From the NCBI GenBank assembly GCA_024304885.1, contig JALJOM010000008.1:62001-126000 (forward strand): a stretch of DNA of 64,000 nt. Reading direction: 5' to 3'. The position numbers were made by a program, and so were the translations under genes. This DNA is from Beijerinckiaceae bacterium (lineage in GTDB: Bacteria > Pseudomonadota > Alphaproteobacteria > Rhizobiales > Beijerinckiaceae). This document shows positions 1 through 64,000 of this stretch, in pieces. How positions within the stretch are numbered: position 1 is the first letter of the stretch; the number at the start of each line of letters is the position of its first letter. The notes beneath the pieces are model-generated. The model ran no database searches and had not been told where the DNA came from. It saw nothing but the letters and a program-made list of their open reading frames with translations.

Positions 1-16
1 GATGGTCAGGCAGATA

Positions 17-583
17 ATGGCTCGAATCCTCGCACGTGTGGGTTTCCTTCTGGCTCTCCTGGGCATGGCTCCGGCCTCGGCCCTCGCCAATCCTCTGAGC
101 CGAGGCCCGATCGCCGATTTACTCGGTCTTTTCAGCATGCCCGCGATCCCGCGCCAGGTCGTGATCTGGAAGCACGGCGAGTATGGGCGCGGCACCGTCG
201 TCGTCTCCACGAAGGAGCGCCGGCTCTACTACGTGCTCGGGGATGGCTATGCGATCGAATACGGCGTAGGCGTGGGCCGAGAGGGCTTCACCTGGTCCGG
301 CACCAAGAAGGTCTCGATGAAGAAGGAATGGCCGGATTGGCGTCCGCCGCCGCAGATGATCAAGCGCCGCCCGGACCTGCCGCGCTACATGCCGGGCGGC
401 ATCGACAATCCGCTCGGCGCCCGCGCGCTCTATCTCGGCTCGAGCAACTACCGCATCCACGGCTCGAACGAGCCGGAGACGATCGGCGCCGCGGTCTCGT
501 CCGGCTGCATCAGGATGACCAACCAGGACGTGATCGACCTCTACAATCGGGTGAAGATCGGCACCAGGGTCGTCGTGCTGTAA
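17..583 (+). CDS. L,D-transpeptidase (YkuD fold), exported
   Basis: Periplasmic cell-wall enzyme that should form 3-3 crosslinks in peptidoglycan or attach proteins to it. A signal peptide is visible (hydrophobic run then ASALA). The YkuD catalytic signature follows: His near residue 148 (IHGS) and the SSGCIRM block with nucleophilic Cys near residue 164. The 188-residue length suits single-domain family members. I chose the ATG at 17 because an AGG lies six bases upstream; an in-frame ATG at position 2 is the alternative, and the window edge hides anything further upstream. A GC hairpin follows the stop. Confidence 0.88.
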   Translation: MARILARVGFLLALLGMAPASALANPLSRGPIADLLGLFSMPAIPRQVVIWKHGEYGRGTVVVSTKERRLYYVLGDGYAIEYGVGVGREGFTWSGTKKVSMKKEWPDWRPPPQMIKRRPDLPRYMPGGIDNPLGARALYLGSSNYRIHGSNEPETIGAAVSSGCIRMTNQDVIDLYNRVKIGTRVVVL

Positions 584-589
584 CCCTGC

Positions 590-612
590 CCCTCCCCTCC
601 AGGGGAGGGATT
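590..612 (+). terminator. Hairpin terminator after the L,D-transpeptidase
   Basis: An eight-base CCCTCCCC / GGGGAGGG stem with a four-base loop lies seven bases after the stop, followed by a pyrimidine-rich ATTTCCTTCTC tail. It is a plausible intrinsic terminator, although the T-run is interrupted. Confidence 0.5.
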
Positions 613-674
613 TCCTTCTCCCGCTCGTGCCGCGAGGGAAAAGGTGTCGCGCGAATGCGCGGCGGATGTGGGGC

Positions 675-1400
675 TCAGCCACGCTCCCACCGAAGTTTCG
701 CGAGGCGCGGGTCGCCCGCGAACGTGTCGCGACCGAACCCGACCCGGTCCGCGGGAAATTCACAGATGGCTTGGGCACCGTAGGCTCCCACCCTCATGCG
801 CCAGGTCTGTCGCTCGATCGGCCGCGGCTCGGCGAAAGCGCCGCACGCGAGCACCGCCACATTGGCGCGCCTTTCGGGATCGCGAGCGGATTCGTAGCGG
901 ATCACCTCCACATCGACGGCACGCGCCCGATCGGCGAGAGCCTGGCACGCGACGTAGTCGGTCGGATCGGTCCAGATCTCCCGATCCGCATCGAACGGGG
1001 CCTCGCGAAGATCGAGCGCTCGCCGCGTCGCGATCGCGGCCGAGAAGGCCGTGTATTCTGCGGCATCGCTCGGCCAGGGCGTGTCGGGAGATTCGGCGAA
1101 GAAGAGCAATCGGTAGAAGGCGATTTCGGCCACGGCCGTCCTCGGGCATTCCGCCGCGTAGAAGACTCCGGGCGTTCGGCCCGGCCGCCGAAACCGCGAG
1201 CCTTTCGGATAGGCCGCACCGTAGCGAAACGGCGTCGCGAGGAGATAATCGAGATCGCGGCACTCGACGGGAAGGGTGGGCTTCGTCGCCTCGACGAGCT
1301 GCTCGAGCAGAGCCTGCTCGTCGAGCGTATCGACCAGCTTCAATGTCGAGACATTGTGCTGGGCCTCGACCAGCCGCCAGCACCGACCCTCGTAGGCCAT
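675..1400 (-). CDS. RES-domain toxin (NAD+-degrading type)
   Basis: Toxin of a type II toxin-antitoxin pair. Characterised RES toxins degrade NAD+. The three family residues are visible in order: Arg in GSRFRRPG, Glu in AVAEIAFYR and Ser in YESARDP. The ATG at 1400 gives 241 residues and starts four bases after the antitoxin stop, which is the usual tight toxin spacing; an ATG at 1445 would overlap the antitoxin. The gene is translated after its Xre partner in one transcript, so it is probably repressed by the antitoxin complex. The nearby TIR protein may also consume NAD+. Confidence 0.85.
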   Translation of the reverse strand: MAYEGRCWRLVEAQHNVSTLKLVDTLDEQALLEQLVEATKPTLPVECRDLDYLLATPFRYGAAYPKGSRFRRPGRTPGVFYAAECPRTAVAEIAFYRLLFFAESPDTPWPSDAAEYTAFSAAIATRRALDLREAPFDADREIWTDPTDYVACQALADRARAVDVEVIRYESARDPERRANVAVLACGAFAEPRPIERQTWRMRVGAYGAQAICEFPADRVGFGRDTFAGDPRLAKLRWERG

Positions 1401-1404
1401 TGCT

Positions 1405-1788
1405 TCAGACGAGAGCGCGGCGGGCGTCGAGATAGGCGATGACATCGGAAAGACCGGCGACGGTCTGGATCTTGTCGAGCGGTCGTCCGCCGAGCGCGGT
1501 GTTCTCGTTCCGCAGCCAGGTTCGCGCGACGGTCTCGTCGCCGCCGACGATAGCGTCCAGCGACCGGAACAGGCGAACGAAGAGGACGGCGAGCTCGAAA
1601 GGCTTGGTTCCGGGCTCGAGGCCGAATTCCCCCTTCTTCATTCGCGAGACCGTCGGCTCCGAAACGCCGATGATCCTCGCGAGGCATTTCGCGGTCAGGT
1701 CGAGCCGCGCCGCCGCGCGCAAGGCCGCCTTGGTGACGGTTACGCTTTCAGCGAGCTCGGCCGGGGCTGGTCGATGATGAAGCGACAT
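1405..1788 (-). CDS. Xre/MbcA/ParS-type antitoxin of the RES pair
   Basis: DNA-binding antitoxin of 127 residues. The N-terminal half is a helix-turn-helix (LTAKCLARIIGVSEPTVSRM). The C-terminal half matches the toxin-binding DUF2384 region, with the typical LFRSLDAIVGGDE, TWLRNENTALGG and PL.KIQT elements. I prefer the ATG at 1788 over one at 1827: the upstream codons lie in an AT-rich stretch that reads as promoter, and GAGAC precedes the later ATG. It directly precedes the RES gene. Autorepression is usual for this family but no operator could be fixed by eye. Confidence 0.87.
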   Translation of the reverse strand: MSLHHRPAPAELAESVTVTKAALRAAARLDLTAKCLARIIGVSEPTVSRMKKGEFGLEPGTKPFELAVLFVRLFRSLDAIVGGDETVARTWLRNENTALGGRPLDKIQTVAGLSDVIAYLDARRALV

Positions 1789-1919
1789 GTTCGTCTCAAT
1801 TTCGGAGCAAGATAGCATATAAAACATTTCTGGAGAAATAAGACTGGCGGCTCGTCAGCCGGTTTCGTCGCAAAAGCACACCCTGGTCCTGTGGCCTTCG
1901 ACCGGTCGGCGCAGGGCGA

Positions 1920-2543
1920 TCAGGCTTGCCGCCGCCAGGCGCTCGCGAGCCAAGGCTGCCGTTCCCGCGGCAGGCCGGGCGGGCGGTAATAATGGGTCAG
2001 CTCGACGAAGCCTGCCGCCGACACAAAGCGGCGCCACGCCTCGAGGTCGTGATAGACGCAATAGCAGCCCCGGTTCCAGCCTTCCTCGTTGTGGCCGTGG
2101 GGATTGGAGCTGAACAGCACGCCTCCCGGCTTCAGGCAGGCATGAAGCTCCTGCAGCACGCGGGGCAATTCCCGGCTCGGGACATGAAACAGCGTGGCAT
2201 TGGCGAAGACGCCGTCGAAACGGGCCGCCGGCAGGTCGAGCGCGAGGAAATCCTGCTGCCAGACCTCGCAACCGCTGTGGGCGCGGGCCATGGCGACGAA
2301 GCTCGGGGCGCCGTCGAGGCCGATCGCGATATGGCCGCGCGCGGCGAGGACCTTCAGGTCGCGCCCGGGGCCACACCCGAAGTCGAGCAGCGTGAAGGGC
2401 GGTTCGCCCTCGATGTGGTTCAACAGCGTCGCGATATTCTGGCTGACATCGTGGTCGTAGGTGCCGCGCCAGAAGGCTTCGGCGCGCCGATCGTAATGGT
2501 CGAGCGTGAGCTCCGTGATCTGGTCGAGGTCTCGCAGTGTCAT
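1920..2543 (-). CDS. Class I SAM-dependent methyltransferase
   Basis: Rossmann-fold methyltransferase of 207 residues, substrate unknown. Motif I is LLDFGCGPGRDL, followed by an acidic strand end (AIGLDGAPSF), a motif resembling VWQQDFLALDLP, and the post-motif LKPGGVLFSSNPHG. The ATG at 2543 is chosen because it begins shortly before the family fold; an ATG at 2579 adds twelve residues without a better ribosome site. It lies on the same strand as the TIR-TPR gene upstream (185-base gap) and the toxin operon downstream (131-base gap), so separate transcription is likely. Confidence 0.8.
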   Translation of the reverse strand: MTLRDLDQITELTLDHYDRRAEAFWRGTYDHDVSQNIATLLNHIEGEPPFTLLDFGCGPGRDLKVLAARGHIAIGLDGAPSFVAMARAHSGCEVWQQDFLALDLPAARFDGVFANATLFHVPSRELPRVLQELHACLKPGGVLFSSNPHGHNEEGWNRGCYCVYHDLEAWRRFVSAAGFVELTHYYRPPGLPRERQPWLASAWRRQA

Positions 2544-2728
2544 CTTCGATCGGGACCTATCGCTCGCGCCTCGCGACATGCGGCGTTCGTTTGTTGCGCA
2601 TTTTGCCTGCCCGCGTCGATGTCCAGGGCACGTCGCATGCCACCGGATCCGCGGATGGCGGGTCAGTCCTCGGGGCGCGCGCTGCCGCGCCGTCGAAGCA
2701 GCCCCGAGAGCCAGCCTCTTGCCGAGGC

Positions 2729-5119
2729 TTACTTTCCGCCCCCCTCCGCCAGGCGCGCGACGAGCGCGCGGGCTTGCGGCAAGTGCGATTCGAAGATTGC
2801 GGCGAACGGCGCGTGTCCGCCGTTGCTCAGCGTCGCGAAGGCTACCTCGATCTGCTCGAGCGCTTGCCTCGCCATCTCGCCATCCGAGCGCCGTTCCGCG
2901 AGCAGCATGTGAGCGAGGCCTTGGTTGCCCGTGCTCATGGCCCAATCGAGGGGCACGCAGTCGCGGGAATATTCCTCGAGGGCGGCGCGAAAGGCTTCGA
3001 CCGCCTCCTCGAGACGCTGGGTGCCGCTCTCGCGCTGGCCGAGGCTCATGAGCGCGCTGCCGAGATTATTCTGGGTCGTGGCCCATTGGAGGGGCGCGCG
3101 GTCACGGGAATATTCCTCGAGGGCGGCGCGAAAAGCTTCGACGGCCTCCTCGAGCCGCGCGGTGCCGCTCTCGCGAGCTCCGAGGGTCGCGAGCGCACCG
3201 CCGAGATTCATCTGGGTCATGGCCCAATCGAGGGGCACGCAGTCGCGGGAATATTCCTCGAGGGCGGCGCGAAAGGCTTCGACGGCCTCCTCGAGCCGCG
3301 CGGTGCCGCTCTCGCGCTCGCCGAGGGCCTGGAGCGCGTTGCCGAGATTCATCTGGGTCGTGGCCCATTGGAGGGGCACGCGGTCGCGGGTTCTTTCCTC
3401 GAGGGCGGCGCGATAGGCGGCAACGGCCTCCTCGAGCCGTGCGGTGCCGCTCTCGCGCTCGCCGAGGGACTGGAGCGCGTTGCCGAGATTGTTCTGGGTC
3501 GTGGCCCATTGGAGGGGCGCGCGGTCACGGGAATATTCCTCGAGGGCGGCGCGAAAAGCTTCGACGGCCTCCTCGAGCCGTGCGGTGCCGCTCTCGCGCT
3601 CGCCGAGGCGCCTCAGCGCGATGCCGAGATTGTTCTCGGTCATGGCCCATTGGAGGGGCACGCGGTCGCGGGAAAATTCCTCGAGGGCACTGCGATAGGC
3701 GAGGACGGCCTCCTCGAGCCGCGCGGTGCCGCTCTCACGCTCGCCAAGGCGCGAGAGCGCGAGCCCCAGATTGTTCTGGGTCGTGGCCCAATCGAGGGGC
3801 ACACGGTCACGGGTCATTTCCTCGAGGGCGGCGCGATAGGCGGTTACGGCCTCCTGTAGCCGTGCGGAGCCGCTCTCGCGCTCGCCGAGGGTCTGGAGCG
3901 CGGTGCCGAGAAGGTTCAGGGCGGCGCCACGCTGATCGGCGTCGCGCGCCGCGAGCAACCTGCGGCGCGCCATCTCGGCCGCGACCTCGAGCGAGAGATT
4001 GACGCCTTTCTCGTCACCCTCGCGATAAAAGGCGTCCCAGCGCTTCCGATAGGCTGCCGACCAAGGCGGATTGTCCGGCACCTCGACCGCGACGATGGCC
4101 TCGATCCGCGCTGCGGCGGCGAAGGCATCGCGGCGCAAGAGGTCTTGCTCGAGCCCCAGCTCGAGCAAGACCTCGCGGGTTCGGCGGGCTGTCTGGCGGG
4201 ACTCCTCCTCGCGCCGATTTAGTTCCCCGAGCGCTGTTTCCACAGCCTCCGCAGCTCGATCGAGTTCGCCACGTGCGGTCGCCTCGGCAACCTCTTCCGA
4301 AAGCGATACCGTCGCGGTTGCCACCTGGGTGATCGGGTCGAGGGTCTGGCTCGCGGTGGCAGAGATCGCGTTCTGGTTGGTCGGCTGGCCGCCCTTGGCG
4401 ATGACCTCGCGAGCGATCTCGACCGCGTTTGCCACCTCCTTGACGGCCTGCTCGATGTCGAGGGCCTCGTCCGGCTTCAAGCGCCGCGCCAGCTCGCGAA
4501 CGATGTTCTCCCCGAGCCCGCCGGCGGGCGTCTTTGCGACGATCGTGTCTATGACATCTTCCGCCCTCGGCCTCGCTTCGACGGATTCCGCGTGTGCGCC
4601 CCGCACCACGGGACGCAACTGCTCAACCATCTCGCTTATTTCGCGGGCAATCTTGTCGACTTCCTTGATATTCGGCCTGGTCGAATCGCCGGCGAGAACG
4701 ACCACGAATTGGCGTTGCTTGAGCTTCGCAAAAGTTTGCTTTTGATCGTCGTCGAAATATCTTTCTTGGTTCTCGACGTCCCGAATGAGAATCGGCGCGA
4801 CATAATTCTTCTCGGCCGCTTCGACCTCCTCGAAGATCGTGTATTCCTTCCGGCAATACTCCGATTCGATCCACTTCGGGCTCAAGAGAACGATCAATAT
4901 GTGCGATGCGCGGATCTCTTGCTCGATCTTCTGGTCCCATCTAGCGCCGGTCCGGAGGCCTTTCTCGTCGCGCCAAATCTCGAGGCTTGCATTGGTCAGC
5001 GTCGAGCTGACGGCGTTTTCGAGCCTGTCGGTGAACGCTCTGACGAATGTCGGATAGGTCCTCGCGTCATGATGCGCGTAGGAAAAGAATCCTCTGAAAA
5101 TTTGTATCTGCGCCGCCAT
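2729..5119 (-). CDS. TIR-domain protein with tetratricopeptide repeats
   Basis: Two-part protein of 796 residues. Residues 1 to about 165 form a TIR domain (FFSYAHHDAR, then LLSPKWIESEYCRKEY), with the expected NADase glutamate at position 92. A charged helical linker runs to about residue 330. Seven nearly identical 47-residue tetratricopeptide units (GERESGTARLEEAV... NNLGNAL) and one degenerate unit complete it. By family knowledge the TIR could cleave NAD+ when the repeats sense a partner or infection, but no partner gene is adjacent. It lies 3.7 kb from a RES toxin, another NAD+ consumer. A signalling role unrelated to defence is possible. Confidence 0.85.
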   Translation of the reverse strand: MAAQIQIFRGFFSYAHHDARTYPTFVRAFTDRLENAVSSTLTNASLEIWRDEKGLRTGARWDQKIEQEIRASHILIVLLSPKWIESEYCRKEYTIFEEVEAAEKNYVAPILIRDVENQERYFDDDQKQTFAKLKQRQFVVVLAGDSTRPNIKEVDKIAREISEMVEQLRPVVRGAHAESVEARPRAEDVIDTIVAKTPAGGLGENIVRELARRLKPDEALDIEQAVKEVANAVEIAREVIAKGGQPTNQNAISATASQTLDPITQVATATVSLSEEVAEATARGELDRAAEAVETALGELNRREEESRQTARRTREVLLELGLEQDLLRRDAFAAAARIEAIVAVEVPDNPPWSAAYRKRWDAFYREGDEKGVNLSLEVAAEMARRRLLAARDADQRGAALNLLGTALQTLGERESGSARLQEAVTAYRAALEEMTRDRVPLDWATTQNNLGLALSRLGERESGTARLEEAVLAYRSALEEFSRDRVPLQWAMTENNLGIALRRLGERESGTARLEEAVEAFRAALEEYSRDRAPLQWATTQNNLGNALQSLGERESGTARLEEAVAAYRAALEERTRDRVPLQWATTQMNLGNALQALGERESGTARLEEAVEAFRAALEEYSRDCVPLDWAMTQMNLGGALATLGARESGTARLEEAVEAFRAALEEYSRDRAPLQWATTQNNLGSALMSLGQRESGTQRLEEAVEAFRAALEEYSRDCVPLDWAMSTGNQGLAHMLLAERRSDGEMARQALEQIEVAFATLSNGGHAPFAAIFESHLPQARALVARLAEGGGK
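2900..3886 (-). repeat. Seven tandem 141-bp units encoding TPRs
   Basis: The C-terminal part of the TIR gene consists of seven in-frame 141-base units that remain very similar at DNA level, for example repeated blocks reading CTCGAGGGCGGCGCGA on the plus strand. Similarity beyond what the protein requires suggests recent unit duplication or homogenisation, so copy number may vary between strains. Confidence 0.85.
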
Positions 5120-5222
5120 CGCCGACCTGCCGCGAGAAACGCTCGATCGTCCTCGAGAATTCCCCAGACTCTAGCGGAACACCTCCACCTCGCAAGCATG
5201 ATTTCCCACGTCGATGACGCGC

Positions 5223-5876
5223 TCACCCAGGCCCTCGCGTGGGAAAGCGCGCGAGGATGTCGATCACCTCCTCATCCGTGCACTGGGTGAAATCCTTGTA
5301 GAAATAGCCGATGGCGCCGAAATCCACATGGGATTCGAGGCAGACGATCGTATCGGCCTCGCTCTCGAGCGAGTAGATCGTGTCGGTCGGGGCGACCGGC
5401 ACCGCGAGCACGAGCTCCAAGGGCTCGCGCAGCCTCACCCCACGCAGGGCGGCGCGTGTGGTGGCGCCGGTCGCGATCCCGTCGTCCACGACAATCACCA
5501 CACGGCCCGCCAAATCGATCGGCTGGCGGGTGCCGAGGTAGGCACGGCGGCGGCGCTCGATCTCGGCGAGCTCCTTCTCGCAGGTGGCCGCGAACGCCTC
5601 CTCCGTGACGCCCGCCATGCGGATCACGTCCTCGTTGCGCACGACGATCGGCGCGGCGCCGTCCACCACCGCGCCCATCGCGAGCTCCGGCTGGTAGGGA
5701 ACACCGATCTTGCGCACGAGGACGAGATCGAGCGGCGCACCGAGCGCGGCGGCCACTTCCGCGGCGACGGGCACGCCCCCGCGCGGCATGGCGAGGACGA
5801 TTGGACGACGGTCCTTGTAGCCGGCGAGACGCGCCGCGAGGCGCTGTCCCGCGTCCTTGCGGTTCGCAAAGCTCAT
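5223..5876 (-). CDS. Phosphoribosyltransferase-fold protein
   Basis: Type I phosphoribosyltransferase fold of 217 residues. The PRPP-binding loop is VVIVVDDGIATGATTRA and the N-terminal part has LAMPRGGVPVAAEVA. This group is often annotated as a phosphoribosyltransferase-family protein of unknown substrate and is frequently coupled to small alpha/beta hydrolases. Its ATG overlaps the hydrolase stop by four bases (ATGA), so the two are translationally coupled. The substrate cannot be read from the sequence. Confidence 0.86.
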   Translation of the reverse strand: MSFANRKDAGQRLAARLAGYKDRRPIVLAMPRGGVPVAAEVAAALGAPLDLVLVRKIGVPYQPELAMGAVVDGAAPIVVRNEDVIRMAGVTEEAFAATCEKELAEIERRRRAYLGTRQPIDLAGRVVIVVDDGIATGATTRAALRGVRLREPLELVLAVPVAPTDTIYSLESEADTIVCLESHVDFGAIGYFYKDFTQCTDEEVIDILARFPTRGPG

Positions 5877-6580
5877 CCGTGCCCCCCTTCCGACATGTCG
5901 GTCACGAGCCAGGCGGAGAACCAGCGCCCCGCGAGATCGATGATCTCGTCCATGGCGCCGGGCTCCGGGAAGAGATGGGTCGCGCCTTCGACGATCTCGA
6001 GCGCCTTCCGCCCCTGCAATTGCGCGAGCGCCCATCGATTGAGCTCGAGCACTTCCGTGTCGAGGCTCCCGACGATGAGAACCGTCGGCGTGCGCACGCG
6101 CGCGAGCGCCTCCGCGGCGAGATCCGGGCGCCCGCCGCGGGAGACGACCGCGCGAACGAGGCCCGGCTCTCTCGCCGCCGCGACGAGGGCCGCGGCCGCT
6201 CCGGTGCTCGCGCCGAAGAGCCCGAGGTGCAGCGCGCGGGTGAGCGGCTCGTGCGCGGCCCATTCGACGGCTTGCAGGACACGCTCTCCGAGCAGCGGAA
6301 TGTCGAAGACGTTTCTGCGGTCGGCCTCCTCCTCGACGGTCAGGAGATCGAACAAGAGCGTCGCGAGACCGCGCTCGTTCAGGGCCGCGGCGACCGCGCG
6401 GTTGCGCGGGGAGTGCCGGCTCGACCCGCTGCCATGCGCGAAGACGACGAGCGCGGTCGCGCCGAGGGGGATGGTCGCGGTGCCGGCGAGCCCGAGCGGG
6501 CCGATCCTCACCTCGTAGGCGGGGGCTCCGCGCCTGGCGTCGGGGGACGGATCGCCGGCTTCGATCGGTTGACGGGGCAT
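5873..6580 (-). CDS. Alpha/beta hydrolase (dienelactone hydrolase-like)
   Basis: Serine hydrolase of 235 residues. VVFAHGSGSSRHSPRN forms the oxyanion region, GLFGASTGAAAAL carries the nucleophile Ser, VLIVGSLDTEVLELN is the acid segment, and GATHLFPEPGA supplies the His. A strong GGAGGG lies six bases upstream of the ATG at 6580, which fixes the start. It is the first gene of a two-gene operon with the phosphoribosyltransferase. The natural substrate is unknown. Confidence 0.84.
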   Translation of the reverse strand: MPRQPIEAGDPSPDARRGAPAYEVRIGPLGLAGTATIPLGATALVVFAHGSGSSRHSPRNRAVAAALNERGLATLLFDLLTVEEEADRRNVFDIPLLGERVLQAVEWAAHEPLTRALHLGLFGASTGAAAALVAAAREPGLVRAVVSRGGRPDLAAEALARVRTPTVLIVGSLDTEVLELNRWALAQLQGRKALEIVEGATHLFPEPGAMDEIIDLAGRWFSAWLVTDMSEGGHG

Positions 6581-6714
6581 CGGACCCTCCGTCGGCACGG
6601 GCACGCGGCACGCGACAGCGCGAGCCCTGCGGACATTCGGGACATAGTGCACTACGATGCGATCGATCAGACCTTGTCGCAGATCAAAGGCGTGCGCGGA
6701 TCGCGCGGAACGAT

Positions 6715-6830
6715 CTAGAGCGGGATGAGGAAAAGTGGACACCGGTTTTCCGCCCGCAGCCCGCTCCACACTCTGGGTTTCGATCACGTTCATGACCTTG
6801 GATCGATTCGATCCAAGGTCATCGTGATCG
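6715..6830 (+). repeat. Dispersed double-hairpin repeat, family A copy 1
   Basis: Two adjacent hairpins: AGCGGGATGAGGAAAA paired with TTTTCCGCCCGC, then a long near-perfect palindrome around CTTGGATCGATTCGATCCAA. Closely related copies are at 32513-32625 and 37521-37637. It lies between two divergent genes. Confidence 0.9.
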
Positions 6831-6853
6831 AAGGATCTGGAGCGCCGGAGCCG

Positions 6854-7591
6854 ATGGCTGGACCGCATTCATCCCAGCAGCGCAGGCAAAGGCCTCCCGC
6901 CGGGCGAGCCGCATGGCGATGGCCGCGGTCCGTCCGCATCGTGCGAGGGCATTTTCGCCTCGCCACGGGGCTCGCGGCGAGCCTCTTGGCCGGGTTTCTC
7001 CTGCCCGGCGAGATTCCGGTTCCGACCAAGGCCCTGATCGCCTGGAACGTCGGGACCTGGACCTATTTCGCGCTCTCGGCGCGGCTCGTGCTGAAGGCCA
7101 CGCCCCAGTCGCTCCGCCTCAATGCGACGACGACGGACGAGGGGAAGATCCTGATCCTGGTGCTGACCGGCCTCGCGGCGGCGGCCTCGGTCGGCGCGAT
7201 CGGCGCCCAGCTCGGCGTCGCGCAGAATCTCCATGGCGCCGAGAAGGCCCTGCATGCCGGGCTCGCCGCGACGACGATCGTGAGCGCCTGGCTCCTGATC
7301 CACCTCGTCTTCGCGTTCCATTATGCGCATGAATATTACGACGAGCTCGACTCCAGGCCCGGCGAGCCCGCGGAGCTGCGCGGCGGGCTCGTCTTTCCCG
7401 AGACGCAGAGCCCCGACTACTACGACTTTCTCTATTTTTCCTATGTGGTGGGCACGTCCGGGCAGACCGCAGATATCAGCGTCTCGTCACGCGCCATGCG
7501 ACGCACGGTGATCGTGCATTGCGTGCTCGCCTTCTTCTTCAACAGCGCGGTATTGGCCCTCACGATCAATCTCGTGGCGGGCCTGATCTGA
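6854..7591 (+). CDS. DUF1345 family membrane protein
   Basis: Inner-membrane protein of 245 residues, function unknown. At least four hydrophobic segments are visible (LATGLAASLLAGFLL, ILILVLTGLAAAASVGAI, TTIVSAWLLIHLVFAF, VLAFFFNSAVLALTINL). The family signature YFSYVVGTSGQTADISVSS is present. A basic N-terminus (RRQRPPAGRAAWRW) suits a cytoplasmic start. The ATG at 6854 follows a GGAG; in-frame codons further upstream lie inside the family A repeat and are unlikely to be translated. Confidence 0.82.
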   Translation: MAGPHSSQQRRQRPPAGRAAWRWPRSVRIVRGHFRLATGLAASLLAGFLLPGEIPVPTKALIAWNVGTWTYFALSARLVLKATPQSLRLNATTTDEGKILILVLTGLAAAASVGAIGAQLGVAQNLHGAEKALHAGLAATTIVSAWLLIHLVFAFHYAHEYYDELDSRPGEPAELRGGLVFPETQSPDYYDFLYFSYVVGTSGQTADISVSSRAMRRTVIVHCVLAFFFNSAVLALTINLVAGLI

Positions 7592-7614
7592 CGACTCGCG
7601 GCGGCTGCCGCGGC

Positions 7615-8352
7615 TCAAAGGAACTCGCGCTTCGTCTGCTGCAGCTTGAACCCGTTGTTCTCGAGCGTCTCGTCCTTGGTGGGATCCACCTCCTTCACCG
7701 GCTCGACGGGGGTGTCGAGATCGATGTTGATGCCGGCCAGCACGACGTCGTCGTCCTCGTCGACGAAGCAGAGGATCTTCTCGAGCTGCGCGCCCTTGCA
7801 GGGCCCGGACAGTGCGACACCGGTCTCGGGATCGAAGGTCGAGCCGTGCTTGCCGCACATCAAGACCTTGAGATAGTTCGGCTCGAAGAAATTGTTCTTC
7901 TCCCAGTCGAGCCGCGTGTTGTGGTGCGGGCATTCGTTGACATAGGCGTGATATTCCTTGCCGAAGCGGCAAACGAAAATATCCCACGGCCTGAGCTTGC
8001 CGTCGGTCCAGCGCCGCATGACCGGGAAGCTCTTGCCCATGCGGTCGCGGATCTCCTTCTTGTTGCAGATGCCGTAGAGCTCGCCGCTCGGCGGTGCCGG
8101 CTCGGCGGCGACCTTGGGCGGCGGCTCGTTCTCGGGCTTGGGCTGCGCGCGCATGACGAACTGGCCGCGCAAGCCGTCCTTTGTCCAGGCCACATGGGCA
8201 CCTGCGCAACCGCCGATCGGATAGGCGGGTTTCGCCTCCCGAGGTGCCGCTTCGGGTCCGTCGGTGGGTGCAGCAGCAGCCGTCTCGCTCGCAGCTGTCG
8301 GAGTCCCGGCGGGGGTGGCGGGACCCTCGGTCGAAGCTGTCTCGTCGGACAT
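7615..8352 (-). CDS. Rieske [2Fe-2S] domain protein
   Basis: Soluble iron-sulfur protein of 245 residues. The cluster motifs are CPHHN and CGKHG (C-x-H then C-x-x-H), followed by STFDPETG. The first 45 residues are a low-complexity Ala/Thr/Pro segment and the C-terminal 50 are acidic, so the Rieske domain sits centrally. No oxygenase catalytic domain is present, so it may act as a ferredoxin-like electron carrier or a regulator. AGGAG lies seven bases before the ATG. The partner enzyme is not evident from the neighbours. Confidence 0.85.
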   Translation of the reverse strand: MSDETASTEGPATPAGTPTAASETAAAAPTDGPEAAPREAKPAYPIGGCAGAHVAWTKDGLRGQFVMRAQPKPENEPPPKVAAEPAPPSGELYGICNKKEIRDRMGKSFPVMRRWTDGKLRPWDIFVCRFGKEYHAYVNECPHHNTRLDWEKNNFFEPNYLKVLMCGKHGSTFDPETGVALSGPCKGAQLEKILCFVDEDDDVVLAGINIDLDTPVEPVKEVDPTKDETLENNGFKLQQTKREFL

Positions 8353-8596
8353 CTGGTCGCTCCTGGCTTCGTGCCGCCCCGCGCATCGGGCGGCCGGTGC
8401 ATCGTGACTGGAAGGGTCATCGGATCGTTCGCTCGAAAGCCGAGCACGAGGCTCCGTAGCGGTCCGTTCCGGCACTCGAGCAAGCCATCCCTCTCGACAC
8501 CGAACGGCTGCTCTGCGTGTCGGGAGCCGCCTTCCTTGGACCGGCTCCAAAGCAAGATCGATGCCGAGGTTTCGCTCGCCGCGCCACCGCACCTTG

Positions 8597-8860
8597 TCAC
8601 CGCACCTTGGCATCCGCTTCAGCCACCATGAGCTGTGCCCGCGCCAGCCGCGCGAAGGCCCCATCCCGGCGGACGATATCCTCGAGGCGCCCGGCCTCGA
8701 CGATCTCGCCGCGGATACGGGTGAAGCTCTGCACGACCGCGATGTTTCCGCGGGCGTCGGAGCCCTGCTCGGCGAGGCGGGTGTTGTGGCGCTCGACCGA
8801 GTGCTGCAAGTCCTGCGTCCGCCTGACGGCGAAGCTCGTCCCGAAGCCGGCCCAGGCGAG
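8597..8860 (-). pseudogene. Remnant of a ChvA/NdvA-type ABC exporter
   Basis: The reading frame contains a piece resembling the membrane-domain loop of beta-1,2-glucan exporters (DARGNIAVVQSFTRI) joined directly to what looks like the extreme C-terminus of such proteins (GEIVEAGRLEDIVRRDGAFA, then RLARAQLM). The intervening membrane helices and the whole nucleotide-binding domain are missing, and no start codon with family sequence precedes it. I read this as an internally deleted, decaying gene. The assignment rests on recalled family motifs and should be confirmed by alignment. Confidence 0.5.
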
Positions 8861-9051
8861 AGGCAGCGGCGCGAAATCCGAAAGGGTCAGGGGATCGGCC
8901 GGCGTGCGCGATCGAAAGTCGCGCCAGAGATCGGGCTTTGGCGGCGAAAGCGGCAACGAGGCCGAAATTCGGGTCGCGCGAAGACACGGGATTCGTCGCG
9001 CTTGTGCTGTGGCTTTTCGCCCTCGAGGGCAGTCTCGCGGAAGATGGTCGG

Positions 9052-11055
9052 TCAGGCGGCAGTGCCGATCGTCGGCTCGACGCGCTCGCGCTCGGGTGCG
9101 GCATCGACGAGGTCCATACCGAGAGCGCGCGGCGCGGCGACGGGCAGGGTCGGCGAAGCGTTCTCGCATGTGGGATCGGCCGCGCCTGCCCGTTCGACAC
9201 GATTCCTGCCGAGCTCCTTGGCCCTGTAGAGGGCCTCGTCGGCGGCCCGGATGACGGCTTCGGGTGTGTCGCCGGAGTCCGGGAAGGCGGCGACGCCGAT
9301 GGAGACGGTCATCTTCGGCAAGTTCCGGCCGAGGTAGCGGATCACCAGGGATTCGACCGAAGCCTTGAGCTCCTCGGCGCGGTATGCAGCCTCGTCCGAC
9401 GATGCTCCGGGCAAGACGACGATGAACTCCTCGCCGCCGAGGCGGCAGGCGATGTCCTCGCCTCGGAAGCTCGATTCCAGGCATTCACCGAACGCGCGGA
9501 GCAGCACGTCGCCGGCATCGTGCCCATGGTTGTCGTTGTATTTCTTGAAGTGATCTATGTCGATCGACAGGATGCCGACGCTGCTGCGTGTCCGCGCCGC
9601 TTTCGAGAATTCGCGGTGACAGGTCTCCAAGAGGTAGCGTCGATTGAACAGGCCCGTGAGCGTGTCGCGGATGGCTTGGTCCTGCAGCTGATCGCGCAGC
9701 TTGACGTTGGCGATCGCCATGCTGATTTGCTCGGCGCAGCTCAGTCCCAACCTCCGCTGCCTCGCGAAGGCCTCCTTGCGCGTAGCGCCGTCCCAGGCAG
9801 GGTCCGGATGGAAGGTCACATGGAGCATGCCGATGGTCTCGCCGTGCGCGAGGATAGGGATGCAGCAGTAATCGTCGCATCTCGTCGGATCGACGTGCGC
9901 GCAATCGAAATGGATTCCGTCGTCGTCACGAACGACGGTGTGGCCACGCCTCAGGCTCCAGCAATCGTCCGGGCGCATCGGCTGCGCGACTTCGGCGCCG
10001 TTCCAGGATTTGACGTTGTCGAGAACGTTCCTGGAATTCGCGTAGATGTAGAGCGACCCCGCGCAATCGGGGAGCATGAGGGTCAGGAACTTTCCGACGA
10101 TCTCGTAGAGCTCGGCCAAGGACTTGCAGGATTGCAGCCATTCGTTGAGCTCCGAGAGCAGCTCGCTTTCACGATGGGACTTCTGGCGCTCGATCAGCAT
10201 GTCCTGGAAGACGTGAACCGCTCTCGCCATCTCGCCGATCTCGTCGGTCCGCGCCTGGCCCGCGACAATGATGTCGAGGTTCCCCTGCGCCAGGCGCAGC
10301 ATCGAATCCTTCGTCTCGAGCAATGGAACGAGCAGCCCGCGCGTGACGAGGGTCAAGCCGGTGTACAAGGCGAGAGTGCTGAGAAGCGCCAAGACCGTCA
10401 GGGACGCCAAGAAGCCTTGCTCCTTCGGGCCGATCTTGCTTTGCGCCTCGGCGCTTTCTCGATCATAGGCGCCGGCGACGGTGCTCAGGATGTCGTCGAG
10501 CGTGGTTCTCGTCGCTCGATTCGCGTCGTTGTCGCCCATGGCGCGCGCGGCCGCCGGGCCTTGCTCCCCGGCGATCCGCACGAGCTCGGTCTGGAGCCGG
10601 ATGAAATCGCCGAGGCGAAGGATCAGCTCCTCGACATTGGAGGATTGCGAGGCGATGACCTCGGACGCCCGGATCTGCGCGAGCTTCTGGAGCTCGGCGA
10701 GCTTGGCCGAGACGTTTCGCGCGAAAGGCTCGGCCGCCTTCCAGTCCGCCGACATGTAGATGCCGCGGGACTCCGCGACCACGGCGTTGACGAGCCCGTC
10801 GATTCGTTGGAGCGAGATGCTTCCGCGGGCCAGACGGTCCAAGGCGGCGGCGTCGCGCGTAAAGCTGTCGATCGTGACCTTGGCGATCATGGCCCCGGCC
10901 GCAGGAAGCACGCCGAGCAAGACGATGATGGCATAGAGGCGCGTCTCAAGGCGAAGCTCGTTCCATCTCGACGTCGAGGACCGGACCACTCCCGCGCAAG
11001 CACGCCGCAGCAAACCGCCGAAACGGCGGGTCGTGGTCATCGAGCTTGCGATCAT
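9052..11055 (-). CDS. Membrane diguanylate cyclase (HAMP-GAF-GGDEF)
   Basis: Makes cyclic di-GMP. Order in the 667-residue protein: a transmembrane helix near residues 30-50 (AIIVLLGVLPAAGAM), a helical periplasmic sensor, a second helix near 205-230 (LTVLALLSTLALYTGLTLV), a HAMP segment (LAQGNLDIIVAGQARTDEIG), a GAF-like region, and a C-terminal cyclase domain. The active site is GGEEF, and an RGED inhibition site lies five residues before it, so product feedback is expected. ATG 11055 and ATG 11040 are both possible starts. No phosphodiesterase EAL domain is present. Confidence 0.92.
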   Translation of the reverse strand: MIASSMTTTRRFGGLLRRACAGVVRSSTSRWNELRLETRLYAIIVLLGVLPAAGAMIAKVTIDSFTRDAAALDRLARGSISLQRIDGLVNAVVAESRGIYMSADWKAAEPFARNVSAKLAELQKLAQIRASEVIASQSSNVEELILRLGDFIRLQTELVRIAGEQGPAAARAMGDNDANRATRTTLDDILSTVAGAYDRESAEAQSKIGPKEQGFLASLTVLALLSTLALYTGLTLVTRGLLVPLLETKDSMLRLAQGNLDIIVAGQARTDEIGEMARAVHVFQDMLIERQKSHRESELLSELNEWLQSCKSLAELYEIVGKFLTLMLPDCAGSLYIYANSRNVLDNVKSWNGAEVAQPMRPDDCWSLRRGHTVVRDDDGIHFDCAHVDPTRCDDYCCIPILAHGETIGMLHVTFHPDPAWDGATRKEAFARQRRLGLSCAEQISMAIANVKLRDQLQDQAIRDTLTGLFNRRYLLETCHREFSKAARTRSSVGILSIDIDHFKKYNDNHGHDAGDVLLRAFGECLESSFRGEDIACRLGGEEFIVVLPGASSDEAAYRAEELKASVESLVIRYLGRNLPKMTVSIGVAAFPDSGDTPEAVIRAADEALYRAKELGRNRVERAGAADPTCENASPTLPVAAPRALGMDLVDAAPERERVEPTIGTAA

Positions 11056-11513
11056 GGTCGTGAGGTCCCCGCCCTCGTGCCGAGCTGCGGCGTGACGACG
11101 TATGATGTTATAAGATAGTTCATAATGCATTATAATCAATCTCTTGATTGGTCCGCGGCTTCGGGCCCGGCGGAAGCCACACGGAACGGCAGACGCCTGC
11201 ATCGGAAGCGGCTCGCGAGGAGACACCGCGCGGCGCGATCCGACGAGACGGGCCCCGATGCACCTCGGAGGCGCCTTCGAGGCCGGAAGGCTCGCGGACG
11301 AGCCTCGCGTCACGAGGGAAGAGACGATAGGATGACGATAGGATGGAGCGAAGGGTCACGGCGGCGTGGCGTCGCTCGCGAGCAGGGTCCGCCGACGAGC
11401 GGTCCGGCATGCCCCGAGCGCGGGCAGCCGGCTTCCTCGCCGCGCGCGGACCATCTACGGACAGGGACGGCGTGAGGGCGGCACGAGAGAGCGGCGAAGG
11501 ACCCACGGATCGG
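11056..11513. other. 458-base intergenic region
   Basis: Divergent region between the cyclase and rluD-like genes. The cyclase-proximal end is AT-rich (around 11100-11140) and probably holds its promoter. Open frames here lack ribosome sites and family similarity. Nothing else is seen. Confidence 0.5.
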
Positions 11514-12512
11514 ATGCGATCGCTCCACAGCGTCACGCCGGATCGCGCCGGGGAAAGGCTCGACCGCTTCCTCGTCGCGCAGTCCGAGGGTCAGGCTCTG
11601 TCCCGGACCCGCCTGAAAGCCCTGATCGAGTCCGGCTACGTCCGGATCGACGGCGCGCGCGCGACCGAGCCGAGCCTTTGCGTTCGGGCCGGCCAGGTCG
11701 TGAGCCTCGAGGTGCCGCCGGTCGCCGACCCGCTGCCACGGGGCGAGGCCATCGCCCTCGATATCGTCTACGAGGACGCGCATCTCCTCGTGATCGACAA
11801 GCCGGCGGGCCTCGTCGTCCACCCCGCAGCAGGCCACGACAGCGGCACGCTCGTCAACGCCCTGATCGCGCATTGCGGCGAAAGCCTCTCGGGCATCGGC
11901 GGCGTGCGCCGGCCGGGAATCGTGCACAGGCTCGACAAGGATACTTCCGGCCTCCTCGTCGTCGCCAAGTCCGACGCGGCGCATCAGGGCCTCGCCCGCC
12001 TCTTCGCCGATCACGGCAGAACCCTCCAGCTCGATCGGGAGTATCTCGCCTTTTGCTGGTGCGTGCCTGACCGCGCCTCCGGCAGCGTCGTCGCGTCCCT
12101 CGGCCGGCACAGCCGGGACAGGGAAAGGTTCGCGGTCGTCGCCGCCTCGAAAGGCCGTCATGCGGTGACGCATTGGCGGATCGTCGAGGCCTATGGCGCG
12201 GAGGCGAGCCTCCTCGCTTGCCGGCTCGAGACCGGGCGTACGCATCAAATCCGGGTGCACATGGCCCATATCGGTCACGCGCTCCTCGGCGATCGCGTTT
12301 ATGGTAGCGGGTTCAAGAGCAAGGCAGCCCGGCTCTCGGCTCCGGCGCAGCAGGCTCTCGCTGGCCTGTCGCGCCAAGCCTTGCACGCGGCCGTTCTCGG
12401 GTTTGCCCATCCCGTGACCGGCGAGCCGCTGCGCTTCGAGAGCGCGCTGCCGCCCGATCTCGAGGCGCTACGAGATGCACTGGCGGGGCCGACGGTCGGG
12501 GCCTCGCGCTGA
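11514..12512 (+). CDS. rluD: RluA-family 23S rRNA pseudouridine synthase (RluC/RluD-like)
   Basis: Modifies uridines in large-subunit rRNA. Of 332 residues, 15-70 form an S4 RNA-binding domain (ERLDRFLVAQ, LIESGYVRIDGA). The synthase domain follows with the catalytic motif PGIVHRLDKDTSGLLVVAK, whose Asp is the nucleophile, and the RTHQIRVHMAHIGHALLGD block. ATG 11514 starts just before the S4 domain. It precedes the heat-shock sigma factor, an arrangement common in alphaproteobacteria. RluD and RluC are not separable from these motifs alone. Confidence 0.88.
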   Translation: MRSLHSVTPDRAGERLDRFLVAQSEGQALSRTRLKALIESGYVRIDGARATEPSLCVRAGQVVSLEVPPVADPLPRGEAIALDIVYEDAHLLVIDKPAGLVVHPAAGHDSGTLVNALIAHCGESLSGIGGVRRPGIVHRLDKDTSGLLVVAKSDAAHQGLARLFADHGRTLQLDREYLAFCWCVPDRASGSVVASLGRHSRDRERFAVVAASKGRHAVTHWRIVEAYGAEASLLACRLETGRTHQIRVHMAHIGHALLGDRVYGSGFKSKAARLSAPAQQALAGLSRQALHAAVLGFAHPVTGEPLRFESALPPDLEALRDALAGPTVGASR

Positions 12513-13297
12513 CCCTGCGGGAGGCAAGCTCGGGGCAGGGGAGACGTGGTTATCTTGCGGGAGAAACCTATAAAGCGCGCCCGCTCGTCGGTGCGCCGAC
12601 TTCTGTCAGCGGCGATGTTTCGGACCGGCGTCGTCATGGCGACCCGTCGGATGGATTCAGCTTCCGTTCACCGGATCTCGCTTTAATTGATCCACAGCAA
12701 ATCGCCGGACGAGCGAGACGCCATACTTGCCCGCGTCGAATATTCGAGCAACTTTTCGAGGGGACGATCTTTGGTCCGAGACGAAACGATTCGGTGCCGG
12801 ATGGAGCGTGTCGCCCCCGAGGACGTTCAGCATGCCCGGCGCAGCCCGCTCGAGCCGAGCGGCGCTCGCGCTGGTTCCGCCGATGCGATGCCGGAACCTG
12901 CAGCGCTGGCTCGCGTTGTGGCGGTTCCACGGCTCCAGCCGGGTTCGCTGCGCGGAACATGCCTCGGCCCGAGCCGGAGAAGGTGCTGGCGAATGGGCGA
13001 GAGGGTCTCGTGGCGGGCGTTATTGCTCGGGTCTCGCCCGAATTCTTTCGGTCGATCGTGTAACAATTGCGCCCGACGTTTCGTAATGAGGGCAGGAGCT
13101 TTCGGCGCGGCAGGTGTCGTTTCGCACATGGCCTGCGCTTCATCCTGAGGAATATTGCGAATTTGTAACCTGGAACCGTGCTCGATTTGCTTTCGGCCAT
13201 GGTCGAGGCGGGTTATATTCAGGCGATGCTCGGCCGGCTCGAACGAGAGGCCGTGCGGGAGCCCGCCGCTCCCGGGGGCTCGCGAGGAGGATGTTCG
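12513..13297. other. 785-base region upstream of rpoH
   Basis: No supported gene. AT-richer patches near 13140-13220 (for example GGGTTATATTC) are where an rpoH promoter would be expected, but I could not assign a -35/-10 pair with normal spacing. A long 5' leader for rpoH is possible. Open frames on either strand here have arginine-rich composition typical of shadows. Confidence 0.4.
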
Positions 13298-14203
13298 ATG
13301 AGTGCTGCACTGCCGGTGCTTTCGGGCGAGTCGGGTCTCGCTCATTATCTCAACGAGATCAGGCGGTTTCCCATGCTGGAGCCGCAACAGGAATACATGC
13401 TCGCCAAGCGCTGGCGCGAGCACGCCGATCCCGAGGCCGCGCACAAGCTCGTCACCTCGCATCTCCGGCTCGTCGCCAAGATCGCCATGGGCTATCGCGG
13501 CTACGGCCTGCCGATCAGCGAGGTCGTGTCGGAAGGCAATGTCGGCCTCATGCAGGCGGTGAAGCGATTCGAGCCCGACAAGGGCTTTCGCCTCGCGACC
13601 TATGCCATGTGGTGGATCAAGGCCTCGATCCAGGAATATATCCTGCGGTCCTGGTCGCTCGTGAAGATGGGCACGACCGCGAGCCAGAAGAAGCTCTTCT
13701 TCAACCTGCGCAAGATGAAGAGCCAGATCTCGGCCCTCGACGAGGGCGACATGCGCCCCGACCAGGTCGCGAAGATCGCGCACAAGCTCGGCGTCACCGA
13801 GCAAGACGTCGTGGACATGAACCGCCGCATGTCCGGCGACGCCTCGCTCAACGCGCCCTTGCGCGAGGAAGGTGAAGGCGAATGGCAGGATTGGCTCGTC
13901 GACGATGCGACGAGCCAGGAAGCGAGCCTGGTCGAGCGCGAGGAGACCGACAATCGGCTCGGCGCTCTGCGCGTCGCGCTCGGGGTCCTGAACGAGCGCG
14001 AGCGGCGCATCTTCGAGGCCCGCCGCCTGACCGACGATCCGATCACGCTCGAGGCACTCTCCGACGAGTTCGACATTTCCCGCGAGCGCGTGCGCCAGAT
14101 CGAGGTCCGCGCCTTCGAGAAGGTCCAGTCGGCGGTGAAGGCGGGCGTCGCCAAGCTCGAGGCGATCCCGGCGCAGCCTCGTATCGAGAGCCCGGCGGCC
14201 TGA
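13298..14203 (+). CDS. rpoH: RNA polymerase sigma-32 (heat-shock) factor
   Basis: Directs transcription of heat-shock genes. The 301-residue protein has sigma-70 region 2 (EYMLAKRWREHADPEAAHKL, SEGNVGLMQAVKRFEPDKG, MWWIKASIQEYIL), the RpoH-specific box QKKLFFNLRKMK, and region 4 helix-turn-helix (LEALSDEFDISRERVRQIE). A strong GAGGAGG lies seven bases before the ATG at 13298, so upstream in-frame ATGs are rejected. Many alphaproteobacteria carry more than one rpoH; whether this is the main copy is unknown. Confidence 0.96.
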   Translation: MSAALPVLSGESGLAHYLNEIRRFPMLEPQQEYMLAKRWREHADPEAAHKLVTSHLRLVAKIAMGYRGYGLPISEVVSEGNVGLMQAVKRFEPDKGFRLATYAMWWIKASIQEYILRSWSLVKMGTTASQKKLFFNLRKMKSQISALDEGDMRPDQVAKIAHKLGVTEQDVVDMNRRMSGDASLNAPLREEGEGEWQDWLVDDATSQEASLVEREETDNRLGALRVALGVLNERERRIFEARRLTDDPITLEALSDEFDISRERVRQIEVRAFEKVQSAVKAGVAKLEAIPAQPRIESPAA

Positions 14204-14740
14204 CCACGACCAGCGAGCGCTTTCGGTGCGACCGAGAGCGCTCGTCCAGCAAGGCCGAGACCCGGAGCGCGCGTCGCGTGACGATAGGGACTCCGAGCTT
14301 AAGGCTCGGCGTCGCGCTTGCGGGACAGGGAAAGTGCGCCGGTCTCGAGCCTTCCGGGGCCGGGCCGGAGCATTTTCCGACGAGGAGGACCGCCGCGCGG
14401 GTTCGCACATCGCCGGCGATATCTCGCAACAGCGACATCGCGATTCGAAAATGCGACGAAGGGCCTGTTCCAAAGGCCCCGACCTCACCCCGAGGAGGGC
14501 GCGAAGCGAGTGTCTCTAAGGGCGAGGTCTCAGCTCGTCGCAGCTTCCGATTCGAAGTCTCGGAGACAGGAACCGTTCGGCTTGGGCCGCGTCGGCCGGG
14601 CTCGACCCGGCCATCCAGACGTAATCGATCCCCCCGATTCTCGAATTCTCGGGCTGATTTGGCCAAAGGCCCGGGAACCTGGCGAGCCCTCAGTGAATTA
14701 AATTTATGGATATACTCGTTAGAAGTGCGCGAGGACGGCG
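14204..14740. other. 537-base region with degenerate family B repeat
   Basis: Positions about 14367-14456 (GAGCATTTTCCGACGAGGAG ... CGACATCGCGATTCGAAAATGCGAC) are a worn copy of the family B palindromic repeat, and short GAGCGCT palindromic pieces lie near 14215. An AT-rich stretch at 14697-14725 just before the GST gene probably contains its promoter. No gene is supported. Confidence 0.5.
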
Positions 14741-15439
14741 ATGATCGATCTCTATTATTGGACCACCCCGAATGGTCACAAGATCACGATCTTCCTCGAG
14801 GAGGCCGAGGTCCCCTACGCCCTTCATCTCGTGAATATCGGCCGGGGCGAGCAGTTCTCGCCCGAGTTCCTCGCAATCTCGCCGAACAACCGGATCCCGG
14901 CCATCGTGGATCGGGCCCCGAGCGACGGCGGCGCCCCGATCTCGGTCTTCGAGTCCGGCGCGATCCTACTCTATCTCGCCGAGAAGACGGGAAAGTTCCT
15001 GTCACCCGACCTCCGGCGGCGGGTCGCGACGCTCGAATGGCTGTTCTGGCAGGTGGGCGGCCTCGGTCCCATGGCGGGACAGAATTATCATTTCCGGCGC
15101 GACGCGCCCGAGAGGCTCGACTATGCAGTCGAGCGCTATAGCAAGGAAACGGGCCGGCTCTACGCCGTGCTGAACAAGCGCCTCGCGGACCGGCCCTTCG
15201 TCGCAGGCGACTACTCGATCGCGGACATGGCGATCTATCCGTGGATCGTGCCTTGGGAGGGGCACGGCCAGAGGCTCGCGGATTTTCCCGCGCTCGAGGC
15301 CTGGTTCGAGCGGATCGCCGCGCGCCCGGCGGTGCAGCGCGCCTATGACCTGGCCGCAAAAATTCATGGCGCCACGCCGCGCGACGAGGCGCAGGCCCGA
15401 AAGGTTCTCGATGGCGAGACGGCCGAGACGCTGCGTTGA
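14741..15439 (+). CDS. yfcG: YfcG-like glutathione transferase / disulfide reductase
   Basis: Nu-class glutathione transferase homologue of 232 residues with likely disulfide-bond oxidoreductase activity in the cytoplasm. The thioredoxin-fold N-terminus has the family signature [18 protein letters not shown], the cis-Pro region NNRIPAIVD, and [17 protein letters not shown]. The all-helical C-terminal domain includes [32 protein letters not shown] and [31 protein letters not shown] precedes the ATG. It appears to be transcribed alone. Confidence 0.87.
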
Positions 15440-15440
15440 G

Positions 15441-15550
15441 AGGGAGGATTTTCCAGCGAAGCGGGGACCGGTTCGCGTCGCGAAAATCCGATAAGGCGAG
15501 AGATGAAACAAGAATAGCGGGCTTGCTCGAGCAACCTTGCTGCTCGAGCG
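15441..15550 (+). repeat. Family B palindromic repeat (partial)
   Basis: GATTTTCCAGCGAAGCGGGG ... GGTTCGCGTCGCGAAAATCC matches the family B core with its internal inverted repeat, followed by a GCTTGCTCGAGCAAC hairpin. Confidence 0.65.
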
Positions 15551-15657
15551 TCACGCCGCGCTTTATTTCCCTTTTTCGCCGGACTATATCACCCGGCGCG
15601 CTCGTGCCGGGAGCGCGGTCGCGGGACGGCAGCGGAGGACGGGTAGGCGGGGGACTT

Positions 15658-16404
15658 ATGGCGGGACACAGCCAGTTCAAGAACATCATGCACAAGAAGG
15701 GCAAGCAGGACGCGATCCGCGCCAAGCTCTTCTCCAAGCTCGCCCGCGAGATCACGGTCGCGGCCAAGCTCGGCCTGCCAGACCCTGCCATGAATGCGCG
15801 CCTGCGCGCGGCCGTCCTCGCGGCGCGGGCGGAGAACATGCCGAAGGACAATATCGAGCGGGCGATCAAGAAAGCCGCCGGCGCCGACACCGAGACCTAT
15901 GACGAGGTGCGCTACGAAGGCTACGCGCCGGGTGGCGTCGCCGTCATCGTCGAGGCCTTGACCGACAATCGCAACCGCACCGCGGGCGAGGTCCGCTCCT
16001 ACTTCACCAAGGCCGGCGGGTCGCTCGCCGAGACGGGCGCGGTCTCCTTCATGTTCGATCATGTCGGGCTCATCGAATATGCCGCCGCCGCGGCGACCGA
16101 GGACGCCATGCTCGAGGCCGCGATCGAGGCCGGTGCCGAGGACGTCGTGTCGACCCCCGACGGCCACGAGATCCTCACCTCGATCGAGGGGCTTCGCGAC
16201 GTCGCCCAGGGGCTCGAGGCGCGGTTCGGCGAGCCGCGCAAGGTCGGCCTCGTCTGGCGGCCGCAGAACACGGTCGGCGTCGACGACGAGGCCGGCGAGA
16301 AGATCCTGCGTCTCGTCGGCCTGCTCGAGGACAACGAGGACGTGCAGAACGTCTATGCCAATTTCGAGATTTCCGACGCCCTCGTCGCCAAGATGGGCGG
16401 GTGA
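15658..16404 (+). CDS. yebC: YebC/PmpR family protein
   Basis: Conserved 248-residue protein. Family members act as DNA-binding regulators or, in more recent work, as ribosome-associated factors easing translation of difficult motifs. The full signature is visible: [19 protein letters not shown] at the N-terminus, [50 protein letters not shown] and [16 protein letters not shown]. The ATG at 15658 starts the invariant N-terminus. The usual ruvCAB neighbours are absent; an exopolysaccharide flippase follows instead. Confidence 0.95.
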
Positions 16405-16900
16405 GGTCTTGCCGGCCCGGCCGAGCCGGGAAGCCCCACGGCCGCAAGCTCGGACCTGCGCCGGCGTGCTCGACCGAGAGCGCGATTTGTACCTTGACCC
16501 GGGCACTATATTACGGCTTGGTCTTGCGCGTGCCTTCGAGCCGATGCGGTGAGAGGCCTCGCTTCCGCGCCCGCGCAGACGACGGAAGCGACTTGCCGGT
16601 CCGTCTCACGCACTCGCATCGTGACGTATCTGTCACCCACAGCATTTATCGAACCCGGAATGTATCGACAGGCTCGTCGTGCGCCGGAACGGGGAAGCAA
16701 CGCGACGAATTCGCTTTTCCGCTTCGTTCCGCCGGCACAAGCCCGCCTTGCCGTCGCGCCTTCCTACTCGTCTACTCGCGCGCGTGATGCCGTGCGGACG
16801 AGCGATCGGGTGCCCCGCGCGATCGTAACGGTCGCTCCCTCCCCGGTCGAAGACTTGTCGACCTGTTCCATCCCTGCCAGGCCCCGCGAGGACTCGGTTC
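16405..16900. other. 496-base intergenic region
   Basis: No gene, repeat copy or clear terminator recognised. A TTGACC and a TATATT near 16493-16511 are too close together to be a sigma-70 promoter pair. Confidence 0.4.
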
Positions 16901-18154
16901 GTGATCAAGCGTCATCTCGTCCTGCCCCTCGTCGATCAGGCCGTCGTCAGCGGATCCTCGTTCGTCTCGACGGTGCTGATTGCCAGGCATCTGTCGAAGA
17001 CCGAGTTCGGGGTCTATTCGATTGCCTGGATGATCGCCATATTCTTTGCGGGGCTTCAGTCCGCGTTGATCTTGTATCCGCTGATCAGCCTCGGGCCACA
17101 AAAGCCCAGCAATGAGAGGGGCAAGTTTTTCTCGGATTTGTTGTCGCAGCAATTCGTGTTCACGTCCTCCTGCGCGGTCGCGATCGCAGCCTGCGCCGTG
17201 CCTTTGGGACTATATATTTTTTCCGAGCCGGTACCGGTCTCCTTCGCATTGGCGCTCGGCGCTGTCTGCGCCAGCAGCCAGATACAGGAGTTCCAACGGC
17301 GGCTCCTTTTCACCGAGGGCAAGCCGGTCGCCGCGCTCGTCAGCGACGTGCTGCGCTATGGCGGTCAGGTCGCCGTGCTCGCGCTGGGCTTTCTCTTCGG
17401 GCTGGAGAGCAGCGCCGACATTCTTTGGGTCACGGCCGCGACCGCGGCCGCCGCGGTCGTCGCATTCCCTCCACGTTTCGAGGGCGCCCGATTGGCGCCG
17501 AGATACGTGCTTCGGCAGTTTCGGCGCAATTGGCATTTCACGAGCTGGCTGGTCGGATCGTCGCTCTTGACCGGAGTCTCCAACCTGGCCTTCTACATGC
17601 TGCCGGGACTCGTGCTGGGCCCCGCCTCCGTCGGCGCCTTGCGCGCCGCCGGGGTTCTCGAGAACGTACCCTATGTCTTCCGGCAAGCGCTTCAGAACGT
17701 GATTCCGCAGCAAGCCGCCCGGCATTTCGCGGACGAAGGCGCGAAGCGCCTCGTGCCCTACCTCGTCCAAATGGGATTCGTGGTCACGACCCTCACGGGC
17801 ATCTACTGCATCGCCCTTGCAGCTGCACCCGAGCTCTGGCTTCATCTCCTCTACGGCTCGAAATACGAGGGGTACGGCTATGTCCTTGTCTGGGGCGCGC
17901 TCTGGGCTTACGTGGCTTCGTTCGAGTTCCCGCTGGGGATCGGATTGCTGACCACCGCGCGCACACGCCCGAGCTTCGTCTCCTATGTGATCGGTTTCAC
18001 GCTCACCATCGTCAGCATCTATCCTCTCGCGACCATGTTCGGCCTCGTGGGGTTGCTGATCGGCAGCACCGTGATCACGGTCGTGCAGCAGTTCGTCATG
18101 CTGTCCGGATTGCGCAAAGCCCTGCGTGAAGCGAGAGCGGCTCCGACGGCCTGA
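16901..18154 (+). CDS. Polysaccharide flippase (Wzx/MVF superfamily)
   Basis: Inner-membrane lipid-linked oligosaccharide exporter candidate of 417 residues with about twelve hydrophobic helices. The N-terminus VDQAVVSGSSFVSTVLIARH and LSKTEFGVYSIAWMI is typical of O-antigen and exopolysaccharide flippases, with late segments such as LVGLLIGSTVITVVQQFVML. GTG is the start, with GAGGA about ten bases upstream. No glycan gene adjoins it, but an ExoP-type kinase, an interrupted glycosyltransferase and a GH16 enzyme lie elsewhere in the window. The substrate is unknown. Confidence 0.82.
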   Translation: MIKRHLVLPLVDQAVVSGSSFVSTVLIARHLSKTEFGVYSIAWMIAIFFAGLQSALILYPLISLGPQKPSNERGKFFSDLLSQQFVFTSSCAVAIAACAVPLGLYIFSEPVPVSFALALGAVCASSQIQEFQRRLLFTEGKPVAALVSDVLRYGGQVAVLALGFLFGLESSADILWVTAATAAAAVVAFPPRFEGARLAPRYVLRQFRRNWHFTSWLVGSSLLTGVSNLAFYMLPGLVLGPASVGALRAAGVLENVPYVFRQALQNVIPQQAARHFADEGAKRLVPYLVQMGFVVTTLTGIYCIALAAAPELWLHLLYGSKYEGYGYVLVWGALWAYVASFEFPLGIGLLTTARTRPSFVSYVIGFTLTIVSIYPLATMFGLVGLLIGSTVITVVQQFVMLSGLRKALREARAAPTA

Positions 18155-18585
18155 CGAAACCTCGGACTCTTGCGAGCGGGGGGTGTCGTCGCATCGGCGC
18201 CGAGGTTTGCTCGCGGTCCCTGGAGCGGGCAGGCGAATTTGACTCGAAGCCGGTCCCTCCTCCATCTTCCCGCCCGGAAAGCAAGGAGCAACGCCTCGCT
18301 CGCAAGCTCGCGAACGAGGTCTCGCCCCGGCCGGGCCACCCCTTCGGCACCTCATGGCATCGAATGGTCGTGATCGGCGAGGTCTCCGGTCGCGACGAGG
18401 TGACGCCTGCAAGCCGTGATGAATTCCGTATTATCTGGCCCGGGCATTCCGGAGCGAGCCGAATGGCGGTTCGCGGCCCGAGGATGCGAAATTATTGAAG
18501 AATGCAGCACGCGGGCGGAAGCCGGGAGGGTCTCGACTTCGGTCGAGGCGGCCAGCCGCGCGCGTGAATACGGGGACCTTCGCCC
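18155..18585. other. 431-base intergenic region before topA
   Basis: No gene or repeat copy identified. An AT-rich segment around 18420-18500 may hold the topA promoter, but no confident elements were found. The dprA gene usual before alphaproteobacterial topA is absent. Confidence 0.4.
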
Positions 18586-21462
18586 ATGAATATCGTCATC
18601 GTCGAATCGCCGGCGAAGGCCAAGACCATCAACAAATACCTCGGCAAAGGCTACGAGGTTCACGCGTCCTACGGTCATGTGCGCGACCTGCCCGCCAAGG
18701 ACGGCTCGGTCGATCCCGCGGCCGATTTCGCCATGCTCTGGGACGTCGATGCCAAGGCGGCGAAGCGGCTTTCCGACATAGCCAAGGCGGTGAAGGACGC
18801 CGACCGGGTCATCCTCGCGACCGACCCCGATCGCGAAGGCGAGGCGATCTCCTGGCACGTTCTCGAGGTCTTGAAGGCGAAGCGCGTCCTGAAGGACAAG
18901 CCCGTCGAGCGCGTCGTCTTCAACGCGATCACGAAATCCGCGATCCTCGAGGCGATGAAATCGCCGCGCGAGATCGACACCGCCCTCGTCGATGCCTATC
19001 TCGCCCGCCGCGCGCTCGACTATCTCGTCGGCTTCAACCTGTCGCCGGTGCTCTGGCGCAAGCTGCCGGGCGCACGCTCGGCAGGCAGGGTCCAGTCGGT
19101 CGCGCTCAGGCTCGTCTGCGACCGCGAGCTCGAGATCGAGAAGTTCGTCGCGCGCGAATATTGGTCGATCCTCGCGCAACTGAAGACGGCGGCCGGCGCG
19201 CCCTTCACCGCCCGTCTCGTCGGTGCCGACGGCCGGAAGATCACGCGCCTCGATGTCGGCACCGGAGAGGAGGCGCGCGCCTTCGAGGCCGCGCTCGAGG
19301 CCGCGCAATTCTCGGTCGCGAAGATCGAGTCGAAGCCCGCCAAGCGCCATCCCGCCGCGCCGTTCACGACCTCGACCCTGCAGCAAGAGGCCTCGCGCAA
19401 GCTCGGCCTCGCTCCGGCGCGCTGCATGCAGCTCGCTCAGCGCCTCTACGAGGGCATCGAGATCGACGGCGAGACGGTCGGCCTCATCACTTATATGCGC
19501 ACCGACGGGGTCGATCTCGCTCCCGAGGCGATCACGGCCGCGCGGAAAGTGATCGGCACGGAATTCGGCCCCGACTACGTGCCGAAGGCGCCGCGCAAAT
19601 ATTCCGTGAAGGCGAAGAACGCCCAGGAGGCGCACGAGGCGATCCGCCCGACCGATGTCGCGCGCCTGCCGGCCCATGTCCGCCGCAGCCTCGACCCCGA
19701 GATGGCGAAGCTCTACGAGCTGATCTGGATCCGGACCATCGCGAGCCAGATGGAATCGGCCGAGCTCGAGCGCACGAGCGTCGATATCCTGGCCGAGGCC
19801 GGGGCACGCCGGCTCGACCTCCGGGCCACCGGTCAGGTGGTGCGCTTCGACGGGTTCCTCAAGCTCTATCAGGAAGGCCGCGACGACGAGGAGGACGAGG
19901 AGAGCGCGCGCCTGCCGCCGATGCGGGAAGCCGAGCGGCTCGGCAAGGACAGAATCGAGATCGCCCAGCACTTCACCGAGCCGCCGCCGCGCTTCACCGA
20001 GGCGACGCTCGTCAAGCGCATGGAGGAGCTCGGCATCGGGCGGCCCTCGACCTATGCCTCGACCCTCGCGGTGCTGAAAGACCGCGACTATGTCCGCATC
20101 GAGAAGAAGCGCCTCGTCCCGGAGGACAAGGGCCGGATCGTCACGGCCTTTCTCGAAAGCTTCTTCAAGCGCTATGTCGAATACGACTTCACCGCCGGTC
20201 TCGAGGAGAAGCTCGACCTCGTCTCGAACCACGAGATCGACTGGAAGGAAGTGCTGCGCGACTTCTGGGCGGATTTCTCGAGCGCCCTCGCCGGGACCAA
20301 GGATCTGCGCACTTCGGAAGTCCTCGACAGCCTGAACGAGCTGCTCGGACCGCACATCTTTCCGGCCAAGGAGGACGGGACCAATCCCCGCGCGTGCCCC
20401 GCCTGCGCCGACGGGCTCCTGTCGTTGAAGATCTCGAAGTTCGGCGCCTTCATAGGCTGCTCCAACTATCCCGAGTGCAAGTTCACCCGAACGCTCGCCA
20501 CCGGAAACGGGGACGGCGAGGGGGACAGCGGGAACGGGGTCAAGGTTCTCGGCCTCCATCCCGACACGGAGGAGGAGATTTCGCTCCGCGACGGGAGGTT
20601 CGGGCCTTATCTCCAGCAGGGCGGCGGCGAGAAGCCGAAGCGCGTCTCGGTCCCGAAGGGCATGTCGCCGGCCGATCTCGACCTCGAGAAGGCCGTCGCG
20701 CTCTTGTCCTTGCCGCGCGAGGTCGCCCGCCATCCCGAGACAGGCGATCCGATCCTCGCCGGGATCGGGCGCTTCGGCCCCTATGTCCAGCACGGCAAGA
20801 CTTACGCGAATCTCGGCAAGGACGACGATGTCCTCGAGATCGGCGCCAATCGCGCCATCGACCTCGTCGTCGCCAAGGAGAGCGGCCTCACCGGGCGGCG
20901 CTTCGGAAGCTCCGAGAGCGCGCCGTCACGGGTGCTCGGCGAGCATCCGCAAGGCGGCCCCGTCACGCTCAAGGCCGGGCGCTTCGGACCCTATGTCAAT
21001 CACGGCAAGGTCAACGCCACGCTGCCGCGCGACGCGGACCCGACCACGGTGACTCTGGACGCGGCCCTCGCGCTCCTGGCGGCGAAGGGCGAGGGCAAGG
21101 CGGCGGCGCAAGGGCGTAGCCTCGGCGCGCATCCGGACGGCGGCGAGATTCTCGTGCGCGAGGGGCGTTTCGGCCCCTATGTCAGCCACGGCAAGACCAA
21201 TGCGACGCTGAAGAAGGGCATGTCGCCCGAGACGATCACGCTCGCGGAGGCACTCCGCCTGATCGAGGACAAGGCGGCGGCGGCGGGGCCGGCCAAGAAG
21301 AAGGCCGGTCCTGCTGCGACCAAGGCCAAGGCACCCGCGAAGGCGAAAGGCACATCCGTCGAGGACGAGGACACCCCGCCGTTCGAGCCCGACGCGCCGA
21401 AGCCCGCAAAGGCAGCCGCGAAGAAAACGGCAGCAAAGCCATCGAAGGCGAAGGGGGCATAG
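18586..21462 (+). CDS. topA: DNA topoisomerase I
   Basis: Relaxes negative supercoils by cutting one strand. The 958-residue protein begins with a Toprim domain (NIVIVESPAKAKTINKYLG; DPDREGEAISWHV). The catalytic Tyr303 is in LITYMRTDG. One four-cysteine zinc ribbon follows (CPACADG ... CSNYPECKF), then several GRFGPYV.HGK C-terminal repeats, and a Lys/Ala-rich tail of about 60 residues that probably binds DNA nonspecifically. The ATG at 18586 starts the family N-terminus. The tail resembles those of other alphaproteobacterial enzymes. Confidence 0.97.
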   Translation: MNIVIVESPAKAKTINKYLGKGYEVHASYGHVRDLPAKDGSVDPAADFAMLWDVDAKAAKRLSDIAKAVKDADRVILATDPDREGEAISWHVLEVLKAKRVLKDKPVERVVFNAITKSAILEAMKSPREIDTALVDAYLARRALDYLVGFNLSPVLWRKLPGARSAGRVQSVALRLVCDRELEIEKFVAREYWSILAQLKTAAGAPFTARLVGADGRKITRLDVGTGEEARAFEAALEAAQFSVAKIESKPAKRHPAAPFTTSTLQQEASRKLGLAPARCMQLAQRLYEGIEIDGETVGLITYMRTDGVDLAPEAITAARKVIGTEFGPDYVPKAPRKYSVKAKNAQEAHEAIRPTDVARLPAHVRRSLDPEMAKLYELIWIRTIASQMESAELERTSVDILAEAGARRLDLRATGQVVRFDGFLKLYQEGRDDEEDEESARLPPMREAERLGKDRIEIAQHFTEPPPRFTEATLVKRMEELGIGRPSTYASTLAVLKDRDYVRIEKKRLVPEDKGRIVTAFLESFFKRYVEYDFTAGLEEKLDLVSNHEIDWKEVLRDFWADFSSALAGTKDLRTSEVLDSLNELLGPHIFPAKEDGTNPRACPACADGLLSLKISKFGAFIGCSNYPECKFTRTLATGNGDGEGDSGNGVKVLGLHPDTEEEISLRDGRFGPYLQQGGGEKPKRVSVPKGMSPADLDLEKAVALLSLPREVARHPETGDPILAGIGRFGPYVQHGKTYANLGKDDDVLEIGANRAIDLVVAKESGLTGRRFGSSESAPSRVLGEHPQGGPVTLKAGRFGPYVNHGKVNATLPRDADPTTVTLDAALALLAAKGEGKAAAQGRSLGAHPDGGEILVREGRFGPYVSHGKTNATLKKGMSPETITLAEALRLIEDKAAAAGPAKKKAGPAATKAKAPAKAKGTSVEDEDTPPFEPDAPKPAKAAAKKTAAKPSKAKGA

Positions 21463-21516
21463 CCCGCGGCGCGGCCGTCGGACGAGGCTCGCGAGCCGCG
21501 CGCACTTGCGACAAAG

Positions 21517-22860
21517 TCACGTCACCTCGAAGAAGGTGGCGAGGCCACGGGACCGGGCCTCGTGCATGAGGCCTTCGATCGGCCATTTGCCGGTCGCATC
21601 GGCGACGAAGGCGACCCGCTTCGTCTTGCCGGGCGGCACCAGCACGCAATTGCGCCAATAGGGCTCCCAGCCGTCGTCGAGACCGTGGAGAATCCGCATG
21701 TAGTGGCCGTGCACGCGCATGTGGTGGACGGCGCTCGTCCGATTGACGAAGCCGAGCGAGACCGGCGTGCCGCGCTTGACGCTGAAGATCGGCTTCTCCG
21801 GAAATCCGGTGACGGCGGCACCGTTCAGCTTCCAGGACCCGGCGTTCTCGGCGGCCTCGATCACGAGGTCGGCGCGGCGCGCGGCCTCGAGCTTGATTTT
21901 CGTCGGCAGCGAGGGAATGGGCTCGAGGGAGGCGATGGGCGGGAGCTCGGCGCGCGGCTCGCCCTCCGTTTTGAAGGTAACGAGAGGCAGGTCTGGATTC
22001 CCCCGCACCACGACACTCGCCTCCATGCCTGGCGCGCTCGGCACATCGAGCATGACGTCGTAGAGGGCGCCGGGGCCGACGGGAAGGGTTCCGCGCGCGG
22101 GCTCGAAAGCCTCGCAAGGCGCGCCGTCCACGGCGAGGACCAGGGGCCGCGCCCCGGTAAACCCGATCGGCAGCACCTCAGACGCGATGGTGCTCGCGAT
22201 GCGCAGCCTCATGCGTGATCGCGGCGCCACGACTTCGCGCAGCGGGACCGGTCGTGAATTGACGGTGAGAAGCGGTGCGCCCGCGCTGTCGCCGGTCGGA
22301 CCGACGAGCGCCCGCGCCTCGGCGTCGAGCGACCATTCGGCGAGGAAGAGCAACATGCCGCGATCGACCGGCGGCGGCTTTGCCTCGTCCACGATCAGCG
22401 CGCCGGCGAGGCCCTTGCCGATCTGCTCCGCGGTCCTCGGCAACACATGGGACTGATACCAGGAGAGGCCGGACTCCCGCGCCGTGAACCGATAGTCGAA
22501 GCTCGATCCCGGCGCGACGGCGGGCTGCGTCAGCCCGGCGATCCCGGCCATGGCATTGGGCACGCGCAGGCCCTGGAGCGAGAAGGTCACGGGCTCGTCG
22601 AGCTTGTTCACGAGGCGCAGCGCGATGTCGTCGCCTTGCTCGAAGCGCAGGAGCGGCCCAGGGATGCTCCCGTCAAATCCTAGGAGCGGGGTCGCTTTCG
22701 CCGGCTCCGGCAGAAGCTGCAGCGTGGCTTCGCGCGCCTCGACAACGCGCAACGCGCCGGCTCCCGAGGGAGCTTCCGCGCGGGCCGGAAGCGGGACGAG
22801 GCAGGCAACGATCTGGCCGAGAATGTGCCGGCGGGTCGGAATCAGCAAGGGCGAGTGCAT
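21517..22860 (-). CDS. Multicopper oxidase homologue lacking copper ligands
   Basis: Tat-exported cupredoxin-fold protein of 447 residues (TRRHILGQ signal, cleavage near PARAEA). The three-domain order of multicopper oxidases is recognisable, but the metal sites are not. The expected HWHG before LRVPNAM reads SLQG, the second HxH region reads WYQSHV, and the C-terminal HCH-H motif reads PIEGLMHEA, so the type 1 Cys is gone. Only HHMRVHGH resembles a ligand site. It is probably not an oxidase; SufI/FtsP is a known copper-free relative. It lies 11 bases after the ICMT-like gene, so the two are co-transcribed. Confidence 0.82.
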   Translation of the reverse strand: MHSPLLIPTRRHILGQIVACLVPLPARAEAPSGAGALRVVEAREATLQLLPEPAKATPLLGFDGSIPGPLLRFEQGDDIALRLVNKLDEPVTFSLQGLRVPNAMAGIAGLTQPAVAPGSSFDYRFTARESGLSWYQSHVLPRTAEQIGKGLAGALIVDEAKPPPVDRGMLLFLAEWSLDAEARALVGPTGDSAGAPLLTVNSRPVPLREVVAPRSRMRLRIASTIASEVLPIGFTGARPLVLAVDGAPCEAFEPARGTLPVGPGALYDVMLDVPSAPGMEASVVVRGNPDLPLVTFKTEGEPRAELPPIASLEPIPSLPTKIKLEAARRADLVIEAAENAGSWKLNGAAVTGFPEKPIFSVKRGTPVSLGFVNRTSAVHHMRVHGHYMRILHGLDDGWEPYWRNCVLVPPGKTKRVAFVADATGKWPIEGLMHEARSRGLATFFEVT

Positions 22861-22871
22861 GCGCCGCCACC

Positions 22872-23342
22872 TCAAATCCAGCGGCGCACGCGGGCCTTGT
22901 AGCGCGAGTAGTCCGCGCCGAACTTGGCTTCGAGATAGGTTTCCTCTCGCGCGATCACGCCATGGTGCAGGATCGCGGCGAAGACCGGCGTCACGAGGAG
23001 AAGCCAGAGCGAGCCGGCGATCAGCGCGATGCCGAGGCAGAGCAGAACCATCGCAAGATAGATCGGGTTGCGGCTCAGCGCGAAAACCCCTGTCGTTACG
23101 ATCGTGCGGGCGGGCTTGCGGACGTCGAGGTTCGTGCCGGCTGCCACCATCTCCCGCGCGGCGAGCCCCGCGATGCCGATCGCCGCGACGACCACGAGGA
23201 CTCCCGCGGGACGGGCGAGGTCCGAGGCCGGCAAGCCCAGCGGCCACAAGGCCTCGAGCCCGAAGCCCGAGGCCAGCGCCGCCGCGAGGATCAAAGGCGG
23301 AAGCGCGATGACCTTCGGCCTGTCGTTCTCCTGGCTCGGCAT
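22872..23342 (-). CDS. Isoprenylcysteine methyltransferase-like membrane protein
   Basis: ICMT/PEMT-type membrane methyltransferase of 156 residues. Four hydrophobic segments are present, and the C-terminal SAM-binding half shows TGVFALSRNPIYLAMVL and EETYLEAKFGADYSRYKARV. Bacterial members methylate unknown small substrates or lipids; protein prenylation is not implied. AAGGGAAG before the ATG at 23342 supports this start over ATGs at 23387 and 23396. It is followed after 11 bases by the copper-free multicopper oxidase homologue. Confidence 0.83.
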   Translation of the reverse strand: MPSQENDRPKVIALPPLILAAALASGFGLEALWPLGLPASDLARPAGVLVVVAAIGIAGLAAREMVAAGTNLDVRKPARTIVTTGVFALSRNPIYLAMVLLCLGIALIAGSLWLLLVTPVFAAILHHGVIAREETYLEAKFGADYSRYKARVRRWI

Positions 23343-23472
23343 GCGGCTTCCCTTTCCGACAAAGAGCGTGATAGCCGAGGCTGTCATCGGGTCCATTGCA
23401 CCCGGCTCGACTCTTGCCCGTCCCGCCACCTTACGCTCGAAAGCCGTAAGCCGGAATGCGCCGGACCGGCCC

Positions 23473-24096
23473 TCAGTCCGGGACCGCCGCGGGCGGCAAG
23501 CCCGCGTTGCGTCTGGCGCGCCCGCGACGCGGCCGCGGGTCCTCGCTTTCACTCCATTGGGTGCGAGCCGGAAACGCCTCGGCCGCGGCAAAGATCGTCT
23601 CGAACCGGCGCAGGAAGCCCGCGACCGCGGCCCGGCTCTCGATGACGATGAGATCATTGTCCTGGCGCTTCAGGCCCGAGGCCGAGAAGTTCGCGGCTCC
23701 GGTGCGGAGCCACCGCCCATCGACCTGATAGGACTTCAGATGCATCAGGGGCGCGCCCGCGCGCTTCACCTTGATCGTCACGCCCGGGTTGGCGAGGAGG
23801 GCGCGCAGCGGCGCGACCGGCGCGCGATCGAGCATCGAGCCTCCGTCGAGATAGAGCCGCACCGCGACGCCTCGCCTCCCGGCGCGGTCGAGCGCCTGCA
23901 TGACCGGCCAGTCGGTCAGGACATAGGCGGCCATGTCGAGTCTCGTGCGGGCGCGGTCGATGAGCGCGACATCGATCCGCTCGAGATTCTCCTCCGGCGC
24001 ATAATGCACGACCGGAGCCGGATCGGCGGTGCAGGAAAGCGGCGCGGCGAGGAGGAGGCAGAGCGCTAGAGCAATTTCCAGCGAAGTGGATACCAC
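23473..24096 (-). CDS. PLD-like domain protein, exported, single HKD motif
   Basis: Phospholipase D superfamily protein of about 207 residues, close to Nuc-type endonucleases that act as dimers with one HKD motif each. The motif is HLKSYQVDGRWLRTGAANFS followed by acidic residues. A hydrophobic leader (ALALCLLLAAPLSC) suggests export, possibly as a lipoprotein, though the lipobox is imperfect. No ATG precedes the leader. The nearest usable start is a GTG at 24096 that lies inside a family B repeat, so the repeat seems to have supplied the start codon and the first few residues. Confidence 0.75.
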   Translation of the reverse strand: MVSTSLEIALALCLLLAAPLSCTADPAPVVHYAPEENLERIDVALIDRARTRLDMAAYVLTDWPVMQALDRAGRRGVAVRLYLDGGSMLDRAPVAPLRALLANPGVTIKVKRAGAPLMHLKSYQVDGRWLRTGAANFSASGLKRQDNDLIVIESRAAVAGFLRRFETIFAAAEAFPARTQWSESEDPRPRRGRARRNAGLPPAAVPD

Positions 24097-24168
24097 TTCG
24101 CGTCGCGAAATTGCGACAAAACAAGGATCTAGAGCTGGTTTTCGATTCTGCTGGATCGGAAACCGCTC
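24067..24168 (+). repeat. Family B palindromic repeat, copy 1
   Basis: TAGAGCAATTTCCAGCGAAG ... CGCGTCGCGAAATTGCGACA, then a second arm GATTCTGCTGGATCGGAAAC. This is a good full-length example of the family and overlaps the 5' end of the PLD-like gene. Confidence 0.9.
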
Positions 24169-24252
24169 AAGTATCGCACGAGGAAAGCTCACCATTACAC
24201 GTCCAGGTTGTCGCTCTCCCTTGCTTGGCACGTCTTGGTTACAAAAGCATCA

Positions 24253-24387
24253 ATGGACAGGCTTGCGCGATCCGAAGGGCGCGGGCTCGTGCGCTGGCTG
24301 CGCCCCGAGTATCAGCGCGCGCGGGCGCGCGTCGGCTTCGTTCACACGAGCGACGGCATGACCTTCGCCTCCCGCCGCGTCGCATGA
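24253..24387 (+). pseudogene. Possible C-terminal remnant of a DNA methylase
   Basis: A 44-codon frame reads GRGLVRWLRPEYQRARAR and then a short unrelated end. The RGLVRWLRPEYQ string resembles the extreme C-terminus of large type IIG/MmeI-like restriction-modification methylases as I recall them. No other part of such a gene is present nearby. It could also be a chance frame. Confidence 0.25.
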
Positions 24388-24840
24388 TGCGCCTGCCCCG
24401 ATCCCATGCCGGGGCAAGGTCGGAATGCGACACTGCTCGTCTTTCGCGCCGCGGCTCTCTATATTGTGCACGTCATGGCGTCGTCGGCGCGCTTCCGAAC
24501 GCCGGCTACGCTCCAGCAAGGGACAAAGTTTCAACATAAAGGAGCCGCAAGGATCCGGCCCTAAAGCATCTTCCGGCGGGCCGGAGACCCGCTCGCGCAC
24601 CGGACCGCGAATACTCGGCGCACCGGCGGATTCCGAGCCGCCTCCCTGTCGATCCGGAGAGCGAGGGAACCGGTTTCCGACGGTTCGGCGTGAAACACTG
24701 CCGGCCGGAGCGCCGCTAGGGCCGCGACGCCGAGGCGACGCCTCGCCCGCCGAGCCGGTCCCCGCTGCAGGGAGACCGGTCGGCATTTTCATCGAAGGTG
24801 ACGGGGGCAGCGGCCCGCGGAGCACGAGGGACCCTATTTC
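24388..24840. other. 453-base region before mrcA
   Basis: No gene supported. A family B copy and the 44-codon fragment lie just to its left. No convincing promoter was assigned, though 24460-24475 (CTCTATATTGTGCACG) contains a TATATT-like hexamer. Confidence 0.4.
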
Positions 24841-27252
24841 ATGCGTTTGATCGCCCGGTTCATCGGTTTCCTGTTCGCGACCACGGCGCTTCTGTTCGTC
24901 GTCGGTGCCGGTGTCGCCGGGCTCCTGCTCTACCAATACACCCAGGACCTGCCCGACTATTCCCAGCTCAAGACCTACGAGCCTCCGATCATGACTCGCG
25001 TCCACGCGAGCGACGGGTCGCTCGTGGCCGAATATGCGCGCGAGCGGCGCCTCTACCTGCCGATCTCGGCCATCCCGCCGCTCGTGAAGGAGGCCTTCAT
25101 CTCGGCCGAGGACAAGCATTTCTACACCCATGCCGGCATCGATCCCGAAGGCATCGTCCGGGCCCTGATCGTGCTCGGCCAGGGCGGGCGGCGGGTCCAG
25201 GGCGCCTCGACGATCACCCAGCAGGTCGCCAAGAACTTCCTCCTGACCAACGAGCGCTCGTTCGAGCGCAAGATCCGCGAGGCCATCCTCTCGTTCAGGA
25301 TCGAGAGCGCCTATACCAAGGACAAGATTCTCGAGCTCTACCTGAACGAGATCTACCTAGGCCTCGGCAACTACGGGGTCGCCGCCGCGGCCCTGAACTA
25401 TTACGGCAAGTCCGTCCACGAGCTCACCGTGGCCCAGGCCGCCTATCTCGCCGCGCTGCCCAAGGCGCCGTCGAACTATCACCCGTTCCAGAATCGCGAG
25501 CGGGCGATCGAGCGGCGCAACTGGGTCATCGATCGCATGGTCGAGAACGGTCACCTCGCCCGCGATGTCGGGGAGAAGGCGAAGGCCGAGCCGCTCGGCG
25601 TCAATCCGCGGGTCCTCTCCCCCAATGATTTCGCCGCCGGCTTCTTCGCCGAGGAGGTCCGCCGCGAGCTCGGCGAGCGCTACGGCGAGAAGAAGCTCTA
25701 CGAGGGCGGCCTCTCGGTCCGCACCACGCTCGATCCCAAGATGCAGCTGATGGCGCGCCGCGCGCTGGTCGACGGCCTCGTGCGCTACGACGAGGCGCAC
25801 GGCTTCCGCGGCCCGATGCGCCACATCGACATCAGCCACGACTGGGGCGTGCCGCTCGCCGAGATTCCCGCGCTCGGCGATGTCGCGCCGTGGCGGCTCG
25901 CCGTCATCCTCGACCTCGCGGACCAGTCGGCGCGCATCGGCCTGCAGCCCCGGCGCGAGAAATCCGGCGAGGTCGAGCGCGAGCGCGAGGTCGCCACGCT
26001 GACCAATGCCGGCCTGAAATGGACCCGCGGAACCGGCTCGCGCGCCTCGCTCGTGCCGGGCGACGTCGTCTATGCCGAGCCGCTCGACGGCAAGCCGGGG
26101 CAATACCGGCTGCGCCAGATTCCCGAGGTCGGCGGCGCGATCGTCGCGATGGACCCGCATACGGGCCGGGTCTTCGCCATGGTCGGCGGATTCTCCTTCG
26201 ACCAGTCCGAGTTCAACCGGGCGACCCAGGCCTATCGCCAGCCGGGCTCCTCGTTCAAGCCGATCGTCTATGCGACCGCGCTCGACAACGGCTATACGCC
26301 CTCCTCCATCGTCATCGACGCCCCGATCGAGATCGATCAGGGTCCGGGCCTGCCGCCCTGGCGGCCGGACAATTTCGAGGGCAAGTCGAGCGGCCCGCAC
26401 ACCCTGCGCTACGGCATCGAGCACTCGGTCAACCAGATGACGGTGCGGCTCGCGCGGGACGTCGGCATGCCGCTCATCGCCGAATATGCCAAGCGTTTCG
26501 GAATCTACGACGATCCGCCGATCTATCTCGCCATGTCGCTCGGCTCCGGCGAGACCACGCTGCTCAGGATGACGACGGCCTATTCGATGCTCTGCAACGG
26601 CGGCAAGAGGATCAAGTCGACCTTCATCGACCGGATCCAGGACCGGTCCGGCCACACGATCTACCGCCACGACGAGCGGACCTGCCAAGGCTGCGACGCC
26701 CCGAGCTGGCAGAACCAGGCCGAGCCGCGGCTCATCGACCGGCGCGAGCAGGTCCTCGATCCGCTCACCGCCTATCAGATCACCTCGATCATGGAAGGCG
26801 TGGTCCAGCGCGGGACCGGCCAGAGGGTCAAGGCGGTCGGCAAGCATCTCGCCGGCAAGACCGGCACGACCAACGAGGCGAAGGACCTCTGGTTCATCGG
26901 CTTCTCGCCCGACCTCGCGGTCGGGGTTTTCGTGGGCTACGACCAGCCGCGCTCGCTCGGCGGCTCGGCGCAGGCCTCGCAGTTCGCGGCGCCGATCTTC
27001 CGCGACTTCATGACGATGGCGCTGAAGGACAAGCCGGACGTGCCGTTCCGCGTGCCCCCGGGCATCAAGCTGATCTCGGTCAACGCGAAGAGCGGCCTGC
27101 GCTCGACGGGACAGGGCTCGATCCTCGAGGCCTTCAAGCCGGGGACCGCGCCGCCCGACACCTATGCGGCGGGCGATTCCTCGCCACGCGCCCAGGCGAT
27201 CCAGCCCGACGCCGACCGCCTCGTCGGCACCGGCACCGGCGGGCTCTACTGA
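24841..27252 (+). CDS. mrcA: Penicillin-binding protein 1A
   Basis: Bifunctional peptidoglycan synthase of 803 residues anchored by one N-terminal helix (LFATTALLFVVGAGVAGLLL). The glycosyltransferase GT51 domain has the catalytic Glu90 in ISAEDKHFYTHAGID and GASTITQQVAKNFLL. The transpeptidase domain has SxxK at Ser470 (PGSSFKPIVY), SVN (EHSVNQMTVR) and KTG (LAGKTGTTNEAKD). Length and motif order are standard for alphaproteobacterial PBP1A. It is probably monocistronic, and a convergent MFS gene follows after 34 bases. Confidence 0.96.
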   Translation: MRLIARFIGFLFATTALLFVVGAGVAGLLLYQYTQDLPDYSQLKTYEPPIMTRVHASDGSLVAEYARERRLYLPISAIPPLVKEAFISAEDKHFYTHAGIDPEGIVRALIVLGQGGRRVQGASTITQQVAKNFLLTNERSFERKIREAILSFRIESAYTKDKILELYLNEIYLGLGNYGVAAAALNYYGKSVHELTVAQAAYLAALPKAPSNYHPFQNRERAIERRNWVIDRMVENGHLARDVGEKAKAEPLGVNPRVLSPNDFAAGFFAEEVRRELGERYGEKKLYEGGLSVRTTLDPKMQLMARRALVDGLVRYDEAHGFRGPMRHIDISHDWGVPLAEIPALGDVAPWRLAVILDLADQSARIGLQPRREKSGEVEREREVATLTNAGLKWTRGTGSRASLVPGDVVYAEPLDGKPGQYRLRQIPEVGGAIVAMDPHTGRVFAMVGGFSFDQSEFNRATQAYRQPGSSFKPIVYATALDNGYTPSSIVIDAPIEIDQGPGLPPWRPDNFEGKSSGPHTLRYGIEHSVNQMTVRLARDVGMPLIAEYAKRFGIYDDPPIYLAMSLGSGETTLLRMTTAYSMLCNGGKRIKSTFIDRIQDRSGHTIYRHDERTCQGCDAPSWQNQAEPRLIDRREQVLDPLTAYQITSIMEGVVQRGTGQRVKAVGKHLAGKTGTTNEAKDLWFIGFSPDLAVGVFVGYDQPRSLGGSAQASQFAAPIFRDFMTMALKDKPDVPFRVPPGIKLISVNAKSGLRSTGQGSILEAFKPGTAPPDTYAAGDSSPRAQAIQPDADRLVGTGTGGLY

Positions 27253-27286
27253 GCCGCTTCGCAGGCGAGCATGGCGCGAGACACCG

Positions 27287-28537
27287 TCAGCTCGGCTTCG
27301 GCCCGAGCTCGTCGGCGCGACGCAGCTCCGGAAAGAGCCAGGCCCAGAGCAAGACGACGAGAATCGTGCCCGTCCCGCCGAGGAGCGCGGCCCCGACCGC
27401 GCCGAGCAAGGCCGCCGCGACGCCCGACTCGAAATCGCCGAGCTGGTTCGACGCGCCGATGAAGACGAAATTGATCGCGCTGACGCGCCCGCGCATCTCG
27501 TCCGGCGTCGCGATCTGGACCATCGTGTGGCGGATGACGACGCTCACCATGTCGAAGCCGCCGAGCGCCACCATCGCCGCCATCGAGAGAGTGAAGGACG
27601 TCGAGACGGCGAAGAGGAGAGTCGCGGCCCCGTAGCCCGCGACGCACCAGAGCATGATGGCTCCGACATGGCGGCGCAGCGGCCATTGCGCGAGAGCGGC
27701 GCCGACGACGAGCGAGCCGACGGCCGGCCCGGCGCGCAAGAGCCCATAGCCCGCGGGACCGACGAGAAGAATGTCGCGCGCATAGATCGGCAGGAGCGCG
27801 GTGACGCCGCCGAGCAGCACGGCAAAAAGGTCGAGAGATATCGTGGCGAGAAGGAAACGGTTCCTGCCGAGATAGACGAAGCCGCCGAGGAGCCTGCCGA
27901 CGTCCGGGGTCGCGGCGTGCGCCCGCGCGGTCCGTGGCACCGCGAGCCCGAGGAGCAATCCCGCGGCGACGAGCACCAAGGCGGCGGCGATGGCGAATGG
28001 CGCCGCGCTGCTCCAGAGGAGAAGCAGGCCGCCCGCGGCCGGACCGCCCGACATCGCGAGCTCGTTCATCGTGCCGACGAGCGCGACGGCGCGGGGAAAC
28101 TGCCGGGCCTCGACGATATTCGGCAACAGCGCCGAAAGCGCCGGAGCGGAGAAGGCGCGCGCCGCGCCGAGCACGAAAACGAGGGCATAGATCGGCCAGA
28201 CGCCGGCACCGGGGTCCATGGCGAAGGCGAGGAGCGCGACCGAGGCCGCGGCCTGGACCAGGAGGCTCAGGATGGCGATGCGACGGCGATCGAACCGGTC
28301 CGCGGCATGGCCGGTGAGGAGCACGAGCAGGATCGTCGGCAGGAACTGGAACAGGCCGACGAGGCCGAGCGCGAGTGCGCTGCCCGTCACGGCATAGACG
28401 TGCCAGCCGATCGCGACGTTTTGCATCTGCATGCCGAAGGCCATGCAGACCCGCGCCGCGGCGAAGCGCGGGACGTTCCCGTTCCGCAGCAAGGAGGCAC
28501 GCGCGCCGGCCTCGGAGGCCGCATCGGGGCCTAGCAT
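27287..28537 (-). CDS. MFS transporter (EntS-like)
   Basis: Major facilitator with about twelve transmembrane helices in 416 residues. The loop 2-3 motif GHAADRFDRRRIAILSLL is the conserved MFS signature, and the C-terminal loop has ATPDEMRGRVSAINFVFIG, typical of the EntS/DHA3 group that exports siderophores or drugs. The substrate cannot be inferred; an aminoglycoside acetyltransferase-like gene follows on the same strand upstream, with a 167-base gap. Confidence 0.87.
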   Translation of the reverse strand: MLGPDAASEAGARASLLRNGNVPRFAAARVCMAFGMQMQNVAIGWHVYAVTGSALALGLVGLFQFLPTILLVLLTGHAADRFDRRRIAILSLLVQAAASVALLAFAMDPGAGVWPIYALVFVLGAARAFSAPALSALLPNIVEARQFPRAVALVGTMNELAMSGGPAAGGLLLLWSSAAPFAIAAALVLVAAGLLLGLAVPRTARAHAATPDVGRLLGGFVYLGRNRFLLATISLDLFAVLLGGVTALLPIYARDILLVGPAGYGLLRAGPAVGSLVVGAALAQWPLRRHVGAIMLWCVAGYGAATLLFAVSTSFTLSMAAMVALGGFDMVSVVIRHTMVQIATPDEMRGRVSAINFVFIGASNQLGDFESGVAAALLGAVGAALLGGTGTILVVLLWAWLFPELRRADELGPKPS

Positions 28538-28704
28538 TCCTGCCCGCTACCAGCGGATTCCGAGATCGCGCCGAGGCGAGGTCCTTTTGCCGCACGATGC
28601 GAAGCAGGGTTGAAGCCCAAAGACGCGGCGGGTCGAGCACCCCGGCGACATCGGTGCGGCGCATCCGTGCCCGAAGCACGCAATCGCAATTTCATGATGA
28701 CCGC

Positions 28705-29154
28705 TCATACGACATGAATGTCGAAATGCAATATTTCCTCGCGATGACCCAGCTTGGTGTACAGGGCGACCGCCGGATCGTCCTCGTAGTCGGCCTGAAC
28801 CATGACCACCCAGCCGCCGCGCTGCTTGGCGATGTCGCGGATCGCGGCGATGAGGGCGGTCGCCACTCCCCGGCGTCGATGGCTACCGGCCACCGCGAGG
28901 TCATAGATATAGAACTCCGATCGTTCCTGCTCGAATTTCGGGAGCTCGTAGCCCGCGAGAGCCCCGACAACGGCGCCTTCCTCGGTGGCGACGAGGCCGA
29001 CGAAGGCGCAATTGGCGAGGAGCTGCCCGATATAGGCCGAGCCGGGCCGCTTGGCCCCGTAGGTCTCGGGGTCACCGAAGGCAGACCCGAAGAGATCGAG
29101 CATGCCTGCGAACAGGCGGTCGTCCCCTGGCTTCAGTCGATGAATTTCGGCCAT
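28705..29154 (-). CDS. GNAT acetyltransferase, AAC(3)-I family
   Basis: Acetyl-CoA-dependent N-acetyltransferase of 149 residues. The sequence closely follows aminoglycoside 3-N-acetyltransferase I enzymes, including LFGSAFGDPETYGAKRP, GALAGYELPKFEQERSEFYI, YDLAVAGSHRRRGVATALI and ALYTKLGHREEILHFDI. The RRRGVAT element is the acetyl-CoA-binding loop. It is chromosomal, with no integron or transposon sequence around it, so it may be an intrinsic relative with an unknown natural substrate. It lies 27 bases upstream of trpS-side sequence, same strand. Confidence 0.85.
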   Translation of the reverse strand: MAEIHRLKPGDDRLFAGMLDLFGSAFGDPETYGAKRPGSAYIGQLLANCAFVGLVATEEGAVVGALAGYELPKFEQERSEFYIYDLAVAGSHRRRGVATALIAAIRDIAKQRGGWVVMVQADYEDDPAVALYTKLGHREEILHFDIHVV

Positions 29155-29181
29155 CGCTTTCCAAGTCGTTGTCGTGGTGCC

Positions 29182-30216
29182 CTACCGCACGAAGCCCAGG
29201 ATATCCTTCACCGCGGCCATGTTCTTCTGCGCGATCCCACGGGCGCGATCGGCGCCGTCCCTCAGCACATTGTCGATATAGGCGGGATCGGCGTTCAGGC
29301 GTTTCATCTCGTTGCCGATCGGGCCGAGCTTCGCCACCGCGAGATCGACGAAGGCCGACTTGAAGGCCGAGAATTGTGCCCCGCCGAAGCTCTTCAGGAC
29401 GCCCTGCTTCGTCTCCCCGTTCAGCGCCGCGAAGATTCCGACGAGGTTCTCCGCCTCGGGTCTTCGGGCGAGGCCTTCGACCTCGGAGGGCAGAGGCTCG
29501 GGATCGGTCTTGGCCTTGCGCACCTTCTGCGCGATCGTCTCGGCGTCGTCCGAGAGATTGATCCGCGAATAGTCGGAGGGATCCGACTTCGACATTTTCT
29601 TCGAGCCGTCACGCAGGCTCATGACGCGCGTCGCCGGGCCTTGGATCAAGGGCTCGGGCAGAGGAAAGAAGGCGTCGCCGTGGCCGCAGGCGGCGATCGA
29701 TTCGGAAAAATCGAGGTTGAACTTCTGCGCGATGTCGCGGGAGAGCTCGAGATGCTGCTTCTGGTCCTCGCCGACCGGGACATGGGTCGCGCGATAGACG
29801 AGGATGTCGGCTGCCATCAGGCAGGGATAGGCATAGAGCCCGACCGAGGCATTCTCCTTGTCCTTGCCGGCCTTCTCCTTGAACTGGGTCATGCGGTTCA
29901 GCCAGCCGATCCGCGCCACGCAATTGAAGACCCAGGCGAGCTCGGCATGCTCGGCGACCTGGCTCTGGTTGAAGACGATGTGCGCGCGGGGGTCGATCCC
30001 GGCGGCGATGAAGGCGGCCGTCACCTCGCGGATGCTCGCCTTCAATTCCGCGGGCTTCTGCGGCAAGGTGATCGCATGGAGATCGACGACGCAATAGATG
30101 CATTCGTGCGTGCGCTGCAGCTCGACGAACTTGACGATCGCGCCGAGATAATTGCCGAGATGCAGGTTGCCGGTCGGCTGCACGCCGGAAAAGACACGGG
30201 CCGGAAAGTGAGCCAT
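29182..30216 (-). CDS. trpS: Tryptophanyl-tRNA synthetase
   Basis: Charges tRNA-Trp. The 344-residue class I enzyme shows the HIGH-like motif [16 protein letters not shown] ([15 protein letters not shown]), and the family block [20 protein letters not shown]. The ATG at 30216 gives the standard start [16 protein letters not shown]; in-frame codons upstream are not family sequence. In other alphaproteobacteria trpS sits next to murJ, but not here. It is downstream of and divergent from the decarboxylase gene. Confidence 0.96.
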
Positions 30217-30374
30217 CGGACTGGGGATCCTCGAGTATCCGCCGCCTCCGAAACCTGGGTTGCCCCGCGACACAGGCTTCGGAGACGACAAGCGGATACG
30301 GTGAACATGGGTGCGCGGTCGGCAGGCCTTATTGCGCCGCGCGCCCCCTGTGGCAAGGCCGCGAGCGCCGCTCC

Positions 30375-31814
30375 GTGAGCCCCGAGGAGTTTCGCGCCTA
30401 TGGCCACAAGCTGATCGACTGGCTCGCCGACCTGCAGGCGCGCCGCCACGAGCGGCCGGTGCAGGCTCAGGTGAAGCCCGGCGAGATCGCCACGCTCTTG
30501 CCGAGGGAGCCGCCCGAGGAAGCGGAGCCGATGGCGGCCCTGCTCGCCGATCTCGACCGTATCGTGATGCCGGGCGTGACCGAATGGCAGCACAAGCGCT
30601 TCTTCGGCTTCTTCCCGGCGAATGCGCTGCCCGTCGGCGTGCTCGCCGACCTCGTGAGCACGGGGCTCGGGGTGATCGGGCTCTCCTGGCAATCGAGCCC
30701 GGCGCTCACCGAGATCGAGGAGGTCGTCACCGGCTGGTTCCGCCAGATGGTGGGTCTGTCGGAAAATTGGTCGGGGGTCATCGGGGACACGGCCTCGACC
30801 GCGACGCTCGTCGCGCTGATCTGCGCGCGCGAGCGCGCGACGGATTATGCGCTCGCGCGGGGCGGTCTGCAGGCCGCGACGCGCCCGCTCACGGTCTATG
30901 TCTCGGCGCATAGCCACAGCTCGGTCGACAAGGGGGCGCTGCTCGCCGGATTCGGCCGCGAGAGCCTGCGCGTCGTTCCTTGCGACGGCACCTATGCGAT
31001 GGAGGCCGGGGCGCTCACGGGGCTCATCGAGGCCGATCTCGCGGCGGGGGCCAAGCCCTGTGCCGTGGTCGCGACTTGCGGCACCACGGCGACGACGGCG
31101 ATCGATCCCGTCGCCGAGATCGCGGCGATTGCTCGACGATACGGCCTGTGGCTCCATGTCGATGCCGCCATGGCCGGCGGCGCGATGATCCTGCCCGAAT
31201 GCCGGCCTCTGTGGGAGGGCATCGAGGGCGCCGACAGCCTCGTGATCAATGCGCACAAATGGCTCGGGGCACCCTTCGACTGCTCGCTCTATTATGTGCG
31301 CGACCCCGAGCATCTCGTGCGGGTCATGTCGACGAACCCGAGCTTCCTGCAGTCCTCCGTCGATGGCCAGGTGAGGAATCTGCGCGACTTCGGCATTCCG
31401 CTCGGGAGGCGGTTCCGCGCGTTGAAGCTCTGGTGGGCGATCCGCGAGCAGGGCGTGGAGGGCTTGCGCCGGCGGCTGCGGCGCGACATGGAGAATGCGC
31501 GCTGGCTCGCCGCCGCTGTCGCCGCGGCGGAGGATTGGCGGGTGCTCACGCCCGTGACCCTCCAGACGGTCTGCGTGCGCCATGCGCCGCCGGGCCTCGA
31601 GGGCGCCGCGCTCGACCACCATACGCTCGCCTGGGTCGAGGCGATCAATCGATCCGGCTTCGCCTATCTGACGCCGGCGCAGCTCGACGGGCGCTGGATG
31701 GTGCGCGTCTCGATCGGCGCGCTCGCGACCGAGCGCGAGGACGTCGCGGCGCTCTGGGAGGCGATGCAGCGAGCGGCCTCGGGTGCGTGGACGAGAATCG
31801 AGGACCGGCCCTAA
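30375..31814 (+). CDS. PLP-dependent group II decarboxylase (aromatic-L-amino-acid type)
   Basis: Decarboxylase of 479 residues. The PLP lysine is in [14 protein letters not shown], with [15 protein letters not shown] supplying the Asp that contacts the pyridine ring and [17 protein letters not shown] the stacking His. The N-terminus [18 protein letters not shown] matches DOPA/tyrosine/tryptophan decarboxylases rather than glutamate decarboxylases. The start is GTG. Substrate choice (Tyr, Trp, Phe or an aspartate-type substrate) cannot be settled. The next gene downstream has its own promoter. Confidence 0.88.
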
Positions 31815-31845
31815 CCGCTTGCTTTGTTGCGCTGCGATATAAAAA

Positions 31846-31873
31846 TTGACCTGATTGTGCTCTGCGGTATAGA
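31846..31873 (+). promoter_or_regulatory. Sigma-70 promoter of the first phasin gene
   Basis: TTGACC, a 16-base spacer, then TATAGA. The spacer contains TTGTGCTCTGC, which recurs in the second phasin promoter at 34717-34744 and resembles TGC-rich sites of PHB regulators. An upstream TTGCGCTGCGATATAAAA adds to this. Regulation by a PhaR-type protein is inference. Confidence 0.7.
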
Positions 31874-31955
31874 CTCGCGCAACGGAACGAAGCCGCGCCG
31901 CACGATCGCGCCGCGCCTGCGGCGAGTCGCTGCCCTCAACCAAGGATGTGACGAC

Positions 31956-32504
31956 ATGGCCAGAGCCAAGCAACCTGCTCGGGGGACACCCAAGGACGAG
32001 GCCTCGGTGAAGGTCGAGGAGGAGGCCGTGGTTCCGGCGCCGGCCGAGGCGGCGATCGATGCCGAGGGTCGGACCACGGACGTGACCGAAGCCGCGCTCG
32101 CGATCGAGGCTGCTGTAGGGGCCCAGGACATCGCTCCGGCCGTGACCGAAGCGCCCGCGGCCGAGGAAGCGCCTGTTCCGGCCCCGGTCGAGGTGGTCGC
32201 TGCCGCGGCGCCCGTGATCGAAACGGCGGAGATTCAGCTGATCGCCCTCGCGGCGACTGGCACCACGACGAGCTATCAAACCATTGTCGCGGAAGTGACC
32301 GACTATTCGAGGAGATCCGTGGAGAACGGCTCCGCCTTCGTGAAGAAGCTCCTCGGCGCCAAGTCGCTCGAGAGTGCGATCCTGATCCAGTCGGAATATG
32401 CCAAGACGTCCTACGTCGATTTCGTCACGCATCTGACGAGGATCGGCGCGCTCTATTCCAAGCTCGCGACCGAGATTATCGAACGTCGCTCTCGGGTCGC
32501 CTGA
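31956..32504 (+). CDS. Phasin with low-complexity N-terminal extension
   Basis: Polyhydroxyalkanoate granule surface protein of 182 residues. Residues 1 to about 95 are an Ala/Pro/Glu/Val-rich tail. Residues 96-175 form the phasin helix (YQTIVAEVTDYSRRSVENGS, AFVKKLLGAKSLESAILIQS), homologous to the second phasin at 34840. The start ATG follows AAGGATGTGACG. Transcription should come from the TTGACC/TATAGA promoter 83 bases upstream. A family A double hairpin directly after the stop may terminate it. Confidence 0.86.
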   Translation: MARAKQPARGTPKDEASVKVEEEAVVPAPAEAAIDAEGRTTDVTEAALAIEAAVGAQDIAPAVTEAPAAEEAPVPAPVEVVAAAAPVIETAEIQLIALAATGTTTSYQTIVAEVTDYSRRSVENGSAFVKKLLGAKSLESAILIQSEYAKTSYVDFVTHLTRIGALYSKLATEIIERRSRVA

Positions 32505-32512
32505 CGACGCCC

Positions 32513-32625
32513 AGAGCGGGATGAGGAAAATCGTACAGCGGTTTTCCGCCCGCATCCCGCTCTGAACTTTTGGAATCGATCACGATGACTTTGGATCGAT
32601 TCGATCCAAAGTCATCGTGATCTAG
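32513..32625 (+). repeat. Family A double-hairpin repeat, copy 2
   Basis: AGAGCGGGATGAGGAAAA pairs with TTTTCCGCCCGCATCCCGCT, then a 45-base near-perfect palindrome centred on GGATCGATTCGATCC. It begins eight bases after the phasin stop and could act as a terminator. Confidence 0.92.
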
Positions 32626-32756
32626 AGCAATTTCCAGCGAACCGGACCCGGTTCGCCTTTCGCTGGCGATGTTTCGCAACAGCGACATCGATGCGAAATT
32701 GCGACAAGACGAGAAAATAGCGGTGCTTTCCGTTTTCGTCGGATCGGAAAGCACTC
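32623..32756 (+). repeat. Family B palindromic repeat, copy 2
   Basis: TAGAGCAATTTCCAGCGAAC ... ATGCGAAATTGCGACAAGAC ... GTCGGATCGGAAAGCACTC. It abuts the family A copy, sharing TCTAGAGC at the junction. Confidence 0.88.
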
Positions 32757-32902
32757 GAGCGCCCCGATCGACGATCGGCTCGGGTCGAAGGCCTCGCGGC
32801 GAAGCCTCGAGCCGTCGCACCCCCGCAAGGCCGGGTCGCTTTGCTCCGCCGCCTGCGACCGTTTCGATGCGACACGCATCCGGCACGTGAACGGAGTCCG
32901 CG

Positions 32903-34522
32903 ATGGAAGCGAAACGAGTCTTCGGGATCGATCTCGGCACCACCTACTCGTGCATCGCCTATGTCGACGAGCACGGCCGGCCCATCGTCGTCCCCAACTC
33001 CGAGAATGCGCTCACCACACCCTCCGTGGTCTATTTCGAGTCTTCGAGCAACATCGTCGTCGGCCAGGTCGCCAAGGACGTCGCCAAGGTCGCTCCGGAC
33101 CTCGTCGTGGAGGCCGTGAAGCGCCACATGGGTGATGCTCTGTGGTCGCGCGAGCTTCACGGGCGGACCTATCGGCCCCAGGATGTCTCGGCCCTGATCC
33201 TGCGGAAGGTGGTCGGTGACGCGGAGCAAGTGCTCGGCGAGACGATCGAGGATGTCGTCATCACCTGCCCGGCCTATTTCGGCAATGTGGAAAAGGAGGC
33301 GACGCGACAAGCCGGCACGATCGCCGGCCTGAACGTGCGCTTCGTCGTTCCCGAGCCCATGGCCGCCGCCTTCGCCTTCGGGGTGGATGCGAAGGAGGGG
33401 GAGACCCTCATGGTCTACGACCTCGGGGGCGGCACGTTCGACGGCACGCTGTTGCGCGTCCCCGGCACGATCCTCGCCACCGTCGGCGACCAGAACCTCG
33501 GCGGGAAGGATTGGGACGACGACCTCGCCGCCTTCATGGCGCGAAAGCTCGAGGAGGCGACCGGGGCCCCGGTCGATGCGCTCCTCGCCGATCCGCAGGC
33601 GGTGCAGGATCTCGCCCACGAGGCCGAGAGATGCAAGATCGCTCTCTCGTCGTGCACGACCTACAAGACGAGGCTCAATGTCGGCGCCCACAATGTGGCT
33701 CTCGAGGTGACCCGTGAGGACTTCGAGAAGGTCACCCGCCACCGGCTCGACCGCACCATCGACGAGACCAGGATCCTGCTCGAGCGCGGTCGGGAGAAAA
33801 GGGTTTCGGTGGAGACCATCTTGCTGGTGGGTGGCTCGACCTTCATGCCGCAGGTCGAGGCGCGCCTGCACGAGGAGTTCCCTTCGTGCAAGCTGCTTCG
33901 GCGCGACCCCAATCAAATCGTCGCCAAGGGCGCCGCGCTCGTCGGCTACAAGTATCAGATCGACGAGGAGATCGAGAGGTCGATGACGCCCGGGGTGAGC
34001 CGGGCTCGCGCCATCGAGATGGTCGCCGCAGCCACGGGGATGCCGGCCGAGGCCGTCGGCCGCTGGAACAGGATCGCCTTCACCCCGGTCTCGGCCAAGA
34101 GCTTCGGCGTGGTGACATTCAACAAGAAGACGAACGTGGACGAGGTGATCAACCTCATTCAGGTGGACGATCCCTTGCCGGCCGAAGTCACCCGCCCTGT
34201 CTACACTGTGGCCGATCGACAGACGAGCGTCTTGCTGAATGTCGTGCAGAACAAGCTCAGGATGACCGGCGAGGAACATGTCGTCCCCTTGGAGGCATGC
34301 GAGCTCATCGGCACGGCCGAGGTCGTCTTCGAAAGTCCTTTGCCGGAACGGTCGCAGATCGACGTGACCTTTACCCTCGACCACGACGGGATCCTCGTGG
34401 TCGAGGCGCTCGATGTCACGACGCATGCTCGAGCCGTGGGTGCCTTCACCTCCGATGCCCTGCTGTCGGCGGACGAGCTGGCGGCGTCGCGCCAAGAGCT
34501 TTCGTCCATCGACGTTCGGTAG
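32903..34522 (+). CDS. Short Hsp70-family protein between two phasin genes
   Basis: Hsp70 ATPase with a substrate-binding beta domain but no helical lid (539 residues against about 640 for DnaK). The phosphate loops are visible: GIDLGTTYSCIAYVD, YDLGGGTFDGTLL and LLVGGSTFMPQVE. The beta domain begins near FTPVSAKSFGVVTFN and ends with LVVEALDVTTHARAVG. It differs from HscA and DnaK in many conserved places. Its position between two phasins suggests a role at PHB granules, which is inference; the C-terminal tail ELSSIDVR lacks the DnaK motif. No DnaJ or GrpE gene is adjacent. Confidence 0.87.
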   Translation: MEAKRVFGIDLGTTYSCIAYVDEHGRPIVVPNSENALTTPSVVYFESSSNIVVGQVAKDVAKVAPDLVVEAVKRHMGDALWSRELHGRTYRPQDVSALILRKVVGDAEQVLGETIEDVVITCPAYFGNVEKEATRQAGTIAGLNVRFVVPEPMAAAFAFGVDAKEGETLMVYDLGGGTFDGTLLRVPGTILATVGDQNLGGKDWDDDLAAFMARKLEEATGAPVDALLADPQAVQDLAHEAERCKIALSSCTTYKTRLNVGAHNVALEVTREDFEKVTRHRLDRTIDETRILLERGREKRVSVETILLVGGSTFMPQVEARLHEEFPSCKLLRRDPNQIVAKGAALVGYKYQIDEEIERSMTPGVSRARAIEMVAAATGMPAEAVGRWNRIAFTPVSAKSFGVVTFNKKTNVDEVINLIQVDDPLPAEVTRPVYTVADRQTSVLLNVVQNKLRMTGEEHVVPLEACELIGTAEVVFESPLPERSQIDVTFTLDHDGILVVEALDVTTHARAVGAFTSDALLSADELAASRQELSSIDVR

Positions 34523-34716
34523 AGCCGAGGTCGAGCGCGGTCATTCCACGAGCAAGAGCAGGTTGGTGCCGCGCGGGAGCCGGGTCTCGCTCGAAGGGTG
34601 CCCCGGGCGCGGAACCACATCTTTCCACGCGAGGCCGAGACGGGTTCAGATTGGCGCCCAGTACAATTTGCCGCAGCCAGGGACGAACTTAATTACTATT
34701 GCGCCGCGAAAGCGGC
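34523..34716. other. Upstream part of the 317-base phasin 2 leader region
   Basis: No gene, only sequence leading to the promoter at 34717. AT-rich from about 34680. No copy of the dispersed repeats is present here. Confidence 0.4.
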
Positions 34717-34744
34717 TTGACGGGTCTTGTGCGCTGCATAATAT
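34717..34744 (+). promoter_or_regulatory. Sigma-70 promoter of the second phasin gene
   Basis: TTGACG, a 16-base spacer, then TAATAT. The spacer carries TTGTGCGCTGC, matching TTGTGCTCTGC in the first phasin promoter at nearly the same place, and TTGCAATGCACAA follows the -10. Shared control of both phasin genes is likely. Confidence 0.75.
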
Positions 34745-34839
34745 TGACGTTGCAATGCACAAAGTCCAATCGTGATACCTGAATTTCACGTATTCCCCGC
34801 GCAGCCGAGCTCGGCGACGCCCATCACGGAGCTAGACAC

Positions 34840-35178
34840 ATGGCCTATCAATCCGAGGACCTTCAAAAGTACGGCAAGGAGCAACTCGAGGCACTGACGA
34901 GCTCGTCCACGGCCGTTGCCAAGGGCCTGCAGGTCATTGCCGCAGAGTCCACGGAATATTCGAAGAAGTCTCTGGAAAGCGGGTCGGCTTTTGTCGAGAA
35001 GCTGCTCGGAGTCAAGTCGCTCGAAGGCGCGATCAAGATCCAGCTCGAATATACCAAGGCGTGCTACGACGAGCACCTCGCCTACGTGACGAAGCTGACC
35101 GAGCTCTATTCCAAGCTCGCCAAGGACGCCTTCGCTCCGGTCGAAGCGATCACCAAGGTTCAAGCCTACAAGGACTAG
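34840..35178 (+). CDS. Phasin
   Basis: Polyhydroxyalkanoate granule-associated protein of 112 residues, the usual length for the Phasin_2 family. The helical core VIAAESTEYSKKSLESGSA and FVEKLLGVKSLEGAIKIQLE is clearly paralogous to the phasin at 31956, but this one lacks the long N-terminal tail. GGAGCTAGACAC precedes the ATG. The promoter at 34717 leaves a leader of about 85 bases. A composite family B repeat starts at the stop codon. Confidence 0.9.
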   Translation: MAYQSEDLQKYGKEQLEALTSSSTAVAKGLQVIAAESTEYSKKSLESGSAFVEKLLGVKSLEGAIKIQLEYTKACYDEHLAYVTKLTELYSKLAKDAFAPVEAITKVQAYKD

Positions 35179-35351
35179 AGCGCTATCCGTTCCGATGGAA
35201 TCGGAATGCAGATCTATTTTGTAGCTTTGACGCATTTTCGTATCGATGGCGATCCGTCGAAACATCGAGACCGAAATGCAAGCCGGTGTCCGGTTCGCTG
35301 GAAAATGCTCTGGAGCGGTATCCGATCCGGCTGAATCGGAAACCGCTCGAG
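35176..35351 (+). repeat. Family B composite repeat, copy 3
   Basis: Two diverged family B halves lie face to face: GAGCGCTATCCGTTCCGATG with GGAATCGGAATGC, then CGGTTCGCTGGAAAATGCTC and GGTATCCGATCCGGCTGAAT. It fills most of the space before tupA; the remainder up to 35608 holds no gene. Confidence 0.8.
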
Positions 35352-35608
35352 GGCGCCCGACCGCTACGATCCAACGGCCGAAGCGCCAGTGCCCGAAGCG
35401 TGATGTCGAGCACCGAGGCCGAGCCGGTCCGACGACCTCCGGCGCTCGACGAGACCGCCGCCGCACTCTCGCAGACTCGTCGCAACTGCACGAGCGACCT
35501 TCCGCCACCCTTGCTTCCGCCTCGGGCCGATAGCATGATCGGGCTCTTCGGGCATGGCGTCGAGTGATACGCGCCGGCTCGGCTGCATCCAGGTGGCGGG
35601 GGCTAAGG
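35352..35608. other. Rest of the tupA upstream region
   Basis: No gene supported and no clear promoter. An ATG at 35564 in the tupA frame exists, but the signal peptide fits the ATG at 35609 better. Confidence 0.4.
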
Positions 35609-36436
35609 ATGGCGCGACGTTTCTTGCTCCTTGTTGCGGTGCTGCTCGCGACACCGGCATGGGCGCCGGCATGGGCGAAGGACACGATCATCCTCGCCTC
35701 GACGACCTCGACCGAGCAATCCGGCCTCTTCGGCCATATCCTGCCCGTCTTCGAAAAGGCGACCGGCATCGAGGTGAAGGTCGTTGCCGTCGGCACCGGC
35801 CAGGCGCTCGCGATGGGCGCCAAGGGTGATGCCGATGCGCTGCTCGTCCACGATCGCGTAGGCGAGAGCAAGCTCGTCGCGGACGGCCACGGCATCGACC
35901 GGCGCGACGTCATGTTCAACGATTTCGTGCTGATCGGGCCGAGGAGCGATCCCGCCGCGATCAAGGGCGTGAAGGACGCGAAGGAGGCGTTGCGCAAGAT
36001 CGCCGCCGCCGCGGCGCCCTTCGCCTCGCGGGGCGACGACAGCGGCACCCATCGCATGGAGATCCGGCTCTGGAAGGCGGCGGGAATCGACGCCGATGCG
36101 CGCGGAAAATGGTATCGCGAGACCGGGTCGGGCATGGGACCGACGCTCAACATCGCCGCCGGGCTCGACGCCTATGTGATCGCCGACCGCGCCACCTGGG
36201 CGAACTTCAAGAATCGGCAGAACCTCGTGATCCTGAGCGAGGGGGACCCTGTTCTCTACAATCCCTACGGGTCGATCCTGGTGAACCCCGCGCGCCACCC
36301 GAGCGTGAAAGCCGAGGCCGCGCGGCGCTGGCACGAGTGGCTCACGTCGGCGCCGGGGAAAGCCGCGATCGCCTCCTACAAGATCAACGGCGCGCAGGTT
36401 TTCTTCCCCCTCGACGGGAGCGCGCCTGTCCGCTAG
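35609..36436 (+). CDS. tupA: Tungstate-binding periplasmic protein
   Basis: Solute-binding protein of the Tup ABC importer, 275 residues. A signal peptide (LLLVAVLLATPAWAPAWA) is followed at once by IILASTTSTEQSGLF, which holds the TTS signature of tungstate binders. VAVGTGQALAMGAKGDADAL, FASRGDDSGTHRMEI and WYRETGSGMGPTLNIAAG are further family blocks. It precedes tupB with 145 bases between, most of it filled by a family B repeat. No tupC ATPase is adjacent. Confidence 0.93.
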   Translation: MARRFLLLVAVLLATPAWAPAWAKDTIILASTTSTEQSGLFGHILPVFEKATGIEVKVVAVGTGQALAMGAKGDADALLVHDRVGESKLVADGHGIDRRDVMFNDFVLIGPRSDPAAIKGVKDAKEALRKIAAAAAPFASRGDDSGTHRMEIRLWKAAGIDADARGKWYRETGSGMGPTLNIAAGLDAYVIADRATWANFKNRQNLVILSEGDPVLYNPYGSILVNPARHPSVKAEAARRWHEWLTSAPGKAAIASYKINGAQVFFPLDGSAPVR

Positions 36437-36571
36437 AGCAATTTCCAGCGAAGTGGATACCGCTTCGTATATCGATCTCGATGTTTCGAGTGATCGACAT
36501 CGATGCGAAATTGCGACAAACCAAGGATGTAGAGCCGGTTTCCGATTCAGCCGGATCGGAAACTGTTCTAG
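36433..36571 (+). repeat. Family B repeat, copy 4, between tupA and tupB
   Basis: TAGAGCAATTTCCAGCGAAG ... ATGCGAAATTGCGACAAACC ... CCGGATCGGAAACTGTTCTA. It begins in the tupA stop codon and ends eleven bases before the tupB ATG, so it lies inside the operon and may form stable RNA hairpins there. Confidence 0.9.
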
Positions 36572-36581
36572 TGCGGACTTC

Positions 36582-37280
36582 ATGGATGATCTCGGCGAAG
36601 CTTTCCTCATAGCTTTGCAGCTGATCGCGGTGGGCGACCGCGAGCTTCTCCGCACCGTCGAGCTGTCGCTGCGCGTGAGCCTCACCGCCTCGGGCCTCGC
36701 CTTTGTCCTCGGTGCGCCGCTCGGCACCTTCCTCGCGATCCAGAGCTTCTCCGCACGGCCTGTTCTGCTCGTCGTGTCCAACGCGCTGCTCGGCCTGCCC
36801 TCCGTCGTCGTCGGGCTCGTCGCCTATCTCGTGCTCTCGCGTGCGGGACCGCTCGGCGGCCTCGGCCTGCTCTTTACCTGGGAGGCGATGGTCTTCGCCC
36901 AGGTGCTCTTGACCTTGCCGATCGTCGTCGTCCTGTCCTATCGGGCGACCGAGACCTATTGGACCGACTATCGGGATTCGCTCGTGGTGCTCGGGTCGAG
37001 CCGGCTCCAGTCCGTCTCGCTCTTGATCGCGGCTGCGCGTGGCGCGCTCGTGACCGTGTTTCTCGCGGCCTTCGGCCGCGCGATCGCCGAGGTCGGCGCG
37101 ATCATGATGGTCGGCGGCAACATCCGCGGCCACACCCGAACCATGACGACGACGATCGCGCTCGAGACGAGCCGGGGTGACCTGGCGCTGGCATTGGGGC
37201 TCGGGTTGATCCTCGTCGCGCTCACGCTTCTCGTCAGCAGCTTGGCTTTCGTTCTCAACCGGCGCATGTCGGATTTTTGA
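36582..37280 (+). CDS. tupB: Tungstate ABC transporter permease
   Basis: Membrane subunit of the Tup importer, 232 residues with about five or six helices. LSLRVSLTASGLAFVLGAPL and the cytoplasmic EAA-type loop (LGSSRLQSVSLLIAAARGAL ... FGRAIAEVGAIMMVGGN) identify a molybdate/tungstate-type permease. The ATG at 36582 is chosen since earlier in-frame codons are inside the family B repeat. The ATP-binding subunit is not downstream, where three Hint genes lie instead, so it must be encoded elsewhere or be lost. Confidence 0.92.
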   Translation: MDDLGEAFLIALQLIAVGDRELLRTVELSLRVSLTASGLAFVLGAPLGTFLAIQSFSARPVLLVVSNALLGLPSVVVGLVAYLVLSRAGPLGGLGLLFTWEAMVFAQVLLTLPIVVVLSYRATETYWTDYRDSLVVLGSSRLQSVSLLIAAARGALVTVFLAAFGRAIAEVGAIMMVGGNIRGHTRTMTTTIALETSRGDLALALGLGLILVALTLLVSSLAFVLNRRMSDF

Positions 37281-37520
37281 GGGGCAGCAGAGCTTCACGG
37301 AGTGCCCGCGCAAGAAGGCAAGTTTCGACATGAATGCGGTATTGTAAACATAGTATGGACAATATTCTGTATATTGACGTGAAATGCAATGTGATATACA
37401 TCGCGCTCTTACACCTCGAGAACACAAGCCTCAGCTATAGGCTTGATTTCTGGTAGCTCGAAATCGGCAGTAAAGAATTTACTTCCTTGTATCGCGCGCT
37501 AGGGCTAAGGTTTGCTGGCT
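37281..37520. other. Conserved upstream region of Hint gene 1, first part
   Basis: No gene. AT-rich, with segments matching the upstream regions of Hint genes 2 and 3, for example AGCTATAGGCT and GGCAGTAAA. Related sequence continues after the family A copy at 37521-37637 up to the ribosome site. It probably holds promoter or regulatory elements. Confidence 0.55.
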
Positions 37521-37637
37521 AGAGCGGGATGAGGAAAAGCGTACAGCGGTTTTCCGCCCGCATCCCGCTCTAATATTTTGGAATCGATCACGTTTCATCA
37601 CTTTGGATCGATTCGGTCCAAAGCCATCGTGATCTAG
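37521..37637 (+). repeat. Family A double-hairpin repeat, copy 3
   Basis: AGAGCGGGATGAGGAAAAGC ... TTTTCCGCCCGCATCCCGCT plus the GGATCGATTCGGTCC palindrome. It interrupts sequence that is continuous in the matching regions before Hint genes 2 and 3, so it appears to have been inserted. A separate ACCGGGAAT/ATTCCCGGT hairpin follows at 37639-37661. Confidence 0.93.
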
Positions 37638-37818
37638 CACCGGGAATGATCGATTCCCGGTACGAGGGCTTCGTTCGAGAATTGGGTCCGGCGGCCGATA
37701 CGCGCGCGAATGACTGCCGAAAGCGATCAGGATCATCGATTTGAGGTCGCTCGCAGTCGCGCATTCAGGGCCACGACCCCGGTCTCGAACGGAGCTTCAC
37801 CCTGGGGAGGGTCTGGGA

Positions 37819-38694
37819 ATGAGCGCCGACGAGAGAAACGAGCTCGATCACGACACGATACAGTCGGATCGCCGCGGCTTCCTGATCAGAAATGTTCTGG
37901 CGATCGGCGCAGTCGCGGCGACAGCCTTGGCTGATGCGAGGCCGGCTCGGGCCGGGTCCTTGCTCGGCGGTATTGTCGATCTCGTCCGGGACCTCCTGGG
38001 ACAGCCGAGTTCGGATCCGACCTCCCCGTCGGGCGACACGGGCTCGGCGAAGTGCTTTCTGCGGGGCACCGAGATTCGCACGCTCGACGGCGATCGCCGC
38101 ATCGAGGATCTCGTCGTAGGCGACGTGCTGCCGACCCTTTTCGGGGGAACCTGTTCCGTCCAGTGGGTCGGGCGCTATGCCTACAAGAAGAGCGACGCCG
38201 CCAAGCCGTGGCAGGGTCGCGTCCGGCCCATTCGGATTGCCCGTTCGGCGCTGGCCCCCAACGTTCCGAGCCGCGACCTCTTTGTCACCAGCTGGCATTG
38301 CCTTTATCTCGACGGCCTTCTCGTGCCGGCGGGCCATCTGGTGAACGGGACGACGATCGCAGCCTATCCGGCGGACGAACTCGACGAGCTCGAGTATTTC
38401 CACGTCAAGCTCGAAAGTCACGACGTGATCTATGCCGAAGGCGCGGCGTGCGAGACGCTACTTTCGGTCGGGGAAAGTGCGAGCAATTTCGCCGAGTATT
38501 ATCGGCGCTATGGCCAGCCGGAGGCCGAGGAAACGCCCTGTGCGCCGCTCGTCTGCTACGAGGGACGGCGCGGTCAGATCGCCTCGCGGCTCCGCAGTGC
38601 CGTCTCGCCTTGGCTCGATCGGCGCACCGAGCTCGATATCCTTCGCGATCGGCTGGAAGAGCGCGGTCTCGCCCTGGCGGCGCAGCCGGCCTGA
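37819..38694 (+). CDS. Tat-leader Hint-domain protein, tandem copy 1
   Basis: Protein of 291 residues. The N-terminus has a twin-arginine leader (DRRGFLIRNVLAIGAVAATA) without a clear cleavage box beyond ARPARAG. A Hint_2 (hedgehog/intein-like) domain follows from the Cys in KCFLRGTEIRTLDGDRRIED to about LLVPAGHLVNG; block SWHCLYLDG supplies the conserved His. The last 70 residues (SNFAEYYRRYGQPEAEE ... LDILRDRLEERG) are shared by the three copies. Hint domains usually self-cleave, but no extein-like passenger is seen beyond the leader. GGGAGG precedes the ATG. Function unknown. Confidence 0.85.
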   Translation: MSADERNELDHDTIQSDRRGFLIRNVLAIGAVAATALADARPARAGSLLGGIVDLVRDLLGQPSSDPTSPSGDTGSAKCFLRGTEIRTLDGDRRIEDLVVGDVLPTLFGGTCSVQWVGRYAYKKSDAAKPWQGRVRPIRIARSALAPNVPSRDLFVTSWHCLYLDGLLVPAGHLVNGTTIAAYPADELDELEYFHVKLESHDVIYAEGAACETLLSVGESASNFAEYYRRYGQPEAEETPCAPLVCYEGRRGQIASRLRSAVSPWLDRRTELDILRDRLEERGLALAAQPA

Positions 38695-39178
38695 GAGCTT
38701 GCGGCGTGGACCGCTGCCTCTCGATGTCACCGCTTCGCGGCGGTGACATCGAGAGGGCCCCCGAGTTGCGTGCAATGCTCGTACAGCAAAGCAAGTTTTA
38801 CATAAATGCGCTGTGGCAAATATAATGTGGGTGAAATCATGGCTACAACTTGAAATACAATCCGTGCCACATCAGGCGCAAGCCGCGCGATCGACTCGTA
38901 CAAGCAAGGCGCAGCTATAGGCTCGTTTTCTGCCCGGCTCGCTATGGCAGTAAAATAAAAATTACTTTCAATAGTGCCGCGCCAGCGATAGCCTCCTCTA
39001 GCTGGTACAGTCAGGCTTCGTTCGAGAATTCTGTTCAGCGGCCGATCCGGCGCGGGAGTGACTGTCGAAAACAAAAAACAATTATAGATTTGAGGGCGTC
39101 CCTCGGTCGTTCACAGTCGCGCATTCAGTGCCTCGACGCCATTCTCGAACGGACCTTCACTCTGGGGAGGGTCTTGGC
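38695..39178. other. Region between Hint genes 1 and 2
   Basis: Starts with a terminator-like hairpin (38718-38755). The rest matches the upstream regions of the other Hint genes, including GCAAGTTT, ACATAAATGCG, AGCTATAGGCTCG, GGCAGTAAAATAAAAATTAC, TTCGTTCGAGAATT and TCTGGGGAGGGTCTT before the ATG. No gene. Confidence 0.55.
38718..38755 (+). terminator. 16-bp perfect hairpin after Hint gene 1
   Basis: CTCTCGATGTCACCGC pairs perfectly with GCGGTGACATCGAGAG around a six-base loop. There is no T-run, so it may be a processing or rho-dependent end. A broken version follows Hint gene 3 near 41563-41600. Confidence 0.55.
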
Positions 39179-40006
39179 ATGAGCGTCGAGGAGAGAAACG
39201 AGCTCGATCACAACACCATTCAGCCGAATCGCCGCAGCTTCCTGGTCAGAAATGTTCTGGCGATCGGGGCGATTGCGGCGACGGCATTGGCCGATTCGAC
39301 GTCCAACTCGGTCGCTGGCCCGCCCGGTCGCCCGGACTGGGCACCCCCGGACTGGGCGCCCAGTCGCGCGAAATGCTTGCTGCGTGGCACCGAGATTCGC
39401 ACGCTCGAGGGTGACCGCCGCATCGAGGATCTCGTCGCAGGCGACGTGTTGCCGACCCACTTCGGGGGAAACCGAACCGTCCAATGGGTCGGGCGCTACA
39501 TCTACAAGAAGAGCGACGCCGCCAAGCCGTGGCATAGTGACGTCCGGCCCATTCGGATTGCCCGTTCGGCGCTGGCCCCCAACGTTCCGAGCCGCGATCT
39601 CTTCGTCACCAGCTGGCATTGCCTTTATGTCGACGGCGTTCTCGTGCCGGCGGGCAGTCTCGTGAACGGGACGACGATCGCGCCCTATTCGGCGGACGAA
39701 CTCGACGAGCTCGAGTATTTCCACGTCAAGCTCGCGAGCCATGACGTGATCTATGCCGAAGGTGCCGAATGCGAAACGCTCGTGAGGGTCGACGAAGGAG
39801 CGAGCAATTTCGCCGATTACTATCGGCGCTACGGTCGGCCGGAAGCCGAGGAAGCGCCCTGCGCGCCGCTCGTCTACTACGAGGGACGACGCGGTCAAAT
39901 CGCTTCGCGGCTCCGCAGTGCCGTCTCGCCTTGGCTCGACCGTCGTACCAAGCTCGATCTCATTCGCGATCGGCTGGAGGAACGCGGTCTCGCATTGGCG
40001 GCGTAG
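39179..40006 (+). CDS. Tat-leader Hint-domain protein, tandem copy 2
   Basis: Paralogue of copy 1, 275 residues. The leader is NRRSFLVRNVLAIGAIAATA, followed by a spacer with two WAP repeats (PDWAPPDWAPSRAKC), then the Hint domain with Cys in KCLLRGTEIRTLEGDRRIED and SWHCLYVDGVLVPAG. It is the most diverged of the three in the second half (ECETLVRVDEGASNFADYYR). GGGAGG lies eleven bases before the ATG. Its own upstream region suggests it is transcribed separately. Confidence 0.85.
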   Translation: MSVEERNELDHNTIQPNRRSFLVRNVLAIGAIAATALADSTSNSVAGPPGRPDWAPPDWAPSRAKCLLRGTEIRTLEGDRRIEDLVAGDVLPTHFGGNRTVQWVGRYIYKKSDAAKPWHSDVRPIRIARSALAPNVPSRDLFVTSWHCLYVDGVLVPAGSLVNGTTIAPYSADELDELEYFHVKLASHDVIYAEGAECETLVRVDEGASNFADYYRRYGRPEAEEAPCAPLVYYEGRRGQIASRLRSAVSPWLDRRTKLDLIRDRLEERGLALAA

Positions 40007-40107
40007 CAGGCAGGCGTGTTTGCCGGGGTGTAGAGCACGATCCAACGGTGCGGAACGCTGCAGTGCCTACGGGCATTGCTTCCGATCCGCGAAGACGGCC
40101 GTGCGCG

Positions 40108-40213
40108 CTAGAGCGGTTTCCGATCCGGTTGAATCGGAAACCGGCTCTACATTCTTGTTTTGTCGCAATTTCGCGACGCGAACCGGTGTCCGTTTCGCTG
40201 GAAATTGCTCTAG
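40108..40213 (-). repeat. Family B repeat, copy 5, opposite orientation
   Basis: CTAGAGCGGTTTCCGATCCG ... TTTTGTCGCAATTTCGCGAC ... TTTCGCTGGAAATTGCTCTA, the reverse complement of the other full copies. Confidence 0.9.
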
Positions 40214-40224
40214 GCGTTGCTCGC

Positions 40225-40345
40225 GACCCTCGTGACCCACGAAACGAGCCACGGCGAGCTCGCGCCGGCTTCGGGCTCGGCGTTCGTTCCAGCCGGCGGA
40301 TGTCGGACTTTTCACGACAGGCAGCCGCGGTCCATGGAGTGCACT
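40225..40345 (+). pseudogene. Decayed duplicate of the tupB 3' end
   Basis: GAAACGAGCC..GGCGAGCTCG ... CGTTCGTTCC..CCGGCGGATGTCGGACTTTT aligns with the last codons of tupB (GAGACGAGCCGGGGTGACCT ... TTTCGTTCTCAACCGGCGCA, TGTCGGATTTTT) and continues past the stop (GGAGTGCACTCCC against GGAGTGCCCGC). About 40 bases in the middle are missing. It shows that the unit duplicated with the Hint gene once included the tupB tail. Confidence 0.65.
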
Positions 40346-40722
40346 CCCAAGGAAGGGAGATCCTACCTAAATCGACCTAGGTACATAAATCGATCTAAGT
40401 ACATAACATTCTAATCACGTTACACGACGGGATCATACGACGTATTCGAGCAAAGCTCAGCTCGAGATATCATTTCTGCCCAGCTTGATAGTGGCGATAA
40501 AATAAAAATGACTTTCTGATGCGGCGCTATGGGGCTATTACTTCTCGGCTGGTTCATTCAGGCTCCGTTCAAGCATTGCATCCAGCGATCGATCGCGGGT
40601 GAGCGAACGACGAAGATGATGAGAATCATGGATTTGAGCAAGTCAATTGGTCGTTCGCCGACGCGCATTCAGTGCCGTGACACCGATCTCGAGGCGATTT
40701 CCTCGGTGAGGAGGGCTTTGCA

Positions 40723-41544
40723 ATGAGCGTCGACGAGAGAAACGCCCTCGATCATAGATCCAATCTCCAGAATCGCCGCAGATTCGTGACGAGAAATGCC
40801 CTGGCGATCGGGGCAATCTTGGCGACGAGCGGTTGCACCGAGAGCGTCGGCGGCCGCAGCGACAGCCTCGACAACAGAAGCAGCGACAACCCCAACCACA
40901 AGTGCTTTCTCCGGGGCACCGAGATTCGCACGCTCGACGGCGATCGCCGCATCGAGGATCTCGTCGTAGGCGACGTGCTGCCGACCCTTTTCGGGGGGAG
41001 CCGTTCCGTCCAATGGGTCGGGCGCTATGCCTACAAGAAGAGCGGCGTCGCCAAGCCGTGGCAGGGTCGCATCCGGCCCATTCGGATTGCCCGTTCGGCG
41101 CTCGCGCCGAATATTCCGAGCCGCGACCTCTTCGTCACCAGCTGGCATTGCCTTTATCTCGACGGCCTTCTCGTGCCGGCGGGCAATTTGGTGAACGGGA
41201 CGACGATCGCGGCCTATGCGGCGGATGAATTCGACGAGCTCGAGTATTTCCACGTCAAGCTCGAGCGTCATGACGTGATCTATGCCGAAGGCGCGGCGTG
41301 CGAGACGCTACTTTCGGTCGGGGAAAGTGCGAGCAATTTCGCCGAGTATTATCGGCGCTATGGCCAGCCGGAGGCCGAGGAAACGCCCTGTGCGCCGCTC
41401 GTCTGCTACGAGGGACGGCGCGGTCAGATCGCCTCGCGGCTCCGCAGTGCCGTCTCGCCTTGGCTCGATCGGCGCACCGAGCTCGATATCCTTCGCGATC
41501 GGCTAGAGGAACGTGGCCTCGCCCTGGCGGCGCAGCCGGCCTGA
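40723..41544 (+). CDS. Hint-domain protein, tandem copy 3, possible Tat lipoprotein
   Basis: Paralogue of 273 residues. The leader NRRRFVTRNALAIGAILATSGC ends in a Cys that could be lipidated, unlike copies 1 and 2, although the lipobox has Thr at -3. A Ser/Asn/Arg-rich spacer leads to KCFLRGTEIRTLDGDRRIED and SWHCLYLDGLLVPAG. A 233-base block (41272-41504) is identical to copy 1 (38422-38654), pointing to recent conversion or duplication. GAGGAGGG precedes the ATG. Function unknown. Confidence 0.85.
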   Translation: MSVDERNALDHRSNLQNRRRFVTRNALAIGAILATSGCTESVGGRSDSLDNRSSDNPNHKCFLRGTEIRTLDGDRRIEDLVVGDVLPTLFGGSRSVQWVGRYAYKKSGVAKPWQGRIRPIRIARSALAPNIPSRDLFVTSWHCLYLDGLLVPAGNLVNGTTIAAYAADEFDELEYFHVKLERHDVIYAEGAACETLLSVGESASNFAEYYRRYGQPEAEETPCAPLVCYEGRRGQIASRLRSAVSPWLDRRTELDILRDRLEERGLALAAQPA

Positions 41545-41685
41545 AAGCTCCCGGCGGGGACCGCTGCGCCGCTCGAGGTCACCGCGTCACGAGCCTCCTC
41601 GGGAGATAGGGGCGATCCCACAGGGCGTCGAAATCACGCTCGGGCCCGCCTGGCCGGCCTCGGCATGTGGCATGTGGGATCGTCC

Positions 41686-42270
41686 TCAGGTCCACAGCTT
41701 CGTGGTGTCGAGCCAATGGGTGTGGCCGGCGCGGCGCTCGACCTCCTGCATCATGTGGCGGGTCCCGCCGGGGCCGTCGCCCGCCTGGCCGTTCCACAAG
41801 CAGACGAGCTCCACCTTCTCGGGGCCGAAGCGCATGGCGGATTCGAGCATCCAAAGGTTGTTGCGCTCGTAGGCGTTCTCGCCGTCGCCCGTGGAGCCTC
41901 GCTCCAACGGCAGGACATGGAGGGCCGCCCGGGCCTTTGCGGCGTCGAATCGCGCGTGCCAATCGGCATCGGCGAAGGTCACCGAATTCTCGAGAAACGT
42001 GGGCTCCTCGAAAGGGATGTAGATTTCGAGCGCGGCCCCGCGCGCGAGGGCCGCTTCCGCGAACAAGAGATCGCCGCCGCAGGCCCCGCCGCAGATCGCG
42101 AGATCCTCGGAACCGGCGCCGATCGACTCGACGGCTTCCGCGATAGCCCGCCCTGCGATCCCCTCTTGTTCGGGCGGAAAGCGGGGCTCGGCGCGGCCGG
42201 GCGCGTCGATCATGTGGCCGCTGAAGAGCAGCACCTTGCGGGGAGGGACGGCAGGTTCCTGTGTGCTCAT
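41686..42270 (-). CDS. SLOG-like nucleotide-binding protein
   Basis: Protein of 194 residues resembling SLOG-superfamily Rossmann proteins. A glycine-rich loop LAICGGACGGDLLFAEAALA is the likely nucleotide-binding site, preceded by VLLFSGHMID and followed by LEIYIPFEEP. SLOG domains bind nucleotide-derived ligands and some sense them in defence systems; here no effector domain is fused and no effector gene adjoins. GTGGGGGTAG lies just before the ATG at 42270. The specific role is unknown. Confidence 0.65.
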   Translation of the reverse strand: MSTQEPAVPPRKVLLFSGHMIDAPGRAEPRFPPEQEGIAGRAIAEAVESIGAGSEDLAICGGACGGDLLFAEAALARGAALEIYIPFEEPTFLENSVTFADADWHARFDAAKARAALHVLPLERGSTGDGENAYERNNLWMLESAMRFGPEKVELVCLWNGQAGDGPGGTRHMMQEVERRAGHTHWLDTTKLWT

Positions 42271-42318
42271 TTCTACCCCCACCGCTTCCACCCGCGCGCG
42301 GCCTCTACGACCGGCCCT

Positions 42319-42558
42319 TCATGAAGGCTTCTTGCCCTTCAGCTTCTGCAGCGCTTGCGCGCATCCCACGCTCATCGCCTTCGTGTTGGCCTTCAGGCAT
42401 TTGAGGATGCGCCCGCCGCCGGGCTCTATGCCTTTGCACAGGCGGTTGATGTCCTCCATGCAATAGGTCTCGATATCCTGCATCTCCTGGGCCCGACCGG
42501 GTGTGGGTGCCACGATGACGGCAATGGCCGCAAAACCACATGCCACGACAATGCGCAT
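42319..42558 (-). CDS. Small exported cysteine-rich repeat protein
   Basis: Secreted protein of 79 residues: a signal peptide ending near PGRAQ, then one cysteine-rich (GLG1-type) repeat with four Cys (YCMEDINRLCKGIEPGGGRI, KCLKANT, GCAQAL). GGGAGG sits before the ATG at 42558, which rejects a much longer frame running into priA. Similar proteins occur widely in Hyphomicrobiales with no established role. Confidence 0.78.
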   Translation of the reverse strand: MRIVVACGFAAIAVIVAPTPGRAQEMQDIETYCMEDINRLCKGIEPGGGRILKCLKANTKAMSVGCAQALQKLKGKKPS

Positions 42559-42613
42559 CGTTCCCTCCCTGCGTGCCGTGCATCGCCCGTTTCGTTCCGC
42601 GTGTCCGAGTAGA

Positions 42614-44863
42614 TCACAAGAAGCTCTGCGGGTCGATATCGACCTCGACCCTGATCCCGCTGCGCTCCTTCGGCCCCGCGGCGAGCAGCGCGCGGAGAAA
42701 GCCCTGCAGGTCGGCGGAGCGCGGTGCCCGCACGAGAAGCCGAAACCGGTGCCGGCCGCGGATGACCGCGATCGGCGCCTCCGCCGGGCCGAGCAGCGTG
42801 ATCTCGCGCTCCGAGGGCAGGCCGCCCGCCGGAGCGAGGCGCCAGGTATCGCCGGCCGGCAGCGAGTAGGCCGCGCGCGCCAAGGCCCGCGCATGGGCTT
42901 CCGTCGCCCCGGCGTCCTTGCCGGTGACGACGAGGGCGGCGAGACGGGTAAACGGCGGCAGGGCGCCGCGCCGGCGCTGCTCGGTCTCCGCCTCGTAGAA
43001 CCGCTCGGACTCGCCGCAGACCAGCGCGCGGATGACCGGATGCTCGGGCTGCCAGGTCTGGATCAGGGCGCGTCCACTCGTCTCGAACCGACCTGCTCGG
43101 CCCGTCACCTGGCGCAGGAGCTGGAAGGTCCGCTCCGCCGCGCGCGGATCGCCCGAGGCGAGGCCGATGTCCGCGTCGATGACGCCGACGAGCGACAGGA
43201 GCGGAAAATTATGGCCCTTGGCGACGAGCTGCGTGCCGATGACGATATCACAGGCACCGCGCGCGATGGCCTCGAGCTCCTCGCGAAGGCGCTCCATGCC
43301 GCCCGGAAAATCGGACGACAGCACCAGAATGCGAGCCGAGGGGAAGAGCGCGGCAGCTTCCTCGGCCAGCCGCTCGATCCCCGGGCCGCAGGCGACGAGC
43401 GACCCGGTCGCGTCGCAGGCGGGGCACTGGTCCGGACGGGGTTCGACATGGCCGCAATGATGGCAGACGAGCGCCTTGCGAAACCTGTGCTCGACGAGCC
43501 AAGCAGTGCAATTGCGGCATTGGAATCGATGGCCGCAGGTTCCGCACAAGGTCAAGGGCGCATAGCCGCGGCGGTTTAGGAAAAGCAGCGCCTGCTCGCG
43601 CGCGGCGAGGGCGGCCTCGACGGCGGCCGCGAGCTTCGGCGCAATCCATCGTCCGCGCGGCGGCCCGTGCGCCCTGAGATCGATCGCCTCGAGGCAGGGC
43701 AAGGCCTTGCCCTTGACGCGGGTCGCGAGCACGAGCCGAGCGTAGCGGCCGAGCTCGGCATTGACACGCGTCTCGATCGAGGGCGTCGCCGAGACGAGGA
43801 CGACGGCGGCGTCCGACAAGCGGCCGCGCATGACCGCCATGTCGCGCGCGTGGTAGCTGACCCCGTCGTCCTGCTTGTAGGCGGCCTCGTGCTCCTCGTC
43901 CACGACGACGAGGGCGAGGTCGAGGAAAGGGAGGAAGAGGGCAGACCGCGCGCCGATGACGCATTTGACCTCGCCGGTCGCGATCCCGCGCCAGACCCTC
44001 GCGCGCTGACGCGGCCCGAGCGCCGAGTGCCATTCGGCCGGACGCGCGCCGAAACGGGTTTCGAACCGGTCGAGAAACTGCGTGGTGAGCGCGATCTCGG
44101 GCAGGAGAACCAAGGCCTGGCGGTCGGCTGCGAGAGCCGCGGCGATCGCCTCGAAATAGGTCTCGGTCTTGCCGGCGCCGGTGACGCCTTCGAGCAAGGT
44201 GACGGAAAAGCCACGTGCCGCGACCTTTTCTGCGAGAGTGCGCGCGGCCTCCGCCTGGTCGGGCTCGAGCCGTGGGGCGGGCGCTTCGAGGCGAAAGCTC
44301 GGCGCAAGCGGCTGGGCTGGCAGGACGAGGGTCTCGAACGTGCCCTCCGCGATCAACGCGTCGATGACGGCGGTCGAGCAGCCCGCGGCCTCGGCGAGCT
44401 CGGCCTTGGAGAAGACATTGCCGCTTTCGGCCGCGGCGAGCAGCCGCTTGCGTGCCGGCGTGAGGCGCGACGGCGGCGGGCCTGCGAGGCGAACCCCTCG
44501 GCGCTGAGGCTCCGGCCCGGCCGCGAGCGGCGGGCGCACCGCCATGCGCAGCACCATGCCGCGGGGGGCGAGCGTCCAATGCGCCACGAAGTCGATGAAG
44601 GCGCGTGTCGCGGCGCCGATCGGGGGCAGCTCGAGACGCGCGCCGACTCGCTTGAGGTTGCCGCCGCCCGTCGCGGGCCGCAGCTCCCACACGATGCCGG
44701 GCGTCGTCCTCGGCCCGAGCGAGACCTCGACGAAGTCGCCCTCGGCGAGGTCGCCCGAGCCCGCGACGAGATAGGAATAGCACTGATCGACGGCGACCGG
44801 CACGAGCACGTCGGCGACGAGGGATCCTGCCTCGCGCGCTTCGGCTCGTCCCTCGCGCTCCAT
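42614..44863 (-). CDS. priA: Primosomal replication protein N' (PriA helicase)
   Basis: Restarts stalled replication forks. The 749-residue protein shows the N-terminal DNA-binding domain (VLVPVAVDQCYSYLV), Walker A GVTGAGKTETYFEAI, DEEH box VVVDEEHEAAYKQDDG, an eight-cysteine zinc region (LCGTCGHRFQCRNC ... CHHCGHVEPRPDQCPAC), and helicase motifs V-VI (GTQLVAKGHNFP, QVTGRAGRFE). Length is standard. It starts ten bases after the terC-like stop, so the two are co-transcribed. Confidence 0.95.
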   Translation of the reverse strand: MEREGRAEAREAGSLVADVLVPVAVDQCYSYLVAGSGDLAEGDFVEVSLGPRTTPGIVWELRPATGGGNLKRVGARLELPPIGAATRAFIDFVAHWTLAPRGMVLRMAVRPPLAAGPEPQRRGVRLAGPPPSRLTPARKRLLAAAESGNVFSKAELAEAAGCSTAVIDALIAEGTFETLVLPAQPLAPSFRLEAPAPRLEPDQAEAARTLAEKVAARGFSVTLLEGVTGAGKTETYFEAIAAALAADRQALVLLPEIALTTQFLDRFETRFGARPAEWHSALGPRQRARVWRGIATGEVKCVIGARSALFLPFLDLALVVVDEEHEAAYKQDDGVSYHARDMAVMRGRLSDAAVVLVSATPSIETRVNAELGRYARLVLATRVKGKALPCLEAIDLRAHGPPRGRWIAPKLAAAVEAALAAREQALLFLNRRGYAPLTLCGTCGHRFQCRNCTAWLVEHRFRKALVCHHCGHVEPRPDQCPACDATGSLVACGPGIERLAEEAAALFPSARILVLSSDFPGGMERLREELEAIARGACDIVIGTQLVAKGHNFPLLSLVGVIDADIGLASGDPRAAERTFQLLRQVTGRAGRFETSGRALIQTWQPEHPVIRALVCGESERFYEAETEQRRRGALPPFTRLAALVVTGKDAGATEAHARALARAAYSLPAGDTWRLAPAGGLPSEREITLLGPAEAPIAVIRGRHRFRLLVRAPRSADLQGFLRALLAAGPKERSGIRVEVDIDPQSFL

Positions 44864-44873
44864 CTCGCTCGCA

Positions 44874-45611
44874 TCACTCCGGTCTGTGCCTGCGCCGGTT
44901 CCGGGCCAAGGTGTTCAAGGCCTCGACGCCGGCCGAGAAGGCCATCGCGAAATAGACATAGCCCTTCGGAACATGGAAGCCCAAGCCGTCGGCGACGAGC
45001 GTGGTGCCGATCAGGACGAGGAAGCTCAAGGCGAGCATGACGATCGTCGGATTTTTCCGGATGAAGCGAGCGAGCGGGTCGGCGGCGACGAGCATCACGA
45101 GGACCGCGAGAACTACCGCGAGGACCATGATCGGGACGTGATCGGTCATGCCGACAGCGGTGATGATCGAATCGACCGAGAAGACGATGTCGAGGAGCAC
45201 GATCTGGCCGACGACCACGGCGAAACCCGTGCGCTTGACCTTGGCGCTCGCCGGTTCGTGGTCGGGATCGACATTGTGGTGGATCTCGGTGGTCGCCTTC
45301 CACAACAGGAAGAGCCCGCCGGCGATCAGGATCATGTCGCGCCAGGACAAGTCGTGCCCGAGGACGCCGAGCACGGGGGTCGTCAGCTTGACGACGAAGC
45401 CCGCGGCGGCAACGAGCGCCAAGCGAAACACGAGCGAGAGGCTGATGCCGATGCGGCGCGCCCGCGAGCTTTGCGGATGGGGGAGCCGCTCCGACAGGAT
45501 CGCGACGAAGACGAGGTTGTCGATCCCGAGCACGATCTCCATCACGACGAGCGTGACGAGGGCGAGCCAGGCGGCGGGATCGAGGGCCAAGGTGAGAAGC
45601 TGGTCGGTCAC
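44874..45611 (-). CDS. TerC-family integral membrane protein
   Basis: Membrane protein of 245 residues with about seven hydrophobic helices. Family signatures are [20 protein letters not shown] near the N-terminus and [22 protein letters not shown] in the second half, both with the acidic residue inside the membrane segment. TerC relatives are linked to metal (Mn2+) export and tellurite resistance. The start is GTG with GGAG eight bases upstream. It is the first gene of an operon with priA. Confidence 0.88.
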
Positions 45612-45773
45612 TCGCTGGTCTCCATGAAGTCCCCGTCGCCCTCGAGAAGTGAGATGCCGGCCCCGACGCCGAGCAAGGGCGGCGCCGACCCGCTGTCCCG
45701 GGATTGAAGGCAGCGTTATGGGAGCCGGGCTCGCGGTTCACCTCAGGATGCTTGTATCTCGTGCGGCAGGTCG

Positions 45774-45911
45774 AGCGGCTTCCGATCCGGCTGGATCGGA
45801 AATCCGCGTATCATGCCCGCCTCGGCGCAATTTCAGGTCGACGACATCCCATGGCGAAGCATCGCCGGCGACATGCGAGCCGGCGCAGCGGTCCCCTTCG
45901 CCGGAACGGCT
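45774..45911 (-). repeat. Family B repeat, diverged
   Basis: GCGGCTTCCGATCCGGCTGG, ATCGGAAATCC, then GCGCAATTTC and TTCGCCGGAACGGCTTC. It is in reverse orientation and weaker than other copies. It ends at the stop of the ExoP-type gene. Confidence 0.55.
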
Positions 45912-48155
45912 TCAATCGACATGCTTGTAGCTGGGATATTGGCGGTAATAGTAATCCGTCCGATGCCGCTCGTAATGCTCCAGCATCGCGAGATCGACCT
46001 TGTTCAGAACGACCCCGAGGAGCCGATCGTAGATTTCCCGAGCGCTGGCAAGGCTGTGCTGGACCACATCGACCTTGGTTCGGCCCCATTCGATGACGTA
46101 GACGTAGGAGTCGATCGCTGCGACGGTCGTTCGTGTGTCCACGACCGGGGCGAGAGGCGGCAGGTCGACAATGACGTAATCGTAGGAATGGCGGAGCTCG
46201 TCGATCAGCCCCTTGAGCACCGCCGAGCCGAGAAAATCATTGGGGTGCGCCAGCTTCGTGGAATGCGTCCCGGCGCCGAGGAAGGCCATGCCGCTCGCCG
46301 GATCGGTCCAGATCGCGGCGTCGAGATGTGTCGTCCCCGCGACGACATCGACCAGCCCGACCTCGGTGGAGCCGAGATGCTGCGAGAGGGAGGGATTGCG
46401 CAGGTCGGCATCGATGAGGATCACGCGCGACCCGGCATGAGCGAGCAATGCCGCGAAATTGCCTGCGACGGTCGATTTGCCCTCGTTCGGCAACGACGAG
46501 GTCACGCCGATGACCTTCTTCGTCTTGCCGCAGCTGTTGAGGTCGACGATGACCTTCAGCGCGCGCAGGGATTCCGTGTAACGGGAAAACGGTGCCCTGA
46601 CGACGTGGTCGAGAAAGCTTCTTCGGGCAACGGGCGTCGCAGCTTCCTTCCTGTCCTCGGGGTTCGGAGCGTTGGTCTTCAGAATCGGGAGCAACGTGAT
46701 GCACGTCACGCCGAGAACGTCCTCGACCTTTGCGCCGGTGCGAAACACGCGATCGGAAACTTCGCGCAGCGCCGCGATCCCGAAAGCGGCGACCAATCCG
46801 CCCATGGCGGCCACCGCGAGGGTCATCAGCGTTTTCGGATCGCTTTTCCACATTGGAGGAAGAGCCGCGCTGATCATCCGAGCATCGGAGACCGGAAAGG
46901 ACTGTTGCTGCACCGTTTCCATGTATTTCTGGAGAAAGTTGTCGTACATCGTACGGGAAGTCTGAGCATTGCTCTCGAGCTCACGCAGCTGGACTTGCGC
47001 ATGCTCCGTCACGATGGATTCGGTAACTGCCGCAGAAAGACTTTTCTCCAGGGCCGCCTCACGCGTTCGAGCGATCTCGTACTCGTTCTTGTAGGTTTCC
47101 GCGATCTTCTCCAGCTCGTCGGCGATGTTGCGACGCAATTCGAACATCTGGTTGCGAAGGGCGACCGTCGCCAGATGAGAGTGCCCGTACTTGTTCGACA
47201 AGACGGCCTCCCGCGCGGCAAGATCGAGGTATTGCTGACGTAGCTTGACGATCACCGGGCTCTTCAAGGCGTCTTCCGTCGGCGAGCTGGGGTTCTGCTC
47301 CGCCGCGATCTTCTGGACGAGATCGAGCCGAGCTTTCGCTTCGGCTGTCGAGGCGCGAGCCAGGATGAGCTGGCTGTTGACCTCGCTCATCTGCTGGTCG
47401 TTGATGAGCTTGCCGTCGCTGGCGACGAGATTGTTTTTTTGCTTGAATTCCACCAGAGCTTTCATGTCCACCGAGGCCTGATCCCTCAGCGTATTGATGC
47501 GATTCAGCAACCATTCGGTCGCTCGCCGAGTGGATTGGTACTTGGCCTCCAGCTGATCGGCAATATAGGCATCCACGACGGCGTTCGCGATTCGAGCGGC
47601 CTTCGCCGGATCGAGCGAACGAAACGCAATCTCCATCGTGTGGCTTCGTGCGCGGCGTTTGACCGAGAGCTGTCCTGCGAACCTGTCGAGGGCTCGTCGC
47701 TCCAGGTCGTCCGAGCTCTGGGCCTTCCGGGAGAACAGCGAGGAGAGAAAATTCGAGACCCTGCTGAATGCGCCGGTGCCCGGACCGACGAACTCGGGAT
47801 CATCGGTCAGGTGGAGGGCCTTGACGACCGCACGAGCGACGTTGTCGGAAGTGAGCACGTCGACCTGCGTCTCGACGGTTGAATTGTCGATGGCTTCCCC
47901 GATGACGGTCTGCTGCTCGGAGAGAGGGACTTTCCTCGTCTCGAGGACCATCGTGGCAACGGCCGTATAGTGCGGTGGCGTCGTGGCGACGAACACCAAC
48001 CCGATCGTCACGGCGCAGGCCACCATGACGACGAAGATTGGCAGCTGACGGCGGACGAGGGATGTCAAGAAACCGAGGATCGCGACGAAAATGGGCGCGT
48101 CGGTCCCCGATATCTTGTCGTGCGAAGCTGGAGAACCCTGATTGACCCACAGCAT
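45912..48155 (-). CDS. ExoP/Wzc-type polysaccharide co-polymerase and tyrosine kinase
   Basis: Controls chain length and export of exopolysaccharide. In 747 residues: a cytoplasmic start, first helix (LPIFVVMVACAVTIGLVFVA), a long periplasmic coiled-coil region, a second helix near MTLAVAAMGGLVAAFGIAAL, then a bacterial tyrosine kinase domain with Walker A (SSLPNEGKSTVAGNFA) and Walker A' (VILIDADLRNPSLSQ). The C-terminus is the expected tyrosine cluster (DYYYRQYPSY), the autophosphorylation site. Other capsule genes are not adjacent. Confidence 0.92.
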   Translation of the reverse strand: MLWVNQGSPASHDKISGTDAPIFVAILGFLTSLVRRQLPIFVVMVACAVTIGLVFVATTPPHYTAVATMVLETRKVPLSEQQTVIGEAIDNSTVETQVDVLTSDNVARAVVKALHLTDDPEFVGPGTGAFSRVSNFLSSLFSRKAQSSDDLERRALDRFAGQLSVKRRARSHTMEIAFRSLDPAKAARIANAVVDAYIADQLEAKYQSTRRATEWLLNRINTLRDQASVDMKALVEFKQKNNLVASDGKLINDQQMSEVNSQLILARASTAEAKARLDLVQKIAAEQNPSSPTEDALKSPVIVKLRQQYLDLAAREAVLSNKYGHSHLATVALRNQMFELRRNIADELEKIAETYKNEYEIARTREAALEKSLSAAVTESIVTEHAQVQLRELESNAQTSRTMYDNFLQKYMETVQQQSFPVSDARMISAALPPMWKSDPKTLMTLAVAAMGGLVAAFGIAALREVSDRVFRTGAKVEDVLGVTCITLLPILKTNAPNPEDRKEAATPVARRSFLDHVVRAPFSRYTESLRALKVIVDLNSCGKTKKVIGVTSSLPNEGKSTVAGNFAALLAHAGSRVILIDADLRNPSLSQHLGSTEVGLVDVVAGTTHLDAAIWTDPASGMAFLGAGTHSTKLAHPNDFLGSAVLKGLIDELRHSYDYVIVDLPPLAPVVDTRTTVAAIDSYVYVIEWGRTKVDVVQHSLASAREIYDRLLGVVLNKVDLAMLEHYERHRTDYYYRQYPSYKHVD

Positions 48156-48835
48156 GTCGGCGACACTTCCTCATATGTGTGTAGAAGCTTGACCCAATAC
48201 GTCGATACGATACGAATGTGACTTGCTCGCATCAGACGTTCCGCTCGCAGAGCGTCCTCGTGGACCTCTCGCGCGGCAGTGATACGCGACCGGCGCGCTG
48301 CGCAAGAGAGCCCGAATCTTCCCCGAGAGTGGGTCGGGGACGCGAGACCTCGGCCCCGTTCCCGAGGTGACGACGGGCGCGATCCTCATATCGTCGCCCG
48401 CTTTCTTCATGTAGACCAGGGTCAGGTCAAATTCACAATGACCTTATTCATTCGCTCGTGTTCATATAACGCAATAAGACCGCGAAAAACATTCGTTACT
48501 CCCCAGAGCCGAGCCGGCCCCCGGGTGTTCTCGTTCCCCGATCTTGCGAGCATTGCCCATCTCGCGCGCGACGGGTTCCCAACCCCGTCACAGCGGCACG
48601 ACTCGGAAGCCTCGGGACAATTCACGAACGGGTGGATGCCGAGCGCCGACGATCTGGTCGAGGAACGATCCGACAGCTTGCCTGTATCACGGGCGTTGCC
48701 CGTAAACAATGACGCGGAGCTTTCGGGGGCAACCCGCCCTTGGTATCGCGCGAAAGACGTCGTAGAATCGTCACGGCACAGGGCGTCGTCCTCGAGGCCC
48801 TGCCGACATTCCGTCCGGGACGAAGCCGCGGCGAC
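48156..48835. other. 680-base divergent region
   Basis: Separates the ExoP-type gene from the DUF2794 gene. An AT-rich stretch at 48420-48500 (ATTCACAATGACCTTATTCA) is the likely regulatory segment. No gene, dispersed repeat or clear promoter pair was found. Confidence 0.45.
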
Positions 48836-49252
48836 ATGGATCCGATCGACGAAAATCCCTCCGCCGGACCGGCCGGAAGCCCGGCCGAACTCCGGCGTCC
48901 GATCCTCGCTTTCGCGACCGCAGGCGTTCCCCTCCGCACCACGGGAGCTCCGGAGCTCGTGTCCTTCGATCGCCGGGAGCTGCGCGAGATCCTCGATCTC
49001 TACGCCCGCAAGGTCGCCGAAGGCGAATGGCGCGACTATGCGCTCGACTTCTCCGCGCAGAAGGCCGTGTTCTCGATCTTCCGCCGGTCGTCCGAGTTCC
49101 CGTTGTATCGGATCGAGAAGGTGCCGAGGCTCGCGCGCAGGCAAGGGGCCTATGCGATCGTCGCGGCCACCGGTCTCGTCGTCAAGCGCGGCCACGAGCT
49201 CGGCCGTGTTCTCGCCGTCCTGGACAAGAGGCTGAAGCTCGTCGCCGACTGA
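48836..49252 (+). CDS. DUF2794 domain protein
   Basis: Small cytoplasmic protein of 138 residues conserved in alphaproteobacteria, function unknown. The domain starts at VSFDRRELREILDLYARKVA and continues with GEWRDYALDFSAQKAVFSIF, RRSSEFPLYRIEKVPRLAR and VVKRGHELGRVLAVLDKRLK. The ATG at 48836 gives a 30-residue variable N-terminus; a longer frame upstream has no family sequence. A family B repeat follows after 39 bases. Confidence 0.85.
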   Translation: MDPIDENPSAGPAGSPAELRRPILAFATAGVPLRTTGAPELVSFDRRELREILDLYARKVAEGEWRDYALDFSAQKAVFSIFRRSSEFPLYRIEKVPRLARRQGAYAIVAATGLVVKRGHELGRVLAVLDKRLKLVAD

Positions 49253-49291
49253 GGCGGGCGCGCGATCCGAGCCGCCGCGAAAAAGCCCCGC

Positions 49292-49396
49292 AAGAGCAAT
49301 TTCCAGCGAGCCGGATCGCGGCTCGCGTCGCGAAATTGCGGCAAGGCAAAAATCTAGGGCGGCTTCCGAATCCTTTCGGCTCGGAAGCCGCCCTGG
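49292..49396 (+). repeat. Family B repeat, copy 6
   Basis: AGAGCAATTTCCAGCGAGCC ... GCGTCGCGAAATTGCGGCAA then GGCGGCTTCCGAATCCTTTC and its inverted partner GGCTCGGAAGCCGCC. It lies between two convergent genes and could serve as a bidirectional terminator. Confidence 0.88.
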
Positions 49397-49426
49397 TACG
49401 GGGCTTTTCTCGTCCTGCCGAAACTC

Positions 49427-50212
49427 CTACTCGTTCCGGGAGCCGGTCAGGTAGAGCAGCGACTGGAAGATGTTGATGAAATCGAGGTAGAGCATCAAGG
49501 CTCCGTTCACCGATTTCTTCGTCGCGACCTCGTAGTCGTCGTCCTCGAAGTACATTTCCTTGATCGCCTGTGTGTCCCAGGCGGTGAGGCCGGAGAAGAT
49601 CAGCACCGACAGGATCGACAGGCCGAACTGGAACGCCGTGCTCTGCACGAACAGGTTGACGAGGCTCGCGATCACGAGGCCGATGAGGCCCATCACCAGG
49701 AACGAGCCGAAGGCGGAGAGGTCCCGCTTCGTGGTGTAGCCGTAGAGGCTCAACCCGGCGAAGGCGGCCGAGGTCACGAAGAAGGCGCGCGCGACCGAGG
49801 TGCCGGTGAAGACGAGCAGAACCGCCGACAAGGACAGCCCGATCGACGCCGCGAAGACGAAGAACATCGTCCGCGCTGCCGATGCCGACATCTGGTTGAT
49901 GCGGAACGAGAAGAAGAAGATGAACCCGAGCGGCAGCAGCATGACCACCCATTTGAGCGGGCTGCCGTAGAGCATCGCGCCGAACGACGTGAGATAGAGC
50001 TTGCCCATCTGCGCGACGGCGAGCGAAGGATCGCTCGTGACCGAGAGCATGTGGACACCGAGCGCGACAAAGCCGGTGAGGGCGAGGCCCACCACCATGT
50101 TGTTGTAGACGCCCAGCATATAGGTGCGCAGGCCTTGGTCGATTTCGGCGCGGCCTGCCCGTGCGACGCCCTGGCCCCAACGGGCGCTGGCATTGCGGTC
50201 GAAGTCGGACAT
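49427..50212 (-). CDS. Bax inhibitor-1 family membrane protein (YccA/YbhL type)
   Basis: Membrane protein of 261 residues with seven hydrophobic segments and the BI-1 family pattern: NMVVGLALTGFVALGVHML at helix 1, FAASIGLSLSAVLLVFTGTS in the middle, and FGLSILSVLIFSGLTAWDTQ leading to the terminal ALMLYLDFINIFQSLLYL. Family members are thought to be pH-sensitive Ca2+ leak channels or to interact with FtsH. AGAGGT before the ATG at 50212 rejects a longer N-terminus. Confidence 0.92.
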   Translation of the reverse strand: MSDFDRNASARWGQGVARAGRAEIDQGLRTYMLGVYNNMVVGLALTGFVALGVHMLSVTSDPSLAVAQMGKLYLTSFGAMLYGSPLKWVVMLLPLGFIFFFSFRINQMSASAARTMFFVFAASIGLSLSAVLLVFTGTSVARAFFVTSAAFAGLSLYGYTTKRDLSAFGSFLVMGLIGLVIASLVNLFVQSTAFQFGLSILSVLIFSGLTAWDTQAIKEMYFEDDDYEVATKKSVNGALMLYLDFINIFQSLLYLTGSRNE

Positions 50213-50412
50213 GGGTACCTCTGAGGTTGGAAAGGCGCGAAGGCCTCGCGGTGCTGCCGCCGGACCGAAGCTCGCGCGCGCAGCGTCGGCGCTAATATGG
50301 CGCAGAGCGACGAGACGAACAAGGCCGCGCCGGATGAACAATCCTTAACCTGCGGCCGTGGTGCCGGGGTCGCGAATCCGGCCGTCGTATCGCGCGATGG
50401 CGCCCGGCATGG

Positions 50413-51528
50413 TCAACCCGGCACGGGGGCCGTCACGGCCGTCTCGGGTCTCGTCTCGCGGGTGTGTGGGGCGAAAGGCCCGACGCCTCGGCGCGAGCTG
50501 CGCGCGAGCCCGTGCTCGGTCTTGTGCCAATGGAACGGGCGCAAGAACAGGTCGAAAAGCGCCACCCAGGCCGCGACCGACATCAAGAGATTGTAGGGGA
50601 CCAGCAAGGCGAGATAGGGCCAAAGGCCAAGCAGGTCGCGGCGCCGCATGCCGAGAAGCGCGAGCCATACGAGCGAGCCGGTCCCGAACACCGCGACCGA
50701 GACCCACAAGGTCGCGCTGACGAGCTCGAAGCTCGTGACCGGCGCCGGCACGCCGTGCGCGAGAAGCCCGTAGGCTGTCAGGGCGGCGAAGACCGGCCAG
50801 AGCGGCGGCACGACGACGAGCGCCGTCATCATCATGACGAGCACGGTGGTCTGGCGAAGGCCGACCTCGCGCAGGAGCCGACGCGGGTCGCGGCTCAAGG
50901 TGAGGCAGGTCTGCATCCAGCCCTTCGACCAGCGTCGGCGCTGCGTCAGCCAGGCCGTCAGGCGGGCTGGGGCTTCCTCGTGGGTGCTGGAGGCCAGCGT
51001 CGCGGTGCGATAGCCGAATCGCGCGAGCCGCATGCCGAGATCGGCGTCCTCCGTCACGTTCCAGGCATCCCAGCCGCCGACCTCGCGGAGCACCCCGGTG
51101 CGAAAATGGTTCGACGAGCCGCCGAGCGGGATGGGCAGGCGCAAGCCGGCCGTGCCGTGGTGGAGGACATCGAAGAGGATCGCATATTCGATGGCGAAGA
51201 GCTTGGTCAGCCAGGAATCGTCGATATTGTCGATGGCGAGGCTCGCTTGCAGGCAGGCGAGCCGGCGCGGCGCATGGAGGAAACGCTCCGCGGCCTCGCG
51301 CAGCTGACCCGGTGCCGGAACGTCCTCGGCATCGAAGACGGCGACGAGCTCGCCGCGCAGGAGAGGCAAAGCCACGTTGAGCGCGCGGGGCTTGGTCCGT
51401 GGAAAGCCCGGCGGCGCAACGATGATCTCGTAGGCTGCAGAGAGAGGCAAGGCCTCGAGCGCGTCGCGCGTCGCGACATCGTCGGCCTCGAGGACGAGCT
51501 TGATGTCGAGCTTGCCGCGCGGATAGTC
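50413..51528 (-). pseudogene. Processive family-2 glycosyltransferase, 3' part, split by transposon
   Basis: C-terminal portion of a membrane glycosyltransferase. It includes the start of the catalytic domain (KLDIKLVLEADDVATRDALE), DxD-like FDAEDVP, TEDADLGMRL, the processive motif QRRRWSKGW, and four or so C-terminal membrane helices. It joins in frame to the 5' part at 54939-55822 once the inserted element and one 8-base duplication are removed. An internal ATG at 51450 could make a 345-residue fragment lacking the first catalytic motif, probably inactive. Confidence 0.88.
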
Positions 51529-51530
51529 GC

Positions 51531-51552
51531 GGCATTATGTAGGAAGCTCACC
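51531..51552 (+). repeat. Left terminal inverted repeat
   Basis: Perfect 22-base match in inverse orientation to the right repeat; begins GGCATTATGTAGGAAG. Confidence 0.95.
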
Positions 51553-51638
51553 AGGTAATTTTACCGAATTGGATAAATCGATAACAACGCGCGTTTTATA
51601 GCTTGCCAGCACATGCGGAATCAGCCAATCTCTTGACT

Positions 51639-52145
51639 ATGGCATCTGATGAATTGGGAAGTCATGATTTCGAAGCGGCTATCCAGAACCTTGCGGGGCA
51701 GGCTCGTGAGGCGCTGAAAGCCGCCTATGATGCGGGCTATGCGGCCGGACGCCGATCAATGGCTGATCAATTGCAATGCCGCCTTGAGAACGTCATCGCA
51801 GAAGTTGCTGGCGGCAAGGTAGCCACGCTCCAGATTTCAACGAGGCCGCAGCCTACTGTCATCGTCGAATCAGCAAACGTTGACGCGGCCCAGCCTCGCA
51901 AACACGCATGGTCTGACCGGGAGAAGCGAGCCGAACGCGGCTCTGTGCGGCCTGTTGTTATTGAGTGGTTGTCGAATAGCAACAATGGCGGCAAGCCCTT
52001 CGATATCGCAAAAGATACAGGGCTTAACGAAAACACGATTCGCGGGATGCTCAATACGCTCGGGAAAGAGGGCCTAGCCGAGAAGCGTGGCGAGCTATGG
52101 TTCAAAAAAGTGTCGTCAGTATCCGTGAGCGAGGCGCTGATATAA
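51639..52145 (+). CDS. Transposon cargo protein with winged-helix-like C-terminus
   Basis: Protein of 168 residues, not recognised as a named family. The N-terminal third is helical (FEAAIQNLAGQAREALKAAY). A basic stretch (KHAWSDREKRAERG) leads to a likely winged helix at residues 110-160: VVIEWLSNSNNGGKPFDIAK, DTGLNENTIRGMLNTLGKEG and LAEKRGELWFKK. A DNA-binding regulator is likely. Codon use is less GC-rich than in flanking genes. A 10-base-pair hairpin follows the stop. It reads in the same direction as the RNA region downstream. Confidence 0.6.
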   Translation: MASDELGSHDFEAAIQNLAGQAREALKAAYDAGYAAGRRSMADQLQCRLENVIAEVAGGKVATLQISTRPQPTVIVESANVDAAQPRKHAWSDREKRAERGSVRPVVIEWLSNSNNGGKPFDIAKDTGLNENTIRGMLNTLGKEGLAEKRGELWFKKVSSVSVSEALI

Positions 52146-52147
52146 CG

Positions 52148-52177
52148 AAGGCTCCGAAGCTTTCGCCTCGGAGCCTT
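52148..52177 (+). terminator. 10-bp hairpin after the first cargo gene
   Basis: AAGGCTCCGA pairs perfectly with TCGGAGCCTT around a ten-base loop, directly after the stop. The downstream run is GAAGAATT rather than T-rich, so it may be a processing signal instead of a full terminator. Confidence 0.5.
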
Positions 52178-52185
52178 GAAGAATT

Positions 52186-52254
52186 GGGGGTGCACAGTGC
52201 AGGGCAGGGATTTCCAGCCATCGCCCGGCGGGTGCAAGTCCCGCTACCTCCACC
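52186..52254 (+). ncRNA. tRNA-like fold (acceptor plus T-arm)
   Basis: GGGGGTG (52186-52192) can pair over seven positions with TACCTCC (52245-52251), using two G-T wobbles. The T-arm next to it has a 5-bp GCGGG/CCCGC stem and a 7-base TGCAAGT loop, which differs from the tRNA consensus only at position 55. The T-stem is contiguous with the acceptor strand as in tRNA, and ACC follows. The 35 bases between contain a single GGGC...GCCC hairpin, so D and anticodon arms are not both present. It may be a tmRNA-like domain, a decayed tRNA, or an integration relic. Confidence 0.4.
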
Positions 52255-52428
52255 TAGTCGCCGCTAGAGGGCCAGTCTTGGCCGATCAACCCTCTGGCAT
52301 TCCATGAGACACCCAGCCGCTCACGGGTAAGAATAGTGGGCGGAGAGTTAGGAGTACCCCATGTGGCAAGCCGCCAAAAAATAGCACCAAGGGCTTAAAG
52401 CTCTCGTGCCCTGAGATCTTTGGCTCGG

Positions 52429-52463
52429 CCGCCGTGCTAACCAACAGCACGGCGGTTTCCTTT
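52429..52463 (+). terminator. Intrinsic terminator of the candidate RNA
   Basis: CCGCCGTGCT pairs with AGCACGGCGG around a seven-base loop, followed by TTTCCTTT. It is oriented for plus-strand transcription, away from the minus-strand XRE gene that ends at 52490. Confidence 0.85.
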
Positions 52464-52489
52464 CATATAAACAAGTCGTCTGAATCTGT

Positions 52490-52723
52490 CTAGTGCGCGT
52501 CGACCTTCTCAGACGGCGCGTAGGTAATGCCACATGTCTCGACGAAGACGATCCCCTGCGCCTCCAGGGCAGCTCGAACTGCCTCTCGGTTGTGAACAAC
52601 CGGAGTCCGCTTGCCGCTCTCGAAATCCTTCACTGTCGAAAGCGCGACGCGCGCGGCGGTGGCAAGATCCGCTTGCGTCCAGTTTAGCCACCCTCGGGCA
52701 GCCCTGCATTGCTCAGGCGTCAT
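52490..52723 (-). CDS. XRE-family regulator
   Basis: Compact helix-turn-helix repressor of 77 residues. MTPEQCRAARGWLNWTQADLA and TAARVALSTVKDFESGKRTP form the HTH, followed by VHNREAVRAALEAQGIVFVE, the end typical of small phage-type XRE regulators. It is convergent to the candidate RNA and divergent from the transposase, so it could repress the transposase promoter in the 110 bases between them. That is inference. Confidence 0.82.
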   Translation of the reverse strand: MTPEQCRAARGWLNWTQADLATAARVALSTVKDFESGKRTPVVHNREAVRAALEAQGIVFVETCGITYAPSEKVDAH

Positions 52724-52769
52724 CCCGAAAGGCTAACATCGTCCAAAAAATTTCGCAAGGTCAGCCCTT

Positions 52770-52799
52770 TTGGTTGACTGCGCCTATTTCGTCTATTAT
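52770..52799 (+). promoter_or_regulatory. Candidate transposase promoter
   Basis: TTGGTT, an 18-base spacer, then TATTAT within an AT-rich stretch before the transposase. If used, transcription would begin near 52806, which favours the GTG at 52832 as start codon over the ATG at 52802. Confidence 0.4.
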
Positions 52800-52831
52800 A
52801 GATGAGGTCATCCAAAACGGATGGCCGAACC

Positions 52832-53785
52832 GTGTCGCAGCACTTCCTTCTCTCAAAGACTGCAAGGAGCTTGAGCCTCGCTCGAGTTGCTCGCATGTCC
52901 GACGAGGAAGCTCACGACGCCTTCCGCATGATCCGCTGGCACGAGACCAAAGGCGAGCCGGTTTGCCCGCGCTGCCAATGCGCCACGGTCTATAAGTACG
53001 AGACGCGCAAGCTCTGGAAGTGCAAGGCGTGCTCGCACCAATTCTCGGTCACGTCCGGGACGATCTTCGCCTCTCGCAAGATGCCGATCCGCGACATTCT
53101 CTTGGCCGTGGCGATCTTCGTGAACGGCGCCAAGGGCCATAGCGCCTTGCAGCTCTCCCGCGACCTCGATTGCCAGTACAAGACCGCGTTTGTGCTCGCT
53201 CACAAGATCCGCGAAGCCCTCGCGGCCGAGACGAAAGACGAAACCGTCTCGGGCGAGGTCGAAATCGACGGCGCCTATTTCGGCGGGCACGTCAAGCCGG
53301 CCAACTGGAAAGAGAACCGCCGCGATCGGCGCCTCGCGAAGAACCAGAACGGCAAGCGCCAAGTTGTCGTCATCATGCGCGAGCGCGATGGGATCACGCT
53401 TCCATTCGTCTTCAAGAGCGAGGCCCAGTCAGTTCAGACGATTGCCCGCCACGTCGAGGCCGGCTCGGTCATTCATGCCGACGAAGCGGCGGGTTGGGAT
53501 ATCCTCGCCACGCGCTACCTCACGAAGCGGATCAATCACGAAGAATGCTATTCGGACGGCGAGGCCTGCACCAACCAGGCCGAGTCGTTCTTCTCGCGCT
53601 TGCGCCGGGCCGAGATCGGGACGCATCACCATATCTCGGGTCGCTACCTTGCCGCCTATGCCTCGGAGATGGCTTGGCGCGAGGACAATCGCCGCGTCTC
53701 AAATGGTGAGCTTTATCTCATTGCCGCGAATGCCGCGCTTAAGCATCCGGTTTCGCGGCAATGGAAGGGATATTGGCAGCGATAA
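52832..53785 (+). CDS. IS1595-family transposase
   Basis: DDE-type transposase of 317 residues. It starts MSQHFLLSKTARSLSLARVA, has an N-terminal zinc ribbon (CPRCQCATVYKYETRKLWKC, then KACSHQF), HTH-like TSGTIFASRKMPIRDILLA, and the ISXO2-type catalytic domain: EVEIDGAYFGGHVKP, IHADEAAGWD and TNQAESFFSRLRRAEIG. The GTG start is preferred because a promoter -10 lies just before the ATG at 52802. It is intact and in full length, so the element may still be active. Confidence 0.92.
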   Translation: MSQHFLLSKTARSLSLARVARMSDEEAHDAFRMIRWHETKGEPVCPRCQCATVYKYETRKLWKCKACSHQFSVTSGTIFASRKMPIRDILLAVAIFVNGAKGHSALQLSRDLDCQYKTAFVLAHKIREALAAETKDETVSGEVEIDGAYFGGHVKPANWKENRRDRRLAKNQNGKRQVVVIMRERDGITLPFVFKSEAQSVQTIARHVEAGSVIHADEAAGWDILATRYLTKRINHEECYSDGEACTNQAESFFSRLRRAEIGTHHHISGRYLAAYASEMAWREDNRRVSNGELYLIAANAALKHPVSRQWKGYWQR

Positions 53786-53928
53786 CCAGGGTCAGCTTAA
53801 GCATGAAATTGCCATAATCCGAGCTGGTGACGTGCGATTAAGCACCGCGCAAGAAATTTCGGCCATCTTGCACCCATAGTGGATATTGACGCGTTATGGC
53901 GTTATGCTCTTTAACATTGGTGTCAAAG

Positions 53929-54228
53929 ATGGCCTCCCGGACCAATGAAATGGGCTCGACAAACAAAACCCCATTCAAAATCACGGTCTTATTTGAGACT
54001 CGCGAGGATGGCGGCCTGCGCGCCTACAGCGAGGATCTGCCCGGATTCGTGCTTTCTCATGCGGATTCCGATGCTGTTATGGCCGACATTGAGCCAAGCC
54101 TAGAGTGCATTCTTTCGGCGATGCTCGGCTATCCCGTTCGCGCCACATTGCTGCCGAGTGCTGCCGAAGTGTTCCAGCACCGCGTCGATCCGCTCACCAA
54201 AGACTATCTAGCCTCAATCGCAGCCTAA
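53929..54228 (+). CDS. HicB-like antitoxin
   Basis: Small protein of 99 residues (80 to 92 if later ATGs are used) with the HicB partial RNase H fold: FKITVLFETREDGGLRAYSE, DLPGFVLSHADSDAVMADIE. The C-terminal DNA-binding domain of many HicB proteins is short or absent. Its stop lies three bases before the next gene, so they form a two-gene operon. In hicAB loci the toxin usually comes first; here the order is reversed. ATG 53950 is an alternative start. Confidence 0.7.
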   Translation: MASRTNEMGSTNKTPFKITVLFETREDGGLRAYSEDLPGFVLSHADSDAVMADIEPSLECILSAMLGYPVRATLLPSAAEVFQHRVDPLTKDYLASIAA

Positions 54229-54231
54229 CCG

Positions 54232-54450
54232 GTGATCACTCGCTTCCTCTCGCGTCCCGAGTGGGAAGCGAAATTGCTACGCTGGGGCTGTGCGCCCTTG
54301 AATGGCAAAGGCAAGCTTAATACCGCAGAGTGGTGGAAAAGGCCTGGTGGGCTCCCTTTTACTGTGCCGATTGAGCATGATGGACGCTGCGACTTTTGGG
54401 CAATTCAACGGTTAGCTAATGACTTCGGGATTCCGCCTGATAAGCATTAA
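54232..54450 (+). CDS. Small HicA-position protein
   Basis: Protein of 72 residues next to the HicB-like gene, GTG start. The C-terminal part PGGLPFTVPIEHDGRCDFWA, then IQRLANDFGIP, follows the HicA strand-helix pattern, but the catalytic His of HicA toxins (GSHH) is not visible. It may be an atypical or dead toxin, or an unrelated partner. It overlaps the convergent coiled-coil gene by four bases. Confidence 0.5.
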   Translation: MITRFLSRPEWEAKLLRWGCAPLNGKGKLNTAEWWKRPGGLPFTVPIEHDGRCDFWAIQRLANDFGIPPDKH

Positions 54451-54872
54451 CCTAACTTTTTGCTCCACACCCTCACCCCGCCGCGCCGCCCTGCATCCCA
54501 GACCTGCCCGCGCCTCTCTTGCCTAGCCATGATGTTCACGATCGACAGCGCGAGCGCCTTCCTGAGCACTCTGTCGTCGCCGTCGAGGCCCTTGGCGATT
54601 GCGACGGCTCTCGCCAGCTCACGCGTGTCCAATGGCCGTCCAGCGGCTTCTAGGGCTTCCTTACAAAGCCGGAACAGCTCATTGCGCTTGAAGAGCCTGG
54701 ACAACCCCATATGAGGCCGAAGCTCGCCGTCTTGCTGAAAGAGCACGAGAGTCGCATTGATCGTTGCCAGATCCCGGCGGGCGTTCTCGATCTCGCGCTC
54801 ATAGGCTGCGATGCGAGACTCGATCTCGTTTCGCTTGTTCGTGAGAGTCGTGACGATTTGCGGTTCGGCCAT
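54447..54872 (-). CDS. Coiled-coil cargo protein
   Basis: Protein of 141 residues, not assigned to a named family. Residues 10-45 are a clear coiled coil (NKRNEIESRIAAYEREIENA, RRDLATINATLVLF). A helical domain follows (LFRLCKEALEAAGRPLDTRE, LARAVAIAKGLDGDD) and a basic end (RRGQVWDAGRRGGVRVWSKK). It lies just inside the right terminal repeat and faces the HicB-type pair. Its role is unknown. Confidence 0.65.
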   Translation of the reverse strand: MAEPQIVTTLTNKRNEIESRIAAYEREIENARRDLATINATLVLFQQDGELRPHMGLSRLFKRNELFRLCKEALEAAGRPLDTRELARAVAIAKGLDGDDRVLRKALALSIVNIMARQERRGQVWDAGRRGGVRVWSKKLG

Positions 54873-54916
54873 GCCGCATTGTGGCGGTTTGGCCGGCCGA
54901 AGCCCATATCGGGATA

Positions 54917-54938
54917 GGTGAGCTTCCTACATAATGCC
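54917..54938 (-). repeat. Right terminal inverted repeat
   Basis: Reverse complement of the left repeat, 22 of 22 bases, followed by target duplication GGATAGTC. Confidence 0.95.
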
Positions 54939-55822
54939 GGATAGTCGATCGCGTCGAGCGCCGCCGCGAGGTGCGCGGCAACGGGAGCCTCGCGATGCAG
55001 GGCGACCACGATCGAATAGGTCGGCAACCTGTGGTCGGCGACCGCGCGCCATCGCGCCGGCGAGCCGTCCTCGAGGCTGGCGGCCCCGGCGAAGAGGCGC
55101 AAGAGAATCGAGGGGAGAAACAAGCAGCTCATGCCGAACGAGAAGCTCGCTTGTGCGATCTCGGGCGCCAGGCCGAGCGCGAGCGCCGCCGCGACGGCCG
55201 TCCCGAGCCCCATGCAGGCCTGGGCGTCGGTCAGGCCCGACCGCGCCGAAAGGCTCGCGTCGCGCGCGCTGAGCAGGGTGCTCGCGTCGCGGGCGATCTT
55301 CACGCTCGCGAGGGCTCGGACGCATCGCGACAGGTGCGAAGGGGTTGTGATCGCGAGGCTCAGCGGCGACAGCCGGCCGAACCTCGCCTTGCGGATCAAC
55401 GCGACGACGGCGGCGCTGCGCGGCGCAGCGAGCCATTCTTGCCGATGAGTCCCGCCGAGCGGAGCGATCCCCGCGCGAATCGCGTTCGGATAGCGCGTGC
55501 CGGGGCCGAGCACGATGTCGCCGTCCAGGAACGCGACCCCGAGATGGCTCGCCAAGGCACGATAGAAAAAGGATTCCGCCACCGCGCCGCTCGCCAGGAG
55601 TGCTATATCGACGCTGACGCCCTGAGCCTGCGCCTGATCCACGGCGCCGAACAAGATCGCATGGTCGATCCCGAAGGCCGCGAGGAAGCCGACCTCGAGC
55701 GGGAGCGTCGGCCCGAGGCCCGTCCGGCCGGGCCGAAGCGCGGGAGGTGGCGAAAATGCCGAAGCTCGAGCTCCCGGCGCAGGCCGAAGGGCCTCCGGCC
55801 AGCCGGCTGGTACGACGTTCAT
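54939..55822 (-). pseudogene. Processive family-2 glycosyltransferase, 5' part, split by transposon
   Basis: N-terminal portion, start ATG 55822 (a TTG at 55861 is possible). It contains the leader domain common to large membrane glycosyltransferases (FFYRALASHLGVAFLDGDIV ... SVKIARDAST), a membrane helix region (AQASFSFGMSCLFLPSILLR), and the first strand of the catalytic domain (YSIVVALHREAPVAAHLAAA, LDAIDYP). After removal of the element the frame continues PRGKLDIKLVLEADD. The reconstructed protein would be about 663 residues. Confidence 0.88.
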
Positions 55823-55993
55823 GGGCGCAGGCCAAGGTGGAAAACCCGCGCAATTTAGCAAATATGTCTGTTAAACGGTATCAATTTTCGTCATTGATCC
55901 AATGACATTGCTCAATCATAGACAGAAGCGTGAAGCTTCAGGCTGCGCCCGCGGCGACGCGCTGCGCGCCCGAGCCCCGGCGGAGCAGGCGGC

Positions 55994-56467
55994 TCACTGG
56001 AAGGCGACGCCGAGGATCTCGTAGCTCTTGCCGCCGCCGGGCGTCGAGACCTCGACCGAATCGCCGACCGTCTTGCCGATCAAGGCCCGTGCCGTCGGCG
56101 AGGTGATCGACACCCGCCCCGCCTTCACGTCGGCCTCCGCCTCCCCCACGATCTGGTAGGTCTTCTGCTCCTCCGTGTCCTCGTCCACGAGCGTCACCGT
56201 CGCCCCGAACTTCACCGTCGTCCCCGACAGCTTCGACACGTCGATCACTTCCGCCCGCGACAGCTTGTCCTCGAGCTCCGCGATCCGGCCCTCGTTCAGG
56301 GACTGCGCCTCCTTCGCCGCGTGATACTCGGCGTTCTCGGAGAGATCGCCATGCGAGCGCGCCTCGGCGATCGCCTGGATGATCCGCGGGCGCTCGATCT
56401 GCTGGCGCCGCTTCAGCTCCTCCTCGAGCGCGCTGTGACCCTGCGCCGTCATCGGGACCTTGTCCAT
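55994..56467 (-). CDS. greA: Transcription elongation factor GreA
   Basis: Rescues backtracked RNA polymerase by stimulating transcript cleavage. The 157-residue protein has the N-terminal coiled coil ([20 protein letters not shown]), catalytic acidic tip [15 protein letters not shown], and the C-terminal FKBP-like domain ([34 protein letters not shown]). The ATG at 56467 starts [16 protein letters not shown], the usual N-terminus; upstream in-frame sequence is repeat-derived. Confidence 0.96.
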
Positions 56468-56570
56468 CGTCCTGCTCTTTTGCCTTTCCCCACACTCCGG
56501 TGCCGCGCGCGGCGACACCGATCGCTCAAGAGACACCTTCGTGAGGTTGCGTGCAAGAGGGTGCGATCGG

Positions 56571-56665
56571 ACCGGAGTGCGTTCCGATCCGGTGGAATCG
56601 GGCCGCAGCCCTACAGTCCAGTCCTGTCGCATTCTCGCATCGCGATGTCGCTGTTGCGCGAGCCC
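56571..56665 (-). repeat. Family B repeat, diverged
   Basis: GTGCGTTCCGATCCGGTGGA, ATCGGGCCGC, then TCCTGTCGCATTCTCGCATC and GCGATGTCGC. Reverse orientation, moderately worn. It occupies part of the 477-base space between greA and the GH16 gene; the rest shows nothing. Confidence 0.55.
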
Positions 56666-56835
56666 CGTCTCCGAGCGTTTTTCGACCGAAGGGGCGGACG
56701 AAAGCCGCGAAGGCGGCGGCGGCTCCGCAAGGGCCCGTCCTTTCGTGCCTATGCAACGGAAGCACGAGCGCGGCAGCGCCCGCCGGGTTTCGCCGCGGCG
56801 GGAGCCGCCCGGAGGTCGTTCGCGATCAGGGCTGC

Positions 56836-56944
56836 TCGCCACTCCCGTTGGATCGGAAAGCAGCTCTACATTCTCGTCTCGTCTCGTCTTGTCTAGTTTT
56901 CTCGAGGCGAGCCCGCGCCGCAATCCGCTTCGCTGGCGACAGCT
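56836..56944 (-). repeat. Family B repeat, next to GH16 gene
   Basis: CGTTGGATCGGAAAGCAGCT ... TACATTCTCGTCTC, TTCTCGAGGCGAGCC, ending CGCTTCGCTGGCGACAGCTC. Reverse orientation; ends at the GH16 stop codon. Confidence 0.65.
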
Positions 56945-57742
56945 CTATGGCGCTCGATACACTCTCACATAATCGACGCTGAGCACTGCCGGGAAGATCG
57001 TCGTCGCATCGACCGCGTTGCCGTTCCATCCGCCGGTGTTGTTGTTCAAGATCATATACATGATATTCTTCGGTATGTTGGAGGTCGTGCTCGCGCGCGC
57101 GATGCCGTCGACATACCAGGTCATCGATCGCTGGGTCCACAACATGCCGAACTTGTGATAGCTCGCGGAGAAATCCGGCCCGGTGTAGGTCGTGCTGTAT
57201 TGCTGGTGCGTTGCGGCGGTGCCGTAGTGGAGAGTCATGTAGTTCGTGCTGGGCTCGGTCCCCAGCCATTCCATGATGTCGATCTCGGGCGGCCAGCTCA
57301 AATCGGTGGGCACGAGCCAGAAGGCCGGCCAGATCCCGTGGGCATTGCTCGGCAGCTTGATCGAGGCCTCCCAATAGCCGTACCTCTGGGAGAATTTTCC
57401 GCGGGTGGTCGCGACACCCGTCCCATAGGTGCGCGAGGCGGGCGTCGGTCCGAGGGTGACAGCGAAAGTCGCGATCCCTTCGGTGACCGTGACATTGCCG
57501 GGCAAGGCCTCGTCCGTGGGATAGGTGTTGTTGATGCCGTTGCCCCATCCCCAGGTCGGGGACCATTTGCTCGCATCGAGGGACGATCCGGTGAACTCGT
57601 CCTCGAACACGAGACTATAGCCCGATGCCGTGGGGTCGTTCGGATCGAAGCCGGCGGCCGGAGGCTTCGCCTCGGCTCCGAGCCCGAGAGGCAGGAGCAG
57701 GAGTGAAATCGTAATGCAATTCCGAAACAGGATCTTCGCCAT
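56945..57742 (-). CDS. Secreted GH16 family glucanase
   Basis: Exported beta-glucan or galactan hydrolase of 265 residues, with signal peptide (CITISLLLLPLGLGAEA). The GH16 active site is PEIDIMEWLG (E-x-D-x-x-E), preceded by the family strands SLVFEDEFTGSSLDASKW and GYWEASIKLPSNAHGIWPAF, and followed by HKFGMLWTQRSMTWYVDGI. Size fits a single catalytic domain. It could process the organism's own exopolysaccharide, as such enzymes do beside ExoP-type systems; this link is inference. Confidence 0.92.
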   Translation of the reverse strand: MAKILFRNCITISLLLLPLGLGAEAKPPAAGFDPNDPTASGYSLVFEDEFTGSSLDASKWSPTWGWGNGINNTYPTDEALPGNVTVTEGIATFAVTLGPTPASRTYGTGVATTRGKFSQRYGYWEASIKLPSNAHGIWPAFWLVPTDLSWPPEIDIMEWLGTEPSTNYMTLHYGTAATHQQYSTTYTGPDFSASYHKFGMLWTQRSMTWYVDGIARASTTSNIPKNIMYMILNNNTGGWNGNAVDATTIFPAVLSVDYVRVYRAP

Positions 57743-57954
57743 GACAATATTCCAAAATTCTATCGGCGCGGCACCCGATTCGGTGCCGTACCAAATCTAT
57801 TCAGGAAGAGCCGTGCCGTCAAAGCGCTGGCCGAATTCTACGCTAACGCAACATGAACACCGAGCGTCGAATTCCACGCTCGGGGCGAGTCTCTACACAG
57901 GAGCCCGGCACCATTACGGCGCCCTCGCGCGGCCCTGCCGGCCGGCGACGCCGA

Positions 57955-58164
57955 TCAGTTCACCGCGACCATGACGTCGGACGACTTGATGATCGCATGC
58001 GCCTTCTTGCCCGGCGCGAGCCCGAGCGCATCGACCGATTCGTTGGTGATCGAGGCGGTCACGATGACGCCCGTCGCGATCTCGATCTCGACATGCGCCG
58101 TCGTCGCGCCCTTGTGGACGGTCTTGATCGTGCCTTCGATCGCGTTGCGGGCGGAGATTTTCAT
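57955..58164 (-). CDS. mop: Molybdenum-pterin binding protein (molbindin)
   Basis: Cytoplasmic molybdate/tungstate-binding protein of 69 residues, a single TOBE/Mop domain: MKISARNAIEGTIKTVHKGA, TTAHVEIEIATGVIVTASIT, NESVDALGLAPGKKAHAIIK, SSDVMVAVN. The core NAIEGTI.. and KSSDVMVA blocks match stand-alone molbindins. AAAGGA lies before the ATG. It is divergent from modD, so the 167 bases between probably carry two promoters, possibly under ModE control. Confidence 0.93.
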   Translation of the reverse strand: MKISARNAIEGTIKTVHKGATTAHVEIEIATGVIVTASITNESVDALGLAPGKKAHAIIKSSDVMVAVN

Positions 58165-58331
58165 GATGCGTCCTTTCGGCTATCTGTCGCGGCTCGCGCC
58201 GGCAGCGAGCACCCTTCCGGCGACCTTCGGCGGTTTTGCTATGACCGTCGGTAATCAGCTTTGTCCGTCCACGCCGCCCGATGCAATTCAATTCTCGCGC
58301 GATCGGCCGCGCCGCAGGAGGGAGATCCTTA

Positions 58332-59177
58332 GTGCTGCCGCCGCTGCCCGACGCCATCCTCGACGCCTTTCTCGCCGACGACGTCCCTCTGCTCGACCTC
58401 ACCACCCATGTCCTTCACATCGGAGCCGCGCGCGGCCGCATGAGCTTTTGCGCACGTGACGGCATGGTTCTCGCTTGCGCGGAGGAGGCGATGCGCCTCG
58501 TCGAGCGATGTGGAGCGACGGCGGTCTTGCACAAGATCTCGGGTCAGTCGCTCGAGCCGGGGGAGGCGATCCTGACGGCGACGGGGCCGGCCGCGGCGCT
58601 CCTGCGGTCCTGGAAGATCGCGCAGAACCTCGTCGAGGTCGCCTCGGGCATCGCGACCGCGACCCGCGACATCGTCTCCGCCGCCCGTGCCGCGGCGTCC
58701 GAGGTTTCGGTCGCCTGCACGCGAAAAAGCGCCCCCGGAACCAAGCTCTTGTCGGTGAAGGCGATCCTCGCGGGTGGCGCCGTGCCGCACCGGCTCGGCC
58801 TCGCGGAGACGATCCTGATCTTTCCCGAGCATCGGGCCTTTCTCGCCGGCGTGCCGGAGAAAGCGATCGTCGCCTCGGCGCGACGCGGGGCCGCCGAGAA
58901 GAAGATCGTGGTCGAGGTCGGCGGGGTCGCGGAGGCCCTCGCCTTCGCCGTGGCCGGGGCCGATGTCGTCCAGGCCGAGAAGTTTACGCCGGACCAAGTC
59001 GCCGAGCTGCGCAGGAAGATCGACGGGCTCGTCCCGCGGCCCCTGATCGCGGCGGCCGGCGGGATCAATGCCGGAAATGCCGCGGCCTATGCCGCGGCCG
59101 GGGCGGACATCCTCGTGACCTCCGCGCCTTATTGGGCGAAGCCTCGGGATGTCGCCGTTCGCATCGAAGCCGGGTGA
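58332..59177 (+). CDS. modD: ModD, quinolinate phosphoribosyltransferase-like protein
   Basis: Protein of 281 residues related to NadC and found in molybdenum loci; its exact reaction is unsettled. Family blocks include LLDLTTHVLHIG, the KISGQSLEPGEAILTATGPA loop, CTRKSAPGTKLLSVKAILAG and the C-terminal IAAAGGINAGNAAAYAAAGA. The GTG at 58332 is chosen because AGGAGGAGA lies just before it; a longer start at 58281 lacks such a site. It is followed five bases later by the ModC-like TOBE gene. Confidence 0.88.
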   Translation: MLPPLPDAILDAFLADDVPLLDLTTHVLHIGAARGRMSFCARDGMVLACAEEAMRLVERCGATAVLHKISGQSLEPGEAILTATGPAAALLRSWKIAQNLVEVASGIATATRDIVSAARAAASEVSVACTRKSAPGTKLLSVKAILAGGAVPHRLGLAETILIFPEHRAFLAGVPEKAIVASARRGAAEKKIVVEVGGVAEALAFAVAGADVVQAEKFTPDQVAELRRKIDGLVPRPLIAAAGGINAGNAAAYAAAGADILVTSAPYWAKPRDVAVRIEAG

Positions 59178-59182
59178 CCTCG

Positions 59183-59668
59183 ATGCTCGACCGATCCGAG
59201 ACCCTACGGCCACGCCCGCGCCTCTACTCGAGGCTGAGTGCGCGCGTCCTGCGCCACGACGCCGAGCAGGGCCTCACCACGCTCTATTTCGAGGACGGCG
59301 AGCTGCGCGTTCCCTTGATCGACATTCCCGTGCAGGCCGGCGTGATCGTCAGGATCGACGCGAGCGACGTCTCGATCGCCTTGTCGCGACCGATGGATGT
59401 CTCGATCACCAATCGATTGCCGGGCAGGATCATCGAGCTCGCCTGTCTCGCTCCGCCCTATGTCCGGGCGCGCTTCGAGCTCGGCAAGACGAGGCTCACG
59501 GCGCTCGTGACCCGCGAATCCGTCGAGCGCCTGGCGCTCATCGAGGGGCTGGAGGCCTGGGTCATGATCAAGGCGGTCGCGATCTCGCGGGGCGCGCTCA
59601 CTCCCGATCCCGCGCCGACGCCGCGGCCTTGGCCTTCGGATCGAAGGTCCAATCGAGCGAGGCCGTGA
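59183..59668 (+). CDS. ModC-like C-terminal TOBE domain, ATPase part missing
   Basis: Protein of 161 residues that matches only the molybdate-binding C-terminal part of the ModC transporter ATPase: RLSARVLRHDAEQGLTTLYF, VIVRIDASDVSIALSRPMDV, SITNRLPGRIIEL and the final LEAWVMIKAVAIS. No Walker A/B or signature motif exists in or before it. It may be a shortened modC that survives as a Mo/W-binding protein, or a decaying gene. It follows modD in the same operon and overlaps the end of convergent modE by 71 bases. Confidence 0.78.
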   Translation: MLDRSETLRPRPRLYSRLSARVLRHDAEQGLTTLYFEDGELRVPLIDIPVQAGVIVRIDASDVSIALSRPMDVSITNRLPGRIIELACLAPPYVRARFELGKTRLTALVTRESVERLALIEGLEAWVMIKAVAISRGALTPDPAPTPRPWPSDRRSNRARP

Positions 59669-60002
59669 GCTCGTCGAGGGACTTGCGCGCCGAGGTCGCG
59701 GCGTGCCGCTCGATCGAGCGATAGAGCGCGACGAGCCGCTCGCCGAAAGGCGTGATCTCGGCGCCGCCCTCGCGCCGGCCGGGAAAGGTCGCGACGACCG
59801 GCGCCTCGAAGGTCCGGTTCAAGGAATCGACGTCGAGCCAGCATTTCCGATAGGACAGTCCCAAGGCCCGGCTCGCGCCGATGATCGAGCGCTGCTTGCG
59901 GATCGTATCGATGAGGGCCATGTCCTCCGGCCCGAACGAGCCGCCGTTGGGGAGGCTGAGCCGGATCGACACGTGGGCGGATTTCGGATCGGGCTCTCGC
60001 AT
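59598..60002 (-). CDS. modE: ModE-type molybdate regulator, DNA-binding domain only
   Basis: Winged-helix regulator of 134 residues. The LysR-like HTH is EDMALIDTIRKQRSIIGASR with ALGLSYRKCWLDVDSLNRTF and wing FPGRREGGAEITPFGERLVA. The C-terminal TOBE domains of classical ModE are absent, as in many short alphaproteobacterial forms, so metal sensing may depend on other proteins such as Mop. It converges on the TOBE-domain gene. The ATG at 60002 matches the usual N-terminus length. Confidence 0.88.
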   Translation of the reverse strand: MREPDPKSAHVSIRLSLPNGGSFGPEDMALIDTIRKQRSIIGASRALGLSYRKCWLDVDSLNRTFEAPVVATFPGRREGGAEITPFGERLVALYRSIERHAATSARKSLDELTASLDWTFDPKAKAAASARDRE

Positions 60003-60254
60003 GATGCGCCTGTCGTGGCCGAGCAGTTCCGACAACGATACAAGAAAAGCGCGCGAAGGTCCCGTGTCTTCGTGACCGCGCAGGCGAGGCGCATCGCGAC
60101 GGGAAAATGCCGCACGCTCGGCTTGACGAGTCCAGGCGCGGGCCTGTCTGATAGGTCCCGTCACGCTTCGCCTCGCGACCACCGGTGCTCGTCGCCGACC
60201 GTCGTTGCTCGACAATGGTCGTGGGTCGCGACTTGGCTGCAGCAGGAGGACATT

Positions 60255-60683
60255 ATGCAACGTCGTGAGTTCATCGCCGCCGTCGCAACCGCTGCTGTCG
60301 CGGGAGCCGCGGCTCCGCCGGCCATAGCGCGAGCACCCGCGGTGCCGAATCGTCCGGTCGATTACGCTGCGCTCGAGGCCGCCGCGGGCGCCTGCCTCGA
60401 TGCCGGAGAAGACTGCTTGCGTCTTTGCTTCGGCGAGCTCGCCGCCGCCGATCGGCGCATGTCTGCCTGTGCCGAGGCGGCCTACGAGCTCGTTACCGCA
60501 TGCCGCGCGGTGAGGAGCCTGGCCGCGGTCAAGTCCACGCATGTTCCGATCTTCGCCAGAGCCTTGGAGCAAGCCTGCATCGCCTGCCGGAGCGAATGCG
60601 AGCAATTCCCCGATGTCGAGGCCTGCAGGATCCTCGGCGCGGCCTGCGGCACGTGCGCCGAGGAATGCCGCTTTACGGCGTGA
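60255..60683 (+). CDS. Tat-exported copper-storage protein (Csp-type), copy 1
   Basis: Four-helix-bundle protein of 142 residues that should store Cu(I) in a cysteine-lined core outside the cytoplasm. The Tat leader is MQRREFIAAVATAAVAGAAA. Twelve Cys line the helices (ACLDAGEDCLRLC, MSACAEAAYELVTAC, EQACIACRSECEQF and EACRILGAACGTCAEEC). Csp1 of a methanotroph, the family type, has 13. AGGAGGA lies before the ATG. A second copy follows 434 bases downstream. Confidence 0.9.
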   Translation: MQRREFIAAVATAAVAGAAAPPAIARAPAVPNRPVDYAALEAAAGACLDAGEDCLRLCFGELAAADRRMSACAEAAYELVTACRAVRSLAAVKSTHVPIFARALEQACIACRSECEQFPDVEACRILGAACGTCAEECRFTA

Positions 60684-61117
60684 CGGTCGCCCCGTTCTGG
60701 TCCCGCACGATGCGGGACGAGGATTCGGGTCGCGAGCACGCGCGCGAAGTCGGCTCCGATGCCGGGCGATGACAGGGCATTTTCCGCTTCGCGTCGCGAA
60801 ATTGCGACGAAACGAGGATGTAGAGCTGGTGTCCGATTCCGCTGGATCGGAAACCGCTCTAGCGCGGCGAACGTATTTTCTTCATCTCGAATAGAAGCAA
60901 GAATTTCATTCCGGTTCGCGAGGACCTCCTATATTTGAATTTATCCTTTGCAGAATTAAGCTATCGATCCGCCCCCTTCGTTCAGTAAATTGAATGCGAT
61001 CGGCTTGAATTGTCCAGCTCGGACGTGTAGAGCCTCCACGCCGGCTGTCGAGACTGCGCTTCCTCGCAAGCTCCTATCTGTCTCGTGACCGGTCGATTTC
61101 CATCACAGGAGGTTTCC
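60684..61117. other. 434-base gap between the two Csp genes
   Basis: Contains a family B repeat at 60773-60863. After it is an AT-rich stretch (60880-61010) likely to hold the promoter of the second Csp gene. No gene or clear metal-regulator site seen. Confidence 0.5.
60773..60863 (+). repeat. Family B repeat between the Csp genes
   Basis: GCATTTTCCGCTTCGCGTCG, CGAAATTGCGACGAAACGAG and CCGCTGGATCGGAAACCGCT in the usual order. Confidence 0.85.
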
Positions 61118-61546
61118 ATGCAGCGTCGCGAATTCATCACTGCCGCCGGAACGGTCGCCGCCGTTGCCGCGGCCGCGGGTCCGGCCTTGGCTCAAATGGA
61201 CCATGCGATGATGCACGGCCCGAAATACAAGGCACTGGCCCAGCTCGCCGGCCATTGCGTCGCGACCGGGGAGGATTGCCTGCGGCATTGCTACGAGATG
61301 TTCTCGATGAAGGACACGAGCATGACCGAATGCGCCAAGTCGGTCAGCGAGCTCATCACGACCTGCCGTGCCCTGGAGAGCCTGGCCGCGAGCAATTCGC
61401 AATATGTTCCGGCCTTCGCCAAGCTCGTCGAGAAAGTCTGCCTCGACTGCAAGAAGCAATGCGACGCCTTTCCGAAGATTGCCGAATGCGTTGCTTGCGG
61501 TGAAGCCTGCGTGAAATGCGCCGAGGAATGCCGCAAGACCGTGTAA
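61118..61546 (+). CDS. Tat-exported copper-storage protein (Csp-type), copy 2
   Basis: Paralogue of 142 residues with the Tat leader MQRREFITAAGTVAAVAAAA. The mature N-terminus is Met/His-rich (MDHAMMHG), which may collect copper. It has 13 Cys, the same number as Csp1 (GHCVATGEDCLRHC, MTECAKS, TTCRAL, VCLDCKKQCDAF, ECVACGEACVKCAEEC). AGGAGG precedes the ATG. The two copies agree throughout, which implies tandem duplication. Confidence 0.92.
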   Translation: MQRREFITAAGTVAAVAAAAGPALAQMDHAMMHGPKYKALAQLAGHCVATGEDCLRHCYEMFSMKDTSMTECAKSVSELITTCRALESLAASNSQYVPAFAKLVEKVCLDCKKQCDAFPKIAECVACGEACVKCAEECRKTV

Positions 61547-61599
61547 CGTTCCCGAGTTCGGGCAACGGCGGGACGCAATCTTCGGTCCCGCCGTGGAGC

Positions 61600-61710
61600 A
61601 TGGATTTTTCAGCGAGCCGGACCCGGTTTCGCCTCGCGGCAAAGCTCCGCGACGAGCACTTCGACCTGTCTCCGATTCTCTCGGACCGGAAAGCCGCTCG
61701 CTACATTCCT
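61600..61710 (+). repeat. Family B repeat, diverged
   Basis: GATTTTTCAGCGAGCCGGAC, TTTCGCCTCGCGGCAAAGC, then CTCCGATTCTCTCGGACCGG, AAAGCCGCTC. Order as in family B but with many substitutions. Confidence 0.65.
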
Positions 61711-61778
61711 CGCTACATTCTGTGTGTCGGATTTGCGGGACCCGCTTTTTCCGGTCCGTCGAAAGATGCTCTCCACCC

Positions 61779-62171
61779 CTATCCTCGTTCAACGCCCGCC
61801 TTGCTTCCCGACCCGGGCTCGCCGCCCCTCGTCGTCATGGCTGCAACGAGAGCTGGCTGCGCCCCCCCGGGCTGCGCCGAGGCCTCGACACCGGTCGCCC
61901 GCCCGCGCGGGTAATAGAGGTCGCGATTATGCGCGATCTCGTTCAGCAGCGGCACGAGGCCTCTTTCGATCTCCAGGAACGTCTGCAGCCGGACCAGGCA
62001 GCGCAGGATAAAGGAGATGCCGATCGTCACGACCCCGGCCGAGAGCGCCGTCGTCCCCGCGATGACTGCCGTCCAGCCGCGGACCACCTCGACATTGCCA
62101 TAGCCCGAATAGAGGGCCGCGGCGCCGCCGAAGGACAGCAAGGTTCCGAGAACGAGGACCAAGAAGCTCAT
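61779..62171 (-). CDS. Small two-helix membrane protein
   Basis: Hypothetical protein of 130 residues. Two hydrophobic helices (FLVLVLGTLLSFGGAAALYS; AVIAGTTALSAGVVTIGISF) are followed by a cytoplasmic helix (LVRLQTFLEIERGLVPLLNE) and a disordered Gly/Ala/Pro tail. I do not recognise a named family. GAGACA lies close to the ATG at 62171. No functional link to its neighbours is visible. Confidence 0.65.
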   Translation of the reverse strand: MSFLVLVLGTLLSFGGAAALYSGYGNVEVVRGWTAVIAGTTALSAGVVTIGISFILRCLVRLQTFLEIERGLVPLLNEIAHNRDLYYPRGRATGVEASAQPGGAQPALVAAMTTRGGEPGSGSKAGVERG

Positions 62172-62662
62172 TGTCTCATGACCCGGGGTGTGCTTTCCGC
62201 GCCTCGAGCAGTTTCGAGCGAAGTGGATCGCTGCGGGGGTTCGCGTCGCCAAAACGCGACGAAGCAAGACCACAGAGCGTGCCGGCACGGGTGTCGCCCG
62301 AGGGCGCGGGCCGCTCGGCGGAACCGACGCTACCGCCGCATCGCCCCGAGAAGCTAGCCGCAAAAGCGGCAATTGCAAAATCATTGTGACGAGAACCGCT
62401 CTAACTTTGCGCAGCGGAGCGGTTGCTGCCCTGGGCTCCACGGTCTAGGTAAGGGTCGATTGCGGTGCAGCGTAACCTTGGCTCGGCTGCAATCCTGTCG
62501 AGCACGGCCGGGAGCCGCGAGTGGAACCTCGCGTCCGCGCCGCGATTGTCGCGCGAGCGTCCGAGGGCATCCGTCCCGTTTGCCGCGCGCGACGCGACGA
62601 TCTCGCGGGTCCGGGCAGCGGACCAGCTCCGGCCGAAACTCACTCGCAACGAGGACCTTTCC
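62172..62662. other. 491-base region upstream of the superoxide dismutase gene
   Basis: Positions 62205-62285 are a worn family B repeat (GTTTCGAGCGAAGTGGATCG ... GGTTCGCGTCGCC). The rest carries no supported gene; a long frame entering the superoxide dismutase gene is non-coding before the ATG at 62663. Confidence 0.5.
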
Positions 62663-63262
62663 ATGCCTTTTGCCCTTCCGGACCTCCCCTACCCTCATGA
62701 TGCGCTCCATCCCTATCTCTCCAAGGAGACGCTCGAGTTTCACCACGACAAGCACCACGCGGCCTATGTCACCAATGCCAACAAGCTGCTGGCGGAGGCG
62801 GGCCTCGACGGAAAGTCGCTCGAGGACGTCGTGAAGGAGACCCACGGGAAGAATACCGGGCTCTTCAACAATGCCGCGCAGCACTACAACCATTCGGAAT
62901 ATTGGAAATCGATGAAGCCGAACGGCGGCGGCAAGCTTCCGGGCAGCCTGGAGAAGGCGCTCGTCGACAGCTTCGGCTCCGTGGACAAGGCCAAGGCCGA
63001 CCTCGTCGAGGCCGGCACGACCCAGTTCGGATCGGGATGGGCCTGGCTCGCGGTCAAGGACGGCAAGATCGTCGTGCTCAAGACCGGAAACGCCGAGAAT
63101 CCGCTCGTTCTGGGTGCCAAGCCCATCCTCACCGTCGATGTCTGGGAGCACACCTATTACATCGACTACCGCAACCGGCGTCCGGACTATCTCAAGGCTT
63201 TCGTCGATAATCTCGTGAACTGGGACTATGTCGCGGAGCAATACGCCGCTGCAGTCAAGTAG
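62663..63262 (+). CDS. sodB: Fe/Mn superoxide dismutase
   Basis: Cytoplasmic enzyme of 199 residues that removes superoxide. Metal ligands are visible: His in LEFHHDKHHAAYV, His in NAAQHYNHSEYW, and Asp and His in DVWEHTYYIDYRNRRPDYL. The pattern NNAAQHYNHSEYW and GSGWAWL is closer to iron-type enzymes, but metal choice is not certain from motifs. GAGGA lies eight bases before the ATG at 62663. Confidence 0.95.
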   Translation: MPFALPDLPYPHDALHPYLSKETLEFHHDKHHAAYVTNANKLLAEAGLDGKSLEDVVKETHGKNTGLFNNAAQHYNHSEYWKSMKPNGGGKLPGSLEKALVDSFGSVDKAKADLVEAGTTQFGSGWAWLAVKDGKIVVLKTGNAENPLVLGAKPILTVDVWEHTYYIDYRNRRPDYLKAFVDNLVNWDYVAEQYAAAVK

Positions 63263-63446
63263 ATCGACCTCCGCGCGACGCCCGGCGGAGGCTGCGCGGA
63301 TCGGGTCCGGACAGGTGCTCGCCGCCCGGACCCGACACGAAGAAGAGAACGCGGGAACTCGGGTTCCGGCGTGGCCCGAGCAATCGGGCTCGGGCTCTCT
63401 CAATTCGGCCGGAACGACCCGGGCATGAGCAGGAGCACGCCGAAGC

Positions 63447-63656
63447 CTACGCCCCGATCAGCCATTGGCCGAGGGCGATTTGGGCTTTGACGATCGCGAT
63501 CTCGACTTTCAGCTCGGCGATGTCGCCCTTTGTCGCGACTTGGTCGCTCACAGCCTCCGCGAGAGCCTCGGCAGTGTCTCCGGCTTGCTGGGCGCTGAAC
63601 GCCGCGGCCTCGAGCTTCCTGGCGAGCTTCAAACTGTCGAAGGGGACGGCGGCCAT
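63447..63656 (-). CDS. Small coiled-coil protein paired with an RHH gene
   Basis: Protein of 69 residues, mostly one coiled coil: FDSLKLARKLEAAAFSAQQA, GDTAEALAEAVSDQVATKGD, IAELKVEIAIVKAQIALGQW. Similar to DUF1640-like proteins. Its ATG lies inside the upstream ribbon-helix-helix gene (28-base overlap), so the two are coupled. It may be the partner in a toxin-antitoxin-like unit, but no toxin motif is seen. Confidence 0.65.
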   Translation of the reverse strand: MAAVPFDSLKLARKLEAAAFSAQQAGDTAEALAEAVSDQVATKGDIAELKVEIAIVKAQIALGQWLIGA

Positions 63657-63844
63657 TTCGTCAAGGCCTCGGTCATCTTGCGGCGGATCGCATTGGAGCG
63701 AGACGGCTTTCGATCGCGTTGCTCGGCGATCCGAGCATCGAGCGCGGCAATGAGATCGGGCGGGGCACGAAAGGTCAGATCCGGGTCTCGGCCGTTCGAG
63801 GGCCGCCCTCTTTTTCTCGGTGATACCGATAGAAGCTTCACCAT
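63629..63844 (-). CDS. Ribbon-helix-helix DNA-binding protein
   Basis: Likely autorepressor of 71 residues. After a basic start (PRKRGRPSNGRDP) the RHH pattern follows: strand DLTFRAPPDLIAALDARIAE, then helices QRDRKPSRSNAIRRKMTEAL. Two matching 13-base palindromes lie at and just upstream of its start codon, as expected of an autoregulated RHH antitoxin. It overlaps the next gene by 28 bases. Confidence 0.7.
   Translation of the reverse strand: MVKLLSVSPRKRGRPSNGRDPDLTFRAPPDLIAALDARIAEQRDRKPSRSNAIRRKMTEALTKWPPSPSTV
63817..63829. promoter_or_regulatory. Operator-like palindrome inside the RHH gene start
   Basis: TCGGTGATACCGA, a 13-base palindrome within the first codons of the RHH gene, nearly identical to the one 31 bases away. 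Confidence 0.6.
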
Positions 63845-63847
63845 GTT

Positions 63848-63860
63848 TCGGTGTTACCGA
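63848..63860. promoter_or_regulatory. Operator-like palindrome upstream of the RHH gene
   Basis: TCGGTGTTACCGA flanked by TT and AA, giving TTTCGGT/ACCGAAA arms, four bases upstream of the start codon. It differs from the internal copy at one central base. Confidence 0.65.
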
Positions 63861-64000
63861 AATTAGGCGAGCGAGCAAGAGCCGGGCAGCGCCTCCTGCG
63901 GCGGGCCGAAGCCGTGCCCGCCCCCGAATAAGCTTCTTCCGCGCCGCGTCCGAACGAGAGCACGCAGGCGCCTCGTTGCGAAGCCGTGCGAGAAGAAATT

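Follow-up and report, generated by a model that had tools for sequence, protein, structure and literature searches.

What is an RNA shaped like a tRNA doing inside an insertion sequence? The question is raised by positions 52178-52463 of the window, i.e., the whole 64,000-nt stretch of a Beijerinckiaceae contig that was analyzed. A preliminary description had placed there a structured RNA with a tRNA-like fold, carried by an IS1595 transposon, and had considered a mobile tmRNA-like RNA, a decoy tRNA, and a regulatory RNA as possible identities.

The transposon at 51530-54939 and its RNA

The location inside an IS1595 transposon was borne out by the transposase, by perfect 23-bp terminal inverted repeats at 51530-51552 and 54917-54939 (100% identity in an inverted-repeat search), and by an 8-bp duplication at the flanks. 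With an ISXO2-like DDE transposase that has a zinc ribbon, inverted ends, and this duplication, the element has the defining features of the IS1595 family, and it appears to have split a minus-strand glycosyltransferase gene (50413-51529 plus 54948-55861, with the Pfam match on the left part). Its gene order is 180-aa ORF, hairpin, tRNA-like RNA (TLD), XRE gene (minus), transposase, two small ORFs, and right-end ORF (minus):

51522-51529 and 54940-54947, no strand: left and right copies of the 8-bp target duplication GATAGTCG (sequence inspection)
51530-54939, no strand: IS1595-family transposable element of 3,410 bp (3.4 kb) with terminal inverted repeats, the same end type as in sister elements
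51603-52145, plus strand: ORF of 180 aa, coiled-coil (by eye) and winged HTH (HTH_IclR, E = 1.1e-4), just 5′ of the tRNA-like RNA
52148-52177, plus strand: strong hairpin (folding, dG -19.8) between the 180-aa ORF and the tRNA-like RNA
52186-52254, plus strand: tRNA-like RNA (descriptor, covariation, folding)
52192-52200, plus strand: D arm of 3 bp, GCA-CAG-TGC, with loop A18 G19 (free fold; D stems covary across copies)
52202-52226, plus strand: bulged anticodon-like arm GGGC...GCCC with an 8-nt loop at 52210-52217, ATTTCCAG, anticodon register UCC (folding, covariation)
52256-52463, plus strand: 3′ extension with further hairpins, holding a seven-codon frame at 52361-52384 (folding, comparison)
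52490-52723, minus strand: XRE-type HTH gene (Pfam HTH_31, E = 1.9e-6), convergent with the tRNA-like RNA
52802-53785, plus strand: IS1595-family transposase (Pfam DDE_Tnp_IS1595, E = 5.7e-43; NF033547, E = 1.1e-44)
53896-54450, plus strand: two small passenger ORFs of 110 and 72 aa (family search, 0 matches)
54447-54872, minus strand: right-end ORF of 141 aa (ORF list); many sister elements have a look-alike ORF (by eye) at that end

Two genes do flank the RNA, as the preliminary description had it, but they are not plain cargo, being the coiled-coil/winged-HTH ORF upstream and the convergent XRE gene downstream. The right-end ORFs of the window and of many sister elements (ca. 140 to 155 aa) have a coiled coil and an HTH by eye, carry no family name, and may encode an accessory transposition protein.

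Within the RNA, the acceptor strand GGGGGTG (52186-52192) pairs at 7/7 positions with TACCTCC (52245-52251), G3-U70 included, and is contiguous with a T arm of 5 bp and 7 nt (GCGGG-TGCAAGT-CCCGC, 52228-52244), exactly the pairing first noticed at this locus. The 3′ end is ACC, with A73 at 52252 and CC at 52253-52254. Unconstrained folding of the window copy gave a cloverleaf with acceptor, D, anticodon, and T arms, in which the D arm has only ca. 3 bp and its first G is also the G of the last acceptor pair (the seventh acceptor G is lent to the D arm in the free fold). A canonical 5-bp anticodon stem with a 7-nt loop and U33 was not found; the stem is longer and bulged, the loop mostly of 8 nt, and residue 33 variable (by eye). 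The folding energy of the 70-nt core was no better than its composition would predict (z = -0.31, with 72 of 200 shuffles folding as well), and a 321-nt stretch gave z = -2.69. Since the energy of the core is unremarkable, the case for the RNA rests on its relatives, that is, on recurrence and covariation.

Such a structured-RNA family was flagged here by neither ARAGORN nor Rfam. ARAGORN made no call at any of the 27 copies discussed below, window included, and the Rfam tRNA model found 44 tRNAs in this genome, the window locus not among them. The covariance-model search proposed earlier, run at the locus with Rfam, matched neither tRNA nor tmRNA; there was no tRNA match inside the element at E values up to 10, and Rfam 15 over 51500-54950 with the same limit gave only two matches, both far under the cut-offs and elsewhere in the element.

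As for the flanks, a hairpin of -14 kcal/mol or lower was predicted in 21 of 29 upstream 60-mers (27 copies plus two Leu-like tRNAs, see below) versus 30% of 120 random 60-mers, and could stop transcription into the RNA. A scan with an E. coli-type consensus found no plus-strand promoter-like site near the RNA. At 52463, where a strong intrinsic terminator had been proposed, folding does predict a hairpin, but a terminator scan of 51530-52850 yielded no terminator. The downstream seven-codon frame (ATG TGG CAA GCC GCC AAA AAA TAG) likewise exists, but it is not kept in relatives: L018 and L019 have no ATG, and L022 diverges after four codons, the matching stretch being able to form a hairpin (by eye). 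Of the three relatives compared for the 3′ extension, L022 has it in recognizable form and L018 and L019 in part. In the last two, both Bradyrhizobium elements, repeated short hairpins with CTTCCA loops lie just 3′ of the TLD (L018:4071-4150, L019:4042-4140).

Relatives of the RNA and their conserved parts

Related transposases defined 80 loci (the best 80 of 234, 59 to 86% identity). A first descriptor, which asked for the acceptor, T arm, G3-U70, and A73, detected a TLD in 16 of them, and a covariance model (R1) added L028, making 17 of 80. The RNA lies upstream of the transposase and on its strand in 16 of these 17, the exception being L051 (opposite strand, downstream). Ends and 8-bp duplications were mapped in 63 of the 80 loci, with L035 mapped separately, and in all 14 mapped elements that carry a TLD, plus the window, it was located between the ends; L023, L025, and L028 could not be mapped. 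A strict acceptor and T-arm descriptor gave 19 matches in 255,903 bp inside the 63 mapped elements versus 4 in 354,212 bp outside (binomial p = 1.4e-4), and two of these four are tRNA genes also called by ARAGORN.

Genome searches added nine copies (L095, L096, L097, L098, L111, L125, L126, L128, and L129), eight of them blind; L111 was taken from weak matches for its adjoining transposase and is therefore not a blind find. For L095 and L111 the surrounding element was mapped and is of the window's type; L125 lies in an element with weaker ends (15/18 bases) and a distant IS1595 transposase, and L126 between other perfect ends, unlike the window type (GGTGCTGTCCTAATTAGG, 8-bp duplication). Distant IS1595 transposases also occur within about 1 kb of L097 and L129. 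The 3-kb stretches of L096 and L098 contain an XRE gene but no transposase, and that of L096 contains a right-end ORF as well; genome G143 yielded no related transposase, and the pairs of TLD and XRE gene (L185 for L096, L186 for L098) are possibly nonautonomous derivatives. L128, which has no context evidence, counts among the blind copies without an adjoining transposase. An IS1595-family transposase adjoins 23 of the 27 copies, 18 of which (window included) were found through the transposase; among the blind copies the figure is 4 of 8 (L095, L097, L125, and L129).

Model R2, at E values up to 1e-5, was positive in 8 of 385 genomes of the class and in 5 of 398 of the phylum, all already known, and with strict filters all five positive genomes of the phylum sample belong to the window's class. 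Among the class matches, L130 was dropped as an ordinary tRNA-Ala (by eye), and L127 is the same RNA as L028. The R1 matches L100 and L101, the latter within a tRNA cluster, were dropped as tRNA-Ala-like (by eye). The R1 tally of 316/397 is not a family count, since this model gives an ordinary tRNA-Ala about 38 bits (by eye), and the second strong match of G247 and most weak matches lie outside the inspected set. DNA searches with a 344-nt region gave no matches in plasmids or phages and, among 397 genomes of the order, its own copy and 11 short matches of 20 to 33 bp; the 81-nt core had no plasmid match, and the upstream ORF used as search anchor led only to its own genome (1/385) and to none in plasmids.

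The identities of TLD and transposase were weakly linked (Spearman 0.20, 153 pairs, 18 elements). The window TLD shares 82 to 85% identity with two Bradyrhizobium copies at a transposase identity of 76%, and 51 to 63% with Methylocapsa/Methylocella copies at a transposase identity of 82 to 86%. These values point to a module that is likely exchanged or fast-changing.

In an alignment of 23 copies that was fitted to the structure through model R1 (A5), 95.1% of the cells were paired and 16 of 20 pairs were compensatory, i.e., with changes on both sides. The covariation score was 0.613 versus 0.153 in shuffles (0/500) and at most 0.170 for slid versions, and a MAFFT alignment of 10 copies (A2) gave 11 compensatory pairs of 17. 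Covarying helices in homologues were what the preliminary description had proposed to look for, and the acceptor and T-arm pairing that it relied on is conserved as well (100% and 97.4% of cells paired). Four arms folded in 14 of 17 copies, freely or with acceptor and T arm imposed; in L035, L051, and L058 (3/17) the cloverleaf was not the predicted fold even with both imposed. D-loop and T-loop bases covary in the manner of a tRNA elbow: positions 18/55 read A/G in 5 copies and G/(C or U) in the other 18, and positions 19/56 read G/C in 22 and A/U in 1. D-loop AG goes with GC at T-loop positions 55-56 (5 copies), GG with CC (10) or UC (7), and GA with UU (1), in a table whose D-loop letters were entered by eye and whose p-value is inflated by related copies. 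Comparison of the copies shows that the shape was kept by selection while the sequence changed. The tRNA-like fold inside the element, a compact cloverleaf at 52186-52254 that recurs and covaries in relatives, is hence upheld, and both structure and association with the elements are, at the level of sequence, well supported.

Together, G3-U70 and A73 form the signature of alanyl-tRNA synthetase (AlaRS), and the conserved parts of the TLD are those read by EF-Tu and processing enzymes. In the 23 aligned copies, G1-C72, G2-C71, and G3-U70 are invariant, and 4-69, 5-68, 6-67, and 7-66 vary, the first three with two to four pair types each. G3-U70 and A73 were found in 26 of 27 copies, a count favored by the first descriptor and by models R1 and R2. 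Given this bias, a scan without the G3-U70 requirement is the fairer test: its 19 matches inside elements comprised 12 TLDs, 12/12 with G3-U70, and seven other tRNA-like matches, 0/7 (sorted by eye). Beyond A73, the gene itself supplies CC in 22 of 27 copies and the full CCA in 7 of 27 (counted by eye). From the identity set G3-U70 plus A73 we infer an alanine-accepting RNA that would be charged in the host. According to one published account, AlaRS relies mainly on G3-U70 (PMC6451123).

The anticodon-like loop and the cargo of sister elements

In the tRNA register with A37 (our own reading), the loop gives UCC in 13 of 27 copies and UGC in six:

UCC: window, L016, L017, L018, L019, L020, L022, L029, L035, L051, L095, L096, L129
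UGC: L015, L025, L053, L059, L098, L111
Other: ACC in L023; CCC or UCC in L125
Neither NCC nor UGC (six of 27): L028, L058, L075, L097, L126, L128

L129 is the one copy without G3-U70. Its acceptor (G1-C72, C2-G71, U73), which we take to be Gly-type by identity rules, goes with a UUUCCA (UCC) loop, and this combination points to a loop that acts as an anticodon. Decoding is nevertheless uncertain in view of the long bulged stem, the mostly 8-nt loop, and the variable residue 33, which is G in L018 and L019 and A in L020, L029, and L095; the folds predicted for L053 and L059 close the loop in a different register. The host genome has tRNA-Gly with UCC, CCC, and GCC, so the TLD is not needed for decoding. 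Two indirect codon-level tests lent no support to miscoding. No recoded transposase positions (GGA/GGG where relatives mostly have Ala) were found, the three positions looked at having Gly in 66 to 70 of 71 others. GGA was rare in the transposases of UCC elements (3/198 versus 86/1,599, p = 0.014), a depletion that is not specific, since ACA was underrepresented to the same degree (p = 0.012) and CTA was overrepresented (p = 0.003). Whether the loop could pair with the terminal repeats was weighed by eye, and the idea was dropped.

Several sister elements carry other tRNA-like genes:

L046:5582-5669: Leu-like tRNA (by eye), anticodon UUA, inside mapped ends, directly 3′ of the IS1595 transposase
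L037:5582-5668: near copy of the former, directly 3′ of the IS1595 transposase, element not mapped
L022: second tRNA-like gene inside mapped ends, assigned to Arg by ARAGORN and resembling Thr by eye; D region swollen
L044: tRNA-Thr with an odd T loop, inside mapped ends matching at 15/20
L052: tRNA-Gly GCC, inside mapped ends
L056: tRNA-Asp, inside mapped ends
L041 and L042: Glu-like by eye, inside mapped ends, no ARAGORN call
L069 and L183 (the latter beside the L126 TLD): tRNA-like genes inside mapped ends, with four-base anticodon calls, i.e., 8-nt loops

By their anticodon, the UUA tRNAs of L046 and L037 would read the stop codon UAA; a search for UAA read-through in L046 gave no convincing target. 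At L183:2688-2838, the TLD is followed at once by the second tRNA-like gene with its 8-nt anticodon loop, between ends GGTGCTGTCCTAATTAGG with the 8-bp duplication CGGGGGCG. On the transposase tree, the labels TLD (18 rows) and tRNA (7 rows) need 4 changes, with 56 rows uncounted. A sweeping interpretation, which we consider unlikely, is that IS1595 transposons maintain miscoding tRNAs, with alanine identity joined to Gly (UCC), Arg-like (UCU), and Val-like (UAC) anticodons and, in sister elements, a Leu-like ochre (UUA) tRNA and Gln/Glu-like tRNAs whose anticodon loop has 8 nt; as a set they would form a mobile code-altering system. If true, such a system could yield protein variants, gated expression, or an addiction device.

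Possible roles and known systems

We favor, at a little under even chances, the reading that the element carries a small noncanonical alanine-accepting tRNA, probably used in host translation. Host enzymes would trim the RNA (RNase P, 3′ processing, and CCA addition), host AlaRS would charge it with alanine, and EF-Tu could carry the alanylated product, which might then, with less assurance, enter host translation as an extra tRNA, UCC-loop copies placing alanine at GGA/GGG codons. Because conservation falls on the parts that AlaRS, EF-Tu, and processing enzymes read, an alanylated RNA is the most likely product and translation its most likely use. A selected alanine-marked tRNA mimic in many IS elements would, if true, mean that a transposon draws on the aminoacylation and translation machinery of its host, and UCC copies, if alanine charged and decoding, would be natural mobile missense tRNAs.

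Rather unlikely, in our estimate, is an alanylated or merely tRNA-shaped decoy that binds AlaRS, EF-Tu, RNase P, or the CCA-adding enzyme without decoding and either titrates its partner or provides a place for processing where the upstream gene gives way to the transposase region. It would agree with the acceptor and T arm being the most regular long helices next to an irregular anticodon-like arm, and with the strong hairpin usually found just 5′ of the RNA. However, the loop is limited to a small set of sequences, and the Gly-type acceptor with a UCC loop in L129 would be puzzling for a loop that does nothing; nor do the copies downstream of the transposase (L051, L097, L125, and L129) fit an insulator.

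Defense-like cargo bears on a third possibility. In a chosen subset of 10 passenger proteins of IS1595 elements, three had strong defense-library matches, those of L016 and L029 weak ones, and five none:

L015:5685-6671: BstA (3.4e-121)
L019:5669-6337: PD-T4-5-like (PD-T4-5, 7e-15)
L020:5942-7711: DNA methyltransferase (MTase_II, 1.5e-60)

These matches, and the other tRNA-like genes of sister elements, would suit a counter-defense or addiction RNA that stands in for, or imitates, a tRNA targeted by a toxin or an anticodon nuclease. We hold this to be distinctly improbable, given that the cargo varies between elements while the RNA stays and that nothing found points to cargo acting on tRNA-Ala or tRNA-Gly. 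An RNA that regulates the XRE gene or the transposase, as considered at the outset and here taken to include antisense action, is very doubtful: in 11 of 15 listed TLD elements (window included) the RNA reads towards a convergent HTH ORF 15 to 305 nt away, but strand and place differ in L051, L097, L125, and L129, the invariant G3-U70 is left unexplained, and the evidence in favor is positional. Damaged-looking tRNAs in some sister elements (the second copy in L022, L044, and L052) bring to mind captured host tRNA genes decaying as neutral passengers, a highly improbable account since the main family is under selection, as the covariation and unchanging G3-U70 of 23 diverse copies show. The suggested mobile tmRNA-like tagging RNA, with which the TLD has G3-U70 and a reduced D arm in common, can practically be discarded because the seven-codon frame is not conserved and lies 3′ of a cloverleaf closed by an 8-nt loop, with no coding loop between the halves of the tRNA-like domain, no Rfam tmRNA match, and an alpha-tmRNA of the genome's own elsewhere (C3).

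The alanine-accepting tRNA that we favor shares G3-U70, A73, the T arm, and the elbow with bacterial tRNA-Ala (UGC), as well as the UGC loop in the six copies listed above. It differs from it in a D arm of 3 to 4 bp, almost no linker or variable loop, a longer bulged anticodon-like stem with a loop mostly of 8 nt, and in escaping ARAGORN (27 copies) and the Rfam tRNA model (window copy). The tRNA-like domain of tmRNA (RF00023, RF01849) has an alanine acceptor, a reduced D arm, and a long helix replacing the anticodon arm, and the TLD is like it in all three; its helix, in contrast, is closed by an 8-nt loop with no reading frame inside, and the window gave no Rfam match. Chimeric or mistranslating tRNAs with G3-U70, which combine alanine identity with a non-alanine anticodon, have been described in engineered systems and, in Streptomyces, in systems that mistranslate deliberately, whereas the TLDs occur naturally as a family on insertion sequences and have a body of unusual build, and for them miscoding is a proposal here. 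The tRNA genes of ICEs, phages, and plasmids are mobile and mostly canonical, unlike this compact tRNA-like RNA inside elements of 2 to 7.6 kb.

Among the titles and abstract openings on IS1595 passengers and tRNA-like RNAs that were covered, mostly from outside the subscription journals, none describes the TLD. Insertion sequences are usually seen as transposase plus cargo, and those of the IS200/IS605 group encode omegaRNA. IS elements with a structured noncoding RNA also include IS110/IS1111 with its seekRNA or bridge RNA (PMC11187229). A structured RNA within an insertion sequence is what the TLD elements share with both groups; the transposase here is of the DDE type with 8-bp duplications. 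That the TLD kept its shape through changes of sequence suggests that IS1595-family elements in alphaproteobacteria use a tRNA mimic of their own.
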